Program-made: the position numbers and the translations under genes | Assembly (NCBI RefSeq): GCF_947493125.1 | Contig: NZ_CANLQB010000001.1 | Span: forward strand, 558,001-622,000 | Direction: 5' to 3' | Length of the DNA: 64,000 nt | Source: an uncultured Roseobacter sp. | GTDB lineage: Bacteria > Pseudomonadota > Alphaproteobacteria > Rhodobacterales > Rhodobacteraceae | Part shown: positions 1 through 64,000 of the stretch, in pieces | Layout of the letters: every line of letters starts with the position of its first letter | How positions within the stretch are numbered: the first letter of the stretch is position 1 | The notes under the pieces: generated by a model | Databases searched by the model: none | What the model was told of the DNA's origin: nothing | What the model saw: the letters and a program-made list of their open reading frames with translations, nothing else

Positions 1-1
1 C

Positions 2-826
2 AAGGCCGCCAGAGGCAATTCCCCTTATGATTTGGCGGTCATGGGCTCTCCGGCGATTGTCAATGCGCTGGCCGAGGACGTTCTTGTTCCTCTCGATTTC
101 TCGAAGATCCCCAATGCGCAGAATGTCAATGCAAAGTTCCAACCTTACGGATATGATGTGGGCCAGCCGATCTGGTTCGAGGGTATCGGCATTGCATATG
201 ACACCACGAAGGTCCCCGAGCCGCCCAAGACCTGGAAGGAGCTTTGGAGTGGCGACTATACAGGACGGATAGGCATGTGTCGGCCGCAGTCCAACCTCGG
301 TCTCGGTGTGCTTGCTGCAACATCTGAGGCCTTTGGCATGCCGCAGGATGATATGTCTTTTGCTCTCAAGAAATGGCAGGAATTGGATCCGCTCGTCGGT
401 CGTAGCCCGCCGTTGCTGCAGCAAATGATTGAGCGGGGCGAGGTGGATCTTGCGCCACTCTGGCATGTGAACACGTCGCTGGCCGCTTCATCCGGCCTGC
501 CGATTGCCTATGCTAAGATCACCGGCCCAGGCCCGCTCATGCTGCCGACCAACATCGTGCACTTCGTAAACACCGCCGACGGCACGGCGGACTTGGTGCA
601 TGAGTTCGCGGACATCCTGCTTCAGCCAGATATCCAGACTATGGCTGGAAGCGCGCCGATCACCTTTGGCACTGTGGTCAATGGCATTCCGGTGCCTTCA
701 GAAGCTGCTCCCTATGTTCCGTCGACGGAGGAAGAACTGGCCAGTACGACATCGCTCGATTGGCAATCCTTCGCGCCGCTTCGAGGCGAGACGGTTGAAA
801 ACTTCGATCGGATGTTTGCCGCATGA
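2..826 (+). CDS. ABC transporter substrate-binding protein (5' partial)
   Basis: This is the C-terminal part of a periplasmic extracellular solute-binding protein of the spermidine/putrescine or Fe(III) class. The reading frame is open to the window edge, so the signal peptide and N-lobe start lie upstream. The visible 274 residues contain segments typical of PotD/AfuA-like proteins (YDLAVMGSPAIV, WFEGIGIAYDTTKV, TWKELWSGDYTGRIGM). The stop overlaps the start of the ATPase gene by 4 bases (ATGA), and two permeases follow, so this is the ligand-binding subunit of a complete importer. The substrate cannot be read from the sequence; polyamine, Fe(III) or an opine-like compound are all possible. 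Confidence 0.88.
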   Translation, partial: KAARGNSPYDLAVMGSPAIVNALAEDVLVPLDFSKIPNAQNVNAKFQPYGYDVGQPIWFEGIGIAYDTTKVPEPPKTWKELWSGDYTGRIGMCRPQSNLGLGVLAATSEAFGMPQDDMSFALKKWQELDPLVGRSPPLLQQMIERGEVDLAPLWHVNTSLAASSGLPIAYAKITGPGPLMLPTNIVHFVNTADGTADLVHEFADILLQPDIQTMAGSAPITFGTVVNGIPVPSEAAPYVPSTEEELASTTSLDWQSFAPLRGETVENFDRMFAA

Positions 827-1905
827 TGCACCAGCATCCGCGCACAGCGTCCAAGGTTGCCTCATCGGTCCCAGTGCTTCGCATTGGGGCCGTTGGCAAG
901 CAATTTGGCGCGACCAAGGTTTTGGAGAAGTGCTCGCTTGACGTCGATGAGGGCGAGATTGTGACATTGCTCGGACCTTCGGGATGCGGCAAGACCACGC
1001 TTTTGCGCTGCATCGCGGGCTTTCTCGATGCGGATCAGGGAGATGTCCGGATCGACGGCCAGGATATGGGGCCGATCCCGGTCAATCGTCGGCCCGTCGG
1101 TGTGGTATTTCAGAGCTATGCCTTGTTTCCGCACATGACTGTTGCGCGCAACGTAGCTTACGCGTTGAAAATGCAAGGTATACGCGGCGCCGAGGCTGAC
1201 AGGCGCGTGGCCGGAGCGCTGGCTACAGTGTCTCTTCAGGACTTTGGTGATCGATATCCGTCGCAGCTCTCAGGTGGGCAGCAACAGCGCGTTGCGATCG
1301 CACGTGTCTTGGTCATGGAGCCCCGGGTGCTTCTGCTTGACGAGCCGTTCAACGCGCTGGATGCAAAACTCAGAAGCTCTATGCAAGTAGAGTTGCGCCA
1401 ACTGATCAAACGCCTTGGGCTTACGGCCATCTTTGTGACCCATGATCAGGAAGAAGCTCTGACAATGAGTGACCGGATCGCCATTATGCGTGCAGGTCGC
1501 ATTGAACAGGCTGCACCACCTGATGAGATTTTTGATTATCCGGCGACGGCATATGTGGCCGATTTCATCGGTACGTCCAATTTCTGGAAGGCAAGCGCTG
1601 CAGGAGGCACAGTGCCTCTTCCTGATGGTCAGCGGCGACAGACTGAGCACAGCGGAGATGTTCAGATCATGGCACGCCCACACAACCTCAAGCTCGCCGA
1701 ACCTGAAGCAGGTGAATGGCGCGGTCACGTCCAGTTCCACCGCACAATAGGTGCATTGATTGAATATCATGTCGAAACGTCGGACGGTGTGCTCTTGCAG
1801 GTCGCAACGATGCGTCAGGAGCGCGCGGCACCATTTGATGATGGCGCCGCAGTGAGTCTGCACATCATCGATCCAACATATTGCGCCGTGTATCCTGCAT
1901 CATGA
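823..1905 (+). CDS. ABC transporter ATP-binding protein, PotA-like
   Basis: Cytoplasmic ATPase of the importer, 360 aa. Walker A GPSGCGKTT lies near residues 51-59, the Q-loop glutamine in VVFQSYALFPH near 97, the signature LSGGQQQR near 149-156, Walker B VLLLDEP near 169-175 and the switch histidine in FVTHDQEE near 207. The last ~100 residues form a TOBE-like regulatory domain (ARPHNLKL). Length and domain order match the CUT1/MOI family that serves PotABCD and FbpABC importers. It overlaps the genes on both sides by ATGA junctions, which implies translational coupling. Confidence 0.95.
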   Translation: MMHQHPRTASKVASSVPVLRIGAVGKQFGATKVLEKCSLDVDEGEIVTLLGPSGCGKTTLLRCIAGFLDADQGDVRIDGQDMGPIPVNRRPVGVVFQSYALFPHMTVARNVAYALKMQGIRGAEADRRVAGALATVSLQDFGDRYPSQLSGGQQQRVAIARVLVMEPRVLLLDEPFNALDAKLRSSMQVELRQLIKRLGLTAIFVTHDQEEALTMSDRIAIMRAGRIEQAAPPDEIFDYPATAYVADFIGTSNFWKASAAGGTVPLPDGQRRQTEHSGDVQIMARPHNLKLAEPEAGEWRGHVQFHRTIGALIEYHVETSDGVLLQVATMRQERAAPFDDGAAVSLHIIDPTYCAVYPAS

Positions 1906-2834
1906 CCGACGCAGCAGTCCCACAACAAATCTCCGGGCGTGGGCTTGGCGAGCGGCTCATAGATGCCCTGCTGTCAGGCCGGGGCATCTGGCCCGCTGTG
2001 CCGGCGATCATTGTTCTGATGGTCGTGGCTGTCGTGCCCTTCGTCATCCTTTTGTCACTGGGGTTTTCGAATATCGTCGTCTCTCGTGGTGAGATCGTTT
2101 CTCAAACATTTTCGTTGGCGCATCTGACGAACGCGCTGACCGATCCTCTCTATTGGACGACGTTCCAGCGCTCTCTGAATTTGGCGTTGACGACGACGCT
2201 GTTGTGTCTCGTCTTTGGCTACCCTGTTGCGTACCTATTCCTTGTCGGTGGCAAGTGGACGAAGCGCGCAATCCTCATTCTGACGATTGCTCCCTTGCTG
2301 ACCAGTGGCATTGTGCGGACATATGCTTGGTTGGTCATTCTTGGTGGCCGTGGTGTGGTCAACTCAACCTTGATGAACCTTGGCCTGATCGATCAGCCGC
2401 TCAGAATCATGAATACGCATTGGGCAGTTCTGATTGGAATGGTACAAATCCATCTGCCGGTGATGATCCTGCCCTTGATCGCGGTCATGAGCCGGCACGA
2501 CAGCCGCTTGGTAGAAGCATCGGCCAATCTTGGCGCATCTCGGTTGGCAACCTTGCGGACAATAGTCCTGCCGCTCAGCGTGCCCGGAATCGGCACCGGA
2601 GCCGCTCTTGTCTTTACGTTGAGCTATACGACTTTCGTGGTGCCGCAACTTTTGGGGGGCGGCAACTACCTGAACGCCGCGACGATGATCTACGAACAGG
2701 TCGTATTTTCTCTGGAATGGAGCAAGGGGTCTGTCAGTTCGCTGATCCTGATGGTCACATGTTTGATCGTACTCGTGGCAATAGCGCTTGTAACCAATCA
2801 TTTCACGCGCTGGACAAAGGGGAGGGACGCATGA
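1902..2834 (+). CDS. ABC transporter permease (PotB-like)
   Basis: Inner-membrane permease, 310 aa with about six hydrophobic helices. The EAA loop that contacts the ATPase reads LVEASANLGASRLATLRTIVLPLSVPG near residues 205-232. I chose the ATG at 1902 because it overlaps the upstream stop by 4 bases; an upstream alternative start would lie wholly inside the ATPase gene. It pairs with the next permease to form a heterodimeric channel. Confidence 0.93.
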   Translation: MTDAAVPQQISGRGLGERLIDALLSGRGIWPAVPAIIVLMVVAVVPFVILLSLGFSNIVVSRGEIVSQTFSLAHLTNALTDPLYWTTFQRSLNLALTTTLLCLVFGYPVAYLFLVGGKWTKRAILILTIAPLLTSGIVRTYAWLVILGGRGVVNSTLMNLGLIDQPLRIMNTHWAVLIGMVQIHLPVMILPLIAVMSRHDSRLVEASANLGASRLATLRTIVLPLSVPGIGTGAALVFTLSYTTFVVPQLLGGGNYLNAATMIYEQVVFSLEWSKGSVSSLILMVTCLIVLVAIALVTNHFTRWTKGRDA

Positions 2835-3646
2835 CCGCACTCAGGAAATACTCGCTCGGCGACATTTTCGGTGTTGGGCTCATTTTTGCTGTAGGCTTGT
2901 TTACCCTTCTGCTGTTGGTTGCGCCATCTATCATTGTTGTCATCATTTCGTTCGACACCCGGGCCTTTGTCAGTTTCCCGCCGGAAGGTTTTACGCTGCG
3001 CTGGTATGCCGAGGTCTTCCAGCAAGGCGAGTTGGTGGAGGCAATGGCGAACTCGCTTCAGGTCGGCCTGACTGTGACGGTGCTGTGTATATTGCTGGGT
3101 GTTCCCACGGCGCTGGCCTGTGCACGCGGTCGGTTCAAGGGGACGACTGCTCTGTCAGTGTTCGTCCTCGTGCCACACATGGTGCCCGGGATCGTTCTTG
3201 GTGTCGCTGTTCTTTTTGCTGGAGCATTGGTGGGTGTTTCACCATCAATTTGGCTGCAGTCGATCTCCATTACGGTGTTCATTCTCGCGGTTATGGTCCG
3301 GACCGTGCAGAGCCGTCTCGTACGACTTGATCCGGCGCTTGAGGAGGCCGCCGCCAATCTCAGGGCAACGCCATTCCAAAGTCTGCGCACCGTAACCTTT
3401 CCACTGTTGATGCCTGCCATCCTCGCCGGGGCCGTTTTCACCTTTGTGGAAGGGTTTGACAACTTGTCAGTTGCGATATTCACGCACGGGTTCCGCGACC
3501 GGCCTTTGCCAGTGGAGCTTCTCGCTTTGGTCCAATATACGAGCTCCCCGCTTGTGGCGGCGGTCTCAGGAGTCCAGATCGTTCTCGCAATAGCAGCGCT
3601 GATCGCAGTGTCTTTGAGTATTGGTCTCGACAACGTGAATGAATAG
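2831..3646 (+). CDS. ABC transporter permease (PotC-like)
   Basis: Second inner-membrane permease, 271 aa. It starts at the ATG overlapping the stop of the first permease; the frame stays open far upstream but that part only shadows the previous gene. The EAA loop reads LEEAAANLRATPFQSLRTVTFPLLMPA. Hydrophobic segments occur near residues 14-38, 70-95, 105-130, 140-160, 190-210 and 240-262. It closes a four-gene operon of binding protein, ATPase, permease, permease. Confidence 0.93.
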   Translation: MTALRKYSLGDIFGVGLIFAVGLFTLLLLVAPSIIVVIISFDTRAFVSFPPEGFTLRWYAEVFQQGELVEAMANSLQVGLTVTVLCILLGVPTALACARGRFKGTTALSVFVLVPHMVPGIVLGVAVLFAGALVGVSPSIWLQSISITVFILAVMVRTVQSRLVRLDPALEEAAANLRATPFQSLRTVTFPLLMPAILAGAVFTFVEGFDNLSVAIFTHGFRDRPLPVELLALVQYTSSPLVAAVSGVQIVLAIAALIAVSLSIGLDNVNE

Positions 3647-3956
3647 GTTCCTGCCGCGCGCGGTGTCCATGTATCTTGGAGGTGATCTCGCCACCCGACT
3701 GGTGTGGCGTTTCGTGTTTTCGAACGCTGGGATAGATCAGACTTTAAGCGGTTTCAGCGCCACCCATGCAAGTACGAAACCCTCGGGCGATCTCAGGAAC
3801 AGTTTTTTGCTTTGGTCACACTCTGGGGGTCGAAAGTGGCTGTGGCCCTATGCTCTTCGAACAGCGCCGGAACGCTGCATTCCACCCATAACACCGAACT
3901 CCGACCATCTGCAGCTCATGCATTCCCGCCCATTGGTCATGACGCAGACTTGTGTC
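3647..3956. other. non-coding stretch left of an IS remnant
   Basis: I see no supportable gene here. Open frames exist on both strands but lack ribosome binding sites and family resemblance. A frame from about 3704 gives a basic, aromatic-rich peptide (WDRSDFKRFQRH) that could be decayed transposase sequence. It borders the recognisable IS3-family fragment, so it is best read as mobile-element debris. Confidence 0.5.
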
Positions 3957-4086
3957 GGATTGAGGACGCAAGAGCAAAAATGGCGGACTGGCGCAGAGAC
4001 CACAACAAAGCCCGACCCATAGCGCAATCGGGGCCAAACAACCTATCTCGCTCGTCAACGATTCAGGAGCCAACGAACCGCCCTGA
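3957..4086 (+). pseudogene. IS3-family transposase OrfB, C-terminal fragment, frameshifted
   Basis: The translation IEDARAKMADWRRDHNKARP followed, one frame over, by HSAIGAKQPISLVNDSGANEPP and a stop is the hallmark C-terminus of IS3-family (IS511-like) OrfB integrases (usual form: DWRRDYN.RPHSAIG). A single-base deletion at about 4016-4018, inside the proline codon before HSAIG, breaks the frame. The DDE catalytic core and OrfA are absent. The 50 bases after the stop, ending in a G-rich run near 4127-4137, look like the right terminal region of such an element. It is inactive and marks past insertion beside a tRNA gene. Confidence 0.75.
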
Positions 4087-4345
4087 ACTCAGCTATCCGG
4101 AAAATCTTCAACCCGTTGGTCCGACAAGGGGGAGCAGTGCAATGGGTGATGGACCTTCCCAAAGGCCGGAGGGAAGTCATGTTCCGGTCACTCGTTCGCG
4201 CCTCTGTCAGCACTTGCCTTTGTTCTCGGACGGATGGTGAACGACGACTGGTCGTTTGTGTCCGATCTTGGCGATTGATGTGGAATTTCGAATACAGCCA
4301 ATTTCGCCTTGTAACTCCGACGAGTGCGAGGCTATACCCCTCGGC

Positions 4346-4435
4346 GGAGACGTGGCCGAGTGGTCGAAGGCGCTCCCCTGCTAAGGGAGTAGGCGGGAAA
4401 CCGTCTCGAGGGTTCGAATCCCTTCGTCTCCGCCA
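4346..4435 (+). tRNA. tRNA-Ser(GCT)
   Basis: The sequence folds as a class II tRNA. The acceptor stem GGAGACG pairs with CGTCTCC, the D arm contains GCCGAGTGGTCGAAGGC, the anticodon loop CTGCTAA gives anticodon GCT, a long variable arm follows, and the T arm reads GGGTTCGAATCCC. Discriminator G and an encoded CCA are present. It reads serine AGC/AGU codons. Mobile-element debris lies on both sides. Confidence 0.97.
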
Positions 4436-4540
4436 TTTTCCCATTTTGGCTAAAACTCTGAAAAAACCTAAATGGTTCAGATGCTTGAGGGGTTCGAACG
4501 CCCTCTTTTCGGGAATGGGCCAAACCTTCCAAGAAAGACG

Positions 4541-4647
4541 AGACGCAAGACTACCAGCACCCGCCAGCCGATGGCTTCGAGCTCTTGCCGGGTTTCGCTG
4601 TCCCGCTCGACGCTTCGGGCGAGCTTGGGCTTCCAGTAATGGGCGCT
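4541..4647 (-). pseudogene. vsr: vsr (very-short-patch mismatch endonuclease) fragment
   Basis: The minus strand reads SAHYWKPKLARSVERDSETR followed by QELEAIGWRVLVV. This matches the C-terminal pattern of Vsr/DUF559-type endonucleases (FW..K...NVERDRR...L...GWRVLV.W). A stop codon lies immediately upstream in frame, so the catalytic N-terminal part is gone, and the frame diverges after VLVV. Vsr normally accompanies a cytosine methyltransferase; none is visible. It is probably the relic of a lost restriction-modification island. Confidence 0.6.
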
Positions 4648-4663
4648 TCAACCCATCGCTTCC

Positions 4664-4849
4664 ATGATCGCGCAGGAGGCAAGCGAGAAGCTGGGACAGA
4701 CCGTCTCTCTGGACTGCATGCGCCCCCTGCAGGCCTTCGCAGGCGGACGGGCCCGGGCGCTGACAGCCATTGTCGCGGCGCTGGCAGCTGCGAAGGAGGC
4801 TGGGGTGGATTCTGCTCAGGCGTTCAAACTGGTGGATTGGGACGAGTGA
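4664..4849 (+). CDS. small hypothetical protein
   Basis: A 61-residue frame, alanine-rich and mildly amphipathic (RARALTAIVAALAAAKEAGV), ending 12 bases before the next gene on the same strand. The ATG has no clear ribosome binding site. No family is recognised. Its position inside the tRNA-flanked accessory stretch suggests a phage or island gene, possibly truncated. Confidence 0.4.
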   Translation: MIAQEASEKLGQTVSLDCMRPLQAFAGGRARALTAIVAALAAAKEAGVDSAQAFKLVDWDE

Positions 4850-4861
4850 GGGGGATCTGCG

Positions 4862-5320
4862 ATGACCGTTTCCTCGACGTTCACCAGGCGGCGGCGGATG
4901 AATATGGCCGGCGAGGTCGCCAAGGTGATACGGTTGGCGTTCGCCGCCGGCCGGATCACTACGCTGTTCGGCCTTGAGGGTGCTCTGCAAGCTGCTCTGC
5001 GCGCAGACCTCTGCCTGCGCGGCTGGCATTGGGTCGATGCTCATCAGGCGGCAACTGACATTGTTGAGGGTGCTCATAGCCTGCTTGGTGCCGACCGTCC
5101 TGACTGGTACGAGGGCCAGCCAGAGTACGTGATAGCTGGGGGCGTGCTTATCGCGCGGACGCGCTGCAAACGGTGTCACAAGAAACTCCCTGAAGGGCGC
5201 CTGAAATTCTGTAGCGGGCTATGCAGTTCGAGTGAAAAACAAGCTCTGGCCAAACTGCGGCTGGCATCCAGTGATAGAGCCGCAGACTTGGCCGTTCATA
5301 TGGTCAGGAGGGTGCAATGA
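4862..5320 (+). CDS. hypothetical protein with C-terminal zinc-ribbon-like motif
   Basis: A 152-aa protein whose ATG follows a G-rich ribosome binding site (GAGGGGG). The N-terminal ~95 residues have no recognised fold. Near residues 100-122 the pattern CKRCHKKLPEGRLKFCSGLC has two cysteine pairs spaced like a zinc finger of the kind found in phage and mobile-element proteins. It overlaps the next gene by ATGA, and that gene also encodes cysteine knuckles, so the two were probably acquired together. Function unknown. Confidence 0.62.
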   Translation: MTVSSTFTRRRRMNMAGEVAKVIRLAFAAGRITTLFGLEGALQAALRADLCLRGWHWVDAHQAATDIVEGAHSLLGADRPDWYEGQPEYVIAGGVLIARTRCKRCHKKLPEGRLKFCSGLCSSSEKQALAKLRLASSDRAADLAVHMVRRVQ

Positions 5321-5604
5321 TCGATATGCGACATACCTGCATCGGTTGTGGAGCAGAACTGCCAGATGACAGATACGCCGTACAGCGCGACTGGTGCGGC
5401 AAGAAATGCTACCTTCGAGACTACCACCGGCTTCGGAGCGAAGGCCACGCGGAGCGCCGACGCAACAGACCACCATGCCCCGAGTGCGGGGCGGAAATAA
5501 CCGTAGAGCGCAGAGCGGGTACGATTTACTGCGGAAGTGCTTGCAGGAAACGCGCGTTCAGAAAGCGCATAAAGAAATCGACGGCTAGCTGCGCCAATAT
5601 CTAA
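5317..5604 (+). CDS. small double zinc-ribbon protein
   Basis: A 95-aa basic protein with two four-cysteine clusters. The first is CIGC ... WCGKKC near residues 8-31, the second CPEC ... YCGSAC near 54-76, followed by an arginine/lysine-rich tail (RKRAFRKRIKK). The spacing suggests two zinc ribbons and nucleic-acid binding. Its start overlaps the preceding zinc-ribbon gene by 4 bases, implying translational coupling. No established family is recognised; it resembles small phage-encoded zinc finger proteins. Confidence 0.65.
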   Translation: MIDMRHTCIGCGAELPDDRYAVQRDWCGKKCYLRDYHRLRSEGHAERRRNRPPCPECGAEITVERRAGTIYCGSACRKRAFRKRIKKSTASCANI

Positions 5605-5692
5605 ATGGCGGAAAATTGCCAATCGCTATTTGCGACTAGGGCGGCATGCCGGGCCGGCATACTTTCGAGGCGTCAAACGAAAGGAACCTGAC

Positions 5693-5869
5693 ATGACAAA
5701 TCTGACGATCGATGCCCTGGACGAAATGAACCGCGCCCGCTCGCTGATCGAATTGGCCAAGATGGCCTGCCGATCAGACGATGAAGAACTGGAAGCGATT
5801 GCGAGCGGGCTCGCGGTTGCGGGTGATCATCTGGAGCGGGCAACGGCAAAGTTGCAATCCGCGACCTAA
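5693..5869 (+). CDS. small hypothetical protein
   Basis: A 58-aa acidic, helical protein (MTNLTIDALDEMNRARSLIE at its start). I chose the ATG at 5693 because AAAGGAA lies about 7 bases upstream; a longer frame lacks such a site. Weakly similar in style to small phage proteins that carry repeated hydrophobic heptads (LEAIASGLAVAGDHLERA). It is the last gene of the accessory stretch before tRNA-Asn. Confidence 0.6.
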   Translation: MTNLTIDALDEMNRARSLIELAKMACRSDDEELEAIASGLAVAGDHLERATAKLQSAT

Positions 5870-5965
5870 GGGGGACTTGTTCCCCTGGTGTTCCCCTGAG
5901 GGCCGCATGCCAAACACCTTCAAGACAGCGCGGCGCTGTAAGTTATTGCATTATCTTGAGGTTTT

Positions 5966-6040
5966 TGGCTCCGGCGGTAGGGATCGAACCTACGACCAAT
6001 TGATTAACAGTCAACTGCTCTACCGCTGAGCTACGCCGGA
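5966..6040 (-). tRNA. tRNA-Asn(GTT)
   Basis: On the minus strand the acceptor stem TCCGGCG pairs with CGCCGGA. The D arm is GCTCAGCGGTAGAGC, the anticodon loop CTGTTAA gives GTT, and the T arm is GTAGGTTCGATCCCTAC. Discriminator G and CCA are encoded. It bounds the accessory stretch that begins at tRNA-Ser(GCT). Confidence 0.97.
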
Positions 6041-6121
6041 CCAATTCCGGCGATATAGCAGTGGCACTTTCTGTCGTCCAGTGGGTATTGTAGGAATTCG
6101 TGGATTTTGGAGATCGGGTCG

Positions 6122-7039
6122 CTATACCAAGTGGAAGAGTGTTTCCGCGCGCAGGGGGTCTTTCGGGGCTATCTTGTTTTTTCCTACCAAATCAATCAGA
6201 TGCGCCAAGACGTTTCGCGTCGCAGCGGAGATCAGACCGGCGGGTGTATCACCATAGATCATCTGTGTGAGGCCGTGAGCATCGCGCGGACCCGCTGCGA
6301 GAGCATCCAGGATCGCGGCTTCGCGGGCGAGCCGATGCGAGATGAGCCAGTCCAACCGCCCCTGCGGATCCGGTACCACGTCACCGTGTCCGGGGTAAAA
6401 ACATTGCCAATGGTGCCTTCTCAAGCGCCGACAGGAGCGCATGAAATCAGTCAAGTCACCGTCCGGTGGTGACACGAGGGAGCTGGCCCAGCCCATGACG
6501 TGATCTGCGGTAAAGCAAAGATTATCCCATGCCAGGCAGATGTGATTGCCGATATGGCCTGGTGTGTGCAACACCCGCAACCGCCATCCCGCGCCTTCTA
6601 TCAAATCGCCGTCCGCGACTGTACAATCGGGATCGAACGCGTGGTCGACCCCTTCGCCACCACCCATGAGCCCGCTCTCGGCCAGCCGTTGCATGACCGC
6701 GGAGCGGCCTTTTTCGGCGGGGCCGAAACCGTAGATCGGTGCGCCGCAGGCCTCCTGCAGCGCCGCCGATAGGGGCGCATGATCGAGATGCGCGTGGCTG
6801 ACGATGATATGGCTGATCCGTTGCGCAGGCCCCAAGGCGTCGAGGATGGCATCGAGATGCGCGGTGTCCAAGGGGCCCGGATCAATCACCGCAATATCAC
6901 TGTCACCGACGAGGTAGGTGTTGGTGCCGCGATAGGTCATCGGCGACGGATTCGGGGCGAGAATGCGCCGCAGACCCGGCGCGAGAACTTCAGGGCGGCC
7001 CACGGGTGGATCGAAGTTGTCCAATGACAGCATGGCCAT
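6122..7039 (-). CDS. MBL-fold metallo-hydrolase (LACTB2-like)
   Basis: A 305-aa metallo-beta-lactamase-fold protein. The metal-binding motif SHAHLDHAPL lies near residues 80-90; further ligands are HTPGHIGNH, FTADH and YPGHGD. The C-terminal ~80 residues form the winged-helix extension seen in LACTB2/glyoxalase II-like hydrolases, a group including nucleases and thioesterases. The exact substrate cannot be assigned. An alternative start two codons downstream has slightly better RBS spacing. It is transcribed divergently from the sensor kinase gene with 42 bases between the starts. Confidence 0.9.
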   Translation of the reverse strand: MAMLSLDNFDPPVGRPEVLAPGLRRILAPNPSPMTYRGTNTYLVGDSDIAVIDPGPLDTAHLDAILDALGPAQRISHIIVSHAHLDHAPLSAALQEACGAPIYGFGPAEKGRSAVMQRLAESGLMGGGEGVDHAFDPDCTVADGDLIEGAGWRLRVLHTPGHIGNHICLAWDNLCFTADHVMGWASSLVSPPDGDLTDFMRSCRRLRRHHWQCFYPGHGDVVPDPQGRLDWLISHRLAREAAILDALAAGPRDAHGLTQMIYGDTPAGLISAATRNVLAHLIDLVGKNKIAPKDPLRAETLFHLV

Positions 7040-7081
7040 TCGCTCTTTCTAAAGGGCAGGGGCGCAGATAGGGTCTAGCGC

Positions 7082-8407
7082 ATGTCTTTCCTCTGGCTCA
7101 AACACTATATGCCGCGCAGCCTGTATGCGCGCGCGGTCCTGATCCTTCTGTTGCCTGTTGTCGTCCTCCAATTGGTGGTCACAGTCTTGTTCCTAACGCG
7201 TCACTTCGAAGATGTGACACAGCAAATGACCACCACCGTGGCGCGGGAGTTGCGGCTGGTCCTCGATGTCGTCGATGCTGCGCCCGATCGAGCAACGGTT
7301 GGCCCATTTGTAGCCGAAGCGTTGTCTGAGCTTGCCATGACGGTGGAGCCGGTGTCTCCCACCGACGTTCCGTCGGCCAATCTGCGGGGTTTCATGGATT
7401 TTTCCGGTCGCGTCATCCTTGCGGTTCTGCCGGCGCAGGTACAGCAGCTTTCGCGGATCGACCTGACCGAGAACCGCCGTGTACATGTCTATGCCGAGAG
7501 CGAGAACGGACCTGTCCGGGTCAGCTTCGACCGGCGCCGCATCTCGGCGTCCAATCCGCACCAGCTCTTCGTGAACATGATCTTCTTCGGCGGCCTCGTG
7601 ACCGTGATTGCGATCCTCTACCTACGCAACCAACTGCGCCCGATCAAGCGGCTCGCCAGCGCGGCGGAAGCATTCGGGCGGGGGCGGCACGAGCCGTATA
7701 GCCCGGCGGGTGCCCTCGAGGTGCGAGCTGCCGGCAATGCGTTTCTCGACATGCGCAACCGGATAGAGCGGCAGATCGAGCAGCGCACGTTGATGCTGTC
7801 AGGGGTCAGCCATGATTTGCGCACGCCGCTGACACGGATGCGGCTCAGCCTGTCGATGCTGGATGAGGAAGAGCGCGCCGCACTCGAGCAGGACGTGGAT
7901 GACATGCAGGGGATGCTCGACGCCTTCCTCAATTTCGTGAAAGGAGCAGGGGAAGGGGATCCGGAGCCGATCGAACCCCATTCCTTTGTCGCCGGCATAG
8001 TCGAGGATGCGCGCCGGGCGGGCCGCGACGTGACCCTGATGCCGCCGGAGGGAGACGGCGAGGGCACGGTGCAGCTCAATGGACTGGCGATGCGACGTGC
8101 GTTGGACAACCTGATTTCCAATGCGGTGCGCTATGGGGCGATGGCTGAAGTGTCGGTCATGTTGACCGAGAAAACCCTGCGAGTGCGGGTGGAGGACGAT
8201 GGTCCGGGCATTCCCGAACACCGGCGCGCGGAGGCGACGCGGCCCTTCACGCGGCTGGATGCTTCACGCAATCAGGACCGGGGCGGTGGGGTCGGTTTGG
8301 GGCTGGCAATCGCCACCGACATAGCGCGCGCGCATGGTGGTGTTTTGCGGTTGAGCACGTCGGATCGGCTGGGCGGGTTGCGCGCGGATATCGTGATTGC
8401 GCGCTGA
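7082..8407 (+). CDS. sensor histidine kinase, EnvZ-like (no adjacent regulator)
   Basis: A 441-aa inner-membrane kinase. Transmembrane helices lie near residues 17-39 and 163-182 with a periplasmic sensor between. A HAMP-like linker is followed by the H-box SGVSHDLRTPLTRMRLS (His about 244), the N-box DNLISNAVRYG (about 342) and the ATP lid DDGPGIP and GGVGLGLAIA. This is the EnvZ/RstB type, and such kinases usually sit beside an OmpR-type regulator. None is present here: the neighbours are an MBL hydrolase and a VPLPA-CTERM protein. Confidence 0.93.
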   Translation: MSFLWLKHYMPRSLYARAVLILLLPVVVLQLVVTVLFLTRHFEDVTQQMTTTVARELRLVLDVVDAAPDRATVGPFVAEALSELAMTVEPVSPTDVPSANLRGFMDFSGRVILAVLPAQVQQLSRIDLTENRRVHVYAESENGPVRVSFDRRRISASNPHQLFVNMIFFGGLVTVIAILYLRNQLRPIKRLASAAEAFGRGRHEPYSPAGALEVRAAGNAFLDMRNRIERQIEQRTLMLSGVSHDLRTPLTRMRLSLSMLDEEERAALEQDVDDMQGMLDAFLNFVKGAGEGDPEPIEPHSFVAGIVEDARRAGRDVTLMPPEGDGEGTVQLNGLAMRRALDNLISNAVRYGAMAEVSVMLTEKTLRVRVEDDGPGIPEHRRAEATRPFTRLDASRNQDRGGGVGLGLAIATDIARAHGGVLRLSTSDRLGGLRADIVIAR

Positions 8408-8415
8408 GCTTCGCG

Positions 8416-9231
8416 TCAGCGGTCTCGCTTGCGGACGAGGGCAAGTCCGCCGAGCGCGCTGAGCAGCATCCACGCCGTGAGCGGTAGGGGCACCGGGCTA
8501 AGGGCAGGAGTATCCGGATCGGGCTCTGTGCCTCTGGACCCGGTGTCGGGGCCCAACCCCGTGCCAGCGGGATCGCCATCGCCTGGAGGGCCGAAGGTGG
8601 TCGGCACAAGTCGATCACCGCCTTCGCTGGAACCGCCGCTGCTGTCACCGCTAGATCCGCCTGAGCCGGAACCACCGGAGCCGGAGAAGAACGGACCTTG
8701 CGGTGCAGTTGTGCGCAACGCCCAGTCGAGCGGACCGGCCAGGCCGGCCGGCTGTGCAGGCGAGCGCCCGCCGGAGACCTGACTACCCAGGATCGGGGCC
8801 CAGAACTCCGTCCGTGATGTCGGACCAGGGTCAGAGATCTCATCTTCGAAACTGACGATCTCTTTCCGGCAAACGTCGGCGTAGCGCGAGAAGTATTGCT
8901 CCCACTCCTCGGGGCTGGCAGGGCGGCCAATCAATTCGGCTAGGCGGAAGGGCGTAAGCGCCTCATCGCAGGGCTCGGGCAAGCAGGTGCGGGGGAGCCG
9001 CAGTCCCTTGCCGGCCGCAAAGAAGGCAAGATCGATATCGTCCTCGGCAATGCAGTCGCCACCCAAGGGGTCCTCACGCAACAATTCTGCGAGGGAGAAC
9101 CCCCCCAGCCGATCACTTTCGATATCAGGAAGATCGCTTATAGTGCGCGCCACAGAATGGGCCGGGGCCAAGGCCGTACAAGCCAGCGCCATTGCAGTTA
9201 ACAGTTTTACTCGCACACCAAACACGGGCAT
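8416..9231 (-). CDS. secreted protein with VPLPA-CTERM-like sorting signal
   Basis: A 271-aa protein starting with a signal peptide (VKLLTAMALACTALAPAHSVA). I chose the start at 9231 because GGGG lies about 5 bases upstream and the signal peptide then begins the protein. The middle has several cysteines and acidic stretches, then a Gly/Ser-rich and Pro/Asp-rich linker. The end PVPLPLTAWMLLSALGGLAL plus VRKRDR is the tripartite VPLPA-CTERM signal (motif, hydrophobic helix, basic tail) that exosortases process. It is probably a surface or extracellular-matrix protein; its function is otherwise unknown. No exosortase gene is in the window. Confidence 0.82.
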   Translation of the reverse strand: MPVFGVRVKLLTAMALACTALAPAHSVARTISDLPDIESDRLGGFSLAELLREDPLGGDCIAEDDIDLAFFAAGKGLRLPRTCLPEPCDEALTPFRLAELIGRPASPEEWEQYFSRYADVCRKEIVSFEDEISDPGPTSRTEFWAPILGSQVSGGRSPAQPAGLAGPLDWALRTTAPQGPFFSGSGGSGSGGSSGDSSGGSSEGGDRLVPTTFGPPGDGDPAGTGLGPDTGSRGTEPDPDTPALSPVPLPLTAWMLLSALGGLALVRKRDR

Positions 9232-9470
9232 TGCCCCACAGAAACCAGAGAAATTGTTACTCAACAGATGCTTCGGCCATAACACGTGTCGAAGCGGCCT
9301 CATTTCTAACACAAATTGTTCCGAATGTGTCCGAATTATGAAGAATTGGTAAAGATATGTTTTGTTTATAATCAGAGTGTTGCCTGGGTTCCCGCCCAGG
9401 TTGGGTCATAATCTGGGCCTGCCATGCCACAGAAAAACCCGATTCGTCCGGAGGTCTTGTGAAGGGGGGA

Positions 9471-9547
9471 TGGTAGGCCCGGCAGGACTTGAACCCGCAA
9501 CCAAAGCGTTATGAGCGCTCTGCTCTAACCAATTGAGCTACAGGCCC
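9471..9547 (-). tRNA. tRNA with CAT anticodon, most like tRNA-Ile2 (lysidine-modified)
   Basis: On the minus strand GGGCCTG pairs with CGGGCCT (with G-U pairs at the first and sixth positions). The D arm is GCTCAATTGGTTAGAGC, the anticodon loop CTCATAA gives CAT, and the T arm is GCGGGTTCAAGTCCTGC, with encoded CCA. The GCGCTCATAACGC anticodon arm resembles alphaproteobacterial tRNA-Ile(CAT) rather than elongator tRNA-Met, so TilS would convert C34 to lysidine. A plain sequence scan would label it tRNA-Met. Confidence 0.9.
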
Positions 9548-9677
9548 GCCACAGATGCTGGGTACGGTGCGCTGCTGTCCGCGTCAAGAGGTGCCGGGTG
9601 CGTGTGCTAGTCATTGCAAGCGGTCGGTGAATGCTCTAACCCGCGGGCATCCGACCAGCGGCGCGAAGGACCCTGCC

Positions 9678-10724
9678 ATGACATTGCCCAAGAACGGGAT
9701 CACCTATGCGGATGCGGGTGTCGATATTGATGCGGGCAATGCGCTGGTTGACCGGATCAAGCCAGCGGCGCAGCGGACCAAAAGGCCGGGTGTTATGGCG
9801 GGCCTGGGTGGTTTCGGCGCGCTCTTCGACCTCAAGGGTGCGGGGTATTCCGATCCGATCCTCGTCGCGGCCACGGATGGCGTGGGCACCAAGCTGCGCA
9901 TAGCAATCGACACCGGCCATGTGGATGGCGTCGGCATCGACCTGGTGGCGATGTGCGTGAATGATCTGGTGTGCCAGGGGGCGGAGCCGCTATTCTTTCT
10001 GGATTATTTCGCCACCGGAGCGCTTGACACCGACAAAGCGGCGCGGATCATCGAAGGGATTGCCGCGGGCTGTGAAGGTGCAGGATGTGCGTTGATCGGC
10101 GGGGAGACCGCCGAGATGCCGGGCATGTATCCTGAGGGAGATTTCGACCTCGCGGGTTTTGCCGTGGGGGCCATGGAGCGCGGGGCGGATCTGCCTGCGG
10201 GTGTGGCCGAAGGTGATGTGTTGCTGGGGCTCGCATCGAATGGTGTGCATTCCAACGGCTACAGCCTGGTGCGAAAGCTGGTCGACATCTCCCGTCTGGA
10301 ATGGGAAGACCCGTGCCCCTGGTCCGACCAGTCGCTGGGTGCCGACCTTCTGACACCGACGCGGCTTTATGTGCAGCCCGCGCTGGCGGCGATCCGGGCG
10401 GGGGGGGTGCATGCGCTCGCCCACATCACGGGCGGAGGTCTGACCGAGAACCTGCCGCGGGTTCTGCCCGACCATCTGGGCGCCGAGATTGATCTCGACC
10501 GCTGGGCACTGCCGGAGGTGTTTCGCTGGATGGCGCAAGCTGGCGGTATCGCGCAGCCGGAGTTGCTGAAGACCTTCAACTGCGGCATCGGCATGATCTT
10601 GGTGGTGGCTGCGGAGGCGGCGAAGGCTCTGACCGACCAGATGATCGAGGCGGGCGAGACCGTCTACCGCATCGGTGCGGTCACGAAGGAGCCGGGCGTG
10701 CGCTACCAGGGCCACCTGCTTTGA
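9678..10724 (+). CDS. purM: phosphoribosylformylglycinamidine cyclo-ligase
   Basis: AIR synthetase, 348 aa, makes 5-aminoimidazole ribonucleotide from FGAM and ATP in purine synthesis. Typical segments are [12 protein letters not shown] at the start, ATDGVGTKL near residue 68, the catalytic-region [11 protein letters not shown] near 140 and THITGGG-like [17 protein letters not shown] near 245. The ATG at 9678 begins the conserved N-terminus; longer frames run back towards the tRNA. The stop overlaps purN by 4 bases. Confidence 0.97.
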
Positions 10725-11314
10725 CCAAACGCGTGGCGATTTTCATTTCCGGCGGTGGGTCGAACATGGTCAAGCTGCTCGAGAGTATGACCGCGGATCA
10801 CCCCGCACGCCCCTGCGTCGTTCTTTCGAACAATCCGCGGGCGGCAGGGCTGGAACGGGCCGAGGCACGCGGCGTACCGACCGAGGTGGTTCGGCACCAG
10901 CCGTTCGGCAAAGACCGGGACGCCTTCGAACATGCGATCACCGGCGCGATTTCGGAGCATGCGCCCGATATCATCTGCCTCGCCGGGTTCATGCGCAAGC
11001 TGACGGCGGGTTTCGTCGACCCCTGGCGCGGGCGCATGCTGAACATCCATCCCTCCTTGCTGCCGAAGTACAAGGGATTGCACACGCATCGCCGGGTGCT
11101 CGATGCGGGCGATGCCTTGCACGGCTGTACCGTGCATGAAGTGACGCCTGCGCTCGATGATGGGCCGATCCTTGGACAGGCGCAGGTGCTGGTGCTGCCC
11201 GATGACACCGAGGATAGCCTGGCGGCCCGCGTTTTGGTGCAGGAGCACCGTCTTTACCCCACGGTTCTAGAGCGCTTCGTGCGCGGGGACCGGCGCCAGG
11301 TTCTGCTCACATGA
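10721..11314 (+). CDS. purN: phosphoribosylglycinamide formyltransferase
   Basis: GAR transformylase, 197 aa, transfers the formyl group of 10-formyl-THF to GAR. The TTG start overlaps the purM stop (TTGA), so translation is coupled. Motifs: ISGGGSNM near residue 9 and [20 protein letters not shown] then [14 protein letters not shown] near 90-125, with the catalytic Asn/His/Asp (N106, H108 and the Asp of [11 protein letters not shown]). Length matches the family. Confidence 0.97.
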
Positions 11315-11411
11315 CCCGTGCGGATGGGGTTCTGGCCAAAGCAACAGACCTCGTGTAACAGTCCGTGCACGGGATATGACTGATATACGCGAAGAAAAAA
11401 GAAACGCCCGC

Positions 11412-12572
11412 ATGAAAACACTCACAACGACCGCGGAGTTGGCCGCCTTCTGTACAGAGGCAGCCACGCATGACTACGTGACGGTCGATACAGAGTTCCT
11501 GCGGGAGCGCACGTATTATTCCAAGCTCTGCCTGATTCAGCTGGCGATGCCGGGGGACGACGACAGCACCGCGGTGCTGGTCGACCCGCTGGTCGACGGC
11601 ATCTCCCTGGAACCGCTCTACGATCTCTTCCGCGATACCTCGGTCGTGAAGGTGTTTCATGCCGCCCGGCAGGATCTGGAGATCTTCTATGTCGATGCCA
11701 AGGTCTTTCCCGAACCGCTCTTTGACACGCAGGTGGCGGCCATGGTCTGCGGCTTTGGCGAGCAGGTGGGTTATGAGACGCTGGTGCGGCGGATCGCAAA
11801 GAAGTCGCTCGACAAGACATCGCGGTTCACCGATTGGTCCAGGCGTCCGCTGACAGCCGCGCAGAAGAGTTATGCGTTGGCCGATGTCACCCATCTGCGC
11901 GAGATCTATGAGTTTCTTGCGCGCAAACTGGAAGAAACCGGGCGCAGCCGCTGGGTGCGCGAAGAGCTGACGGTTCTGACGAGGCCGGACACTTATGTGG
12001 TGCGTCCCGAAGAGGCTTGGCGGAGGGTCAAGACCCGCACGAACTCGCCCAAGTTTCTGGCGATCGTGCGTGAGCTGGCCGCCTTCCGCGAAACCTTCGC
12101 CCAAGAGCGGAACATTCCGCGCAATCGGGTCTTCAAGGACGATGCACTGGTCGAGCTGGCCTCCAACAAACCAAAGACGGCGGAAGAACTGGGCCGCTCG
12201 CGGCTGCTGCTGCGCGAAGCGCGGCGCGGTGACATCTCCGAGGGTATTCTCTCCGCGGTCGCGCGCGGCGTGAACTGCCCGCAGGAGGAGATGCCGAAGC
12301 CGGACCGTTCGCGTGACAAGCTGCAGGTCAACCCCGCGCTGGCCGATCTGCTGCGCGTGCTGCTGAAGGCCAAAACCGAGAGCGCCGGGGTTGCCGCGAA
12401 ACTCATCGCGCCAGCGTCGGATCTGGATGCAATCGCCGCGGGTCTGCGAGACGTCTCGGCGCTACAGGGGTGGCGCAAGGAGGTCTTCGGTGCGGATGCG
12501 CTGCGGCTGTGCGATGGCAAGATCGCGCTGGCCGCCGACGGATCGGACGTGCGGATCGTCGCGCTGGATTGA
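11412..12572 (+). CDS. rnd: ribonuclease D
   Basis: A 386-aa 3'-5' exoribonuclease for tRNA and stable RNA 3' maturation. The DEDDy exonuclease domain shows VTVDTEFLRERTYY (Exo I), KVFHAARQDLEIF (Exo II) and SYALADVTHLREIY (Exo III). One or two HRDC helical domains follow (AFRETFAQERNIPRNRVFKD). The ATG at 11412 gives the conserved MKTLTTTAELAAFC start; an ATG 36 bases upstream is possible. Confidence 0.96.
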   Translation: MKTLTTTAELAAFCTEAATHDYVTVDTEFLRERTYYSKLCLIQLAMPGDDDSTAVLVDPLVDGISLEPLYDLFRDTSVVKVFHAARQDLEIFYVDAKVFPEPLFDTQVAAMVCGFGEQVGYETLVRRIAKKSLDKTSRFTDWSRRPLTAAQKSYALADVTHLREIYEFLARKLEETGRSRWVREELTVLTRPDTYVVRPEEAWRRVKTRTNSPKFLAIVRELAAFRETFAQERNIPRNRVFKDDALVELASNKPKTAEELGRSRLLLREARRGDISEGILSAVARGVNCPQEEMPKPDRSRDKLQVNPALADLLRVLLKAKTESAGVAAKLIAPASDLDAIAAGLRDVSALQGWRKEVFGADALRLCDGKIALAADGSDVRIVALD

Positions 12573-12579
12573 ACTCTGT

Positions 12580-13095
12580 TTAGCGCCGCGTCTGCAGGGC
12601 GTTACGCTCCGCTTCGACGCGGATGGTACGGGCGCCGGCGAGGGTCTGGTCGGTGACCTTGCGCGCCACGATCACCTCTCGGGTTGCAGGTGCTCCCTGC
12701 GGTGTCCCGACGCGCGGGACGCCTTCCAGCCGGTAGGACAGAACCCCATCCACCGCAGTCTCCTGATCCGAGACCGGCGTGAGCCGGACGTCATAAATGC
12801 CCTGGACGGAGGCCACGCCGGTGGCGCGGATGATGGCCCCTCCCGGGACGCGTTCAATCACGAGATCGCTGACCGTATCAATCGGCTGACCGAAATAGGC
12901 GTCTCGGTTCCGGTTGGAACTGAACAGGCCTGTGCGGGTCGGGATCAGCGGATTGGTCTCTTCATTGGCGAGTGTAACCGGCGCGGGCTCGGCGCGGCCA
13001 AACCAGTTGAAGGGGTTGACGCGGCTGTCGCGGAACCCCCCGCAGGCCGACAGCACCAGGGTCGAAACCAGAAGAGCGGAAACTGTCTTGCGCAT
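12580..13095 (-). CDS. putative outer-membrane lipoprotein
   Basis: A 171-aa protein with a lipoprotein signal peptide (MRKTVSALLVSTLVLSACGG, lipobox LSAC). The mature protein begins with FRDSRVNPFNWFG and is largely beta-rich without a recognised catalytic motif. It is a conserved lipoprotein style seen in Rhodobacterales beside rnd and sufE. The start at 13095 places the signal peptide at the N-terminus. It is convergent with rnd, with seven bases between the stops. Confidence 0.85.
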   Translation of the reverse strand: MRKTVSALLVSTLVLSACGGFRDSRVNPFNWFGRAEPAPVTLANEETNPLIPTRTGLFSSNRNRDAYFGQPIDTVSDLVIERVPGGAIIRATGVASVQGIYDVRLTPVSDQETAVDGVLSYRLEGVPRVGTPQGAPATREVIVARKVTDQTLAGARTIRVEAERNALQTRR

Positions 13096-13219
13096 GGAGC
13101 CTGCCATCAAGTCTTGTTTCTGTTGGAGTATCCCATCTGAGCCGCCTTGAAAAGCGCCAAGGTGGGCTGGACCTTTCACACCCCGCAGCTTACCTCAGCT
13201 TCAAAGAATGAGGGATGCA

Positions 13220-13630
13220 ATGGCGCAGGCAGAGTTTGAGGAACTGGTCGAGGATTTCGAATTCCTGGAGGATTGGGAAGATCGCTACAGGCTGGTGATC
13301 GAAGAAGGCAAGGCCATGGCGCCGCTAGATGCAGCGCTGAAGGTGCCCGCGACCAAGGTGGAGGGGTGCGCCAGCCAGGTGTGGCTGCACGCCGTCACGG
13401 AAGGTGGCACCCTGCACTTCGATGGTGAGAGCGATGCAATGATCGTGAACGGGCTGATCGCGGTGTTGCGCAAGCTCTACAACGGTCTTCCGATGTCGGA
13501 GGTCCTGGCCGTGGATGCACGCGCCGAGATGGCACGGCTGGGCCTGAACGATCATCTGTCGGCACAGCGGTCGAACGGATTGCGTGCGATGATCGAGCGG
13601 ATCCGGTCGATCGCTGCTGCCGAAGCGTGA
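13220..13630 (+). CDS. sufE: cysteine desulfuration protein SufE
   Basis: A 136-aa sulfur-acceptor protein that takes persulfide from SufS for Fe-S cluster assembly. The active cysteine lies in VEGCASQVWL near residue 54, and FEFLEDWEDRYRLVIEEGK is the conserved N-terminal signature. I chose the ATG at 13220, since AGGGA lies about 7 bases upstream. No suf operon is adjacent, which is common for sufE in this order. Confidence 0.95.
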   Translation: MAQAEFEELVEDFEFLEDWEDRYRLVIEEGKAMAPLDAALKVPATKVEGCASQVWLHAVTEGGTLHFDGESDAMIVNGLIAVLRKLYNGLPMSEVLAVDARAEMARLGLNDHLSAQRSNGLRAMIERIRSIAAAEA

Positions 13631-13639
13631 TCCGGCGGA

Positions 13640-13688
13640 GGCGCCTGCGGCGCCACGCTACTCTGGGCAAAGTCCGGTGGGACTTTGC
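13640..13688. terminator. two strong hairpins between convergent genes
   Basis: GGCGCC-TGC-GGCGCC (13640-13654) and GCAAAGTCC-GGTG-GGACTTTGC (13667-13688) are perfect stems lying between the stops of sufE and the DUF1638 gene. They probably act as a bidirectional terminator; no long T-run follows. Confidence 0.55.
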
Positions 13689-13705
13689 GGATCCGTCCGA
13701 CCCTC

Positions 13706-14344
13706 TCAGAGTTTGGCGAGCGTGGTGGCGAGATCGCCGTATCCCGTGAACCGGCGCTCGAAGGCGAGGCCCAGGAGATCCGCGCAGGCTTGGGCTTTGG
13801 CCGTCAGGTCGGGGTCGTCGGTCTGCGCCTGATAGACCAGCTTTTCATAATTGCCGAAGTACATGTCGCGCAGTTCCGGATGGCGATCGAGTCCCATGGG
13901 TTTGATCACGAAAGCCTCGAATTGGCGCACGAGGAAGTCGGTGAGGTAGAAGGTGGTGAATTCGGTTTCGCTTTGCGCGGCGAAGCGGTCATTGCCTTCG
14001 AAGAAGGAATAGCAGTGCGGGCCCGCGACCATTTCGACGCCCAACTCCTTGCAGGCTGCCTCCAGCAACCCGCCGGTGCCGCAATCGGCATAGACCACGA
14101 AGATCTGATCGTAGGCATCGCGATGCTTGGAGACCGCTTCGCGGACGCTTTCGGTGATTTTTTCTGGGTAGAGATGGTACTTGGCGGGCAGGCAGGTCAG
14201 ATCGAGGTGGCTCCAACCATTCGCAGTTTTGAGGTCGAGGATTTCCCGCGCCAAAGCACCACAGGCAATCAGCAACACCTGCCCGCGCGGGGTGTCGATT
14301 GGCAGCCCGGTTTCGGTCAAGGCGGTGTCACTTACTTCCCGCAT
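13706..14344 (-). CDS. DUF1638 domain protein linked to the corrinoid protein
   Basis: A 212-aa protein of the DUF1638 family. Recognisable stretches are LLIACGALAREILDL, HLDLTCLPAKYHLYPEKI, FVVYADCGTGGLL and GPHCYSFFEGND; conserved cysteines fall at CGA, CLPA, DCGTGG and HCYSF. DUF1638 genes are commonly found beside corrinoid proteins and their activators, and here it follows the corrinoid protein gene by 70 bases on the same strand. A role in cobalamin handling or one-carbon transfer is inferred, not proven. Confidence 0.85.
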   Translation of the reverse strand: MREVSDTALTETGLPIDTPRGQVLLIACGALAREILDLKTANGWSHLDLTCLPAKYHLYPEKITESVREAVSKHRDAYDQIFVVYADCGTGGLLEAACKELGVEMVAGPHCYSFFEGNDRFAAQSETEFTTFYLTDFLVRQFEAFVIKPMGLDRHPELRDMYFGNYEKLVYQAQTDDPDLTAKAQACADLLGLAFERRFTGYGDLATTLAKL

Positions 14345-14414
14345 AACGCCCTCTCAGAAGCAGAAGCCTCAACCCAGGCGCCGGAGCAGGCTTTCAACGC
14401 CGTGCGCGCTGGGG

Positions 14415-15113
14415 TCAGGCGCTTTTCTGGTTATGCTTGCGACCGACCCATTCCTTGGCGGTTTCCACCGCAACGGCCGCATCCCGGCAATAGGCATCGG
14501 CACCGATGGCCCTGCCGAATTCCTCGTTCAAAGGTGCCCCACCGACGAGTACGATGTAGTCATCCCGGACACCCTGCTCGACCATCGTGTCGATCACAAC
14601 TTTCATATAGGGCATCGTGGTCGTCAGCAGGGCGGACATACCGAGGATATCAGGCGCTTCAGTTTCTAGCGCCTCCATGTATTTCTCAACCGCGTTGTTG
14701 ATGCCCAGATCCACGACCTCGAAACCTGCGCCTTCCATCATCATACCGACGAGGTTCTTGCCGATGTCGTGGATGTCTCCCTTCACGGTGCCGATCACCA
14801 TCTTGCCCACACGCGGCGCACCGGTTTCGACCAGCAGTGGTTTCAGGATGGCCATGCCGCCCTTCATCGCATTGGCCGCCAGCAGCACCTCGGGCACAAA
14901 GAGGATCCCGTCACGGAAGTCATGGCCCACAATGGTCATTCCGCCCACAAGCGCCTTGGTCAGGATGTCATAGGGTTGCCACCCGCGTTCGAGCAGGATA
15001 TTGACGCCTTCCTCGATCTCTTCCTTGAGACCGTCGTAGAGGTCGTCAAACATCTGCTGGACAAGTTCATCGTCGTCCAACTCCGACAGGATGATTTCGT
15101 CTTCGTCCGACAT
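14415..15113 (-). CDS. B12-binding (corrinoid) protein, probable cobalamin subunit of split methionine synthase
   Basis: A 232-aa protein with a helical cap domain (residues ~15-95, LLERGWQPYDILTKALVGGM ending in LAANAMKGGMAILKPLL) and a Rossmann-like B12 domain. The cobalt-ligand motif is DIHDIGKNLVGMM near residues 113-125, with SALLTTTM and VLVGGAPLNEEF further on. It resembles the Cob module of MetH and methyltransferase corrinoid proteins such as MtbC. In Rhodobacterales MetH is split into separate homocysteine-, B12- and folate-binding proteins, and the homocysteine partner lies nearby at 20347-21369. The folate module and reactivation domain are elsewhere. Confidence 0.92.
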   Translation of the reverse strand: MSDEDEIILSELDDDELVQQMFDDLYDGLKEEIEEGVNILLERGWQPYDILTKALVGGMTIVGHDFRDGILFVPEVLLAANAMKGGMAILKPLLVETGAPRVGKMVIGTVKGDIHDIGKNLVGMMMEGAGFEVVDLGINNAVEKYMEALETEAPDILGMSALLTTTMPYMKVVIDTMVEQGVRDDYIVLVGGAPLNEEFGRAIGADAYCRDAAVAVETAKEWVGRKHNQKSA

Positions 15114-15328
15114 AGGGGCAATCCTTTATCGCTGCCCCGGCGCGCGGGGTGTGGCCTTTCGTCCGTTTTGACAGATCGCGTGTAATGCACTGTCCAAATA
15201 GCGACACGACGCTAACGCCGTGCGACCATCTGACGCGAATTTTATCGCGCTGGAAGAGCACTCTACAAGGGGTTGCGCGCCAGAGCCGTCCGAAATCTTT
15301 TCATAAAGATATAGAGGTTAAGCGCAGG

Positions 15329-18300
15329 TTACTCCGCCGCCTGGACGAGATTGAGGAGCGGCTGCGGCTTGTGTCGGCGCGTCTTCGCGGGCGTCCGCTT
15401 GTTGGCATAGAGCAGCGCAAACATCGGTGGCGTGAAGTAAAACGAGACCACCGTCGAGAGCAGCACGCCACCCGCGACCGACATCGCAAATGGGGGCCAG
15501 AAGCCACCGCCCGCGAGGATGAGGGGCAGGAACCCCCCGAAGGTCGTGATCGTCGTGCTGATGATGTGACGACTGGATCCCATCAGCACGGCCACCATCG
15601 CATTCGCGTCGCCTGCGCGCGCCTCGGGATCGTCCCGCAGGCCCGTCATGATGATGATAGCGGCGTTGATCGAGACCCCGATAGAGCCGATCACGCCGAT
15701 GATGGCATTGATGCCGAAGGGATACTGGAAGACCGCCAGCGCGAGGAGACTGAGCCCGGCGGAGAGCACGCTGACCACCAGGGCGATCGCCGAGAGCCGG
15801 AAGGAATTGAAGGTCATCACGATAGCGGCAATGGACAGCGTGACAATCAGGCCAAGCGAGGCCAGCAGATTGCCCATGGTTTCGGCGCGCGCGTCACTGT
15901 CGCCGCCGATCTCGAGCCGGTAGCCCGCGGGCAGGACGAACCCTTCCGCCGCGAGGGCGGCCTGCACATCGACCAGCGCCTCTTCGGGCAGCACGTCACG
16001 CAGGATGAACGCCTGGATCGTGTTCACACGCTCGGCGTTGCGGCGGGTGATGATGGGCTCGCTCGGCATGAGGGTGAGATCCGCGATGGCCGAGAGAGGC
16101 ACGCCAGGAAAGCTGCCCTCGGCAGAGAGTGCGGCGGCGCCCGGAGGCAGCAGGATCATATCGGCGATGGCCGTTAGATCGCTGCGGGTCGCATCGCCGT
16201 AGCGCACCCGCACGGGCAGCTCTTCGGGACCTTCGAGCAGCGAGCCGCCCGCCACCCCTTCGAGACCTGCCTCGAGCTGTCGGGAGATGTTGGCGAGGTC
16301 CAGCCCCAGCTGGCGGGCCTTCGCTTCGTCGATGTCGATGCTGACCTCCGGCGCACCGGTCGTGACGGTGCCGCGGGCGAGAGTCACCATGTCCACATCC
16401 GTCACGATGCGGCGCACCTCGGCCCCGATGTCGCGCAGGGTGGCGAGGTCGGGCCCGACGATGCGCAGTTCGACCGGTGCGTCCACCGGGGGCCCCTGAA
16501 CCAGCCCACGCACCAGCACCTGCGCTTCCGGAGCGACGCCGTCGATCTCGCGCTCGAGCTGGGCGATAAGTGTCTCGGTCGCCTCCGGCGAGACCGTCGT
16601 GATGAGGCCTTCGGCAAAGCGGGCGGCGTTGTCGCGGCCGCCGGCCATGTTGTAGTAGAAGGCGGGTGCCGATTTGCCGATGACCCAGGAACTCTGTTGC
16701 GTCTCGGGTGCATCACGCAGCAGCGTATCAAGCCGGGCAACCACATCAGCGGTCTGGCCAATGGCCGCGCCGGGGCGCAGGTCGACCTCGATGTGGAACT
16801 GGTCCCGGTCAACGCCGGGGAAGAACTGCGCCGTCAGCAGTGGCATGGACATGAAACCCAGCACCGGCAGCACCAGCGCAAAGGCCACCGAGCGGACCGG
16901 GTTTTGCACCGCCCACCGCAGGCTGGCCGCAAAAGCGCGCGACAGCGCAGGTAGTCTTAGGCCCGAGGTCAGAATGCCGCTCTTGCCCGACGCCGGCATC
17001 AGCCAGCCCGCGATGGCCGGCGTGAGTGTGACGGCGACCACGAACGACCACATCAGCATGGTGACGACGGCAATCGCGATGGAGCCGACGAAGTCACCAG
17101 CTGGACCAGGCAGCAGGATCATCGGCGTGAATGAAAGCGCTGTTGTGACGGTGGAGGCGAAGAGCGGTGCAAGCAGCCTGCGCACCGCACCGCGGACGGC
17201 GGAGAGACGGGCCTCTCCGCGCGCGATCCGTTGCCCCACTTCGTCGGTCATCACAATGCCCGCATCGACAAGCAGGCCAAGCGCCACGATGAGACCGGTG
17301 ACCGACATCTGGTGAATCGCAAGGCCAATGATGTTCATCGTGGCCAGCGTCGCCAGCGATACGATCGGCAGGATCAGGGCGACGATCAGCGCGGCGCGGA
17401 CACCCATGGTGATGAGCAGCACGCCCACCACGAGCGCCACACCAATGGCCATATTGCCGCCGACCTCGGCCAACCGTTCGGCGGTGTAGCGACTTTGATC
17501 GAAGATGAGGGCGGCCGTCATGCTGTCCGGAACGACCGTCTGGAACGCGTCAAGTTCGGCCACGATCCGCTCCATCCAGACATCGACCTGCAGCCCGTCT
17601 TCCAGCTTGGCGGCCACCAGAACCGCGGGCGCGCCGTTGTGCAGCGCCTGTTCTGCGAGGGGCAGGCGTGGCCCGCGGCTGATCTCGGCGATGTCGGAGA
17701 CCCGGGTGACCTGACCGTCGGGGCCTTCGCGCAGGATCATGTCGCGCACACGGCCAAGCGCGGTGATGTCGCCCGAAATGTCGAGGATCAGCTCGGTGTC
17801 GCTACTGCGGAGCCGCCCGGCCTGGCCCTTGCTGTCGGCACGGGCGATGGCCGCGGAGACGTCGTCCGCCGTCAGCCCCAGAGCGGTGGACTTGATCGGA
17901 TCGAGCGTGACCAGCACCTCTTCCTCCGGGGCGCCGAAGATATCCACTTGTTTGGTACCGGACGTGCTGCGCAGGGCATCGGCAAGGGTTTCGGCATACC
18001 GCCCCATGATCGAGAGCGGCACATCGGCATGATCGGCAGACAGAGCGATGATCGCGCCAAAGGTGCCTGCGCCGTCCGAGGAAAACTCAGGTGTCAGCGC
18101 GCCTGGCGGAAAATTGGCCTCGGCATCGCCAAGGGCGTCGCGGATTTCCGACCAGACCTGTTCGATCCGGTCATCCGGCAGCGTGTCCAGCAGGTCGACC
18201 TGCACAATGGAAACACCGGTGGCCGAGGTGGAGTTGATCTCGTCGACCTCCGGGATCTCGCGCAGCTCATCTTCGATCTCGGCCGTGACCAGTGTTTCAA

Positions 18301-18469
18301 CCCGCGCCGGATCGGCACCGAGGTAGGGGGTGGTGATGGTGGCAAACAGATTGGTGATCGTGGGGTCTTCCTGCCGCCCAATGGCCAGCAGGGCCGAGAG
18401 GCCCGCCGCGATGACAACCAGCAGCGCAAGAGCGACGATGCGGGGCTCGCGGAAGGTGAGCGTTTCCAT
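15329..18469 (-). CDS. RND-family efflux permease (AcrB-like)
   Basis: A 1046-aa inner-membrane proton-driven exporter. It has the RND duplication: a TM helix at the N-terminus, two large periplasmic loops and two six-helix bundles (for example IGVALVVGVLLITMGV and LIVALGLLVDAGIVMTDEVG near residue 395-415, and INAIIGVIGSIGVSINAAII near 910). Length fits the HAE1/HAE2 type. Its start overlaps the stop of the adaptor gene (ATGA). No outer-membrane factor is encoded alongside, so a TolC homologue elsewhere would complete the pump. Confidence 0.95.
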   Translation of the reverse strand: METLTFREPRIVALALLVVIAAGLSALLAIGRQEDPTITNLFATITTPYLGADPARVETLVTAEIEDELREIPEVDEINSTSATGVSIVQVDLLDTLPDDRIEQVWSEIRDALGDAEANFPPGALTPEFSSDGAGTFGAIIALSADHADVPLSIMGRYAETLADALRSTSGTKQVDIFGAPEEEVLVTLDPIKSTALGLTADDVSAAIARADSKGQAGRLRSSDTELILDISGDITALGRVRDMILREGPDGQVTRVSDIAEISRGPRLPLAEQALHNGAPAVLVAAKLEDGLQVDVWMERIVAELDAFQTVVPDSMTAALIFDQSRYTAERLAEVGGNMAIGVALVVGVLLITMGVRAALIVALILPIVSLATLATMNIIGLAIHQMSVTGLIVALGLLVDAGIVMTDEVGQRIARGEARLSAVRGAVRRLLAPLFASTVTTALSFTPMILLPGPAGDFVGSIAIAVVTMLMWSFVVAVTLTPAIAGWLMPASGKSGILTSGLRLPALSRAFAASLRWAVQNPVRSVAFALVLPVLGFMSMPLLTAQFFPGVDRDQFHIEVDLRPGAAIGQTADVVARLDTLLRDAPETQQSSWVIGKSAPAFYYNMAGGRDNAARFAEGLITTVSPEATETLIAQLEREIDGVAPEAQVLVRGLVQGPPVDAPVELRIVGPDLATLRDIGAEVRRIVTDVDMVTLARGTVTTGAPEVSIDIDEAKARQLGLDLANISRQLEAGLEGVAGGSLLEGPEELPVRVRYGDATRSDLTAIADMILLPPGAAALSAEGSFPGVPLSAIADLTLMPSEPIITRRNAERVNTIQAFILRDVLPEEALVDVQAALAAEGFVLPAGYRLEIGGDSDARAETMGNLLASLGLIVTLSIAAIVMTFNSFRLSAIALVVSVLSAGLSLLALAVFQYPFGINAIIGVIGSIGVSINAAIIIMTGLRDDPEARAGDANAMVAVLMGSSRHIISTTITTFGGFLPLILAGGGFWPPFAMSVAGGVLLSTVVSFYFTPPMFALLYANKRTPAKTRRHKPQPLLNLVQAAE

Positions 18470-19632
18470 CAGCTCGCTCCGCTTGCCAGAGCGACCGTCT
18501 GACCAGAGACAACGCGATGGGGCCCGTCGGGGATGAAACGCATGCCGTCGCTAAAGGTGCCCCGGACATAGGCGCGCGCGCCATCAGAGAAGAGCACCTC
18601 GACCGCCTCTGTCCCAACCGTCAGATCCTCGGCCTTCTCCGGAAGGGTCAGGAGCTGCCAGAGGCCGCGTGGGGCATCCTGCAGCGCTGAGACCGGCACC
18701 CAGGCCCCGCGCTCAGCCACATATTGATCCAGCACCAATGTGCCGATGTCGCGCAGCGGCGGCAGATCACCGTCTTCGAAGTCCAGAAGCACCGTGCGGG
18801 TGCGGGTCGCGCCGTCAAGTTCGGGCAGGACGGAATGAAGCGTCAGCGGATAGCTCTGTCCGGCAAAGCGCGCCTCGAATGCGGCTGTACCGGACAGGGT
18901 CTGCACGACATCCGGCGTTAATCCGACACGGAACTGCTGTCCGCCCGATTCGACCAGCGAGAGGACCGCTTGGCCGGCCCCCACAGCGCTGCCTGTATCG
19001 ACCTCGCGGCTGGCGATCATCGCATCGAAGGGCGCGCGCAGCTCGGATTTTTCCAGCTGCAGCGCGACGGAGACAAGGCTGGCGTCTATTTCAGAAATCC
19101 GGGCCTCCAGCTCTGCTAGGCGCAGGGCCACGTCATCCACGGCCTGATTGGAGGCAAAGCCGCGCTCGCGCAGCTCCGCCTGACGATCTGTGGTCCGGCG
19201 GGCGAGCTCAGCCTGTGCTTCCAGCGCGCGCCGGGAGGCAAGGAGGCGGGTTTGATCCGCTTCGATCAGCCGGGTGTCGAGCCGCGCGACCAATGCGCCT
19301 TGTGTGACCGTGTCGCCTTCATCCACGGCGAGGGTTGCAACGGTGCCGCCTTGCTCAAAGGCCATGGTGGTGCGCTGTGCCGCCTGGATCTGGCCGGGGA
19401 AGTGGCGTGTGATGCGGTAGCCGTCTTCTACCGTCAGCCGCGCGGTGGACACGGTCATGGGCGCCGTGGCGGCTGGCGTGTCGACGTCTGCCGCGCGGTC
19501 AGCCAGGACCATTTGCCCAAGGATCATCAGGCCAATGGCCAAAGCGATCGCCAAAAGGGTGAAGACTAAGGTCATTCCCTGTCGTAGGATGCGATGCCAG
19601 AACGGTTTTTGCGGGGTTGCCGGAGCGGTCAT
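18469..19632 (-). CDS. RND efflux periplasmic adaptor (membrane fusion protein)
   Basis: A 387-aa MFP with one N-terminal membrane helix (LVFTLLAIALAIGLMILG, residues ~21-38). A split lipoyl domain (VATLAVDEGDTVTQGALVAR ... LEKSELRAPFDAMIASREVD) flanks an alpha-hairpin rich in Ala/Glu/Arg, followed by beta-barrel and membrane-proximal domains. I chose the ATG at 19632, preceded by GAGG at proper spacing. It is the first gene of the efflux operon and reads away from a TetR gene across a shared operator region. Confidence 0.93.
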   Translation of the reverse strand: MTAPATPQKPFWHRILRQGMTLVFTLLAIALAIGLMILGQMVLADRAADVDTPAATAPMTVSTARLTVEDGYRITRHFPGQIQAAQRTTMAFEQGGTVATLAVDEGDTVTQGALVARLDTRLIEADQTRLLASRRALEAQAELARRTTDRQAELRERGFASNQAVDDVALRLAELEARISEIDASLVSVALQLEKSELRAPFDAMIASREVDTGSAVGAGQAVLSLVESGGQQFRVGLTPDVVQTLSGTAAFEARFAGQSYPLTLHSVLPELDGATRTRTVLLDFEDGDLPPLRDIGTLVLDQYVAERGAWVPVSALQDAPRGLWQLLTLPEKAEDLTVGTEAVEVLFSDGARAYVRGTFSDGMRFIPDGPHRVVSGQTVALASGAS

Positions 19633-19642
19633 GCGGAGCCTC

Positions 19643-19666
19643 ACTTGCGAAGTAAGTATCACTTAC
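19643..19666. promoter_or_regulatory. probable TetR operator between tetR and the efflux operon
   Basis: GTAAGTATCACTTAC (19652-19666) is a perfect inverted repeat with 6-base arms. The overlapping ACTTGCGAAGT (19643-19653) is a second dyad with 4-base arms. They lie 11-34 bases upstream of the adaptor start and about 45 bases from the TetR start, the usual position for an autoregulating TetR operator. Confidence 0.65.
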
Positions 19667-19710
19667 ATATGTTATAGGCTCTAACTTTATCAAGCGAAAA
19701 GGAGTGCTTT

Positions 19711-20340
19711 TTGTCTGAATCCGAAGCGACACTGCCAGACCGACGCTCAACCTATCACCATGGAGACCTGCGCGAGCGCCTTCTGGAGGTGGTGCGTGAT
19801 CTGGTGGAAACCCATGGTCCGGAGGGCTTTTCCGTGGCGGAGGCCGCACGTCGGGCCGGGGTCAGCACGGCCGCGCCCTACAAGCATTTCAAGGATCGGA
19901 CGGATCTGCTGAACGCGCTGGTCTCGGATGCCATGGATCGTCTGGCCGGGCAAATGGCGGCTGAGCGTGATCGGTATCCCATCGGGACCTATGAGGCGGT
20001 CGCGGGAATCGGTCAGGCTTACATTGATTTCGCGAAGACGGAGCCAGGGATCTTCCGGTTGATGTTCGGCCTCACGGAAGGGCATGAAGATGAAGATGCG
20101 CTGCAGCAGAAGGGTAACCTTTGTCGGGAGATCGTCGAAACGGCCTGTGGTGCTTGCATCGGCGCCGAAGCGACGGACCAGGCGGCGGTTTTGTCAGCCT
20201 ATATTCTGTGGACCAGCGTGCATGGCCACGCGTTTCTCAGCATCGACAAGAAAAACAAGGCCGAGGCCGACGGGCTCAAAGACTGGCACTTCCTGATGAC
20301 GGTCACCCGTGCGGTGCTGGACGCTTCGGCGCGACGTTGA
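19711..20340 (+). CDS. TetR/AcrR-family transcriptional regulator
   Basis: A 209-aa repressor. The N-terminal HTH (RERLLEVVRDLVETHGPEGF then SVAEAARRAGVSTAAPYKHFKDRTDLL) covers residues ~20-68, and a WHG-type ligand-binding domain follows (SAYILWTSVHGHAFLS). The start is TTG at 19711, supported by AAAAGGAG six bases upstream. It is divergent from the RND operon and is its probable local repressor. Confidence 0.92.
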   Translation: MSESEATLPDRRSTYHHGDLRERLLEVVRDLVETHGPEGFSVAEAARRAGVSTAAPYKHFKDRTDLLNALVSDAMDRLAGQMAAERDRYPIGTYEAVAGIGQAYIDFAKTEPGIFRLMFGLTEGHEDEDALQQKGNLCREIVETACGACIGAEATDQAAVLSAYILWTSVHGHAFLSIDKKNKAEADGLKDWHFLMTVTRAVLDASARR

Positions 20341-20346
20341 GCCCGC

Positions 20347-21369
20347 TCAGCTGGCGATGCGCCGGCGGCGCGAGCTGCGCCGTGTCGGTATTGCGTCCTC
20401 CCCGGTGCCATCACTTTGCGACGAGAATGCGCCCAGGCGGTCGACGATTTCCTCCAGCGTTGGCGGATGCTCGAGCGTGCGGGTGTCGAGTGCCTCGCGC
20501 ATGTGGCGCAGGTGTTCGGGCATGGTGCCGCAACAGCCGCCGATGATGCTGGCCCCGCAGGCCCGCGCCATGACCGCGTAGTCCGCCATGAGCTCAGGCG
20601 TACCGTCATAGTGAATATGACCGTCCACATACTTGGGGATACCCGCGTTGCCCTTAGCGATGACCGGGCGGTCCGGGCCCTGCGCGGCGAAGCCGAGGAT
20701 GGTCCGCAACAGGTCCGATGCGCCGGTGCCGCAGTTGGCTCCGAAAGCCAACGGAGCGGTGTCGCCCAGATCACCGACAAGCTTGACCATGTCGGCGCTT
20801 GTCAGGCCCATCATTGTCCGGCCCGCGGTGTCGAAGCTCATGGTTCCGGCCCAGTCGAGGCCGGCCAGCGCAAAACCTTCGGCGGCGGCGCGATACTCTT
20901 CCGGTGCGCTGATCGTCTCGAGCCAGCCGATGTCGGCGCCGCCGGATTTCAGCCCGTCGGCAGCCTCATGAAACATCTCGACCGCGAGGCTGTGGCTGAG
21001 CGTGCCCACAGGTTCCATAATCTCACCTGTTGGGCCAACCGAGCCTGCGACGATCACAGGGCGCCCGGCGGTATCGGCGATGTCGCGCCCGATCTCGGCT
21101 GAGACGCGGGCGAGCTCATGCACACGTTTCTCGGCGCCGTGCAGCGTGAGCCGTGCGGCATTGGCGCCAAAGGAATTGGTCAGGAAGAGATCGCTGCCCG
21201 CATCGACCGCGCCGGCATAAAGTGTCTTGATCTTCGCGGGTTCGTCAGTGTTCCAAAGCTCCGGCGCGTCGCCGGACATCAGCCCCATGTTGAAGAGGTT
21301 CGTGCCGGTTGCCCCATCGGCGAGCAGGGTGCCCTTTTCGGCCAGCAGGGAGATCATCGGGTTTCTCAT
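20347..21369 (-). CDS. homocysteine S-methyltransferase (BHMT-like), probable Hcy subunit of split methionine synthase
   Basis: A 340-aa pterin-independent homocysteine methyltransferase fold. Zinc ligands are the cysteine of FGANCGTGASD near residue 205-212 and the pair in IIGGCCGTMPEHLRHM near 275. The N-terminus LLADGATGTNLFNMGL is typical. Databases usually call it betaine-homocysteine methyltransferase; in Rhodobacterales this class supplies the homocysteine-binding module of a three-part, B12-dependent methionine synthase. The arginine-rich C-terminal tail (RRSSRRRRIAS) is unusual. It lies in the same block and strand as the corrinoid protein, which favours the split-MetH reading over a betaine enzyme. 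Confidence 0.9.
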   Translation of the reverse strand: MRNPMISLLAEKGTLLADGATGTNLFNMGLMSGDAPELWNTDEPAKIKTLYAGAVDAGSDLFLTNSFGANAARLTLHGAEKRVHELARVSAEIGRDIADTAGRPVIVAGSVGPTGEIMEPVGTLSHSLAVEMFHEAADGLKSGGADIGWLETISAPEEYRAAAEGFALAGLDWAGTMSFDTAGRTMMGLTSADMVKLVGDLGDTAPLAFGANCGTGASDLLRTILGFAAQGPDRPVIAKGNAGIPKYVDGHIHYDGTPELMADYAVMARACGASIIGGCCGTMPEHLRHMREALDTRTLEHPPTLEEIVDRLGAFSSQSDGTGEDAIPTRRSSRRRRIAS

Positions 21370-21424
21370 GGCGCGCCTTCAACATCAAGGAGACCCTGCG
21401 CATGTCACAAACCCCGTTTCAAAT

Positions 21425-21458
21425 CAAATTCATAAAACTCATCTTGGTTATGAATTTG
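21425..21458. promoter_or_regulatory. long AT-rich inverted repeat upstream of the homocysteine methyltransferase
   Basis: CAAATTCATAA (21425-21435) and TTATGAATTTG (21448-21458) are perfect 11-base arms around a 12-base spacer, 56 bases upstream of the methyltransferase start. It could be an operator for a methionine or S-adenosylhomocysteine regulator, or a 5'-leader hairpin. I recognise no known riboswitch. Confidence 0.55.
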
Positions 21459-21524
21459 ACAACATCGGTGGTCGTGCGCTGGCCCGCGTGTCCGTGCGGG
21501 CTGACGCCAAGTTCTTGAGCAGGA

Positions 21525-21839
21525 TCAGTTTTCCTGCATCAACTGAGCTTTGGCTTCGGCCATAAGCTCGATCATTTTTGTACGAATTGTCGTCTCATCC
21601 GCGCGCGCGCCCAAGTCGCCCGAGACCTTGCGATACACATCCTCGTCGCCCGCTTCTTCGAAATCGGACTTCACCACTTCCTTTGCGTAGTCGGCAGCGT
21701 CATCACCGGATTTGCCCAGAAGCTCCGCCGCCCAGAGGCCCAGCAGCTTGTTGCGCCGCGCTTCGGCCCTGAACTGCATTTCGGCATCATGCGCGTATTT
21801 GTTTTCAAAGGCGTTTTCGCGGTCGTCGAATGTGGTCAT
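21525..21839 (-). CDS. F1-ATPase inhibitor subunit zeta (DUF1476)
   Basis: A 104-aa protein matching the alphaproteobacterial zeta subunit, a natural inhibitor that blocks ATP hydrolysis by F1-ATPase. The conserved start MTTFDDRENAFENKYAHDAE and the region RRNKLLGLWAAELLGKSGDD are visible; the N-terminal inhibitory segment is intact. I chose the ATG at 21839 from this conserved start. It is divergent from purC across 154 bases. Confidence 0.93.
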   Translation of the reverse strand: MTTFDDRENAFENKYAHDAEMQFRAEARRNKLLGLWAAELLGKSGDDAADYAKEVVKSDFEEAGDEDVYRKVSGDLGARADETTIRTKMIELMAEAKAQLMQEN

Positions 21840-21993
21840 GGGCTGGTCTCCTGATGAAGGGGTTCGTGTTACACCAGATATGCGAGCTTGGTTCGATTTG
21901 CGCAAGTGGCGCTGGCTTGCAGCAACGCAGACCTTCCACTAAGAGGGGCGCTACGTGGCCGCGCTTTTTGCGGTCCGAGGGGAAAGGACGCCT

Positions 21994-22755
21994 ATGGCGC
22001 GGCGCAAGAAAATCTACGAAGGCAAAGCGAAAATTCTCTACGAAGGGCCGGAGCCGGGCACGATTGTCCAATACTTCAAAGATGATGCCACCGCCTTCAA
22101 CGCCGAGAAGAAAGCCGTGATCGAGGGCAAGGGCGTGTTGAACAACCGCCTCAGCGAGTTCTTCATGACCGGGCTCGGCCAGATCGGTGTACCCAACCAT
22201 TTCATCAAGCGCCTGAACATGCGCGAGCAGCTGGTGCGCAGCGTCGAGATCATTCCGCTGGAGATCATCGTGCGCAACTATGCGGCCGGCACCATGTCCA
22301 AACGGCTTGGGATTGAGGAGGGCACACAGCTGCCGCGCCCGATCGTGGAGTATTGCTATAAGGACGACTCCCTGGGCGACCCGTTGGTCACGGAAGAGCA
22401 CATCGCGGCCTTTGGCTGGGCCAGCCAGCAGGACATGGATGACATCTTGAGCCTTGCGTTGCGGGTCAACGATTTCCTATCTGGCGTGATGATGGCGGTT
22501 GGTATTCGGTTGGTGGACTTCAAGATCGAGGTCGGGCGCGTCTTCGACGGTGATTTCCAGCGGCTGATCGTGGCGGATGAGATCAGTCCCGACAGCTGCC
22601 GGCTGTGGGACATCGAGACCGGCCAGAAGCTGGACAAGGACGTGTTTCGGCGCGATCTCGGCGATCTGAAGGACGCTTATACCGAAGTTGCCAAGCGGCT
22701 TGGGGTGATGCCCAAGACGGCGGCGCCGATCACCAAGCCCACGCTTATCAACTGA
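21994..22755 (+). CDS. purC: phosphoribosylaminoimidazole-succinocarboxamide synthase
   Basis: SAICAR synthetase, 253 aa, joins CAIR and aspartate in purine synthesis. The N-terminus [16 protein letters not shown], the motif [14 protein letters not shown] and [32 protein letters not shown] (in parts, residues ~175-205) are diagnostic. The ATG at 21994 has GGAAAGGA about 7 bases upstream. It heads a purC-purS-purQ cluster. Confidence 0.97.
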
Positions 22756-22769
22756 GGGCCGCGGCGGGA

Positions 22770-22794
22770 ATTGAGTATTTTTGGAAGGATGAAG
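22770..22794 (+). repeat. intergenic repeat, copy 1 (ATTGAGTATTTTTGGAAGG motif)
   Basis: This 25-base element between purC and purS recurs at 46399-46423 with one mismatch. A GC palindrome (GCCGCGGC, 22758-22765) lies just before it. It could act as a partial terminator, processing site or internal promoter. Confidence 0.6.
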
Positions 22795-22802
22795 GACAGG
22801 GC

Positions 22803-23033
22803 ATGAAAGCGCGAGTGCATGTGATGCTTAAAAACGGCGTGCTGGATCCGCAGGGCGAGGCGGTGCGTCATGCGCTGGGGGCGCTGGGGTTCGACGGCGT
22901 GAAAGGTGTGCGGCAGGGCAAGGTGATCGAGCTCGATCTCGACGCAGGCGCCACGGAAGCCGATGTCAACGCGATGTGCGAGAAGCTGCTCGCCAATACG
23001 GTGATCGAATCCTATTCGGTGGAGATGAGCTGA
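22803..23033 (+). CDS. purS: phosphoribosylformylglycinamidine synthase subunit PurS
   Basis: A 76-aa bridging subunit of the FGAM synthase complex PurL-PurQ-PurS. Family hallmarks are [38 protein letters not shown] and the C-terminal [16 protein letters not shown]. Its stop overlaps the purQ start (TGATG). The large PurL subunit is not in the window. Confidence 0.96.
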
Positions 23034-23701
23034 TGCACGCGGCGGTTGTGGTTTTCCCTGGGTCGAACTGTGACCGCGATCTTGCCGTCGCATTCGAGGC
23101 TGCGGGCGCCAAGGTCTCGATGGTGTGGCACAAAGACAGCAGCCTGCCGCGCGACGTCGATGTTGTCGGCGTGCCGGGCGGGTTTTCATTCGGCGACTAC
23201 CTGCGGTGCGGCGCGATTGCGGCCAATTCTCCAATCTGCCGCTCGGTGGCGGATCACGCGCGGCGCGGCGGCTATGTGCTGGGGATTTGCAACGGGTTCC
23301 AGGTGTTGACGGAAACAGGCTTGTTGCCGGGGGCTTTGCTGCGCAATGCCGGGTTGAAGTACATCTGCCAGACTGTTGGTTTGAAAGTGGAAACTTCGCA
23401 GTCCGCATATACGGAAGGCTATAATGCCGGCGATGTGATCGACATCCCGATCGCGCATCATGACGGCAATTACTTTGTTGATGACGACACCCTCACGCGT
23501 TTGAAGGGGGAGGATCGGATTGCGTTCACCTATACCGACAATCCGAATGGCGCACGGGCTGATATCGCGGGCATCCTGTCGGAGAACCGCCGCGTGTTGG
23601 GGATGATGCCGCACCCTGAGCGCGCAGCAGACCGCGTCCATGGGGGAACGGACGGACAGGCGCTCTTCCGCGCATTGACGGGCGCGCTGGTCAAAGCGTG
23701 A
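23033..23701 (+). CDS. purQ: phosphoribosylformylglycinamidine synthase subunit PurQ
   Basis: A 222-aa class I glutamine amidotransferase that supplies ammonia to PurL. The nucleophile lies in [11 protein letters not shown] (Cys near residue 86), and the catalytic His/Glu in [10 protein letters not shown] near residue 197. [16 protein letters not shown] forms the oxyanion region. Coupled to purS by a one-base TGATG overlap. Confidence 0.97.
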
Positions 23702-23738
23702 CTTGAGCGCTGCGCGCGCTTTCGCGTACTGTCGCCGC

Positions 23739-25499
23739 ATGACGAACGCTGCCGATCCTGATCCTCAGACCCGTGCCATCAACTGGCGTGTGCGGGTGGC
23801 GCTGGCGGTGTTGCTTCTGCTCGCTGTGGTTGTGGTCGCTGTCACCAACAAACTGTTGACGGATCGCTTTACCGAAAGCACGCGCAACCGGGCCGAGCTG
23901 CGCTTGGCGCTTTACAGCGGGAATTTACTGTCAGAGTTGCGCCAGAACGCCATCGTGCCGCAGCTTCTTGCACGGGACGCGGAGCTGATCGGGGCGCTGA
24001 ACTCCGCCGACTATACCGCCTCGACCCGGCGGCTGATCTCCTTCGTCGAGGAAATCGGCGCGGCCTCGCTGATGCTGCTGGACATTGACGGGCGCACGGT
24101 TGCTGCGACAGACCGCAACCGTCTGGGCTCGAGCCACCGCGCGGATCCCTATTTCGTGGACGCGATCCGCGCCAATGCCACCATCTTTACCGTCGCCGAA
24201 CGCGAGGCGGGAGGCTACGGCTTCTTTTACTCCCGACGGGTGCAGTCCGGGTCCGATGTGCTCGGGGTGATCGCCGTCGAGGTCGATTTGCAAAAATTCG
24301 GTCGCGCCTGGGCGGGCATCTCCGATGCGGTGATTGTGACCGACAGCACCGGCACGATTATTCTGACCACAGAGCCGCGCTGGCTGGGGCGGACGGAGCA
24401 GGAGGCCCTGGCGCGGCAGACGCCGCAGAACGCGATCCAGCGGGCCATCCAGGCGACCGCCGATTGGACGGCGCAGCCAACGGACTCCTATCTCGAAGGA
24501 GAGGCGGTGATGCGGTTGGAAAACCGTATTCCGTTCCGTGGATGGCGCATGGCGAGCTTCACCACCTATGCCTCCGTGCGAGAGCGGGTGAACGGCGTTT
24601 TGGCTCTGGAAATCATGGGCTTCGCGATTCTGCTGGCGCTGAGCTTCTATGCGCTCAGCCGCCGCACAGCGCTGCGCATGGCCTTGTTTCAGCGGGAATC
24701 TGCCGAGTTGCGGACGCTGAACGCGGCGCTGCAGCGGGAAATCGCCGAGCGGAAACGGGTGCAGGAAACGTTGGCGGTGGCCGAGCAGACGTTGGAGCAA
24801 TCGAGCAAGCTGGCGGCCTTGGGCGAGATGTCGGCGGCGGTCAGCCACGAGCTCAATCAACCGCTTGCAGCGATGAAGACCTACCTCGCCGGCGCGCGGT
24901 TGCTGCTGCGTCGGAACCGCCAGGATGAGGCGCTCTCCTCCTTTGGCCGGATTGACGATCTGATCGAGCGGATGGGGGGGATCACGCGGCAGTTGAAGTC
25001 CTATGCACGCAAAGGCCAGGAGGCGTTTTCTCCAGTGGATATGGGCGATGCGCTGGCTTCGGCCCTTTCGATGATGGAGCCGCAGCTGCGCCAGCAACAC
25101 GTACAGATCAGCCGGATCGTGCCGGACAAACCGGTCGAGGTGATGGGAGACCGGTTGCGTATCGAGCAGGTCATGGTGAACCTGCTGCGCAACGCCATCG
25201 ACGCCACCAAATCGGAAGCTGATCCGAAGGTCGAGATCCTGCTGACGGCGGGCGAGACGGCGACCTTGACGGTACGGGACAACGGACCGGGCATCGAGGA
25301 TCTCGATCAGCTCTTCGAGCCGTTTTACACGACGAAGCAGCCGGGAGATGGCGTGGGGCTGGGCCTCGCCATCTCATCTGGTATCGTGAATGACCTAGGG
25401 GGGCGCCTGACGGCGCGCAACGGACAGACCGGGGGCGCGGTCTTCGAGATGCAATTGCCAATTATGGGCAATGAGCACAGTACACAAGCGGCGGAGTAA
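23739..25499 (+). CDS. dctB: C4-dicarboxylate sensor histidine kinase DctB
   Basis: A 586-aa membrane kinase. One TM helix lies near residues 15-35, followed by a double-PAS periplasmic sensor (region GSSHRADPYFVDAIRANATI), a second TM near 288-305, a coiled linker, and the kinase core. The H-box is SAAVSHELNQPLAAMKTYL (His about 368), the N-box MVNLLRNAIDAT and the G-boxes DNGPGI and GVGLGLAIS. It is followed after three bases by its regulator. No dicarboxylate TRAP transporter is adjacent. Confidence 0.92.
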   Translation: MTNAADPDPQTRAINWRVRVALAVLLLLAVVVVAVTNKLLTDRFTESTRNRAELRLALYSGNLLSELRQNAIVPQLLARDAELIGALNSADYTASTRRLISFVEEIGAASLMLLDIDGRTVAATDRNRLGSSHRADPYFVDAIRANATIFTVAEREAGGYGFFYSRRVQSGSDVLGVIAVEVDLQKFGRAWAGISDAVIVTDSTGTIILTTEPRWLGRTEQEALARQTPQNAIQRAIQATADWTAQPTDSYLEGEAVMRLENRIPFRGWRMASFTTYASVRERVNGVLALEIMGFAILLALSFYALSRRTALRMALFQRESAELRTLNAALQREIAERKRVQETLAVAEQTLEQSSKLAALGEMSAAVSHELNQPLAAMKTYLAGARLLLRRNRQDEALSSFGRIDDLIERMGGITRQLKSYARKGQEAFSPVDMGDALASALSMMEPQLRQQHVQISRIVPDKPVEVMGDRLRIEQVMVNLLRNAIDATKSEADPKVEILLTAGETATLTVRDNGPGIEDLDQLFEPFYTTKQPGDGVGLGLAISSGIVNDLGGRLTARNGQTGGAVFEMQLPIMGNEHSTQAAE

Positions 25500-25502
25500 G
25501 CC

Positions 25503-26837
25503 ATGACACAAGCAATGAAAATCGCGATTGTAGATGACGAGCAGGACATGCGGCAATCGATCAGCCAATGGCTTGCCCTGTCTGGCTACGATACGGAAAC
25601 CTTTGGCAGCGCGGAGGATGCGCTCAAGGTGCTCGGCCCGGACTATCCCGGGATCGTCATTTCCGACATCAAGATGCCCGGCATGGACGGTATGCAGTTT
25701 CTCAAGAAATTGATGGGCAATGACAGCGCTCTGCCGGTCATCATGATCACCGGTCACGGCGATGTGCCCATGGCTGTGGAAGCCATGCGCGTGGGCGCCT
25801 TCGATTTTCTGGAAAAGCCGTTCAACCCGGACCGGATGAACGAGCTGGCCAAGAAAGCGACCGGTGCCCGGCGTCTGGTGATGGACAACCGTGCGCTGCG
25901 CCGCGAGCTCAGCGATGGTGGCCAACTGATGAAGAAGCTGATCGGTCAGAGCCCGGTCATGGAGCGGCTGCGCGAAGATATTCTCGACCTCGGTCAGGCC
26001 GATGGCCATGTGCTGATCGACGGTGAGACCGGCACCGGCAAGACGTTGGTGGCGCACGCGTTGCACGCTGTTGGCTCGCGTGCCGGCAAAAAGTTCGTGC
26101 TGGTCAGCTGCGGCGCCTATGAGGAAGAGGCGCTGAGCAAACGCCTTTTTGGCCCGATGAACCCCGAGGATGCGCAACTGCCAGCCATCGAAGAGGCACG
26201 CGGCGGGACGCTGGTGCTGGAAGACATCGAGGCGCTGACCGAGACGTTGCAGGCGCGGCTGCTCAGTGTGATCAACGAGCAGGGCGCACCGGCGGAGACG
26301 CGGATCGTCGCGATTTCCAACCTCCAGGAGGCAGGCAGGACCTGCGAGGACGCGCTGCGCGCGGATCTCTTCTATCGCCTGGCCGCCTTGCGGATTACCG
26401 TGCCTCCGCTGCGTCAGCGCGGTGAAGACATTCTGACGCTCTTCACCCGTCTCAGCGAGCAGTTCTCCGATGAGTATGGTTGTGATGCGCCGCAGGTCTC
26501 CGCGCAGGAGGCCGCGCAACTGCTGCAGGCCCCTTGGCCCGGCAATGTGCGCCAGCTGATCAATGTGGCGGAACGGGCTGTGCTGCAGTCGCGGCGCGGC
26601 TCGGGCACCATCGCGTCGCTGCTGATGAACGATCACGAAGACATGCAGCCGGTGATGACCACCGAAGGCAAACCGCTGAAAGAATATGTGGAAGCCTTTG
26701 AACGCATGCTGATCGACAATACCATGCGGCGGCACCGCGGCTCCATCGCGAGCGTGATGGAAGAGCTTTGCTTGCCACGACGCACGCTAAACGAGAAAAT
26801 GGCGAAATACGGCCTGCAGCGCTCCGATTACCTCTGA
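25503..26837 (+). CDS. dctD: NtrC-type response regulator DctD-like, lacking the sigma-54 GAFTGA loop
   Basis: A 444-aa regulator. Receiver domain: phosphoacceptor Asp ~55 in IVISDIKMPGMDG. AAA+ domain: Walker A GETGTGKT (174-181). The usual GAFTGA loop region reads instead LFGPMNPEDAQLPAIEEA (215-232), and Walker B is LVLEDIE with acidic residues swapped compared with the usual LFLDEI. The arginine-finger segment LRADLFYRLA and a Fis-type HTH (GSIASVMEELCLPRRTLNEK) remain. Without GAFTGA it is unlikely to activate sigma-54 polymerase, a situation known for Rhodobacter capsulatus NtrC. It is paired with dctB. Confidence 0.9.
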   Translation: MTQAMKIAIVDDEQDMRQSISQWLALSGYDTETFGSAEDALKVLGPDYPGIVISDIKMPGMDGMQFLKKLMGNDSALPVIMITGHGDVPMAVEAMRVGAFDFLEKPFNPDRMNELAKKATGARRLVMDNRALRRELSDGGQLMKKLIGQSPVMERLREDILDLGQADGHVLIDGETGTGKTLVAHALHAVGSRAGKKFVLVSCGAYEEEALSKRLFGPMNPEDAQLPAIEEARGGTLVLEDIEALTETLQARLLSVINEQGAPAETRIVAISNLQEAGRTCEDALRADLFYRLAALRITVPPLRQRGEDILTLFTRLSEQFSDEYGCDAPQVSAQEAAQLLQAPWPGNVRQLINVAERAVLQSRRGSGTIASLLMNDHEDMQPVMTTEGKPLKEYVEAFERMLIDNTMRRHRGSIASVMEELCLPRRTLNEKMAKYGLQRSDYL

Positions 26838-26841
26838 GCGC

Positions 26842-26874
26842 CGCGGGTTTTCGCCTACCTTGCGAAAAACCGCG
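26842..26874 (+). terminator. hairpin after dctD
   Basis: CGCGGGTTTTCGC (26842-26854) and GCGAAAAACCGCG (26862-26874) pair over 13 bases with one mismatch around a 7-base loop, four bases past the dctD stop. No T-run follows, so termination strength is uncertain. Confidence 0.6.
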
Positions 26875-27316
26875 TAAAATCTGAGGGCTAGGTGCGTTTT
26901 GCTGCCCGGCCCTCACATTCCCCATTGTGTTTTATTCCACAACAGCATTATTTAGAGAGATGATGGTGCGCATCACGCAATGCACAACCGTCGGATGAGA
27001 TTCGCTGCGATGGATGTTTGTGTGACCATTCACACCTCCGCCGCAGACCGATTGGGCCGGAGACGGCCGACGAACCGCTGACGTGACGAGGACCCCAAGG
27101 CCCGAACACACGCAGTATAGAATGGACGCGAGGCTTCAGGCCCCTGAACTCGTGTCGGAGAAGAACCGCGATGACGCGCGCCAATGCAGTGAGCAGTTCC
27201 GCCATGATCCCTTCGGGTCAGGCGCTGTGCGCGTCTCTGATCGCCCTGACAAGACACATCCCATACCTCGCCGATCCACCAGGGTTCGCGCGGTCATGGC
27301 TGTGCAAACTGGTAAT
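26875..27316 (+). promoter_or_regulatory. long rne leader region
   Basis: About 440 bases without a convincing gene precede rne. Two clean hairpins are visible: GTGTGA-CCAT-TCACAC (27020-27035) and GGCCG-GAGA-CGGCC (27055-27068), the latter capped by a GNRA-type loop. RNase E of enteric bacteria autoregulates through structures in a long 5' leader, so a similar role is plausible. Short frames in this stretch look spurious. Confidence 0.5.
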
Positions 27317-29896
27317 ATGGCTAAGAAAATGCTTATCGACGCCACCCACGCGGAGGAAACCCGCGTCGTGGTGGTGGACGGCAACAAGGTCGAGGAGTTC
27401 GACTTTGAATCCGAAAACCGCCGGCAGCTCGCCGGAAACATCTATCTTGCAAAGGTAACACGGGTCGAGCCGTCGCTGCAGGCGGCCTTTGTCGACTACG
27501 GCGGCAATCGCCACGGCTTCCTCGCGTTCTCGGAGATCCATCCGGATTACTATCAGATCCCGGTCGCGGACCGTCAGGCGCTGATGGAAGAAGAACGCGC
27601 CTATGCCGAAGCGCAGAAGGCCAAGGAAGACGAGGACGAAAAGCCCAAGCGCCGCTCGCGCAGTCGCAGCCGGTCCAAGGCCAAGGCGGAGACGGCGAGC
27701 CCGGATGACGCGGTGGCCACCAAGGAGATGGATGCGGACCAAATCGACGGGATGCAGACCATCGACCTCGATGACGAGGAAGGCTCGTCGCCGATGGAAC
27801 GGGTGGCGGAGACGCCAGTCGAAGAGCCCGACGATACCCCCGATGAGACCGCGGCAGAGGCTGTCGCTGATGGTGACGCGGAGGGTGCTGAGCACAGCGA
27901 TGGCGAGGAGGATGATGCGCCCAAGCGCAAATCCGACGCGTCGGCGAAGGACGACAGCATCGAATCCGTCGCCGATGATGATGATCAGGAAGATATCCGC
28001 CCGGCGCGCAAGCCGCGCCCGCGGCGCTACAAGATCCAGGAGGTCATCAAGGTCCGTCAGATCCTTCTGGTGCAGGTCGTCAAGGAAGAGCGCGGCAACA
28101 AGGGCGCCGCGCTGACCACTTACCTCAGCCTCGCGGGCCGCTATTGCGTGCTGATGCCGAACACCGCCCGGGGCGGTGGCATTTCGCGCAAGATCACCAA
28201 TGCCGCAGACCGCAAGAAGCTGAAGGAAATCGCCAATGAGATCGAGGTGCCGGATGGTGCCGGGCTCATCGTGCGCACGGCCGGCGCCAAGCGGACCAAG
28301 GCCGAGATCAAGCGCGACTATGAGTATCTGCAGCGGCTCTGGGAGCAGATCCGTGAGCTCACGCTGAAATCCATTGCGCCTGCGAAAATCTATGAGGAAG
28401 GCGATCTGATCAAACGCTCGATCCGCGATCTCTATAATCGCGATATCGACGAGGTGTTTGTCGAGGGCGAGCGAGGGTACCGCATCGCCAAGGACTTTAT
28501 GAAGATGATCATGCCGTCCCACGCCAAGAACGTGAAGCTCTATACCGAGAGCCTGCCGCTCTTTGCGCGCTATCAGGTGGAAAGCTATCTGGCGGGCATG
28601 TTCAATCCGACGGTTCAGCTGCCCTCGGGCGGCTATATCGTGATCGGGGTGACCGAGGCGCTGGTGGCCATCGACGTGAACTCCGGCCGCGCGACGAAGG
28701 AAGGCTCCATCGAGCAGACCGCGACCAAGACCAATCTGGAGGCTGCTGATGAGGTGGCGCGCCAGCTGCGTCTGCGCGACCTTGCCGGGTTGATCGTCAT
28801 TGACTTCATCGACATGGACGAGCGCAAGAACAACGCGGCGGTCGAGAAGCGCGTGAAGGAGAAGCTCAAGACCGACCGCGCGCGCATTCAGGTGGGGCGC
28901 ATCTCGGGCTTTGGCCTGATGGAGATGTCGCGCCAGCGTCTGCGTCCCGGCATGATCGAGGCGACGACGCAGCCGTGCCAGGCCTGCCACGGCACCGGGC
29001 TCATTCGCTCGGACGACAACCTGGCGCTGTCGATCCTGCGGCAGATCGAGGAGGAAGGCACGCGCAAGCGCTCGCGTGAGGTGCTGGTGCGTGCGCCGGT
29101 GGGCATCGCCAACTTCCTGATGAACCAAAAGCGCGAGCACATTGCGCAGATCGAAGGCCGCTATGGTCTCTCCGTCCGGATCGAAGGCGACCCGACGCTG
29201 GTCAGCCCGGATTTCGATCTGCAGAAGTTCAAGACGGCGACCCGTGTTGTGACCGCGGCGACGGATCAGGTGGTCTCGGTCGATACGTCGATCATGGATC
29301 AGGTCGATGCCGATGACGACAGCGAGACAGAGGCCGATGAGGCGCCGCAGGCCGATCAGGGGCGGCCAGATGAGGGGGATGGCGACGGCAAGCCCAAACG
29401 CCGCCGCCGTCGTCGGCGCCGCAGCCGCAACAAATCCAACGGAGCGGACACCCAGGGCAATGAAACGCAAGAGGCTCAGGAGGATGCGCCGGTGAAAAAC
29501 GGCGCCGATACTTCCGAGACCCCTGCAGAGGCTGAGGCCGAGGCGCCAGCAGACACAGAGGACGCCAAGCCGAAGCGACGGTCTCGCAAGTCCAAGGCCA
29601 AGGAAGAAGCCGAAGCGGTTGCGACGGAGGACGCCAAGACCAGCGAACCGGTGCCCGACGAGGTGGCCGAGAAACCGAAGCGCAAGCGCGCGAGCCGCGC
29701 CAAGAAACCGAAGGCTGAGGAGGCCTCTCCGGCGGTTGCAGAGCCAGCTGCGACAGAACCCGCCGCGGCGGAGCCAGAGGCGGCACCGCCGGAACCTGTT
29801 GCAGCGGACCCGGCGCCGGAGCCTGCTGCAGAGGCAGCACCCGAACCGGCACCATCCAAGCCGAAGCGCAAGGGATGGTGGTCGCTCGGCGGATAA
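27317..29896 (+). CDS. rne: ribonuclease E
   Basis: An 859-aa RNase E/G endonuclease, central to mRNA decay and rRNA/tRNA processing. The start MAKKMLIDATHAEETRVVVV matches the family; the frame extends upstream but without conservation. The S1 domain (VEPSLQAAFVDYGGNRHGFL) is split by a long acidic/basic insert (residues ~100-235) typical of alphaproteobacteria. The catalytic DNase I-like part holds VAIDVNSGR and VIDFIDMD, and the zinc-link is TQPCQACHGTGL. From residue ~660 a low-complexity scaffold of KRR and Ala/Glu/Pro-rich repeats follows, the expected degradosome-binding region. Confidence 0.97.
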   Translation: MAKKMLIDATHAEETRVVVVDGNKVEEFDFESENRRQLAGNIYLAKVTRVEPSLQAAFVDYGGNRHGFLAFSEIHPDYYQIPVADRQALMEEERAYAEAQKAKEDEDEKPKRRSRSRSRSKAKAETASPDDAVATKEMDADQIDGMQTIDLDDEEGSSPMERVAETPVEEPDDTPDETAAEAVADGDAEGAEHSDGEEDDAPKRKSDASAKDDSIESVADDDDQEDIRPARKPRPRRYKIQEVIKVRQILLVQVVKEERGNKGAALTTYLSLAGRYCVLMPNTARGGGISRKITNAADRKKLKEIANEIEVPDGAGLIVRTAGAKRTKAEIKRDYEYLQRLWEQIRELTLKSIAPAKIYEEGDLIKRSIRDLYNRDIDEVFVEGERGYRIAKDFMKMIMPSHAKNVKLYTESLPLFARYQVESYLAGMFNPTVQLPSGGYIVIGVTEALVAIDVNSGRATKEGSIEQTATKTNLEAADEVARQLRLRDLAGLIVIDFIDMDERKNNAAVEKRVKEKLKTDRARIQVGRISGFGLMEMSRQRLRPGMIEATTQPCQACHGTGLIRSDDNLALSILRQIEEEGTRKRSREVLVRAPVGIANFLMNQKREHIAQIEGRYGLSVRIEGDPTLVSPDFDLQKFKTATRVVTAATDQVVSVDTSIMDQVDADDDSETEADEAPQADQGRPDEGDGDGKPKRRRRRRRRSRNKSNGADTQGNETQEAQEDAPVKNGADTSETPAEAEAEAPADTEDAKPKRRSRKSKAKEEAEAVATEDAKTSEPVPDEVAEKPKRKRASRAKKPKAEEASPAVAEPAATEPAAAEPEAAPPEPVAADPAPEPAAEAAPEPAPSKPKRKGWWSLGG

Positions 29897-29915
29897 ATCG
29901 AAATCAGTTCCGCGG

Positions 29916-29942
29916 AAGGGCGTGCCGGGTGGCGCGCCCTTT
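29916..29942. terminator. bidirectional terminator between rne and tusA
   Basis: AAGGGCGTGCC-GGGT-GGCGCGCCCTT forms an 11-bp stem with one G-U type mismatch and a tetraloop. A-rich on one side and T-rich on the other, it suits termination of both convergent genes. Confidence 0.75.
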
Positions 29943-29948
29943 CAGCTT

Positions 29949-30179
29949 TCAGGTTTTGCGAATGACATAGACCTGTACAGGCCCCTCTATGTCTGATGAC
30001 ACAAGCTCGTGGCCTGCTTCTGCACAAAAATGAGGCACATCGACCACGGCAGCAGGATCGTCGGCGCGCATTGTCAGCGTCTCGCCGGCCTTGAGGGACA
30101 GCAGCCGCTTGCGGGCCTTCAGGACGGGCAGGGGGCAAAGCAGCCCGGTCGCATCGAGGTCTGTGGTCGTTTGGCTCAT
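29949..30179 (-). CDS. tusA: TusA-family sulfurtransferase
   Basis: A 76-aa SirA/TusA/YedF-like sulfur carrier. The active cysteine is in TGLLCPLPVLKARKRL near residue 17 (CPxP motif). The start at 30179 gives the normal length; the frame extends 12 codons upstream without conservation. It precedes ccdA in divergent orientation, a sulfur/redox neighbourhood. Confidence 0.92.
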   Translation of the reverse strand: MSQTTTDLDATGLLCPLPVLKARKRLLSLKAGETLTMRADDPAAVVDVPHFCAEAGHELVSSDIEGPVQVYVIRKT

Positions 30180-30271
30180 GCTCCCCACATAGGGGCGATG
30201 TTTCAACCTGTCCACAAGGTTGTGACTGTGCCCTGCGTGACCTCTTAACGCTTATCCGATAGGGGTGAGGC

Positions 30272-31024
30272 ATGTTTGGAATCGAAATCATCGACGCCAG
30301 CCTGCTGCCGGCCATGATGGTCGCGCTGCTGGCGGGGATCATCAGCTTTCTCAGCCCTTGCGTGCTGCCCATCGTACCGCCCTATCTCGCCTATATGAGC
30401 GGGGTCTCTATCGGGGAGATGAGTGGCGAGGCGGTGGCGCGTCGCCGTGCGATCATCTCGGCCCTGTTCTTTGTGCTGGGGCTGAGTACGGTCTTCATCA
30501 TCCTGGGCTTCACGGCCTCGGCCTTTGGGGCGTTTTTCCTGCAAAATCAGGTACTTTTCGCGCAGGTCTCAGGTGTCGTGGTGATCGTCTTCGGGCTGCA
30601 TTTCCTCGGCCTCTTTCGCATTCCGTTCCTCGATCAGGAGGCGCGGCTGGATGCGGGTGATCAGGGCGGATCGAGCTTCGGCGCCTACATCCTCGGCCTC
30701 GCCTTCGCGTTCGGCTGGACGCCCTGCATCGGCCCGCAGCTGGGTGCGATCCTGTCGCTTGCGGCCTCGGAGGCCTCGGTCAGCCGGGGCACGCTGCTGC
30801 TGGGGATCTATGCCGCCGGGCTCGGCATTCCATTCCTGTTGGCGGCCATGTTCATGACCCGCGCCGTGGGTCTGATGAACCGCCTCAAACGGCACATGAA
30901 GATGATCGAGCGCGTCATGGGCGGCTTGCTGATCTTCGTGGGTCTTGCCATGGTCACTGGCGCCTTCACCACCTTCTCCTACTGGCTGCTGGAGCAATTC
31001 CCGGCCTTGGCTTTGCTGGGCTGA
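30272..31024 (+). CDS. ccdA: cytochrome c biogenesis protein CcdA
   Basis: A 250-aa six-helix inner-membrane thiol-disulfide reductase that carries electrons from thioredoxin to periplasmic partners for cytochrome c maturation. The paired redox cysteines are in SFLSPCVLPIVPPYLAYMSG (TM1) and FGWTPCIGPQLGAIL (TM4). The ATG follows GGGGTGAGG. Length matches the short CcdA form rather than DsbD. Confidence 0.95.
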   Translation: MFGIEIIDASLLPAMMVALLAGIISFLSPCVLPIVPPYLAYMSGVSIGEMSGEAVARRRAIISALFFVLGLSTVFIILGFTASAFGAFFLQNQVLFAQVSGVVVIVFGLHFLGLFRIPFLDQEARLDAGDQGGSSFGAYILGLAFAFGWTPCIGPQLGAILSLAASEASVSRGTLLLGIYAAGLGIPFLLAAMFMTRAVGLMNRLKRHMKMIERVMGGLLIFVGLAMVTGAFTTFSYWLLEQFPALALLG

Positions 31025-31080
31025 TCCCCTTAAGGTAGAGCGGACCCCTGCGATGCTGCCGGGATGAGTAAGGTCTGGCC

Positions 31081-32316
31081 ATGGGCAGCACGTCTGCGAC
31101 ACAGGTGAAGCGCCGCAGGGTGTTCTATATTCCGGGGTATGATCCGTTCCCGGCACGTCGCTATCGGGAGCTTTATCGCAAGGAAGGTGCCGCGCAGGCG
31201 GCGATTTCAGGCTATCAGCTGGACATGCTGGGCAGCGCCGCGGGAGAGCGGTTTGGCTGGCGTGTGCGCGGTGATATAGATGAGCAGAGCACCGAGGCGG
31301 AGATCGAGGTGCTGGTCTGGTCCGATATCGTGCAGCAGAGTTTTCATGCCTCCATCACGCGGACCTATCTGGCCATGCTGCGCACCGCATGGATTTACAT
31401 ATCGACCGGTGCGCTGTGGCGGTTGATGCAGCTGCGCAAAGGGCCGGTGATTGCCGCGCTTTATCCGGTGGTGATGCTGACCTGGCAGTTTGTGTTTGCC
31501 GTGGCGCTGGGATGGGGTGTGGGACGGATCGTTCAGGTCGTCCTGGCGATGACGCCCATGGGCCCCGGGTTTCAGATCGTCCTGGCGGCGGTGGTCGCAG
31601 CCCTCGCCTTTGGCGGGTGCCTGCGCGTGTTCCAGATGATCGACGGGAAGGTCTATGCCTACTACCTGATGCATGATTTCGCGCACAGCGCCTCACGGCG
31701 CGGAGCCTATCCGGCGGAGATTCACGCGCGATTGCAGCACTTTGGCACCGCAATCGAGGCCGCATTGGCCGAGGAGGTGGATGAGGTGCTGGTCGTCGGG
31801 CACTCGTCGGGCGCGCATCTGGCGGTGACGGTGCTCGCCGATCTGCTGCGGCGGGGGGCCGTGTCCGGGGACGGGCCGGCGCTTGGCTTTTTGTCACTGG
31901 GCCATGTGGTGCCGATGATCTCCTTCCTGCCTGACGCCGGGGACATGCGCCGTGATCTGCGATTTCTCTCGACACAAGTGACCATCCCTTGGGTTGACGT
32001 GACCGCCCCCGGCGATGGCTGCTCTTTCGCGCTCTGTGATCCGGTTGCGGTCTCTGGACAAGAGACGCCTGAGAAGCGTTGGCCGCTGGTGTTCTCGGCG
32101 GCTTTTACCCAAAGCCTCAGTCCGGCGCGGTGGCAGGCGTTGCGTTGGCGCTTTTTTCGGCTTCATTTCCAATACTTATGTGCCTTTGATCGACCCAAGG
32201 ACTATGACTATTTCCAGATCACCGCGGGGCCCTTGACGCTCGGTGCGCGCTACGCTGGGCGCGCGGCCTCGGCCTCGCGGATCACCCGGGCGGTCAGCAA
32301 GTATACGTCGATCTGA
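31081..32316 (+). CDS. membrane-anchored alpha/beta-hydrolase-like protein
   Basis: A 411-aa protein of unknown function. The N-terminus RRRVFYIPGYDPFPARRYREL resembles a hydrolase first strand and loop. Two TM helices lie near residues 123-145 and 157-180. The nucleophile elbow VLVVGHSSGAHLAVTVLADL is near residues 236-255, giving a candidate serine (~S241). The C-terminus FRLHFQYLCAFDRPKDYDYF is hydrophobic and basic. It overlaps the P450 gene by one base (TGATG), so the two are translationally coupled and likely work on one lipophilic substrate. Confidence 0.8.
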   Translation: MGSTSATQVKRRRVFYIPGYDPFPARRYRELYRKEGAAQAAISGYQLDMLGSAAGERFGWRVRGDIDEQSTEAEIEVLVWSDIVQQSFHASITRTYLAMLRTAWIYISTGALWRLMQLRKGPVIAALYPVVMLTWQFVFAVALGWGVGRIVQVVLAMTPMGPGFQIVLAAVVAALAFGGCLRVFQMIDGKVYAYYLMHDFAHSASRRGAYPAEIHARLQHFGTAIEAALAEEVDEVLVVGHSSGAHLAVTVLADLLRRGAVSGDGPALGFLSLGHVVPMISFLPDAGDMRRDLRFLSTQVTIPWVDVTAPGDGCSFALCDPVAVSGQETPEKRWPLVFSAAFTQSLSPARWQALRWRFFRLHFQYLCAFDRPKDYDYFQITAGPLTLGARYAGRAASASRITRAVSKYTSI

Positions 32317-33668
32317 TGATCCAGCCGCCGAAACCGAAGGCCCGCGCCGACAAGGTAAGCCTCTGGCAGTACATGCGGCTCTTTCGGCGCGATATTCTCT
32401 CGGCCCAGCCCGAGCGCCTCTATCGCGCGTGGATGGCCGAGTTTCGCACGCCGTTTTTTCGCAGCTATATGGTCAACGACGCGGAGGTGATCCGTGCCGT
32501 GCTGAAGGAGCGGCCACAGGCCTTTCCCAAGTCGGGCCGCGTGGGGTCGGGCCTGCGCCCGCTCTTGGGCAATTCGGTCTTCCTGACCAATGGCGCGACA
32601 TGGGAGCGGCAGCGGCGCATCATCGACCCGGCCTTTGAGGGCGGGCGGCTGCGCGAGACCTTCCCGTCGATCTGCCGGGCGGCGCAGGATGCGGCGGCGC
32701 GCTTTGCCGGACATGCGGGGCGGGAGATCGACATCGAGCCCGAGACGAGCCATGCGGCGGCGGATGTGATCTTTCGCACGCTGTTTTCCATTCCCATTGA
32801 TCACGCGGTGGCCCGCGATGTGTTCGAGGCCTTCCAGACCTACCAGCGCAGCCAGCCGATCCTGAACCTTGCCGCCTTCGTGCCCGTGCCATCCTGGGTG
32901 CCGCGTGGCTACCGGCGCGAGACGCGGGCGAGTGCGCGCCGGATCCGGCGGCTGATCCACCAGTTGACGGTGAACCGGCAGGCCGAGATTGATGCGGGCA
33001 GCGCCCCGCAGGATCTCGCCACAAAGATCATGACCACGCCGGACCCGAAGACGGGCGAGCGCTTCGATGTGGAGGAGATGGTCGACCAGGTGGCGATTTT
33101 CTTCCTCGCCGGGCATGAGACGAGCGCCTCGGCGCTGGCCTGGGCGCTTTATCTGCTGGCGCTGTTTCCCGACTGGCAGGATAGGGTGGCGGAAGAGGCG
33201 CACGGCGCTGATCTTGCTGACTTTTCGCAGATGTCAAAGCTGAAGATCACGCGCGATGTCTTTCGCGAGACGCTGCGGCTCTACCCGCCGGTGCCGATGA
33301 TGGTGCGCGAGACGACGCAAGCAGAGACCTTCCGCAAACGCGCGATCAGACCGGGCGCGCAGGTGGTGATCAGCCAGTGGCATCTGCACCGGCAGAACCG
33401 CATGTGGGAGCGCCCGGATGACTTCGACCCGACCCGCTGGGAGACGGAGAATGGGCAGGCTTGCGCGCGCGACGCCTATCTGCCCTTCAGCGCGGGCCCG
33501 AGGGTCTGCCCCGGGGCCGGCTTCGCGATGATCGAAGGGGTGATGATGCTCGCCTCTATCCTGCGCGATCTGAGGGTGGTGCTGGGCAGCGCGCCGCCAC
33601 CGGTCCCGGTGGCGCATCTGACCGTGCGGTCGCAGAGCGGCATCGCCCTGCGCATTGTCCGGCGCTAA
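32316..33668 (+). CDS. cytochrome P450
   Basis: A 450-aa soluble P450 monooxygenase. The I-helix oxygen-activation motif is FFLAGHETSASALAWALYLL (residues ~263-282), the K-helix ExxR is RETLRLYPP, and the heme-binding loop is PFSAGPRVCPGAGFAM with the thiolate at about Cys398. It is closest in style to CYP4/CYP102-like fatty-acid hydroxylases (AGHETT-type, RVCPGAGFA). No ferredoxin or reductase gene is adjacent. Substrate unknown; a lipid is likely because of the coupled membrane hydrolase. Confidence 0.93.
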   Translation: MIQPPKPKARADKVSLWQYMRLFRRDILSAQPERLYRAWMAEFRTPFFRSYMVNDAEVIRAVLKERPQAFPKSGRVGSGLRPLLGNSVFLTNGATWERQRRIIDPAFEGGRLRETFPSICRAAQDAAARFAGHAGREIDIEPETSHAAADVIFRTLFSIPIDHAVARDVFEAFQTYQRSQPILNLAAFVPVPSWVPRGYRRETRASARRIRRLIHQLTVNRQAEIDAGSAPQDLATKIMTTPDPKTGERFDVEEMVDQVAIFFLAGHETSASALAWALYLLALFPDWQDRVAEEAHGADLADFSQMSKLKITRDVFRETLRLYPPVPMMVRETTQAETFRKRAIRPGAQVVISQWHLHRQNRMWERPDDFDPTRWETENGQACARDAYLPFSAGPRVCPGAGFAMIEGVMMLASILRDLRVVLGSAPPPVPVAHLTVRSQSGIALRIVRR

Positions 33669-33737
33669 CATGTACCATCCCGCGCGCGTCTGTTTTATGG
33701 AGAGGCCAAGGGGCGAAATCAGAAGGAATTTTCGATC

Positions 33738-34628
33738 ATGTCAGACCAAAACGTGATGCGCGAGCAGATGAAATCCGGCGCAGGGTTTATCGCCGCCCTT
33801 GATCAATCGGGTGGCTCGACGCCCAAGGCGCTGAGCCTCTATGGCGTTGAGCCTTCGGATTATTCGGGCGACGAAGAGATGTTCCGCGCGATGCATGACA
33901 TGCGCGCGCGGATCATTCTCGCGGATGATTTCACCAAGGACAAAGTGATCGGCGCGATTCTTTTCGAACGGACGATGCATGATACCATCAATGACACCCC
34001 CGTTGCCGAATTGCTCTGGTCAGAGCGCGGTGTGGTGCCGTTTCTGAAGATCGACAAGGGGCTGGAAGAGCAGGCAGACGGCGTGCAGCTGCTCAAGCCG
34101 ATGCCGGGGCTTGAGGAGACGCTGCAGGTGGCGAAGTCCAAGGGGGTCTTTGGCACCAAGGAGCGCTCGGTCATCCATGAGGCCAATGAGACGGGTATCG
34201 CGGACAACGTGGCGCAGCAGTTTGAGGTGGCGCGTACGGTGATTGCCGCCGGTCTGGTGCCGATCCTGGAGCCGGAGGTGAACATCCATTCGGAGACCAA
34301 GGGTGAGGCCGAGGTTCTGCTGGAGGCCGAGATCGCCAAGCATCTGGACACGCTGGACGAGGGCGTGGATGTGATGCTGAAGCTGACGCTGCCGGATGAA
34401 CCTTGGCGCTATGACAAGCTGGCGGCCCATCCGCGGGTGCTGCGCGTGGTGGCGCTGTCGGGCGGGTATTCAACCGATGAGGCCTGCTACAGGCTCACGC
34501 AGGCGACCAGCATGATCGCGAGCTTCAGCCGGGCGCTGACCGAGGGGCTGAACGTGAAGATGTCGGACGCGGAGTTCAACGCAGCCCTTGGCAGCAACAT
34601 CGACAAGATTTACCGCGCGTCGATCTAG
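33738..34628 (+). CDS. fructose-bisphosphate aldolase class I
   Basis: A 296-aa Schiff-base aldolase that cleaves fructose-1,6-bisphosphate. The N-terminus GAGFIAALDQSGGSTPKAL and the segments RIILADDFTKDKVIGAILFE, GVVPFLKIDKGL, PILEPEVNIHSETK and DVMLKLTLPDEPWRYD are diagnostic for the bacterial class I family. Lysines of FLKID and MLKLT are the active-site candidates. It stands alone as a glycolytic gene. Confidence 0.96.
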   Translation: MSDQNVMREQMKSGAGFIAALDQSGGSTPKALSLYGVEPSDYSGDEEMFRAMHDMRARIILADDFTKDKVIGAILFERTMHDTINDTPVAELLWSERGVVPFLKIDKGLEEQADGVQLLKPMPGLEETLQVAKSKGVFGTKERSVIHEANETGIADNVAQQFEVARTVIAAGLVPILEPEVNIHSETKGEAEVLLEAEIAKHLDTLDEGVDVMLKLTLPDEPWRYDKLAAHPRVLRVVALSGGYSTDEACYRLTQATSMIASFSRALTEGLNVKMSDAEFNAALGSNIDKIYRASI

Positions 34629-34709
34629 GACCCTGGTGGGGGGACGCGTCCTCACCCCCATTGAGGGGGGTCGGACGCGGCCCGGCGTTCCGCCGGGCGG
34701 GGCCCCAGG
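34629..34709. terminator. GC-rich hairpin region between convergent genes
   Basis: CCCGGCG-TTC-CGCCGGG (34681-34697) is a perfect stem, and flanking runs (GACCCTGG and CCCAGGTC) can pair around it. It fills the gap between the aldolase and RHH genes. Confidence 0.5.
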
Positions 34710-34958
34710 TCAGGTGGTCTTTTTAGGGGCGTTCGTGGTGATTTGTGCCTGCAGGTCTCGCAGCACGTAGACCCGGATCGCAGAGGCCAGGCCCATACCG
34801 GTGCCGCGCGCGACGTCAATTTCGGCCACGAGCGCGTTGATCGGCTTGTCCTGTCGCGCGGCGATGGCGCGCAGGGCCTGCCAGAAGTCCTCTTCCAGTG
34901 AGATCGACGTGCGGTGCCCTTTCAGCGTCACCGAATGCTTCGCCGGGCGCCCGTTCAT
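34710..34958 (-). CDS. ribbon-helix-helix domain protein
   Basis: An 82-aa protein. TSISLEEDFWQALRAIAARQ followed by DKPINALVAEI matches the RHH_4 (DUF) family, often mislabelled arylsulfate sulfotransferase. It could be a small DNA-binding regulator. It starts within the stop of the DUF4169 gene (ATGA) and lies downstream of fumC, a gene order repeated in Rhodobacterales. Confidence 0.88.
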   Translation of the reverse strand: MNGRPAKHSVTLKGHRTSISLEEDFWQALRAIAARQDKPINALVAEIDVARGTGMGLASAIRVYVLRDLQAQITTNAPKKTT

Positions 34959-35131
34959 GTCTCGCGCTTGTGACCGTCGAGATCGCGGGTCGCCTTCGCG
35001 GCCTGCGCCTTGTTTGCCTCTTTCTCGGCCTTGGTCCGGCCGAAGCGCACCGTGTTCTCATCAGCCTGCGCCTTTTTGGCGGCCTTGGCCCGCGCCTTGC
35101 GGTGCTTGTTGAGATTGATCGGGGCGCTCAT
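34955..35131 (-). CDS. DUF4169 family small protein
   Basis: A 58-aa, highly charged protein: MSAPINLNKHRKARAKAAKK at the start, then ADENTVRFGRTKAEKEANK. This lysine/arginine/alanine-rich form matches DUF4169. It is four bases downstream of the fumC stop and overlaps the RHH gene, so fumC-DUF4169-RHH appears to be one transcript. Function unknown; its charge suggests RNA or ribosome contact. Confidence 0.88.
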   Translation of the reverse strand: MSAPINLNKHRKARAKAAKKAQADENTVRFGRTKAEKEANKAQAAKATRDLDGHKRET

Positions 35132-35135
35132 TGGA

Positions 35136-36527
35136 TCATTTCGGGCCGACCATGTTTTCGGGTCGCACCACCTCGTTGAAGCGCTCCTCGGTCACGAAGC
35201 CAAGGTTCACGGCTTCTTCGATCAGCGTGGTGCCGTTCTTGTGGGCGGTCTTGGCAACTTTCGTGGCGTTGTCATAGCCGATCTCGGGGGCCAGTGCGGT
35301 GACCAGCATCAGGCTTTCGCGCATCAGCTTTTCGATCCGGTCTGCATCGGCCTCGAGACCCACCACCAGATTGTCGGTGAAGGCCGAGGCTGCGTCACCC
35401 AGCAGCTGCATCGACTGGAGCACATTGTACGCCATCATCGGCTTGTAGACGTTGAGCTCGAAGTGGCCTTGCGAGCCCGCAAACCCCACGGCGGCATCGT
35501 TGCCGAAGACGTGGGCACAGACCTGGGTCAGCGCTTCGCATTGCGTGGGGTTCACCTTGCCCGGCATGATCGAGGAGCCGGGCTCGTTCTCGGGCAACAC
35601 CAGCTCACCCAACCCGCAGCGGGGACCGGAGCCGAGAAGGCGGATGTCATTGGCGATCTTGAAGAGGCTGGCGGCGACGGTTTTCAAAGCGCCGGACATC
35701 TCGACCATGGCGTCATGGGCGGCGAGCGCTTCGAACTTGTTGGGCGCGGTGACGAAGGGCAGGCCGGTGATCTCGGCCATGTTCTTCGCGACCATCACAT
35801 CCCAGCCTTTCGGCGTGTTGAGCCCGGTGCCGACGGCGGTGCCCCCCTGCGCCAGCTCATAGATCCGCCCCAACGCGTCCTTGACGCGCTGAATGCCCAT
35901 GGCGACCTGATGGGTGTAGCCCGAGAACTCCTGGCTCAGCGTCAAGGGTGTGGCGTCCTGGGTATGGGTGCGCCCGATCTTGATGATACCCTCGAATTCC
36001 TCGACCTTGGCCTGGAGCGCGCCGCGCAGCTTCTCCAGCCCCGGCAGCAGCACATCGCGCGCCATCATGGCGGTCGCGATATGCATGGCCGTGGGGAAGG
36101 TGTCGTTCGACGATTGCCCCATGTTGCAGTGATCGTTCGGATGCACCGGGTCCTTGGAACCGATCTCGCCCCCCAGGATTTCGATGGCGCGGTTGGCGAT
36201 GACCTCATTGGCGTTCATGTTCGACTGCGTGCCTGAGCCGGTCTGCCAGACCACCAGCGGGAAGTTATCGTCAAACTTGCCCGCAACAACCTCGGAGGCC
36301 GCCTGCACGATGGCATTGCCGCGCTCCGCATCGAGCTTGCCCAACTCCAGGTTGGCCTGCGCACAGGCCTGTTTGATGACGCCAAGCGCCCGCACGACCG
36401 CGACAGGCTGTTTCTCCCAGCCGATGGGGAAGTTCATGATCGAGCGTTGCGTCTGCGCGCCCCAGTACTTGTCGGACGGCACCTCGAGAGGGCCAAAGCT
36501 GTCGGTTTCCGTGCGGGTCTGCGCCAT
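35136..36527 (-). CDS. fumC: class II fumarate hydratase
   Basis: A 463-aa oxygen-stable fumarase of the TCA cycle. The signature is [15 protein letters not shown] near residues 318-332; other hallmarks are [17 protein letters not shown] and [20 protein letters not shown] (in parts), with the catalytic His of the latter. The ATG at 36527 starts the conserved [17 protein letters not shown]; longer frames are not conserved. It leads the fumC-DUF4169-RHH operon. Confidence 0.97.
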
Positions 36528-36754
36528 GATCTCTTCCCTGAAATTGCGGTATCTGCGGTGTAGCCTTGCCAGCCCAGCGGTGCAACGGGCAGATCGTCGG
36601 AGCCTCTTTGCGGGCACAATAATTCGTGATCGCTGCCCTCTGCCGCGTCAGGTGCGGGCCGTTGAATGGGCGCGCGGAAATGCTATCTTTGAGTGTAGGG
36701 AGGAGCGCGGTCGGCCGCGTGCTCCGTCAGTGCGATGACAGAAGGACCGTCTGG

Positions 36755-37309
36755 ATGAGAGTGAGCCGCCAACTGACGTCGGGGTGCGCCGTGGCACTTA
36801 CGGCGGCGTTTCTCGTGGTGTGGGCGGCGCAGGCCATGGCCGGAGATATCGCCCGCTTTGTCGGCAGCTACGCGGGCTCCGCCGAGGTCAGCTCTGCCGA
36901 TGGCAGCAGCCAGAAGCGCGATATGAGCGTGAAGATTTCCAAGACGAAACAAGGCTTTGAGGTCTATTGGAAGACCAGCACCTACCGTCCTGACGGCTCT
37001 ACCAAGGAGAAGGCCTATACCGTGGAGTTCGTGCCCTCCGACCGCGGCGATGTCTTTTCATCAGCGATGAAGCGCAATGTCTTTGGCCATGACGTGCAAC
37101 TGGATCCGATGAAGGGCGAGCCCTATGTCTGGAGCCGGATTGATGGGGATACGCTGAGCGTCTATTCGCTGTTCGTCACCGAGGATGGTGGCTACGAGAT
37201 CCAGCAGTTCAACCGGACGCTGACCGAGGGCGGGCTTGATCTCGATTACAAGAGCGTGCGCAACGGCGAGGTGCAGCGGACCGTGTCGACATTTCTGAAG
37301 GCGCAGTAA
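36755..37309 (+). CDS. secreted hypothetical protein
   Basis: A 184-aa protein with a signal peptide (VALTAAFLVVWAAQAMA, cleavage before GDIARF). The mature part is beta-rich, with regions FVGSYAGSAEVSSADGSSQK and EPYVWSRIDGDTLSVYSLFV, and resembles small lipocalin/heat-shock-like periplasmic proteins, but no family is assigned. It is convergent with the SspB-like gene, with three bases between stops. Confidence 0.8.
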   Translation: MRVSRQLTSGCAVALTAAFLVVWAAQAMAGDIARFVGSYAGSAEVSSADGSSQKRDMSVKISKTKQGFEVYWKTSTYRPDGSTKEKAYTVEFVPSDRGDVFSSAMKRNVFGHDVQLDPMKGEPYVWSRIDGDTLSVYSLFVTEDGGYEIQQFNRTLTEGGLDLDYKSVRNGEVQRTVSTFLKAQ

Positions 37310-37312
37310 GCT

Positions 37313-37825
37313 CTATTTGCGGAAACTGTCGAGCGAGACGATCTCCGCATCCTGCGGTTTTTTCTCACCCTCGTCCTGGTCTGCGCTGGCCGGCAGCTTT
37401 TCCTCAGGCTTGATCGCGGGCAGGGTGGTGCCTGAGGTGGGTGTCTGATCTGCGCTGCCTGTCTCGTCGTCGTCCTGCGTCTCGAACCGGAGACCGAACT
37501 CGACAGAAGGGTCGACGAAGGTCTTGATCGCATCATAGGGGATGTAGAGCGGTTCGGGCGCGTCACCGAAATTGAGCGTGACCGAGAAGCCGTCCTCGCC
37601 GACGTCGAGATTGTCGTACCAGTGCTGCATCACCACTGTCATCTCACCCGGGTAGCGGTCTGACAGCCAATCGGCGAGCTCGGCGTCCGGGTGACTGGTG
37701 TCGAAGGTGATGAAGAAATGGTGTGCGCCGGGCAAGCCCCTCTCGGCGACATCGTCCAGCACCTTGCGAATGAGGCCGCGCATGGCCTCATGCATCAGGT
37801 TGCCGTAATCAATGCTGCGCCCCAT
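37313..37825 (-). CDS. SspB-like ClpXP adaptor
   Basis: A 170-aa protein of the alphaproteobacterial SspB family. The core (FFITFDTSHPDAELADWLSD, MTVVMQHWYDNLDVGEDGFSV and LYIPYDAIKTFVDPSVEFGL) covers residues ~35-120. A disordered linker and a short conserved C-terminal segment (AEIVSLDSFRK) follow, matching the XB motif that binds ClpX. It delivers ssrA-tagged proteins to ClpXP; the ssrA gene itself lies about 3 kb away in this window. Confidence 0.88.
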   Translation of the reverse strand: MGRSIDYGNLMHEAMRGLIRKVLDDVAERGLPGAHHFFITFDTSHPDAELADWLSDRYPGEMTVVMQHWYDNLDVGEDGFSVTLNFGDAPEPLYIPYDAIKTFVDPSVEFGLRFETQDDDETGSADQTPTSGTTLPAIKPEEKLPASADQDEGEKKPQDAEIVSLDSFRK

Positions 37826-37909
37826 GACGGTCCTCAAATGGAATGTCTGTGGAAAGCATAGCCGATTCCCGCGCGGAGGAAAGAGGGCGTGTCTTGGATT
37901 TGTGGCGGA

Positions 37910-39157
37910 TCAGACCGCGCTGAGCAGGAGGCCGGCGGCGGCCATCACGCCCAGCGTTTCGACCATGCCGCGTTTGAGGCCCAGCAAGAGCATAGCGGCG
38001 AGCACGGTCAGGCCCACCGCCGAGACGTCGACCGAGGCCAGATCGGGCACGGGCGCTGCATGCCACGGGGCGCCGTGGATCTCGGTGAAGAGCACATGCA
38101 CCGCGAACCAGACCGCAAGGTTCAGGATCACACCGACCACCGCCGCCGTGATCGCACGCAGCGCCGCCGCGATGCGCGGTTTTGCAGAGATGCGCTCGAG
38201 GTAGGGGCCGGCCAGGAAAATCCATAAAAAACAGGGGATGAAGGTGACCCAGAGGGCCAGCGCACCGGCTGCGAAGGCGAGACCCGGGCCGCCCTGTGCA
38301 AACCCCGCGAGCAGAGCCACGAACTGCGTCACCAGGATGAGCGGCCCCGGGGTGGTTTCCGCCAGTCCGAGCGCGTCGATCATCTGGGCCGTGGTGATCC
38401 AGCCGTAGTCCTGCACCACCGTCTGGGTCATATAGGCCAGCACCGCATAGGCCCCGCCGAAGGTGACGATGGCGAGCTTGGAAAAGAAGAGGGCCACCTG
38501 CAGGAGAAACGTGTGATCGACGAGCCAGACGGTTGCCACGGGCACGATCCAAAGGATGCCCCAAAGCGCGATGGTTTGAGCGGGGTGGGGCGCCGCGGCG
38601 GGCGAGGCCGGGGCCTCGCCCGCCGCGGCGCCCGCGCCCAGCCCCCCATAGAGGGCGGCGGCTGCGATGATGAGGGGGAAGGGGAGGCCAACGGCAAAGA
38701 GAGCCACGAAGGCCGCGCCTGCAAGAAGATACGCCTCTGTCGTCGTCAAGGCTTTGCGGGCGACCTTGAGCAGGGCCTGCAGCACGATGATGATCACCGC
38801 GGCCTTGATGCCGGCAAAAGCAGCCTGGACCAGAGGCACCTGGCCGTAAAGCGCGTAGCCGAGGGCCAGCAGCAGGATCACCAGGGCGCCCGGCAGCACG
38901 AAGAGCAGCCCCGCGATCAGCCCGCCCAGGGTGCCGCGCAGCCGCCAACCAGCGTAGGTGGCAAGCTGCATCGCTTCCGGACCGGGCAGGAGCATGCAGA
39001 GCGACAGCGCGCGCAGGAAGACCTCCTCGCTCAACCAGGAGCGCTCTTCGACCAGTTCGCGGTGCATCAGGGCGATCTGGGCCGCTGGACCGCCGAAGGA
39101 CAAAAGCCCGATGCGGCCAAAGACACGGACCAACTCGGCCTGGCTTGGCGCCGTCAT
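37910..39157 (-). CDS. chrA: chromate efflux transporter ChrA
   Basis: A 415-aa CHR-family transporter with two homologous halves. Each half carries the signature FGRIGLLSFGGPAAQIALMH (N-half) or FSKLAIVTFGGAYAVLAYM (C-half), and PGPEAMQLATYAG is also typical. About ten hydrophobic helices. It exports chromate or, in some members, sulfate-like anions. Its start overlaps the stop of the rhodanese/ChrB-like gene (ATGA), forming an operon. Confidence 0.94.
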   Translation of the reverse strand: MTAPSQAELVRVFGRIGLLSFGGPAAQIALMHRELVEERSWLSEEVFLRALSLCMLLPGPEAMQLATYAGWRLRGTLGGLIAGLLFVLPGALVILLLALGYALYGQVPLVQAAFAGIKAAVIIIVLQALLKVARKALTTTEAYLLAGAAFVALFAVGLPFPLIIAAAALYGGLGAGAAAGEAPASPAAAPHPAQTIALWGILWIVPVATVWLVDHTFLLQVALFFSKLAIVTFGGAYAVLAYMTQTVVQDYGWITTAQMIDALGLAETTPGPLILVTQFVALLAGFAQGGPGLAFAAGALALWVTFIPCFLWIFLAGPYLERISAKPRIAAALRAITAAVVGVILNLAVWFAVHVLFTEIHGAPWHAAPVPDLASVDVSAVGLTVLAAMLLLGLKRGMVETLGVMAAAGLLLSAV

Positions 39158-39900
39158 GCGGCCACCTGGTCCGTCTCGTCCGCGCAGGCCCAGAGATAGA
39201 GCGCATCGCAGAGTGTCAGGGCGGCGTCGCTTCGGGCGTGGTCATCCTGTTCGCCGCACTGAAGCCCGGCGAAGACCGCGTTCAGCCCTGCTGTTTCTGG
39301 CGCATCCGGGCCGAGTGCCCGCGCCATGCGTTGCAGGGCGGGCGTTTCCAGCCCGTAGCGGCGCAGCATGGCGGAAAAGCGCGGGCTGTCCCCATCGGCG
39401 AAAGGGAGTGCGGTGAACCGCGTTGCCACCTCGGCAATGTCGGACCGGGGGACAAAGAGGCAGGTGGCCCTGCGGCTGATGAATCGCCGGATCAGCCAGG
39501 CACAGGCGAGCGCATCTCGGCTGGGACCCTGTGCAGTGACCCAGAGGTCGGGGGCGCCGGGTCCGGGCAGCAGATCGAGCGGGACGCGCGGCAGGCCCGC
39601 GGCCCGCCAGGCCATTACGCCGCCGTCCAGCACCTGCGCGCGGACCCCTTCGGCGCGCAGCAGGGCGGCGGCGCCCTGGCTGAGCTTGCGGCCTTTCTGG
39701 CAGGCGATCACCAGATTTTCCTTTTTGATATCAGAAGGAAGAGCGCTTATGTTGAAGTGATCCCATCGCTGCGCCGTCGGGATCAGAAATGGATCGGCCT
39801 GCACGTCTTCATCAATGCAAACGTCAATGATAACAGGCGCTTGCGCGGTTCCAAGCTGGCGCATCAGCGCGATGGGAGAGAGGGTGTCGGCTTGGGTCAT
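39154..39900 (-). CDS. rhodanese-ChrB fusion protein
   Basis: A 248-aa two-domain protein. Residues ~10-100 are a rhodanese domain with candidate active cysteine in LVIACQKGRKLS and the end VLDGGVMAWRAAGLP. Residues ~115-245 match the ChrB C-terminal chromate-resistance domain (DALACAWLIRRFISRRATCL). The start at 39900 is favoured by AAGG nine bases upstream, three codons inside the longest frame. Its coupling to chrA suggests a chromate- or thiosulfate-sensing or detoxifying role. Confidence 0.88.
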   Translation of the reverse strand: MTQADTLSPIALMRQLGTAQAPVIIDVCIDEDVQADPFLIPTAQRWDHFNISALPSDIKKENLVIACQKGRKLSQGAAALLRAEGVRAQVLDGGVMAWRAAGLPRVPLDLLPGPGAPDLWVTAQGPSRDALACAWLIRRFISRRATCLFVPRSDIAEVATRFTALPFADGDSPRFSAMLRRYGLETPALQRMARALGPDAPETAGLNAVFAGLQCGEQDDHARSDAALTLCDALYLWACADETDQVAA

Positions 39901-40024
39901 GGTCAGCATCCTTGTGGCACGTCAACAGGATGCGATACTTGGGCCAAGGCCTCACGGGGCGATCGCGAACTCCCCTTGCGAAAAGGGGTGCCACAGATCG
40001 GCGCGTCAGGTCAATGCCGACGTC

Positions 40025-40450
40025 TCAGCGCAACACGGTGCCGCCCAACAGCAGCGCATGAGTGTGTTCGGGCAGCTGGCCCAACTGTTCGAAGAAGCGG
40101 ATGAAGTCGAAGGCCGGATAGCTTTCCGCCTTCTTGTCGCCGTCAAAGCGCAGCATGATCTGCTGGTGGACCTTCATCGGCGCGCCGGTGGCCGCGTTGC
40201 GGCAGGTGATTTCCAGCATGGCGCTGATCCAGTCGCCCTCCTCGATCGAATGCAGGATGGTCACGTGGATGTCGGTCACGAAGCTGCGCAGGACGGACAC
40301 CCATTCGCGGATCTCGGAGGGCTCTATCCCGAAGCCCTGTGCGATGTGTTGAGTGTGCGTGGTGTCGAGAAAGTAGTCCTCGATCACCTCCAGCCGACCC
40401 TCTTCCCAGACGGCGGTGTACCACTCTCTCAGAATGTCGGTTTTGGTCAC
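40025..40450 (-). CDS. SnoaL/NTF2-like protein
   Basis: A 141-aa single-domain protein of the NTF2-like superfamily. The pattern REWYTAVWEEGRLEVIEDYF at the N-terminus and the strand pairs VHQQIMLRFDGDKKAESYPA and FDFIRFFEQLGQLP match SnoaL-like ester cyclases and limonene-epoxide-hydrolase folds. The enzymatic role is unassigned. It begins about 80 bases downstream of the tmRNA 3' end and may be read from its promoter. Confidence 0.8.
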   Translation of the reverse strand: MTKTDILREWYTAVWEEGRLEVIEDYFLDTTHTQHIAQGFGIEPSEIREWVSVLRSFVTDIHVTILHSIEEGDWISAMLEITCRNAATGAPMKVHQQIMLRFDGDKKAESYPAFDFIRFFEQLGQLPEHTHALLLGGTVLR

Positions 40451-40529
40451 AGCGCAGGCCTGCTCTATCTCTGCCTAAAGATTAACACAGGCGGATTGAG
40501 GAAGGTTTAACGGTGCGGGTGGGGGAGGC

Positions 40530-40842
40530 GAAGTGCAGGCTTCTGTTGCCAGGTGCCTGCGAACCCCGCCTAGTGCTGCAAGGCGCTAGGGCTTAAGATT
40601 TCGGAAGCTCCGACTGCTTACGCAGCCATTGCCGCCGGTGCACGATTGTCATTTGCAATTGTACGTTTTGAACCGATAACGGTGGTATCTCACCGAAACA
40701 AAGCTAACCCCTTTAGACGTTCGTCGATCCTGTTTCGGCCCCATGATCCCCAAATGAAGGATGTGTGGTGGAGCCGCCGGGTACCGCCCCCGGGTCCGAT
40801 CCGCTTATTACGAGCGCGTTTATGTCCATAGTTCCGAAGAAC
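40530..40842 (-). ncRNA. ssrA: tmRNA, permuted two-piece form
   Basis: The minus strand carries the alphaproteobacterial permuted tmRNA. First comes the acceptor piece ending GGTACCCGGCGGCTCCACCA (CCA end at 40766); then a 23-base intervening segment (40743-40765); then the coding piece starting GGGGCCGAAACAGGATCGAC at 40742. The acceptor stem GGGGCCG pairs with CGGCTCC over seven bases. The tag frame (40656-40618) encodes ANDNRAPAAMAA then TAA, matching the Rhodobacterales ANDN..AA degron. Downstream, CCTAGCGCC/GCACTAGG and a GCAGGC/GCCTGC hairpin (40535-40560) supply pseudoknot/terminal stems. Outer ends (about 40842 and 40530) are approximate. It rescues stalled ribosomes with SmpB. Confidence 0.96.
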
Positions 40843-40848
40843 ACTCGA

Positions 40849-40877
40849 CATATAAGGCGATGGGCGGGAAATCTCAA
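40849..40877 (-). promoter_or_regulatory. sigma-70 promoter of ssrA
   Basis: On the minus strand TTGAGA (40877-40872) and TATATG (40854-40849) are separated by exactly 17 bases, near consensus for a housekeeping promoter. The predicted transcript start near 40842 gives a short 5' precursor on the acceptor piece. Confidence 0.8.
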
Positions 40878-40978
40878 GGGGAATGCGGCGTACGGTGGTT
40901 TTGAGCACAGCGCAACAGGGAAATTCGAATCGCCATATAGATCAAGGGTTAACGAGGCTTTTTTGACGTAAATCCAAC

Positions 40979-41028
40979 GTCGGTATAACGTCGGTATTCT
41001 GTCGGTATCGCGTCGGTGGACTGTCGGT
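40979..41028. repeat. five GTCGGT hexamers spaced exactly 11 bp
   Basis: GTCGGT occurs at 40979, 40990, 41001, 41012 and 41023. The linkers vary (ATAAC, ATTCT, ATCGC, GGACT), so only the hexamer and its 11-bp period are conserved. All copies face one side of the helix, about 135-185 bases upstream of the predicted ssrA start. It looks like a cooperative protein-binding array. Confidence 0.75.
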
Positions 41029-41060
41029 GTGCGCCCGGGGTTAACAGCGCGCGCGCTGTC

Positions 41061-41414
41061 TCAGGTGAGGTTCGCGCCGAGGAAGGCCGCGGCGAGGGCC
41101 GCCTCGATGCCGCCGAAGATCAGCACCTTTCGGCGGGGCGGATCGTCGAAGAGCAACGACAGGGCGCGCCCCAGCGCCGCGCCGACAAAGGCAAAACCGA
41201 TCATCGCATAGGCCAGCGGTTCGTCGAGCCAGAGCGCCGCCGCTCCCGCCACCACGAACAAGCCCCCCACCGACGCACGCATTTCGCTGAGACCCATCGT
41301 GCTCTCGGTCGGTGCGAGATCCAGCGCCGCCGCGGTGTACCGCGGGGCGAGAAAGCCGAAGAGCCCAAAGCCGATGGTCAGAAGGCTTGCGGAGAGGTTA
41401 AGAACGTCCACCAT
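41061..41414 (-). CDS. DUF4345-type small membrane protein
   Basis: A 117-aa protein with four hydrophobic helices (residues ~5-25, 45-62, 66-85, 97-115) and the pattern PTESTMGLSEMRASVGGLFV seen in DUF4345 proteins. Function unknown. Its stop is 32 bases from the 11-bp repeat array. Confidence 0.75.
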   Translation of the reverse strand: MVDVLNLSASLLTIGFGLFGFLAPRYTAAALDLAPTESTMGLSEMRASVGGLFVVAGAAALWLDEPLAYAMIGFAFVGAALGRALSLLFDDPPRRKVLIFGGIEAALAAAFLGANLT

Positions 41415-41452
41415 GTCGGCGGACCTAGGTTGTGCCGGGCGGCTGGCAAGCC

Positions 41453-42187
41453 TTAGTTCAGCACCACCGGTTCAGGCCGGCCCATGCGGCAGAGATCGCA
41501 GATGCGCACCGCTTCGGTGATCCCCATTTCCGCCAGCGCCCGGAAGTCGGGCAGGGCGTAGGCATCGGCGGCGCTCAGATCCACCTCATAGCCGAGGTCC
41601 TGAAAGGAGGCGATGGAGAGGCGGCTGATCGGACGTGCGGCCCCCGACAGAAAGCCGGTGAGGAGTTCGTCGCCGAAGATGAGTTCGCGCCAGTGCCCCT
41701 CGCGCGTGCCCGCGCCGCCGGTGTTGGCGATGGGGACGGCCGCACCGGTGCCACCCAGAGCGCGGTATTCGCGGGTCGACCCCGGCCCGGTGAAGCGGGG
41801 ATCATTGGTCCCACTAGCCTGGATCAGCCCCGCGCGCGCCCAGAGCGTGCCGAAGCCCAGCACATGGGCCATCTCGTGCAGCACCACATCTTCGAAACTG
41901 GCGTTGGCCTCGAGCCGTTCGACGTCAGCGGTGTCGAACTGCATGATGCCCGCAACCGGCAGTTCGGAGCCGGGCCGCAGGGCGGTGGGGCCGGCCTGGC
42001 CCAGCACGCCCTCCGGACCGTCGATCGGGGCGATGGAGACCTCGATGAGTACACCGTCGAGGCGGCGCCCTTCGAAGGTCACCGGCGCGAAGGCGGTCTC
42101 GATGATCGCATCCCAGCGATCCGCTGCGCGGGCGAAGGCGCCCCGGCGGGCGTCGGAAATCGGGGTGGTGAAGTCGAGTGTGATCAT
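41453..42187 (-). CDS. leishmanolysin-like zinc metalloprotease
   Basis: A 244-aa protein. The metzincin zinc site LHEMAHVLGFG (HExxHxxGF, near residues 102-112) is clear, followed by TLWARAGLI and the region GGAGTREGHWRELIFGDELL and SIASFQDLGYEVD, which recall peptidase M8 (leishmanolysin) and pre-pro-metalloproteases. I chose the ATG at 42187, with GAGG six bases upstream; a longer frame extends upstream but is compositionally odd. No signal peptide is visible with this start, which is unusual for a metzincin. Confidence 0.82.
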   Translation of the reverse strand: MITLDFTTPISDARRGAFARAADRWDAIIETAFAPVTFEGRRLDGVLIEVSIAPIDGPEGVLGQAGPTALRPGSELPVAGIMQFDTADVERLEANASFEDVVLHEMAHVLGFGTLWARAGLIQASGTNDPRFTGPGSTREYRALGGTGAAVPIANTGGAGTREGHWRELIFGDELLTGFLSGAARPISRLSIASFQDLGYEVDLSAADAYALPDFRALAEMGITEAVRICDLCRMGRPEPVVLN

Positions 42188-42259
42188 GGTGGGCCTCATG
42201 CCTGGGTTTGACCGGGAACCGCCCGATTGACGTCTTGCGCAAGCGGCGCAGCAGGTGCC

Positions 42260-42278
42260 CCCGACGGGAACCGTCGGG
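42260..42278. terminator. perfect hairpin downstream of the GntR gene
   Basis: CCCGACGG-GAA-CCGTCGGG is an 8-bp perfect stem in the otherwise empty 42188-42483 interval, between two minus-strand genes. No T-run; may separate the transcripts. Confidence 0.4.
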
Positions 42279-42483
42279 CAGCGACCGCCCCCCTTCGACA
42301 GGGGGAAGGTCGCTTCGCGCCCATCCTCGGACAGGGGGCTGACACCGGAGCGCAACCATACCATCGGCGGTTTGCGGTCATCTTGCCTATAGACATGGGC
42401 GTCCGGGTGTCCGGGGAAAACACACGGGCGCGCCAGCGGCACATTTCTGCGAGAAGACAGACCTGAGAACGGCAGGTTCCGGC

Positions 42484-43215
42484 CTAGCGGCGGGCGGCGC
42501 GCGCGGCGAAAACGCTCTGGGCCAGCGTCTGGGTTTCCTGCTCCAGCGCCGTCAGCGCCTCCGCCGTGGCTATAGCATCCTGTGCTTCGATGGCGTCGGC
42601 GATGCCTTCGTGCAGCGCGATGATGCGGGCGCGGTCGCGGGCGGTGAAGGTGATCATGTTCATCAGCGGCTGCATGGCCTCGACGGCGCCCGCCAATTGA
42701 TAGGACAGCACCGGGTTTCCGGCCCCGTCGACCAGCGCGCGGTGAAAGGCCACATCGGAGGCGCAGAAGGCCTCATCGGTCAGCCCCGGCTGGCCCTGGC
42801 GGTGGATCTCGGCGCGCATGGTGGCCAGGTGATCGGGGGAGCGGCGCGCCGCCGAGAGCGGGGCACAGGCGCGTTCCAGCGCGTAGCGCGCCTCGCAGGC
42901 GGTCTCGAAGCTCACCGCGTTCATGCTGAGCAGCAGCGTCGAGGTGGTGATCTGCTGCGGCTGCGCGGCCTCGAAGCTGAGCCGGTTCACGAAGGCCCCG
43001 CCGGTGGCCCCGCGCTGGGTGCGGATCAATGACTGCGCGGCGAGCCGTTTCAGCGCCTCGCGCACCGTGGGACGGGAGACGTCGAAATGATCGGCCAGCT
43101 CGGCCTCGGAGGGCAGGCGTTCATCGACGATGAGGCTGCCGGAGATGATCGCATCGCGGATGGCCCCCGCAATCTGAGCAGAGAGGTCGGCGGGTTTCGA
43201 GGGGTCGATTTTCAT
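42484..43215 (-). CDS. GntR/FadR-family transcriptional regulator
   Basis: A 243-aa regulator. Its winged helix (LPSEAELADHFDVSRPTVRE then ALKRLAAQSLIRTQRGATGG) lies near residues 34-75, and an FCD ligand domain follows with metal-binding His/Asp in ASDVAFHRALVDGAGNPVL. It is divergent from the DUF2182-dmdA-acuI operon, with two matching operator-like boxes in the gap. A GntR gene beside dmdA is a known arrangement in roseobacters, so it probably controls DMSP demethylation genes. Confidence 0.93.
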   Translation of the reverse strand: MKIDPSKPADLSAQIAGAIRDAIISGSLIVDERLPSEAELADHFDVSRPTVREALKRLAAQSLIRTQRGATGGAFVNRLSFEAAQPQQITTSTLLLSMNAVSFETACEARYALERACAPLSAARRSPDHLATMRAEIHRQGQPGLTDEAFCASDVAFHRALVDGAGNPVLSYQLAGAVEAMQPLMNMITFTARDRARIIALHEGIADAIEAQDAIATAEALTALEQETQTLAQSVFAARAARR

Positions 43216-43261
43216 ATGTCTTACATTTAGTGTTTGCCCGTTTTCTAAATGTCTGGCATTT
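43216..43261. promoter_or_regulatory. two FadR-type operator boxes
   Basis: ATGTCTTACAT (43216-43226) and ATGTCTGGCAT (43249-43259, within the palindrome AAATGTCTGGCATTT) share ATGTCTKRCATTT. Their centres are 33 bp apart, three helical turns. They occupy the 71-bp gap between the regulator and the DUF2182 gene. Confidence 0.7.
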
Positions 43262-43286
43262 GGATCGCAAGGACAAGGGAGGATTC

Positions 43287-44060
43287 ATGCACGGCACCCT
43301 GCGCACCACGCTCTGGCTGGGCTTTTTCGCCGCCATTCTGGCGTCGTGGTGGGTGATGTATGTGATGAGCGTCGATATGGACCTCGATCTGCTGGGCCGT
43401 CCGGGGCCACAGGGGCAGATGATGGCGGCGATGGACCCGCGCATGCCCATGTATATGCCGATGGCCAATTTCGGGCCGCTCTTCTGGATGTGGGCGATCA
43501 TGATGGCGGCGATGATGGGGCCGACGCTGGTGCCGACCCTGCGGGCCTACGAAGACCTGATGGTCAGTGCGAACGGCACGCGCGCGGGATGGCTGGGCGT
43601 GCTGTTGGGGTATTTTATTGTCTGGGTGGGGTTCGCCGCGGTGATCACCGGCGCGCAGCTGGCGCTGCTCTTTGGTGGTGTGGTGGACATGCTGGGCATT
43701 GCGCACAGCCCGTGGGTCGCCGGCGGATTGCTGCTGGCTGTGGGGGCGTTCCAGTTCACGCGGGCCAAGGAAATCTGCCATGGTGTCTGCCATGCGCCCG
43801 CGATGTACTTTCTGGGGCATTGGCGCACCGGCTTTGCGGGCGGGCTGCGCATGGGGCTGGGCCTGGGTGCCTTCTGTGTCGGCTGCTGCTGGGGGTTCAT
43901 GTCTCTGGGGTTTGTGGGCGGCGTGATGAACCTCGCGTGGATGGGTCTTGCGACGCTCTTCATGGTGATCGAGAAGCTGCCTCAGGTGGGGCATTACGTG
44001 ACAAAACCCATGGGCGTGCTGCTCTGCGCGGCGGGGCTCTATGTGATGATCGGAGGATAG
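43287..44060 (+). CDS. DUF2182 predicted metal-binding membrane protein
   Basis: A 257-aa inner-membrane protein with about six helices. The family pattern appears as FQFTRAKEICHGVCHAPAMY (residues ~160-178), GLRMGLGLGAFCVGCCWGFM (~190-210) and FVGGVMNLAWMGLATLFMVI. Cys/His clusters (ICHGVCH, FCVGCC, plus Met-rich MAAMDPRMPMYMPM) suggest copper or another soft metal. The ATG follows AGGGAGGA. Three bases separate it from the DUF1326 gene, a pairing repeated in other proteobacteria. Confidence 0.9.
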   Translation: MHGTLRTTLWLGFFAAILASWWVMYVMSVDMDLDLLGRPGPQGQMMAAMDPRMPMYMPMANFGPLFWMWAIMMAAMMGPTLVPTLRAYEDLMVSANGTRAGWLGVLLGYFIVWVGFAAVITGAQLALLFGGVVDMLGIAHSPWVAGGLLLAVGAFQFTRAKEICHGVCHAPAMYFLGHWRTGFAGGLRMGLGLGAFCVGCCWGFMSLGFVGGVMNLAWMGLATLFMVIEKLPQVGHYVTKPMGVLLCAAGLYVMIGG

Positions 44061-44063
44061 GAT

Positions 44064-44771
44064 ATGGCCAAGAACAGACGCAGCGACGCGGATCGCTTGC
44101 CGATTTCGCAGCGCATCGACCAGCGGATGCCGAACCCCAAGCGGCGCGACATGAGCCCGACGGAATGGGCGATCAAAGGCGAGCTGTTTCTGAATTGCTC
44201 CTGCACCGTATTCTGCCCCTGCGTGGTCAGTCTCGGGGCGCATCCTCCGACGGAGGGGCATTGCCACGCCTGGATGGCGATTGCCATTGACGAGGGGCAC
44301 TACGAGGGGGAAGACCTGGGTGGTCTGAACATCGGGCTGCTCGTCGACATACCGGGGCGTATGGGCGAGGGGAACTGGAAGGTCGCCGCCTACGTGGATG
44401 AGCGCGCGACGGGCAAGGCCTACAACGGGATTCTGCAGATTTTTAGCGGTGCTGCGGGCGGGACCACGGGGCTGTTCACCATGTTGGTCTCCGAGATCAT
44501 CGGGGCGGAGCGCGCGCCGGTCGAGATCGTGCGCGAGGGCAACCGGCGGTCGATCATGATCGGGCGCAAGATTCAGGGCGAGATCGAGATGCTGGCGGGC
44601 AGCGATCCTGCGCATCCGGTCATGGTGAGCAATTCGAAGTATTGGATGGGCCCGGACATCATCGCGGCCACAGGGCTAAAGAGCCGGGTGCGCGACTACG
44701 GCCGCGTCTGGGATTTTGGTGGGAAATCGGCCGAGATCTGCCCGATTGACTGGAAAGGCCCCAAGCCGTGA
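44064..44771 (+). CDS. DUF1326 domain protein
   Basis: A 235-aa soluble protein. After a basic N-terminal 30 residues, WAIKGELFLNCSCTVFCPCV shows the DUF1326 cysteine cluster CxC...CxC near residues 45-53. Further family segments are EGHCHAWMAIAIDEGHYEG, NIGLLVDIPGRMGEGNWKVA and GGTTGLFTMLVSEIIGAER. The cysteines could bind a metal. It overlaps the DinB gene (GTGA) and follows DUF2182, implying a shared task. Confidence 0.9.
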   Translation: MAKNRRSDADRLPISQRIDQRMPNPKRRDMSPTEWAIKGELFLNCSCTVFCPCVVSLGAHPPTEGHCHAWMAIAIDEGHYEGEDLGGLNIGLLVDIPGRMGEGNWKVAAYVDERATGKAYNGILQIFSGAAGGTTGLFTMLVSEIIGAERAPVEIVREGNRRSIMIGRKIQGEIEMLAGSDPAHPVMVSNSKYWMGPDIIAATGLKSRVRDYGRVWDFGGKSAEICPIDWKGPKP

Positions 44772-45271
44772 TCGATCCGGCCTATGCGCAGATGATGGCG
44801 CGCTACAATGCCTGGCAGAACGATTGGCTTTTTGCAGCGGTCGATGGGCTGGACGAGGCGGCGCGCGAGGCCGACCGGGGCCTGTTCTGGGGCTCGATCC
44901 GCGCCACGCTGAGCCATCTGATGTGGGGGGATCTGATGTGGATGTCCCGCTTTGACGGCGGTGAGCGGCCCGCACGGCCACTGAATGAGACCGGCGATGC
45001 CTATGGCTGGCCCGAGCTGCGGGCGGAGCGCCCTGTTGCGGACGCGCGCATCACGCGCTGGGCTGCGGGTCTCGCAGAGGGTGCCTTTGGCGCCGATCTG
45101 AGCTGGTGGTCCGGCGCGGCAGGGCGGGAGATGTCCGAGCCTTACGCGCTGTGCGTGGTGCATTTTTTCAACCACCAGACCCATCATCGCGGGCAGGTGC
45201 ACGCAGCCCTGACGGCGCTTGGGGTCAAAACCCAGGACACCGATATTCCCTTCCTGCCAGAGGATGCCTGA
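44768..45271 (+). CDS. DinB-family putative metal-dependent hydrolase/transferase
   Basis: A 167-aa four-helix-bundle protein. The N-terminal MMARYNAWQNDWLFAAVDGL and histidines in LSHLMWGDLMW and NHQTHHRGQVHAAL form the triple-His metal site of DinB/YfiT. Relatives use metal with thiols such as bacillithiol, mycothiol or glutathione. GTG start overlaps DUF1326; dmdA begins two bases after its stop. Confidence 0.92.
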   Translation: MIDPAYAQMMARYNAWQNDWLFAAVDGLDEAAREADRGLFWGSIRATLSHLMWGDLMWMSRFDGGERPARPLNETGDAYGWPELRAERPVADARITRWAAGLAEGAFGADLSWWSGAAGREMSEPYALCVVHFFNHQTHHRGQVHAALTALGVKTQDTDIPFLPEDA

Positions 45272-45272
45272 G

Positions 45273-46376
45273 ATGGCGCTGATTTCTCCGTCGCGGCGGT
45301 TGCGCCGCACGCCGTTCTCCGCAGGCGTCGAGGCGGCGGGCGTGAAAGCCTACACGATCTACAATCACATGCTGTTGCCCACGGTGTTCGAGAGCATTGA
45401 GGCGGACTATCATCACCTGAAAAAGCATGTGCAGGTCTGGGATGTCGCCGCCGAGCGACAGGTGGAGTTGCGGGGTCCGGATGCGGCGCGGCTGATGCAG
45501 ATGCTGACCCCGCGCGATCTGCGCGGCATGCTGCCGGGGCGGTGCTTCTATGTGCCTATCGTCGATGAGACGGGCGGGATGCTGAACGATCCGGTGGCTG
45601 TGAAGCTGGCCGAGGACCGCTGGTGGATTTCCATTGCAGATTCGGACCTGCTGCTCTGGGTGAAGGGCATCGCCAATGGCTGGCGGCTGGACGTTTTGAT
45701 CGACGAGCCGGATGTCTCGCCGCTGGCCGTGCAGGGACCCAAGGCGGAGGACCTGATGGCGCGGGTCTTCGGCGACGGTATTCGCGATGTGCGCTTTTTC
45801 CGCTTCGGGTTGTTCGAGTTCGAGGGGCGGGATCTGGCGGTGGCGCGCTCGGGTTATTCCAAGCAGGGCGGGTTCGAGATTTATGTCGAAGGCAGTGATC
45901 TGGGCATGCCGCTGTGGAATGCGCTTTTCAAAGCCGGTGAGGATCTGAACGTGCGCGCGGGCTGCCCGAACGCCATCGAGCGGATCGAGGGCGGGCTCCT
46001 GAGCTATGGCAACGACATGACCGATGACAACACGCCGCATGAATGCGGGCTGGGGCGGTTCTGCGACACGCAGACGGCCATCGGCTGTATCGGGCGCGAT
46101 GCGCTCTTGCGCGTGGCCAAGGAGGGGCCTGTGCAGCAGGTGCAGGCGATTGCGATTGATGGGGATCCGGTGCCGGGCTGCGACCGGGTCTGGCCGCTCT
46201 ATGGTGGGGGCCGCCGGGTGGGCCAGGTGACCTCGGCCGCCTGGAGCCCGGATTTCGAGACCAATGTGGCCATCGGCATGGTGCGCATGACACATTGGGA
46301 CAGCGGCACCGAGCTGGAGGTGGAGACGCCCCTGGGCATGCGCCGGGCGGTGGTGCAGCCTGGGTTCTGGGCGTGA
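45273..46376 (+). CDS. dmdA: dimethylsulfoniopropionate demethylase
   Basis: A 367-aa tetrahydrofolate-dependent enzyme of the GcvT fold that demethylates DMSP to methylmercaptopropionate. The N-terminus ISPSRRLRRTPFSAGVEAAG, the region AYTIYNHMLLPTVFESIEAD, SGYSKQGGFEIYVEGSDLGM and LLSYGNDMTDDNTPHECGLG closely follow the roseobacter DmdA form, which differs from plain GcvT. Starts two bases after the DinB stop. Together with acuI this marks a DMSP-degrading marine bacterium. Confidence 0.95.
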   Translation: MALISPSRRLRRTPFSAGVEAAGVKAYTIYNHMLLPTVFESIEADYHHLKKHVQVWDVAAERQVELRGPDAARLMQMLTPRDLRGMLPGRCFYVPIVDETGGMLNDPVAVKLAEDRWWISIADSDLLLWVKGIANGWRLDVLIDEPDVSPLAVQGPKAEDLMARVFGDGIRDVRFFRFGLFEFEGRDLAVARSGYSKQGGFEIYVEGSDLGMPLWNALFKAGEDLNVRAGCPNAIERIEGGLLSYGNDMTDDNTPHECGLGRFCDTQTAIGCIGRDALLRVAKEGPVQQVQAIAIDGDPVPGCDRVWPLYGGGRRVGQVTSAAWSPDFETNVAIGMVRMTHWDSGTELEVETPLGMRRAVVQPGFWA

Positions 46377-46398
46377 GCCAGGCAGCGACGGCTGCGCT

Positions 46399-46423
46399 AT
46401 TGAGTATTTTTGGAAGGGTGAAG
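46399..46423 (+). repeat. intergenic repeat, copy 2 (ATTGAGTATTTTTGGAAGG motif)
   Basis: Second copy of the 25-base element also found at 22770-22794, with one substitution. It lies between dmdA and acuI and again follows a GC dyad (CAGC-GACG-GCTG, upstream at about 46383-46394). Confidence 0.6.
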
Positions 46424-46468
46424 CGGGGGCGGACTGCGCCTCGCGGCCCGAAAAACAGGAGATGAGCG

Positions 46469-47461
46469 ATGTTCAAGGCACTTGTGGTGAGCAAGGATGA
46501 AGAGAGCGGCAAGACCTCTGCGGCTGTCGAGGAGATCGACGTGGACCGCCTGCCCGCGGGGGATGTGACTGTTGCGGTGGAGTATTCCACGGTGAACTAC
46601 AAGGATGGCTTGTGCATCGGGCCGGGTGGCGGGTTGGTCCGGCAGTATCCGCATGTGCCGGGCATTGATTTTGCGGGCACGGTGGAGGCGTCGGACGATG
46701 ATCGTTATGCGCCTGGCGACAAGGTGGTGCTGACCGGCTGGCGCGTGGGTGAGGTGCATTGGGGCGGCTATGCGCAGAAGGCGCGGGTCAGGGCCGACTG
46801 GTTGGTGCCGCTGCCCGAGGGCTTGGACACGCGTCAGGCGATGGCGGTGGGGACCGCCGGGTTCACCGCGATGCTGGCGGTGATGGCGTTGGAAGATCAC
46901 GGGCTGAAGGCCGGTGACGGGCCGGTGCTGGTGACCGGGGCTGCGGGCGGCGTGGGCTCGGTGGCGACGGCGATACTTGCGCATCTGGGCCATGAGGTGG
47001 CGGGTGTCACCGGGCGGCCCGACACGGCGGAGTATTTGAAGAGCCTTGGCGCCAGCCAGGTCGTGGCGCGGGAGCAGATCAACGAGACGGTGAAGCGCCC
47101 GCTGGAGGCGGAGACCTGGGCTGCTTGCGTCGATGCCGTGGGCGGCGCGATGCTGGCGCGGGTGCTGGGGCAGATGAAGTATGGCGGTTCAGTTGCGGCG
47201 GTGGGTCTTGCCGGGGGCGCGGGGCTGCCTGCGACGGTCATTCCCTTCCTGCTGCGCGGCGTGAACCTGCTGGGCATCGACAGCGTGATGCAGCCCTATG
47301 ACAACCGGGTGCGGGCGTGGAGCCGGATCGCCAGCGATCTGCCGATGGACAAGCTGGAGGCGATGGTTCAGCCCGCGACGCTCTCCGATCTGCCGCAGCT
47401 GGGTGCGGACATTCTGAAAGGTCAGGTCAAGGGGCGTGTGGTTGTCGATGTGAATGGCTGA
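46469..47461 (+). CDS. acuI: acryloyl-CoA reductase AcuI
   Basis: A 330-aa NADPH-dependent medium-chain dehydrogenase/reductase without the zinc ligands. It converts acryloyl-CoA to propionyl-CoA, detoxifying the product of DMSP cleavage. YSTVNYKDGLCIGPGGGLVR, VPGIDFAGTVEAS, VLVTGAAGGVGSVA (nucleotide-binding) and LLRGVNLLGIDSV match the YhdH/AcuI group. It follows dmdA after 92 bases, the usual roseobacter pair. Confidence 0.95.
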   Translation: MFKALVVSKDEESGKTSAAVEEIDVDRLPAGDVTVAVEYSTVNYKDGLCIGPGGGLVRQYPHVPGIDFAGTVEASDDDRYAPGDKVVLTGWRVGEVHWGGYAQKARVRADWLVPLPEGLDTRQAMAVGTAGFTAMLAVMALEDHGLKAGDGPVLVTGAAGGVGSVATAILAHLGHEVAGVTGRPDTAEYLKSLGASQVVAREQINETVKRPLEAETWAACVDAVGGAMLARVLGQMKYGGSVAAVGLAGGAGLPATVIPFLLRGVNLLGIDSVMQPYDNRVRAWSRIASDLPMDKLEAMVQPATLSDLPQLGADILKGQVKGRVVVDVNG

Positions 47462-47466
47462 ACCCG

Positions 47467-48240
47467 GTGCGCGGGATCGGGTCGGACGAAGCGCCCATCG
47501 CTGTCATTGCGGATGTACATGGTAACAGCGATGCGTTGCGTGCTGTGCTGGCTGATATTGACGCGCAGGGCATCGGCCCGATCCTGAACCTTGGCGATCA
47601 TTTCAGTGGGCCGCTGGCGGCGGCGGAGACGGCGGCTCTGATGGCCGCACGCGAGATGATCTGTATTCGTGGCAATCATGATCGCTGGCTCGTCGAATAG
47701 GCACCGGAGGACATGGGGCCTTCGGATCGGGTTGCTTACGCGCAGCTGCAGCCGTCGCATCTGGACTGGCTGCGCGGATTGCCTGCGACCCGGCGAGTGG
47801 GGGAGGCCATCTTTATGTGCCATGGGACGCCCACCAGTGACACCACCTATTGGCTGGACCGCGTCGCGCCAACGGGTGAAGTGCAGTTTCGCCCACGCGA
47901 CGAGATCGAGCAGGCCGCGGAGGGGACGGACGCACCGGTCCTGCTCTGTGGGCATACCCATCGCCCGCGGCTGGTGCGGCTGCGCGATGGTCGCATCATC
48001 CTGAACCCCGGCAGCGTGGGCCTGCCTGCCTATGATGACGATCATCCCGTCTTTCACGTGATGGAAACCGGGACACCTGCGGCGTCCTACGCTGTGCTGT
48101 GCAAACGGGGCGGCGGCTGGGACGTGAGCTTTCGCGCCGTGCCTTACGACACCGCCCGTATGGCGGAGATGGCAGATGCGGCGGGGCGGGCCGACTGGGC
48201 GCGGGCTGTCGCCACGGGGTGGTTTTCGCCCGACAGATAA
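47467..48240 (+). pseudogene. metallophosphoesterase gene interrupted by an in-frame TAG
   Basis: One frame encodes a calcineurin-like phosphoesterase: IAVIADVHGN (DxH), LNLGDHFSGP (GDxx), IRGNHDRW (GNHD), then CHGTP, CGHTHRPRLVRL (GHTH) and LNPGSVGLP. A TAG at 47698-47700 splits it just after GNHDRWLVE; coding resemblance resumes at once in the same frame (APEDMGPSDRVAYAQLQ). A CAG-to-TAG change would explain it. GGAGG before the ATG at 47713 might allow re-initiation of the 175-aa C-part, but the active site needs both halves. I take the start as GTG at 47467, five bases after acuI. Confidence 0.8.
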
Positions 48241-48278
48241 CCGTGAGCGCCGGGGTCGGCGCTCACGGTCTTTGGCGC

Positions 48279-50132
48279 TTATTCTGCCGGCTGCGCGTCG
48301 GGGTCGCCCACGGTCATGCCCGCTTTCTCGCGGCGGCTGTCATTGAAGAGCGCCTTGATCAGCGCGAAGACCATCAGCACCATGACCATGGTGAAGGGCA
48401 GGGCACCGACGATCATCGCGTCCTGCAGGGGCGCCAGCGCGTCGGCGTTATTGGGATCGATCGCTCCTGCCACGATCAGGCTGCCGATCACGAAGGTGAG
48501 GATCAGGCCCCAGATGATACGGTGCTTGATACCCGTTTCTTGATCGCCGCCCGACATGATGGTGTTCATCACCAGGATGCCTGAGTCCGCCGAGGTGACC
48601 AGGAAGGTCATGATCAGCACCACGCACATGATGATCACCGCACCTTGCAGCCATTCCGGCACGATCATCTGCAGCGAGACGAAGAGCTTGTTGGTGTTGG
48701 AGGCGGCGATGATCGCGCCGTCGGCCACGCCCTGCAGTTCGTTGTTGATGGCGGTGCCGCCCAGGATGGTGAGCCAGGCAAAGCAGACCAGCGCCGGGGC
48801 AATGACGCAGCCGAAGATGAACTCGCGTACCGTGCGGCCCTTGGAGATGCGGGCGAGGAACAGGCCCACGAAGGGTGAAAACGCGATCCACCAGGCCCAG
48901 TAGAAGGTGGTCCAGCCCGATTGCCAGCCAAAGAGGCGGCCTTGGGTGCCCGCCTCGTAAGCGGCGGCCTGGGCGGCGGGTGCGAGGGCTGCAGCGTCGC
49001 CTTCGAGGCCGGAGACAAAGCCGTCGAAGCTGCCCCAGGCGTTGGTGGCACCGCTGTAGAGGCTGCCTGCGACGGGCTGCGCCTCGGCGGGCAGGGCGGC
49101 GGTGTAGGTGGCCTCGGAGAGCGGGCTGTAGGCCTCGAAGCTCAGCGGGATGAAGTTCCAGATGTAATCCGCCAGCGCTGTGCCATAGGTCGTCAGCGAG
49201 AAGAGGAACGAGCCGAAGACGATGAAGGTGAGCAGCAGCAAAAGCGACAGCACCAGGTTGAGGTTCGACAGGTATTTGATGCCGCGCCCGACGCCGGAGA
49301 CGGCGGAGAGGATCGACATGCCCATGATGATCGCCAGCGCCGTGATCAGGCCCACGGTGGACGGTTTTGCGGCCTCGCCTTCGGCGGCAGCGCCCATCAG
49401 CCACTCCATGCCGGTGGCATTGTAGACACCATCGACAAACTGGCTGACCCCGTAGCCGATGGTGACGGCAACGCCGAGGATCGTGGCGACCACGCCGAGC
49501 ACGTCCACGATATGGCCCAGGACCCCGTTGGCCAGGCGCCCCAGAAGCGGGGTCAGGGCCGAGCGGATGGTGAGCGGCATGTCACGGGTATAGGCGTAAT
49601 AGGCGAGGCTGAGCCCTGTGACCACATAGATGGCCCAGGCGTGAAAGCCGAAGTGCAGCAGGGAATAGCGGAAGGCCGATTGCACGGCCTCGGCGGAGTT
49701 GGGCTCAGCCCCCTGTGCCACGATCACCGGGTTGGAGCCCCAGAGGCCCACTGGCTCTGCGGTGGCGAACACCATGAGCCCCACGCCAAGACCGGCGCCG
49801 AACATCATGGCGAACCACGAAAAGGTGGTGAATTCGGTCTGGGTATCGGGCCCGCCGAGCTTGCGCTTGCCGACCGGCAGGATCGCCACGATGAACAGAA
49901 AGAAGGCAAAGAAGCCCACGGAGATGATGTAGAAGGCGTTGAAGTCCTGCAGGGTGGCCCAGTTCCACGCATCGAGCGTTTGCGTGGCTCCGATGGGGAA
50001 CAGGATGGCCCAGAGCACCAGCGCCACCATCACCGATTTTGAAATCAGCGCGATGGGCAGGCTGTAGCCTTCGTAAAAGCCGGAGTCCTGGGTGTTGATG
50101 TCCAGCTCCGTAAACGGCGGTTTGACTGACAT
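48279..50132 (-). CDS. BCCT-family betaine/choline/DMSP-type transporter
   Basis: A 617-aa secondary transporter with 12 TM helices. Family signatures are FTTFSWFAMMFGAGLGVGLM, AVTIGYGVSQFVDGVYNATG and SGWTTFYWAWWIAFSPFVGL. The frame extends far upstream, but conservation begins at MSVKPPFTELDINTQDSGFY (start 50132). BCCT carriers import quaternary ammonium or sulfonium osmolytes. Location next to dmdA-acuI makes DMSP or glycine betaine likely. A C-terminal tail ends PDAQPAE. Confidence 0.93.
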   Translation of the reverse strand: MSVKPPFTELDINTQDSGFYEGYSLPIALISKSVMVALVLWAILFPIGATQTLDAWNWATLQDFNAFYIISVGFFAFFLFIVAILPVGKRKLGGPDTQTEFTTFSWFAMMFGAGLGVGLMVFATAEPVGLWGSNPVIVAQGAEPNSAEAVQSAFRYSLLHFGFHAWAIYVVTGLSLAYYAYTRDMPLTIRSALTPLLGRLANGVLGHIVDVLGVVATILGVAVTIGYGVSQFVDGVYNATGMEWLMGAAAEGEAAKPSTVGLITALAIIMGMSILSAVSGVGRGIKYLSNLNLVLSLLLLLTFIVFGSFLFSLTTYGTALADYIWNFIPLSFEAYSPLSEATYTAALPAEAQPVAGSLYSGATNAWGSFDGFVSGLEGDAAALAPAAQAAAYEAGTQGRLFGWQSGWTTFYWAWWIAFSPFVGLFLARISKGRTVREFIFGCVIAPALVCFAWLTILGGTAINNELQGVADGAIIAASNTNKLFVSLQMIVPEWLQGAVIIMCVVLIMTFLVTSADSGILVMNTIMSGGDQETGIKHRIIWGLILTFVIGSLIVAGAIDPNNADALAPLQDAMIVGALPFTMVMVLMVFALIKALFNDSRREKAGMTVGDPDAQPAE

Positions 50133-50411
50133 GTGTTTTCTCTCTGTTGCGATCCGACCGTCTTGTTGGGTCGGTATCGGGGGCGGACCGGTGGAGTGAA
50201 ACGCGCAAGCGATCTGACGGCGCGCGCTTCCTGGCCATTCTGACACGCGATCTGTCACGTGATGACCGAGTCTGGCAAATGATTCGCGTTTGGGTTGTCG
50301 ATTCCGCGACACGTTCGGCACCAAAACGACGAAAAATGAGACTCGCTGGAGAGCGGGCCAGCGGGCAATTCGCATCTTGACCTGCGCCCGGGCGCGAAGG
50401 ACGGTGCGGCC

Positions 50412-51635
50412 ATGACACTTGATACAGATTTCGTCCGCCGCCAGTTTCCCGCTTTTGACGTGCCCCAGCTTCAGGGGCAGGCGTTCTTCGAGAATGCCGG
50501 CGGCTCCTATACCTGCCGTCCGGTGATCGACCGGCTGACGCGGTTCTATACCGAGCGGAAGGTGCAGCCCTATGTGCCCTATGAGGCGAGCCGACTTGCG
50601 GGAGAGGAGATGGACGAGGCGCGCCGCCGCCTCTCGGCGATCCTTGGGGTGGAGGGCGATGAGCTGAGCTTTGGGCCGTCGACCACGCAGAACACGTACG
50701 TGCTCGCACAGGCCTTTGCCGAGATGATGCAGCCGGGTGAGGCCATCGTGGTCACCAATCAGGATCACGAGGCGAATTCGGGGCCGTGGCGGCGGCTCGC
50801 GGCGCGCGGCATCGAGATCCGGGAATGGCAGCTGGACCCGGAGACGGGGCATCTGGACCCGGCGGATCTGGAAGAGCTGCTCGATGACAGCGTGCGGCTG
50901 GTGTGTTTTCCGCATTGCTCGAACGTGGTGGGCGAGATCAACCCGGTGACGGAGATCACCGCGCTGGCCCATGCGGCGGGGGCCTTCACCTGTGTGGACG
51001 GGGTGTCCTATGCGCCGCACGGGCTGCCCGATGTGGGCAGCCTGGGGCCGGATATTTATCTCTTCTCGGCTTATAAGACCTATGGGCCGCATCAGGGGCT
51101 GATGGTGATCCGCCGCACTCTGGGGCAGCTGTTGCCCAACCAGGGGCACCATTTCAACGGGGATGTGCTGTACAAGCGGTTCACGCCGGCAGGGCCGGAT
51201 CATGCCCAGGTGGCCGCCTGTGCGGGCATGGCGGACTATGTCGATGCGCTCTTTGAGCATCATGTGGGTGGGGCAGCGGAGCCGGTCGAGAAGGGCCGTG
51301 CGGTGCATGATCTGATGCGCGCGCATGAAATCGCATTGCTTGCGCCGCTTTTGGAGGCGGTGAAGGCGCGCAATTCTGTGCGCCTGATTGGGCCTTCCGA
51401 GGCGGAGGGGCGTGCGCCGACCGTGGCGCTGGCGCTGGAGCGCCCGGGTGAAGAGGTGGCGGCAGCGCTGGCCGCGCAGGGCGTCATGGCGGGTGGCGGG
51501 GACTTCTACGCCGGCCGCCCGCTCGATGCGATGGGGGTGGATGCGGAAAAAGGCGTGCTGCGTCTGAGCTTTACCCATTACACGACGCAGAGAGACATCG
51601 ACCAGCTGCTCACAGCGCTTGACGATGTTTTGTAG
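50412..51635 (+). CDS. class V aminotransferase / cysteine desulfurase-like protein
   Basis: A 407-aa PLP enzyme. ATG at 50412; AFFENAGGSYTCRPVIDRL at the N-terminus, NQDHEANSGPWRRLAARGIE, VDGVSYAPHGLPDVGSLGPD and the PLP lysine in LFSAYKTYGPHQG (~K222) are typical of the Csd-type family. The active-site cysteine loop of true desulfurases is not apparent (C-terminal region GVMAGGGDFYAGR lacks Cys), so lyase or isopenicillin-epimerase-like activity is as likely. Confidence 0.9.
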   Translation: MTLDTDFVRRQFPAFDVPQLQGQAFFENAGGSYTCRPVIDRLTRFYTERKVQPYVPYEASRLAGEEMDEARRRLSAILGVEGDELSFGPSTTQNTYVLAQAFAEMMQPGEAIVVTNQDHEANSGPWRRLAARGIEIREWQLDPETGHLDPADLEELLDDSVRLVCFPHCSNVVGEINPVTEITALAHAAGAFTCVDGVSYAPHGLPDVGSLGPDIYLFSAYKTYGPHQGLMVIRRTLGQLLPNQGHHFNGDVLYKRFTPAGPDHAQVAACAGMADYVDALFEHHVGGAAEPVEKGRAVHDLMRAHEIALLAPLLEAVKARNSVRLIGPSEAEGRAPTVALALERPGEEVAAALAAQGVMAGGGDFYAGRPLDAMGVDAEKGVLRLSFTHYTTQRDIDQLLTALDDVL

Positions 51636-51645
51636 GCCGGCGGGT

Positions 51646-51675
51646 TGATCCAAAGCAATTTGGCTTACGTAGCAT
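51646..51675 (+). promoter_or_regulatory. RpoE (ChrR-type) sigma-factor promoter candidate
   Basis: TGATCC (51646-51651), an 18-base spacer, then TAGCAT (51670-51675). This resembles the Rhodobacter sphaeroides RpoE pattern TGATCC-N18-TA, seen before phrA. It lies about 30 bases upstream of the photolyase start. Confidence 0.6.
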
Positions 51676-51703
51676 TTGAAACGAATTGCAAAGGCTGTGC
51701 TGT

Positions 51704-53122
51704 GTGAGCGTGTCTCCTGTTCTTGTGTGGTTTCGCCGTGATCTGCGGCTGAGCGACCATCCGGCCATGTCCGCGGCCTGCGACAGCGGGCGCCCCGTGA
51801 TCCCGGTCTTCATACATGACGGTGGCGTTGCGGCGCTGGGCGCGGCGCCGAAATGGCGGTTGGGGCTGGGGCTGGAGTGCTTCGATGCGGCGCTGCGCGA
51901 GAAGGGCAGCCGGCTGATCCTGCGCCGGGGCGATGCGCTGGAGATGCTGCAGGCGCTGATCGCAGAGACGGGTGCGGAGGCGGTCTACTGGTCGCGGCTC
52001 TATGATCCCGAGGCGGTGAAACGCGATACGGGTGTGAAATCGGCTCTGAAAGAGGCGGGAGTGGAGGCCAAGTCCTTCGGCGGGCATCTGATGTTTGAGC
52101 CCTGGACGGTCGAGACCAAGACCGGCGGGTTTTACAAGGTCTACACGCCCTTCTGGAACATGGTGAAGACGCGCGAGGTGGAGGCACCGCTGTCTGCGCC
52201 CTCGGATATTCCCGCGCCGGAGTCCTGGCCCGAGAGCGACGCCCTGGCCGATTGGCGCCTGGAGGCTTCGATGGATCGCGGAGCGGCGGTGGTGCGCCCC
52301 CATGTGCGGCTGGGTGAACAGGCGGCGCAGTCCCGGCTCGGGGCCTTTATCGCGCAGATTGTCGCGCGCTACGACACGACGCGCGACCTGCCCAGCGTCG
52401 ATGGCACCTCCGGGCTGTCGGAAAACCTGAGCCTGGGTGAGATCAGCCCGCATCAATGCTGGCATGCCGGGATGCGGGCGCGCGAAGACGGCAAACCGGG
52501 GGCGGAGACCTTCCTGAAAGAGCTGGTCTGGCGTGAGTTTGCCTATCATCTGATGCACCACACGCCGCAGCTGCTGACGGGCAACTGGAAGGAAGACTGG
52601 GATGCCTTCCCCTGGAATCAGGACGAGCGCCGCGCCGAGGTGCAGCGCTGGAAACAGGGGCGCACCGGCATCCAGTTTGTCGATGCGGCGCTGCGCGAGA
52701 TGTATGTGACCGGGCGGATGCACAATCGGGGGCGCATGATCGTGGCGAGCTATCTGACCAAGCACCTGCTGTGTCACTGGAAGATCGGGCTGAAGTGGTT
52801 CGAGGACTGCCTGATCGACTGGGACCCGGCCAGCAACGCCATGGGCTGGCAGTGGTCCGCAGGCTCGGGCCCGGATGCCACGCCGTATTTCCGGGTGTTC
52901 AATCCTGTGACCCAGCTCGACAAGTTCGACAAGGACCGCACCTATGTGCGCCGCTGGATCGCAGAGGGGCGCAAGACCCCGTCCGAGGAGGCGTTGGCCT
53001 ACTTCGATGCGGTGCCGCGCAGCTGGGGGCTCGACCCCGGGAATGCCTATCCGGAACCGGTCGTTGCGGCGGATGAGGGCAGGCAACGGGCACTCGCGGC
53101 CTATGAGAACCGTGGATTTTAG
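51704..53122 (+). CDS. phrA: deoxyribodipyrimidine photolyase
   Basis: A 472-aa class I CPD photolyase. An alpha/beta antenna domain (LVWFRRDLRLSDHPAMSAAC) precedes the helical FAD domain with FLKELVWREFAYHLM, GRTGIQFVDAALREMYVTGR then MHNRGRMIVASYL and WDPASNAMGWQWSAGSGPDA. The tryptophans for electron transfer to FAD are present. GTG at 51704 is preferred, AAAGG upstream; a TTG 18 bases earlier is possible. In R. sphaeroides phrA belongs to the singlet-oxygen RpoE regulon, consistent with the promoter here. Confidence 0.95.
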   Translation: MSVSPVLVWFRRDLRLSDHPAMSAACDSGRPVIPVFIHDGGVAALGAAPKWRLGLGLECFDAALREKGSRLILRRGDALEMLQALIAETGAEAVYWSRLYDPEAVKRDTGVKSALKEAGVEAKSFGGHLMFEPWTVETKTGGFYKVYTPFWNMVKTREVEAPLSAPSDIPAPESWPESDALADWRLEASMDRGAAVVRPHVRLGEQAAQSRLGAFIAQIVARYDTTRDLPSVDGTSGLSENLSLGEISPHQCWHAGMRAREDGKPGAETFLKELVWREFAYHLMHHTPQLLTGNWKEDWDAFPWNQDERRAEVQRWKQGRTGIQFVDAALREMYVTGRMHNRGRMIVASYLTKHLLCHWKIGLKWFEDCLIDWDPASNAMGWQWSAGSGPDATPYFRVFNPVTQLDKFDKDRTYVRRWIAEGRKTPSEEALAYFDAVPRSWGLDPGNAYPEPVVAADEGRQRALAAYENRGF

Positions 53123-53197
53123 AAAGTGAAGCAATATCAACTTGCTATGAGGGGTGTGTCAGCCTAGCCTGACAGCGATGCGAAACGGGGAGCGCAG

Positions 53198-54409
53198 ATG
53201 ATTTTGACGACCACACAGGGGCAGGCGGGGCTGCCGCGGTACTTTGCCCATGTCTTTGCCATGGCACAGCAGATGCAGAACGGACGGGCGGAGTTTGTCC
53301 TGCCGGACGGGCGCAGGTTTCGGGCCGAGGGCAAGAACCCCGGTCCGGTGGCCGAGCTGCACATTCACAACGACGACCTCTTTGCCCGGCTGATCCGCGA
53401 AGGCGATCTGGGGTTCTGTGACGCCTATCTCGATGCCTGGTGGTCGACGCCGGACCTGCAGGCCTTCATGGACCTCGTGCATGAGCAGGACAACGAGCAC
53501 CTTTATGACGGGTTTCCGGGCATGATCGTGCTGCGGAACTTCGAGAAGTTCCGCTATTGGATGCAGCGCAATCACAAGAAACAGGCGCGGCGCAACATCA
53601 GCTTTCACTATGACTTGGGCAACGAGTTTTACGGGCTCTGGCTCGATGACACGATGACCTACTCCTCCGCTCTCTTTGACAGCGGGCAGGAGAGCACGGA
53701 GAAGGCGCAGATTGCCAAGTACAAATCCATGGTCGATGAGATGGGCGCGCAGCCGGGGGACCACATTCTAGAGATCGGCTGTGGCTGGGGCGGCTTTGCG
53801 GAATATGCCGCAAAGGAGCGCGGGCTGAAGGTCACCGGGCTGACGATCTCGGAAGAGCAGTTCAAGTATGCTCAGCAACGCATTGAAAGAGCAGGACTAT
53901 CAGATCTTGTTGATTTCAAGTTGCAGGATTATCGCGATGAAAAGGGCATCTATGACGGGATCGCCAGCATCGAGATGTTCGAGGCTGTGGGCGAGCGCTA
54001 TTGGCCGGCCTACTTCAGCGTCGTGCGTGACCGGTTGAAACCCGGCAAGGCCGCCACATTGCAGATCATCACCGTCGCCGACCGGCGCTGGACGGTCTAC
54101 AAGCGCGGGGTGGACTTCATCCAGAAGTACATCTTCCCGGGAGGCATGCTGCCGAGCCCGTCCGTCCTGCGCGAGCAGATCGGCAAAGCGGGGCTGGCGG
54201 TGGAGCGCTCCATCGAGTTCGGGCAGAGTTATTCCGTGACGCTGCGGCGGTGGCACGAGAGCTTCAACGAGAAATGGGATCAGGTCAGCGGGCTGGGGTT
54301 CGATGACCGCTTCCGGCGGTTGTGGAATTTTTACCTGACCTCTTGTGCTGCGACCTTCGAAAGTGCCAATTGTGACGTGACGCAGATCACCGTGAAGCGG
54401 CCGGGATAG
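53198..54409 (+). CDS. cfa: cyclopropane-fatty-acyl-phospholipid synthase
   Basis: A 403-aa SAM-dependent methyltransferase that converts unsaturated acyl chains to cyclopropane rings. SAM-binding motif DHILEIGCGWGGFAEYAA near residues 187-204; NISFHYDLGNEFYGLWLDD and YFIFPGG-like KYIFPGGMLPSPS match Cfa. The ATG follows GGGGAGCG. R. sphaeroides cfaA is also RpoE-dependent and adjacent to phrA. It follows phrA after 75 bases with no strong terminator. Confidence 0.94.
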   Translation: MILTTTQGQAGLPRYFAHVFAMAQQMQNGRAEFVLPDGRRFRAEGKNPGPVAELHIHNDDLFARLIREGDLGFCDAYLDAWWSTPDLQAFMDLVHEQDNEHLYDGFPGMIVLRNFEKFRYWMQRNHKKQARRNISFHYDLGNEFYGLWLDDTMTYSSALFDSGQESTEKAQIAKYKSMVDEMGAQPGDHILEIGCGWGGFAEYAAKERGLKVTGLTISEEQFKYAQQRIERAGLSDLVDFKLQDYRDEKGIYDGIASIEMFEAVGERYWPAYFSVVRDRLKPGKAATLQIITVADRRWTVYKRGVDFIQKYIFPGGMLPSPSVLREQIGKAGLAVERSIEFGQSYSVTLRRWHESFNEKWDQVSGLGFDDRFRRLWNFYLTSCAATFESANCDVTQITVKRPG

Positions 54410-54436
54410 GGTCGCACCACCCTGAAGGACGCCCAA

Positions 54437-54877
54437 ATGCCCGACGCCGCCCGCCTCGTTGCTGCCATTTGCATCGGCATTGTGGGCTACATCGTGTCGC
54501 TGCAGATCATCCCGCTGATGCCGGAGAGCACAGATTTTGGGTACTTTGTCTATGTGAATGCGGTGCTGGGCATCTTTGTGGGCTGGACGGTCATGGGCAA
54601 GAGGGCCGGGCGCGGCCTGGCCGCTGGTATCACCAATGGCTTTGGCGGCGTGCTGATGCTGGTGCTCTGGGGGCTCTTCATCCACTCCTGTGCGCAGATG
54701 TTCGACCGGGCCATGGCGAATTGGTACAACGACGCGTTCCAGGCGCTGCTGGCGATTGTGAAGTTCATGGCGGAATACGGGCTGGTGCTGATCAACCCGC
54801 TGGTGATCTTCACGCTGATTGCGGGTGGGGTGCTGTCGGGGCTGTTCACCGAATATGCGTGGCGCACGTGGCGGTAG
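54437..54877 (+). CDS. trgA: TrgA tellurite-resistance membrane protein
   Basis: A 146-aa protein with four TM helices (residues ~5-25, 37-54, 68-92, 118-140). YVNAVLGIFVGWTVMGKRAG and GRGLAAGITNGFGGVLMLVL match TrgA of Rhodobacter. trgA, trgB and cysK together were described as a tellurite resistance locus in R. sphaeroides. Molecular role unknown; probably membrane-associated oxyanion or stress handling. Confidence 0.9.
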   Translation: MPDAARLVAAICIGIVGYIVSLQIIPLMPESTDFGYFVYVNAVLGIFVGWTVMGKRAGRGLAAGITNGFGGVLMLVLWGLFIHSCAQMFDRAMANWYNDAFQALLAIVKFMAEYGLVLINPLVIFTLIAGGVLSGLFTEYAWRTWR

Positions 54878-54881
54878 TCGC

Positions 54882-55997
54882 ATGGGGTTGACGACCCCGC
54901 TCTTCTTTTTTGGCACGCTGCAGCATCCGCCGTTGCTTGCTGCGGTGCTGGGTGACATCGGCCACGTGACGCTGGCCGAGGCCGCCTTGCCGGGATACCG
55001 CACCAGCGCCGCGCGCGAAGGCCCGTTTCCGGTCATCACGGTGCAGCCGGGTGCCGTCACCTCGGGCCTTCGGGCCGAGGGCCTGCGCCCGGAAGATGTG
55101 GCGAAGCTCGACTATTACGAGCAGGCCTTCGGCTACCGGCTCATCGACGCGCCGCTCGCCGACGGGCGCACGGCCCGCGTCTACATCCCGCTGCAGGGGC
55201 TGTGGACGCCTGATGGGCCCTGGTCTCTGGAGGCCTGGGCGCGCGACTGGGGGGCGTTGAGCGTGGAAGCCGCGCGCGAGGTGATGCGCTACCGCGGTCG
55301 CAAGACACCCGAAGAGGTGGGGGTCATGTTCCCGCGTATCCGCGCGCGGGCCTGGTCGCGGATCAACGCTGCGCGGAGCCGTCACGGCGCCGGCACCTTC
55401 CCGGGCGAGATCGACCTGATCGACCAGCGCCGCGTCTATGCAGGGTTCTTTGCGCTCGATGAGATCGATCTGCGCCATACCCGCTTTGACGGCGACCTGA
55501 GCGATGAGATGACGCGGGGCGTCTTCGTGGTCTCCGATGCGGCGCTGGTTCTGCCCTATGATCCGATGCGGGACCGGGTCCTGGTGGTTGAGCAGATGCG
55601 GGTGGGCCCGCTGGCCCGTGGCGACGCCACCTGCTGGCAGTTCGAGCCCGTCGCGGGCCTGATCGATCCGGGCGAGACGCCCGAGGAGACCGCCCGCCGC
55701 GAGGCCATGGAAGAAGCCGGGGTGACGCTGGGGGCCTTGCATCCCGTCGGCGAAAGCTATGCCTCGCCCGGAAATTCGACCGAGTTTTACTATACCTTCG
55801 TCGGGATCGCCGATTTGCCAGACGCGGCGGCGGGCCTGGGCGGTCTGGAGGCCGAGCAGGAGGATATCCGCGCCCATTTGATGTCCTTCGAGGACCTGAT
55901 GCGGCTCTGTGACACGCTGCAGGCGGCGAACACGCCGCTGGTGATGCTGGCCTATTGGCTGGCGCGGCACAGGGAGCGATTGCGCAGCGCCTCTTGA
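54882..55997 (+). CDS. trgB: TrgB: gamma-glutamylcyclotransferase-like plus NUDIX protein
   Basis: A 371-aa fusion. Residues ~6-150 are a GGCT/AIG2-like domain (LFFFGTLQHPPLLAAVLGD, LDYYEQAFGYRL). Residues ~190-365 are an ADP-ribose pyrophosphatase-type NUDIX hydrolase, with the Nudix box GLIDPGETPEETARREAMEE then AGV near residues 260-282. It may clear nucleoside diphosphate derivatives formed under oxidative stress. Start at 54882 is four bases after the trgA stop. Confidence 0.93.
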   Translation: MGLTTPLFFFGTLQHPPLLAAVLGDIGHVTLAEAALPGYRTSAAREGPFPVITVQPGAVTSGLRAEGLRPEDVAKLDYYEQAFGYRLIDAPLADGRTARVYIPLQGLWTPDGPWSLEAWARDWGALSVEAAREVMRYRGRKTPEEVGVMFPRIRARAWSRINAARSRHGAGTFPGEIDLIDQRRVYAGFFALDEIDLRHTRFDGDLSDEMTRGVFVVSDAALVLPYDPMRDRVLVVEQMRVGPLARGDATCWQFEPVAGLIDPGETPEETARREAMEEAGVTLGALHPVGESYASPGNSTEFYYTFVGIADLPDAAAGLGGLEAEQEDIRAHLMSFEDLMRLCDTLQAANTPLVMLAYWLARHRERLRSAS

Positions 55998-56051
55998 GGT
56001 CGCGCGACCGCACGGCTAGGTGTGGTGGACCATATCAAGGGAACGACCCCG

Positions 56052-57089
56052 ATGCATGTTGCAAGCGATCTGGCTGCGGCCATTGGAAACACGCCACTCA
56101 TTCGGCTGAAACAGGCCAGCGAGGCCACGGGCTGCGAAATCCTCGGCAAGGCGGAATTCATGAACCCCGGCCAGTCGGTGAAGGATCGCGCGGCGCTCTT
56201 CATCATCAAGGATGCGGTGGAGAAAGGGCTGTTGCGACCGGGTGGCACCATCGTGGAGGGCACCGCCGGAAACACCGGAATCGGGCTGGCGCTGGTCGGC
56301 GCCTCGATGGGCTTCAAGACCGTGATCGTGATCCCCGAGACCCAGAGCCAGGAAAAGAAGGACATGCTGCGGCTCGCGGGTGCGGAGCTGGTGCAGGTGC
56401 CTGCGGCGCCCTACCGCAACCCCAACAACTTCGTGCGCTATTCCGAACGGCTCGCCAATGAGATGGCGCGCAGCACCAATGAGGGCGTGATCTGGGCCAA
56501 CCAGTTTGACAATGTGGCGAACCGGCAGGCGCATGTGGAGACGACGGGCCCCGAGATCTGGGCGCAGACCGGCGGTAAGGTGGATGGGTTCATCTGTGCT
56601 GTGGGCTCGGGGGGCACGCTCGCCGGTGTGGCGGAGGTGCTGCAACCCAAAGGGGTGAAGATCGGCCTTGCGGACCCGGATGGCGCCTCGCTTTACAATT
56701 ACTACACCAAGGGACAGCTGGAGATGTCCGAGGGCTCCTCGATCAACGAGGGGATCGGGCAGATCCGGATCACCAAGAACCTCGAAGGGTTTACGCCGGA
56801 TTACGCTTACAACATCCATGATGCCGAGGCTCTGCCGGTGGTGTTCGACCTGTTGCAGCAGGAGGGCCTGTGTCTGGGGGGCTCGTCGGGCGTGAATATC
56901 GCCGGCGCCATGCGCATGGCGCGCGACATGGGACCCGGGCACACAATTGTGACGATCCTTTGCGACTATGGCACGCGCTATCAGTCCAAGCTCTTCAACC
57001 CGGAGTTCCTCAAGAGCAAGGGGCTGCCGGTACCGGGCTGGCTCGACCAGGCTCCGGCGAGTATCCCGGGTGTGTTTGAAGACGTATGA
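56052..57089 (+). CDS. cysK: cysteine synthase A
   Basis: O-acetylserine sulfhydrylase, 345 aa, PLP-dependent. The PLP lysine is in FMNPGQSVKDRAALFIIKDA (~K44); EGTAGNTGIGLALVGASMGF is the substrate loop, and CAVGSGGTLAGVAEVL binds the PLP phosphate. ATG at 56052 gives MHVASDLAAAIGNTPLIRL. Third member of the trgA-trgB-cysK locus; cysteine supply helps reduce tellurite and oxidants. Confidence 0.95.
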   Translation: MHVASDLAAAIGNTPLIRLKQASEATGCEILGKAEFMNPGQSVKDRAALFIIKDAVEKGLLRPGGTIVEGTAGNTGIGLALVGASMGFKTVIVIPETQSQEKKDMLRLAGAELVQVPAAPYRNPNNFVRYSERLANEMARSTNEGVIWANQFDNVANRQAHVETTGPEIWAQTGGKVDGFICAVGSGGTLAGVAEVLQPKGVKIGLADPDGASLYNYYTKGQLEMSEGSSINEGIGQIRITKNLEGFTPDYAYNIHDAEALPVVFDLLQQEGLCLGGSSGVNIAGAMRMARDMGPGHTIVTILCDYGTRYQSKLFNPEFLKSKGLPVPGWLDQAPASIPGVFEDV

Positions 57090-59431
57090 GGCTGGCTCTG
57101 CACGCGCTTTGCGGTCTGCTGCTGATCGCGGTTCTGACCTGGTGCCTGCCGGCGATGGCGCAGCAGCCGCAGGCTGGCCCGAATTTCCAGGCCTGGGACA
57201 ATGTCGCGCGGCTTGCCGAAGACGCCATCGCAGCGGAAACGGCGAGCAACGAACGCTTTGAAAGGCTGCGCGCGGAGCTGGCCGAATACCGCTCGGATTT
57301 CACCGCGGGCAGCCGGATCAATGCTGAGCGGATCGCCACGCTGCGCAGCCAGCTCGAGGCCCTTGGGCCGGTACCGGAGAGCGGTGAGGAGCCGGCGGAT
57401 GTGGCTGGCCGACGGGCGGAACTGGAGGCGCAGCTGGAGACGCTGCGGGCGCCTGTTCGCGTTTCCGAAGAGGCGTTTCGCCGCGCCGATGGGCTGATCC
57501 GCGAGATTGATGCGATCATCCGGGAGCGGCAGGCCAGGCGGTTGCTGGCGCTGGGGCCCTCGCCGCTGAACCCGGTGCATTGGCCGCGGGCCGTGGAGGA
57601 CAGCCTGTCCATCCTGCGGGGGCTGGCGCTGGAATTGGAGACGCTGGAAGATCCGGTGCGGCGCGCGCAGATGCGGGAGAACCTGCCGCTGGTGCTGCTG
57701 CTGCTGGCGGTTGCGCTGGCGCTCATCATCCGCGGGCGCGCCTGGGCCGGGTTCGGTCTGAGCTATCTGCGACGATGGGGCGGGCGCGGGTCAGGCGTCT
57801 GGCGGTTTCTGGTCTCGCTGTTGCGCATCTTCCTGCCGCTCACCGGGCTTTTCGTGCTGACCCATGCGCTGCGCATGACCGGGATGGCCGGAGAGCGGCT
57901 CGATCAGATTCTCGAGACGCTGCCGGTCTTCGGCTTTGTCCTGCTGGGCTTTCGCTGGCTGGCCGAGCGGCTCTTTGCCCGAGACGATGATGATGCGCTG
58001 ATCCAGCTGCCGCCGGGCAAACGCTCGGCGGTGCGCTTCTACATGCTGCTGCTGTCGTTGCTGTTCGTGTCGCGCGGGGTGGTGGAACTGCTGGTGGGGT
58101 TCGAAGACGTGGCACCGGCCACGGATGCGGTGCTGGCCTTTCCCATCGTGGTGCTGATTGCCCTGGTGCTGGCGCCCATCGGGCTGACCCTGCGGCGCTA
58201 CAAGGTCGAGGCCGACCCGGAGAGCGATGACGCGCCGCGCGGCGTGGGGCTGTCGCGGGTGGTGCGCACTGCGGGTTCGGCGCTTCTCCTGGTGTCGGTG
58301 GTCGCGCCGATCATGGCCGCGGTCGGTTATGCGGAAGCGGGGAACGCACTGCTCTACCCGACGCTGGTCAGCCTGCTGATCCTCGGGTTTGTCGTGACCC
58401 TGCAGCGCTTCTCGGTCGACGTCTATGGCCTGATCACGGGAGATACGGAGAGCGCGCGGGATGCGTTGATCCCGGTGCTGGTCGGCTTTGCGCTGGTGCT
58501 CCTCTCGCTGCCGCTGCTGGCGCTGGCCTGGGGCGCGCGGGTGGCGGATCTGACCGAGGTCTGGTCGATGTTCAGCCGGGGTTTTGCCATCGGCGACACG
58601 CGCATCTCCCCCGGCGATTTCATGACCTTCGTCGTGATCTTCGCGGTGGGCTTCGCGATCACCCGGCTGGTGCAGAGCACGATGCGGGTGAACGTGCTGC
58701 CCAAGACCCGGATGGATATCGGCGGCCAGAACGCCATTGTCTCGGGCCTTGGCTACGTGGGGATTTTCCTCGCTGCGGTGCTCGCCATCACGGGGGCGGG
58801 GATTGATCTGTCATCGCTCGCCATCGTGGCCGGTGCGCTCTCCGTCGGTATCGGTTTTGGTCTGCAGACCATCGTGTCGAACTTCGTCTCGGGCATCATT
58901 CTGCTCATCGAACGCCCGATTTCGGAAGGCGACTGGATCGAGGTTGGCGGGCAGATGGGCTATGTGAAGGACATCTCGGTGCGCGCCACCCGGATCGAGA
59001 CCTTCGACCGCACCGATGTGATCGTGCCCAACGCTGATCTGGTCTCGGGCACGGTGACCAACTACACCCGTGGCAACAAGGTGGGGCGGCTGATCGTGCC
59101 CATTGGCGTGGCCTACGGCACCGACACGCGGCGGGTCGAGGCAATCCTGCGCGAGATTGCGGAAGACCAGCCCATGGTGCTGCGCAATCCGGCACCGATG
59201 ATCCTGTTCAACAATTTCGGTGCGGACTCCCTGGAGTTCGAGATCCGCCTGATCCTGCGGGATGTAAACTGGATCATGGCGGTGAAGAACGACATCAACC
59301 ACGCCATCGCCGAGCGCTTCGCCAAGGAGGGTATCGAGGTGCCCTTTGCGCAGCGTGATGTCTGGCTGCGCAACCCCGAGACCCTGCAGCCGCGCGGCGC
59401 GACACCGCCGCCGACCGCCGAGGAGAGCTGA
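57086..59431 (+). CDS. large mechanosensitive channel (MscS family, DUF3772)
   Basis: A 781-aa inner-membrane channel. A signal peptide ([20 protein letters not shown]), a periplasmic coiled coil (residues ~45-165), then about ten TM helices. The MscS core shows [40 protein letters not shown] and [20 protein letters not shown]. It releases solutes under osmotic downshock. Its start overlaps the cysK stop (ATGA), so it is tied to the stress operon. Confidence 0.94.
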
Positions 59432-59433
59432 CC

Positions 59434-59466
59434 GCCTTGGGCCGGAAACGTTAAGGTTTCCAAGGC
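59434..59466 (+). terminator. hairpin after the MscS gene
   Basis: GCCTT (59434-59438) pairs with AAGGC (59462-59466), and GGAAAC (59444-59449) pairs with GTTTCC (59456-59461) around GTTAAG. It probably ends the stress operon; no T-run follows. Confidence 0.5.
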
Positions 59467-59524
59467 GGGAAAGGCGATTTTGGCTCTTGCAATGCGGCGG
59501 GTTGCCGGGCTACACCGCCGCAAC

Positions 59525-59614
59525 GGAGCGGTGGCCGAGTGGTCGAAGGCGCACGCCTGGAAAGTGTGTAGGCGGGAGACCGTCTCCAGGGTTCGAATCC
59601 CTGTCGCTCCGCCA
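59525..59614 (+). tRNA. tRNA-Ser(GGA)
   Basis: Class II tRNA. Acceptor GGAGCGG/TCGCTCC, D arm GCCGAGTGGTCGAAGGC, anticodon loop CTGGAAA giving GGA, long variable arm, T arm AGGGTTCGAATCCCT, discriminator G, encoded CCA. It reads UCC/UCU serine codons. Accessory, lower-GC DNA starts directly after it, so its 3' end is a candidate attachment site. Confidence 0.97.
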
Positions 59615-59650
59615 GACCTATCTAATCTATATAATTTTTCCCATAAAAAC

Positions 59651-59706
59651 TTGACGGTTAGCGTCCCGCTGTTTAGCTATGCGTATAGAAAATTGTATAG
59701 AAATTT
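59651..59706 (+). promoter_or_regulatory. promoter with tandem 12-bp operator-like repeat
   Basis: TTGACG (59651-59656) and TAGCTA (59674-59679) are 17 bases apart. Immediately after come GTATAGAAAATT (59683-59694) and GTATAGAAATTT (59695-59706), a tandem repeat with one mismatch, in a position suited to a repressor site. Confidence 0.55.
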
Positions 59707-59732
59707 TCAACTCAAATTAGAGGATCGAGCCA

Positions 59733-59939
59733 ATGACAGAGGCCCAAACAGCAGCCTTGAAATGGCTTAAAGACCGGGGCGGCGATGCCTGCTTTGACAA
59801 AAACGGCGTTGTGCTCGCGATGGGAGAAAGTGCGCCGCACACCAGGACAACGTGGAACGAGCTTTCAAAGCTTGGACACGTTGAGTTTTACAATCCGAGC
59901 GGCAAGGGGCGCGGTCGCATGCGCATTGCAACGGCGTGA
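59733..59939 (+). CDS. small accessory-region protein
   Basis: A 68-aa protein (TEAQTAALKWLKDRGGDACF at its start, then HTRTTWNELSKLGHVEFYNP). The pattern helix-turn-helix plus basic tail (GKGRGRMRIA) resembles a short winged-helix DNA-binding protein. ATG with GAGGATC upstream. It overlaps the next gene by GTGA. Likely a phage or island regulator; no family recognised. Confidence 0.68.
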   Translation: MTEAQTAALKWLKDRGGDACFDKNGVVLAMGESAPHTRTTWNELSKLGHVEFYNPSGKGRGRMRIATA

Positions 59940-60163
59940 CCTGGTTCGCCGAGCATCGCCAACAATGGATTGCGGATATGCTGGCTGTGTACGGATTTAT
60001 CAACCGCGCGCATCTGCAAAGAAAGTTCGGGGTCTCTTCCGCCCAAGCGGCCATCGACTTCCGCACTTTCAACGTAGCTCACCCCGACGCGATGACCTAC
60101 GACAATCGCAAGAAGATATACCTCTCGACCACCGCCCCCAAGGCGCTGATCGACAAACTGTAA
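59936..60163 (+). CDS. small winged-helix-like protein
   Basis: A 75-aa protein. IADMLAVYGFINRAHLQRKF then GVSSAQAAIDFRTF has the look of a DeoR-type N-terminal HTH, in which a resident phage protein selects targets by sequence. GTG start overlaps the preceding stop. It is the second of two coupled probable regulators next to the tRNA. Confidence 0.65.
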   Translation: MTWFAEHRQQWIADMLAVYGFINRAHLQRKFGVSSAQAAIDFRTFNVAHPDAMTYDNRKKIYLSTTAPKALIDKL

Positions 60164-60179
60164 TTGGAGGATCGACGCA

Positions 60180-60488
60180 ATGTCACAGATGCACAACGTC
60201 ACTGGGCCGGAGCGCCAAGAGCAAGCCGAGCAACTAGTTGGCGAGATGATACTGGCACTTGCTGACCACATGCACATGACGGTCCCTAGCGCCGTTTTCA
60301 TGGTCCAGCAGATCACAGCCCGACACCTCGCACACTGGCATAAGCCATCCGCCATTAAGAACTTGAGGCTCACAGCGCGGTACTTCAACGGCGATCTGAA
60401 ATACGCAGACTTCTTCAAGAAACAGGGCGCGCTGTTTGATCAGATCACCGCTGGATACGAAGCCGAAGAAGGTCCCGAAATTCACTAA
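60180..60488 (+). CDS. hypothetical accessory protein
   Basis: A 102-aa helical protein with many His and Gln residues (ADHMHMTVPSAVFMVQQITA then RHLAHWHKPSAIKNLRL). A good GGAGGA lies nine bases before the ATG. No known family; the gene lies in phage-like DNA. Confidence 0.65.
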   Translation: MSQMHNVTGPERQEQAEQLVGEMILALADHMHMTVPSAVFMVQQITARHLAHWHKPSAIKNLRLTARYFNGDLKYADFFKKQGALFDQITAGYEAEEGPEIH

Positions 60489-60684
60489 CACCGAGAAGGA
60501 TCCCCAGTTGGTCGGGAGTGCGGCAGCGGCTCCGACCGGCAACACCCCAAAAATACAACCTTGGGCAATCTAGACGTAAGGGGTGACGCTAATTAGATAC
60601 AGGTGAATTCTTTGAAAGAGGTGGCCGGAAGTGCTCGCAACACCCCCGGCCCGCCAAGACGCTCCCCTGACAGAGGACAACGAA
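60489..60684. other. gap inside the accessory region
   Basis: About 200 bases without a supported gene. A frame starting at 60603 crosses it, but its first ~69 codons look non-coding and the real start of that frame is more likely at 60810. Confidence 0.4.
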
Positions 60685-60813
60685 ATGGACAACCGCTCCC
60701 ATACCACAAAGTTGATCTTACGGCGCATCGCTATTTGTGTTGGGCTATTTATTGCCTATACGGTCTTTGTATACCTGATTGGCAGCCGCGTTTCGCTACC
60801 ACCTGGACCGTGA
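60685..60813 (+). CDS. 42-aa single-span membrane peptide
   Basis: MDNRSHTTKLILRRIAICVG begins a peptide with one TM helix (LFIAYTVFVYLIG) and a basic N-flank, ending SRVSLPPGP. GAGG precedes the ATG. Its stop overlaps a GTG (GTGA) that starts the next gene. Small membrane peptides like this occur in phage lysis or superinfection cassettes, but the role is unknown. Confidence 0.55.
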   Translation: MDNRSHTTKLILRRIAICVGLFIAYTVFVYLIGSRVSLPPGP

Positions 60814-61058
60814 TAGAAGGGCTGCACTGTCTGGAGGATCCCGCGCCTGATAAGCCCACTGCCTGCGAAATCATGGAGCGCGTCGGCGAAGAACGGCGGT
60901 GCATTAAGGAAGCTGCGCAGTATTTGCTTGACCATGCAGATTTAGTGCCCGGACGATGCCTCTGCACAGGCCCTCAGAACGGCGATCCGCTGCGTCCGTG
61001 CGCTATGCGTGCCGAGACGGTGAAAGTCCTGCAGCATTTGGCGGAGGGCGGCTCTTAA
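60810..61058 (+). CDS. hypothetical accessory protein
   Basis: An 82-aa protein starting at the GTG that overlaps the membrane-peptide stop. CEIMERVGEERRCIKEAAQYL and a cysteine group (GRCLCTGPQNGDPLRPC) hint at a small metal-binding fold. Its TAA overlaps the TAA of the opposite-strand beta-helix gene. Confidence 0.5.
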   Translation: MIEGLHCLEDPAPDKPTACEIMERVGEERRCIKEAAQYLLDHADLVPGRCLCTGPQNGDPLRPCAMRAETVKVLQHLAEGGS

Positions 61059-64000
61059 GCCGCTACGCTCTCCACAGCCCCTCTCGTGGGGTTCACCCGG
61101 TCCCTGACGGTATCAAAGCAATCCTCATACGGTAGGAGCGCCCCCGCATCGCTGCTGTTGTACGCCGGACTCGACTGTAGCGGAGCATAGGCATAAGTCG
61201 AAGCCAGCGTATGCGCGAACCTGGTGTCAGCAGTAACGTTCTGGTGGGTGCCTGGGCTCCAAGCTGTCACAACCGCGGAGTTTCCATTGCTCATGTTGAT
61301 GGTTTCACCAACAATGAAGTCACCACTACCCTCGGCGTTCATGTAGACCGTGCCAGTCTTGGCATCCTTGTCAAAGTTTGATCGCTTGACGTATCCGGTT
61401 GCGCCACTGGTCGCACCAGTCACCAGAACATTGCTGTTTGAGCCCGGCAGTCCATTCTCCGCATTGGAAACGGACAGCTCATCATAGGAGTAGTAGTACG
61501 GCCCTTTATAGATCGGCGACCACATGGACGTCAGATCAAAAGGACCGCTGTCCACTCCGTTCGAATATCCCGGCGTGTGTACAAGGTTGTTCTGGTTTTC
61601 GATATTGGTATCAAGGCAGTTGCCGTAGTTCGAGTTGGACTCTTCGGTGATCCCATCGAACACGCTGGTTTCTTGATTGGCTCCGGTCTTGAGGCAGATC
61701 ACGCTGCACGACCGCGCGGTGCGCGGGAAGTGGTCCATCTCGTAGTACAGAGGCTTATCGTCGTTGAGCTTGCCGAACAGAATACCGGCCTTGAACTTGG
61801 CCGAGCTTTCCGGCGGAATGTCCTCGGAGATCAGCAATCCGTTCTCCAGTTCGATCCCGGCCGCGCCGCTGGTGAACAGCGCAACGTCGCCATTCATGTC
61901 AGCGAAGATGAACTTCTTCATCATGAAGCGAGTAGGTTTCTCAATGGACCCGGAAGTTGTCGCCTGAACCGATATGCGGCTGCTCACGCCCACAATCTTG
62001 CTGACTCTGATCTTGTAGGGATGATCGGCCATCTGGCCAAACCAGCGAACAAGGTTCTGCACAGAGCCGTTGGACTGCCAACCAGTGTTCGAGACGACAT
62101 AACACATATAGAAGCAACGGTCGCCGAAGTTGCGCGAGAACCGCCCTCCTGCATGGTTCGCGAGGTAGGGCGTCATACTGTCTTTCTTCTCGCCAGTGCC
62201 CGGGGGAGAGCGCTTGATCGCGTCGGGCTGGCTGTTCCAGCATCCGATGAAGTAGCAGATCCCTGCGTTATCCGCGAACCAGCCGAACTCTCCATAGTTC
62301 GTGGTTCGCACGTCAATCCCAAAGGTAATCGTGCCCGCGCCATTGCCCGGCTTGATGCAGGACGACACTCCGGACACAGACAGGTTGTAGAGCGTGGCGT
62401 AGGCGCAGTTCTGTGTGTCTATCCCGGTTCCGTAGAAGCTTTCCATGTCGTCGGGTGCCGTGCCATCATATGGCTTGGCGATATCGAATCCCTCAAGGGT
62501 GGCTCTGGTAGTATTGCCGAGAATGAGTTCTTCTGTCGCGTTGGCCTGATCCGCTGGGGCGAGGATCGCCGGATTGCCAAAGCCAAGCGTGTCGAGACAG
62601 TCCAGGCAGAACAGTTCGAAGTTTGAGAATTCCAAGTCGCTTGGCACATAAGTGTGGCCATTGGTCAAGAACAGCCGGCGACTTGTGCCGGACGATCCCG
62701 ATTTGATAGCGGCGATAGCGGCGTTGATGTCGGTAAACTGGTTGTCGGACGCAGGTGCTCCCGAGTACACTCCATCGGGGTCAACCACGTAGGTATTTGC
62801 AGCAGAGAACGCCACCGACTTGGGTGTGACCATAACGCTGACCGCCGCAGTTTGACTGCCAGCACGATCATCGTGCTTAAAGACCTCGCATTGGTACTGA
62901 ACCATTCCCGTGGTGAGAGGCCTATTGCCCCACATATCCATCTCACCGAGGGCCATGTTCTTATTCCATGGCATCGGGAAGTCATTGCGCGCAAAGTCCC
63001 GATCATTGCCGGGCGTCACAACTGACCATTTGAAGTTGCAATCAAACGCCGGGTTATCTGTATCGAACCCGTGCGCCACGGCGTGAAACCCGATTGCTTC
63101 TCCTTCTACAAAGACAGCCCGATTGTCTTCGACAATGATCTCAACTGTGGGTGTGCCGACACTGGTTGTCAGATTGACCGGCGTTTGCCATGTGCCTTCT
63201 AGCACCTCATTATCTGGTGCGGCCCACCGGTAATGTGCGTCGTTCTTGTTCAGCCGTGCAACACGAACTCCATTCAGTTCAAGCCAACCCTCCCCTTCGA
63301 GAAATCCGGTGCCACCGATATTGCTGACGTAAATGGTTCTGACCCCACCAGCATTGATCTCGAAGCCAGTGACTTCGCACGTGGTGCCGTTGTCATGGAT
63401 GAGAGTATCGCCGACCTGGAATAGAACGTTTTCGGGGTCGTTCGTGTTGTTGCCGTTAACCGATGAAATCCATGTCTGACAGTAGGCGGAGGTGATCTTC
63501 TTATCGACTTGACGGATCTCGAGGGGGTTGCTCGCTGAAGTCAGGCCTCTGATGATAGAAATGATGTCCAGTGCCGCATTTCTGGTGCGCCCTGACAGAT
63601 AACCGCCTTGGCCATTGGCAATGCGCCAATCGAAATAAGCAGGAAGCCAGTCAGGTCCGTTGTCTTCGTGCGCTGTCGGCTTGAATTCGATAATGTCGCC
63701 GGACACGCTGGGCGGTGCTGAAGCGTCGAAGGCGAGCGTGCCAGAGCCACCGGAAATGACCGGTGTTGTGTTGGTCAGGGTTGTGTTGATGTTCAGGGAA
63801 ACGACAGTCGCGGAGATCGTCACACCCTCGATCACAAAGACGCCGGCCACATCGTTGCCCGCATCATCCGTTGCCGCCACACACAACTTATATCCGCCGG
63901 AGGTGAGCGACGAAGACAGTGCTGGAGTGTCGGTGGCACTTGGCCCCGTGACCGTCCAACTGGCGCTTTGCGTGGCCGCTCCGCTGGCGTCCGTGCCTGC
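61055..64000 (-). CDS. large beta-helix/Ig-like surface or tail protein (N-terminus beyond window)
   Basis: At least 981 residues. The frame stays open to position 64000, so the N-terminal part is missing. Ig-like beta domains come first (SASWTVTGPSATDTPALSSS then GGYKLCVAATDDAGNDVAG; later FDWRIANGQGGYLSGRTRNA). From about residue 400 of the visible part the pattern of Asn/Gly turns (GIDTQNCAYATLYNLSVSGV and GIDVRTTNYGEFGWFADNAG) indicates a right-handed parallel beta-helix like that of tail spikes and polysaccharide lyases. It ends VNPTRGAVESVAA, a capping segment common in such proteins. It probably binds or cleaves surface polysaccharide. Confidence 0.75.
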   Translation of the reverse strand, partial: AGTDASGAATQSASWTVTGPSATDTPALSSSLTSGGYKLCVAATDDAGNDVAGVFVIEGVTISATVVSLNINTTLTNTTPVISGGSGTLAFDASAPPSVSGDIIEFKPTAHEDNGPDWLPAYFDWRIANGQGGYLSGRTRNAALDIISIIRGLTSASNPLEIRQVDKKITSAYCQTWISSVNGNNTNDPENVLFQVGDTLIHDNGTTCEVTGFEINAGGVRTIYVSNIGGTGFLEGEGWLELNGVRVARLNKNDAHYRWAAPDNEVLEGTWQTPVNLTTSVGTPTVEIIVEDNRAVFVEGEAIGFHAVAHGFDTDNPAFDCNFKWSVVTPGNDRDFARNDFPMPWNKNMALGEMDMWGNRPLTTGMVQYQCEVFKHDDRAGSQTAAVSVMVTPKSVAFSAANTYVVDPDGVYSGAPASDNQFTDINAAIAAIKSGSSGTSRRLFLTNGHTYVPSDLEFSNFELFCLDCLDTLGFGNPAILAPADQANATEELILGNTTRATLEGFDIAKPYDGTAPDDMESFYGTGIDTQNCAYATLYNLSVSGVSSCIKPGNGAGTITFGIDVRTTNYGEFGWFADNAGICYFIGCWNSQPDAIKRSPPGTGEKKDSMTPYLANHAGGRFSRNFGDRCFYMCYVVSNTGWQSNGSVQNLVRWFGQMADHPYKIRVSKIVGVSSRISVQATTSGSIEKPTRFMMKKFIFADMNGDVALFTSGAAGIELENGLLISEDIPPESSAKFKAGILFGKLNDDKPLYYEMDHFPRTARSCSVICLKTGANQETSVFDGITEESNSNYGNCLDTNIENQNNLVHTPGYSNGVDSGPFDLTSMWSPIYKGPYYYSYDELSVSNAENGLPGSNSNVLVTGATSGATGYVKRSNFDKDAKTGTVYMNAEGSGDFIVGETINMSNGNSAVVTAWSPGTHQNVTADTRFAHTLASTYAYAPLQSSPAYNSSDAGALLPYEDCFDTVRDRVNPTRGAVESVAA

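Follow-up and report, generated by a model that had tools for sequence, protein, structure and literature searches.

The genes and operator-like sites around dmdA in an uncultured Roseobacter sp. are summarized in Table 1, with positions given for the window, that is, the whole stretch of 64,000 nucleotides that was analyzed.

Table 1. Features identified at the dmdA-acuI locus, in window coordinates
Feature	Position	Strand	Evidence
GntR/FCD-family regulator gene	42484..43215	-	PF07729 FCD 5.7e-19, PF00392 GntR 6.7e-18; divergent from cassette
Paired operator-like sites, GntR/DUF2182 gap	43217..43258		TGTCTTACA 43217-43225, TGTCTGGCA 43250-43258
DUF2182/PpoB2-family membrane protein, 257 aa	43287..44060	+	PF09948 "PpoB2, copper chaperone" 4.2e-57
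DUF1326 protein, 235 aa	44064..44771	+	PF07040 4.7e-51
DinB-superfamily protein, 167 aa	44768..45271	+	PF05163 3.0e-19
DmdA, DMSP demethylase	45273..46376	+	NF009133 equivalog, 693.7 bits (cut-off 410)
AcuI, acrylyl-CoA reductase	46469..47461	+	TIGR02823, 453.9 bits (cut-off 297.25)

All gene calls of the earlier sequence-only reading hold, with the DUF2182, DUF1326, and DinB genes (hereafter the cassette) located in that order 5′ of dmdA and acuI. On one strand, the gene for the DmdA equivalog is followed by that for an acrylyl-CoA reductase, which identifies the pair as a dmdA-acuI operon; against the AcuI equivalog NF051456 the reductase scores 430.4 bits, about 10 below the cut-off of 440. 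DUF2182 and DUF1326 score 193.6 bits against PF09948 (cut-off 28.7) and 173.9 bits against PF07040 (cut-off 25), respectively. The likely start codon of DUF2182 is the ATG at 43287, preceded by AGGGAGGA. The coordinates agree with the tight coupling described earlier, with 3 bp between DUF2182 (stop 44060) and DUF1326 (ATG 44064), a 4-bp overlap between DUF1326 (stop 44771) and DinB (GTG 44768), and 1 bp between DinB (stop 45271) and dmdA (ATG 45273). The GntR gene is divergent and therefore lies outside the cassette transcript. Purifying selection was observed throughout, with dN/dS values against loci L002-L004 of 0.05-0.13 for the three cassette genes and 0.04-0.05 for dmdA.

The cassette had been regarded as inserted between GntR and dmdA-acuI, on the view that GntR beside dmdA is the known roseobacter state; we take this to be the order in Ruegeria pomeroyi. 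Neither description fits the family. Among 80 dmdA loci, the best 80 of at least 587 found with DmdA, DUF2182-DUF1326 lie ahead of dmdA in 71, and this is thus the usual arrangement, while GntR is directly beside dmdA in only five. DinB is an optional cassette member, identified in 46 of the 80. As these loci were found via DmdA they are uninformative on cassettes without dmdA, for which a set of 198 genera of the family is informative. In this set, dmdA was identified in 84 genera, of which 64 have a DUF1326 gene on the same strand at most 6 kb upstream and 20 have no linked DUF1326. This linkage is more than expected by chance; outside the family, a linked DUF1326 was observed in one of 22 dmdA-bearing genomes.

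Linkage to acuI is at least as close. Of 86 linked cassettes, 78 have acuI within 8 kb (the AcuI beside the cassette being taken from fetched loci in 13 genera, 4 + 9), and 64 have dmdA beside them. Since 22 of the acuI-linked cassettes, from 22 genera, have no adjoining dmdA, the cassette tracks acuI at least as well as dmdA, and in 20 of these genera no dmdA above cut-off was detected genome-wide. For eight of the 64 cassettes linked to dmdA, some of them on short contigs, no acuI was found up to 8 kb away, and one locus (L115) contains DUF2182-DUF1326-DinB with neither gene. Among all 123 DUF1326 copies, 37 have neither dmdA nor acuI nearby, of which 26 were fetched and 11 left out. The link to DMSP demethylation was to be given up if the cassette were transcribed separately and found equally often without dmdA; on the latter point, it does often occur without dmdA, but then mostly beside acuI.

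These distributions bear on the proposal that the cassette acts on methanethiol or MMPA in a step dependent on a metal or thiol, that is, in demethylation chemistry itself. The position of DUF1326 upstream of dmdA in 64 of 84 dmdA-bearing genera is in line with such a step, as is the presence in L209 and L211 (and, judged by position and size, L210) of a PRK08162 acyl-CoA synthetase gene that separates DUF1326 from dmdA, PRK08162 being also the subfamily of the dmdB-like gene adjoining dmdA in L152. However, the cassette is absent from L152, L153, L158, L165, and L171, in which dmdB-like and/or dmdD-like genes are next to dmdA, and the acuI-only cassettes of 22 genera, together with a methanethiol oxidase (MtoX) whose distribution in dmdA carriers does not follow that of the cassette (see below), argue against specificity to demethylation or methanethiol. 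A role in demethylation chemistry is therefore unlikely.

Two TGTCnGACA sites, with at most one mismatch, were identified in 76 of 79 distinct GntR-DUF2182 regions, a count that excludes 21 short loci and identical sequences (98 of 102 with them), and in seven of eight GntR-dmdA regions. In comparison, two such sites were observed in 1.3% of 462 control segments, which were taken at fixed places within the loci and not selected as intergenic. The pattern of the site pair has a single match in its own genome, in the GntR/DUF2182 gap. Single sites occur in the window near chance level (27 vs. 20.7 expected), and therefore the conserved pair alone counts. Another candidate operator, TTTAG...CTAAA, was dropped, as its matches are confined to the window and its own copy. 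Where no GntR gene was detected (18 loci), the pair is absent, and L130 and L138, the two deepest loci within the family, have one site each; the regulation is therefore not common to all loci. Based on these sites, the cassette is probably co-regulated with the DMSP genes under the divergent GntR. A probably co-regulated, DMSP-linked gene set with conserved soft-metal ligands, as proposed earlier, is thus backed by adjacency, operator-like sites, and purifying selection, but not as regards specificity to demethylation.

In a quick tree search of DUF1326, which gave a long-branch warning for outgroup rows, all 71 rows linked to acuI or dmdA group within a single 78-row clade (support 99), compared with none of the 47 rows outside it, and the presence of dmdA varies from place to place across the tree while the cassette stays with acuI. 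The gene order follows the same division: DUF2182 comes first in 105 of 107 high-scoring copies, whereas among the 47 lower-scoring copies DUF1326 comes first in 31, the opposite order is seen in two, and 14 have no same-strand partner. The tree, residue, and gene-order counts leave out the DUF1326 of the window's own locus (L001) and L082-L111, whose flanks are too short for labelling. The DUF1326-DUF2182 pairs elsewhere in Alphaproteobacteria thus belong to the same two families and share the same invariant Cys and Met residues, but differ from the linked clade by a mostly reversed order and by having no acuI or dmdA near them (0 of 47 rows). A scan of 70 neighbours of such distant pairs showed no consistent partner and no copper genes among the 25 of 116 families listed, the commonest of which was an alpha/beta-hydrolase (4 of 70), and the 18 of 32 operonic neighbours checked singly likewise included no consistent partner and, among those listed, no copper genes. 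Assigning a function to the distant pairs by association was therefore dropped.

Passive hitch-hiking, with the neighbourhood inherited by descent and the cassette having no functional tie to DMSP, could be suggested by two other window genes (50412-51635 and 51686-53122) that are also often retained as neighbours. Against it, the linkage persists down to ~60% identity for DUF1326 and 39% for DUF2182, the junctions are tight and accompanied by operator-like sites, and the cassette keeps acuI where dmdA comes and goes. We consider hitch-hiking highly improbable.

In DUF2182, five cysteines (C164, C168, C197, C200, and C201) and six methionines (M53, M68, M72, M76, M77, and M205) are conserved in 100% of the 140 sequences gathered here, in linked and other copies alike, and E229 is also conserved. 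The CHGVCH segment, previously read as a ligand motif, has both cysteines in all 100 linked and all 40 other copies examined, whereas the histidines are conserved in just 57 of the linked copies and in one of the others. In DUF1326, the CxCxxxCxC motif and a fifth cysteine (C45, C47, C51, C53, and C67) are conserved at 98-100% in 155 copies, and the three DinB histidines (H50, H136, and H140) at 98-100% in 62 linked copies. These histidines are the presumed three-His metal site of the superfamily. Some DinB-superfamily members have thiol S-transferase activity, and the DinB protein is a probable metal- or thiol-dependent protein. Judged from residue types and the PpoB2 family name, the chemistry of DUF2182 and DUF1326 is probably copper- or thiol-related. 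Searches for solved relatives by sequence gave none for DUF2182 or DinB and none convincing for DUF1326 (best E 0.46). The AF2 model of DUF2182 (pLDDT 90) is helical and had no match with E <0.001 in a fold search.

The DUF1326 model (pLDDT 80) gave Foldseek matches to acetoacetate decarboxylase-like proteins (best E 1.7e-5), and the genes linked to DUF1326 encode enzymes for C3 acids or CoA esters. DUF1326 could thus be an enzyme with a metal-thiolate active site and an acetoacetate decarboxylase-like barrel, with one such compound of the pathway as its substrate and DUF2182 as its membrane partner. However, the matches with E <0.001 have query-normalized TM-scores of 0.31-0.39 and rmsd values of 10-16 Å, which indicates a partial likeness; a global acetoacetate decarboxylase fold was rejected, the best listed TM-score of ~0.39 being below 0.5. 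Moreover, none of the residues conserved at 90% in the two groups alike is a lysine, and we know of no function or enzyme activity for DUF1326. Taken together, such an enzyme appears quite unlikely.

DUF2182 belongs to the same Pfam family as PpoB2 from Marinomonas mediterranea (PF09948/COG5486), which is encoded in a two-gene operon and is reported to transfer copper to tyrosinase (PMC2855505). The partner of PpoB2 is the tyrosinase PpoB1, whereas that of DUF2182 is DUF1326, and no known cuproenzyme was identified among its operon neighbours (DUF1326, DinB, DmdA, and AcuI). Copper could be delivered to a particular cuproenzyme, above all MtoX (SBP56), for oxidizing methanethiol derived from demethylation. 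MtoX is described as copper-dependent (PMC5739008) and is encoded in the same genome as the window (585.9 bits). In genus-level tests, uncorrected for phylogeny, MtoX is associated with the cassette in genera without dmdA (7/20 with cassette vs. 11/94 without, p 0.017), but not among dmdA carriers (39/66 vs. 11/18, OR 0.92), and 13 of the 20 dmdA-less cassette genera have no MtoX. In addition, mtoX in many bacteria adjoins its own SCO1/SenC copper-chaperone gene, according to the same source (PMC5739008). Copper supply to MtoX as the main role was rejected on this failure to track the cassette in dmdA carriers, in spite of the weak link in dmdA-less genera, and delivery to any particular cuproenzyme is, in our judgment, very unlikely.

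The DMSP lyases were compared with the cassette in the same genus-level tests. DddP tracks the cassette in the 114 genera without dmdA (16/20 with cassette vs. 33/94 without, OR 7.4, p 3e-4, uncorrected for phylogeny), but not among dmdA carriers (53/66 vs. 14/18). For cupin lyases, no significant association with the cassette was observed in any stratum, and three of the 20 dmdA-less cassette genera have neither lyase type.

The locus shares its dmdA-acuI core with the R. pomeroyi operon, for which induction of ~12-fold by acrylate and ~14-fold by DMSP, no induction of reporter fusions by MMPA, and acrylate resistance conferred by acuI are reported (PMC3338564). In the available main text of that paper, the terms "hypothetical" and "unknown function" are absent and cassette-like genes are not mentioned. 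In Rhodobacter sphaeroides, acuI is likewise part of a regulated DMSP/acrylate operon, acuR-acuI-dddL, but this consists of three genes including the DMSP lyase gene dddL, and DUF2182 and DUF1326 are not named in the available text (PMC3017554).

The gene arrangement is strong evidence; the biochemistry below is a proposal. We tentatively favor the view that the cassette serves the roseobacter acrylate/DMSP operon as an accessory module under GntR control, with a job that is most likely connected to AcuI. The cassette is probably transcribed with dmdA and/or acuI, and its role would be to cope with the thiol-reactive acrylate and acrylyl-CoA formed in DMSP catabolism. Acrylyl-CoA would alkylate glutathione and protein thiols and thereby free a soft metal; the five-Cys site of DUF1326 would then capture Cu(I), or protect a thiol. 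DUF2182, a membrane protein rich in Met and Cys, would hand the metal on, either across the membrane or along it, and the electrophile may be the substrate of DinB as a thiol S-transferase. Comparison of the loci shows the gene arrangement, the operator-like sites in common, purifying selection, the linkage to acuI and dmdA, and the invariant soft ligands, whereas a single transcript, binding by GntR, the identity of the metal, the direction in which it is moved, and a connection with acrylate toxicity are inferred; copper as the metal is suggested by one studied family member and by the residue types. A possible but doubtful extension is that DUF1326 and DUF2182 of the linked clade represent a new dedicated system for acrylate defence or conversion, consisting of a cytosolic metal-thiolate protein, a Met/Cys membrane partner, and an optional DinB thiol transferase, and supplying a functional component so far missing from DMSP catabolism in the majority of roseobacter genera with dmdA.

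Among the papers searched by DUF and Pfam numbers, none was found to mention the cassette genes by those numbers. The dmdA-acuI genes are much studied in ocean sulfur cycling, yet have the cassette upstream in 64 of 84 dmdA-bearing genera, and the DMSP pathway of most dmdA-bearing roseobacters may thus contain an overlooked part. If R. pomeroyi, with its presumed GntR-dmdA order, has no cassette, this would explain the oversight. With a specific DUF1326 clade and operator-like sites identified, the question can now be tested, and if the cassette acts in acrylate or copper tolerance, it may influence the DMSP load per cell and the fate of DMSP sulfur as methanethiol vs. DMS.

Gene calls and family matches confirmed the cassette genes and their junctions as given by the sequence-only reading, with the GntR gene divergent from the cassette. 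Positions in and around the cassette are collected in the table below.

Features of the window and of one distant DUF1326 locus
Feature	Position	Strand	Remark
SnoaL-like, DUF4345 and leishmanolysin-like (M8) genes	40025-42187	-	beyond GntR
GntR/FCD-family regulator gene	42484-43215	-
Paired operator-like sites, TGTCnGACA	43217-43225 and 43250-43258		between GntR and DUF2182
DUF2182, likely start	43287		ATG, good ribosome-binding site in front
Metallophosphoesterase-like gene	47467-48240	+	downstream of acuI; Pfam match on second part
Internal stop of the metallophosphoesterase-like gene	47698-47700		one frame throughout
BCCT-family transporter gene	48279-50132	-	1.6e-140
GFA-family gene, locus L173	5523-5930		same strand as DUF1326

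The metallophosphoesterase-like gene may be a pseudogene, or its stop may reflect a sequence error. Relatives of the BCCT gene recur by dmdA-less cassette/acuI loci, for example L112, L121 and L122 (31-44% identity), in line with the dddT-like neighbour remarked on in PMC3338564. Relatives of the SnoaL-like and DUF4345 genes recur beside many of the 80 species-level dmdA loci compared here (DmdA 79-96% identical, best 80 of at least 587).

The cassette had been read as an insertion beside dmdA, which was not borne out, since DUF2182>DUF1326 lies upstream of dmdA in 71 of these 80 loci, 45 of the 71 also having DinB; in L018 DinB is placed after dmdA. GntR directly adjoins dmdA, followed by acuI, in five loci, one has the order GntR>DinB>dmdA>acuI, and three lack these genes upstream altogether, dmdA starting less than 1.3 kb from a contig end in two of them. 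In L050, L160 and L161, DinB is found upstream of dmdA-acuI with DUF2182 and DUF1326 absent, so DinB is linked to the operon in its own right. At five loci dmdA adjoins dmdB-like and/or dmdD-like genes (L152, called by gene scan; L153, L158, L165 and L171, by cluster membership only), and the DUF cassette is absent from all five; the genomes of L165 (G128) and L171 (G158) have DUF1326 elsewhere.

The proposed coupling to demethylation held in part when one genome from each of 198 genera of the Rhodobacteraceae was surveyed. DUF1326 occurs in 106 genera and dmdA, above cut-off, in 84, with both in 71, dmdA only in 13, DUF1326 only in 35 and neither in 79 (p 1.6e-14, in a test that ignores phylogeny). 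DUF1326 precedes dmdA in the same orientation, at a distance of no more than 6 kb, in 64 of the 84 dmdA genera. The more constant partner of the cassette is acuI. The 123 DUF1326 copies comprise 64 linked to dmdA, 22 with acuI within 8 kb and no adjoining dmdA, and 37 with neither; acuI lies within 8 kb of 78 of the 86 linked cassettes (48 + 8 with dmdA, from two data sets, and the 22 without adjoining dmdA). Of these 22, twenty belong to genomes in which no dmdA exceeds the cut-off, and two to genomes with dmdA elsewhere. In a class-wide draw, linked DUF1326 was found in 1/22 dmdA-bearing genomes outside the family versus 4/4 inside. Both loci read from family f37 (L188 and L190) have, after the DUF pair, an acyl-CoA synthetase gene of the PRK08162 subfamily, which in L209 and L211 separates DUF1326 from dmdA; L188 additionally carries, close by, a DddP-like gene that scores 387 bits against a cut-off of 600.

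In the DUF1326 tree (125 rows, thinned from 155), a single 78-row clade (support 99, long stem) holds all 71 linked rows, and 0/47 rows outside it are linked. Its seven unlinked rows are L114 and L133, where the loci stop at contig ends, L175, L188, L189 and L190, from other families, and L115, a real exception with DinB present and acuI absent. The order DUF2182>DUF1326 is kept in 105/107 high-scoring copies; the 47 others have the reverse order (31), the same order (2) or no same-strand partner (14). In the deepest in-family rows, L130 and L138, GntR and the DUF pair share one strand, acuI is divergent and dmdA is absent, a layout that, at weak support, hints at dmdA being a later addition to an older GntR/DUF2182/DUF1326/acuI locus. 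In L173, a GFA-family (glutathione-dependent formaldehyde-activating) gene is a close neighbour of a distant DUF1326, a possible thiol link.

Two TGTCnGACA sites, with at most one mismatch each, were identified between GntR and the first operon gene in 76/79 distinct GntR-DUF2182, 7/8 GntR-dmdA and 2/2 GntR-DinB regions, and in neither of two GntR-acuI regions. Such a pair occurs in 1.3% of 462 control segments and in 0/18 loci without a detected GntR gene; we infer that this GntR binds the paired sites. The literature on dmdA and GntR includes PMC4334477. In R. pomeroyi, PMC3338564 describes dmdA-acuI as responsive to acrylate and DMSP, the fusions giving no response to MMPA.

Associations with other enzymes were calculated for the 86 linked genera, and adding three in-clade neighbourless copies changed little. 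Methanethiol oxidase (MtoX, SBP56), present in 68/198 genera, does not track the cassette among dmdA carriers (39/66 with, 11/18 without), and copper supply to MtoX is therefore unlikely as its main role; among dmdA-less genera the association is weak (7/20 versus 11/94, p 0.017). In one genus of the pair G043:C11/G066:C1, the MtoX gene and DUF1326 are at most ~2 kb apart, with MtoX on the flank opposite to dmdA; in the other, which is without DUF1326, MtoX lies directly downstream of dmdA. The DMSP lyase DddP is over cut-off in 116/198 genera and the cupin lyase family in 81/198; neither tracks the cassette among dmdA carriers. Among the 114 dmdA-less genera, DddP was found in 16/20 with the cassette versus 33/94 without (p 3e-4), the cupin lyases in 10/20 versus 30/94 (p 0.13, not significant). 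This lyase pattern fits a role in DMSP/acrylate use for which demethylation is not needed.

Cysteines C45, C47, C51, C53 and C67 of DUF1326 are kept at 98-100% over 155 copies, and H50, H136 and H140 of DinB, candidate metal ligands, are also kept. The histidines of the CHGVCH motif suggested earlier for DUF2182 occur in only 57/100 linked copies and 1/40 others. Invariant in 140 DUF2182 copies are M53, M68, M72, M76, M77, M205, C164, C168, C197, C200, C201 and E229. Together with the DUF1326 cysteines, these residues would provide ligands typical of a soft metal such as Cu(I), and the MxxxM spacing may resemble that of CTR-type copper channels. No fold match was found for the DUF2182 model (pLDDT 90), and the DUF1326 model (pLDDT 80) gave a partial acetoacetate-decarboxylase-like match (TM <0.4). 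All three genes are under purifying selection (dN/dS 0.05-0.13 against L002-L004).

Pfam now names DUF2182 PpoB2, "copper chaperone". A search mostly confined to literature outside subscription found no paper under DUF2182, DUF1326, PF07040 or PF09948; the DUF2182 family is already in print as COG5486/PpoB2, and COG5486/COG5588 led to PMC2855505; PMC9769926 and PMC5739008 were also consulted.

Soft-metal or thiol chemistry is a reasonably probable function of the cassette, and copper in particular a tentative choice of metal. Soft-metal (Cu(I))/thiol protection in electrophile (acrylyl-CoA) stress is the favoured, though low-confidence, proposal for the specific role. The link of the cassette is probably with acrylate/acrylyl-CoA and not with methanethiol, and the cassette very likely belongs to the acrylate/DMSP operon as a single, regulated accessory module.
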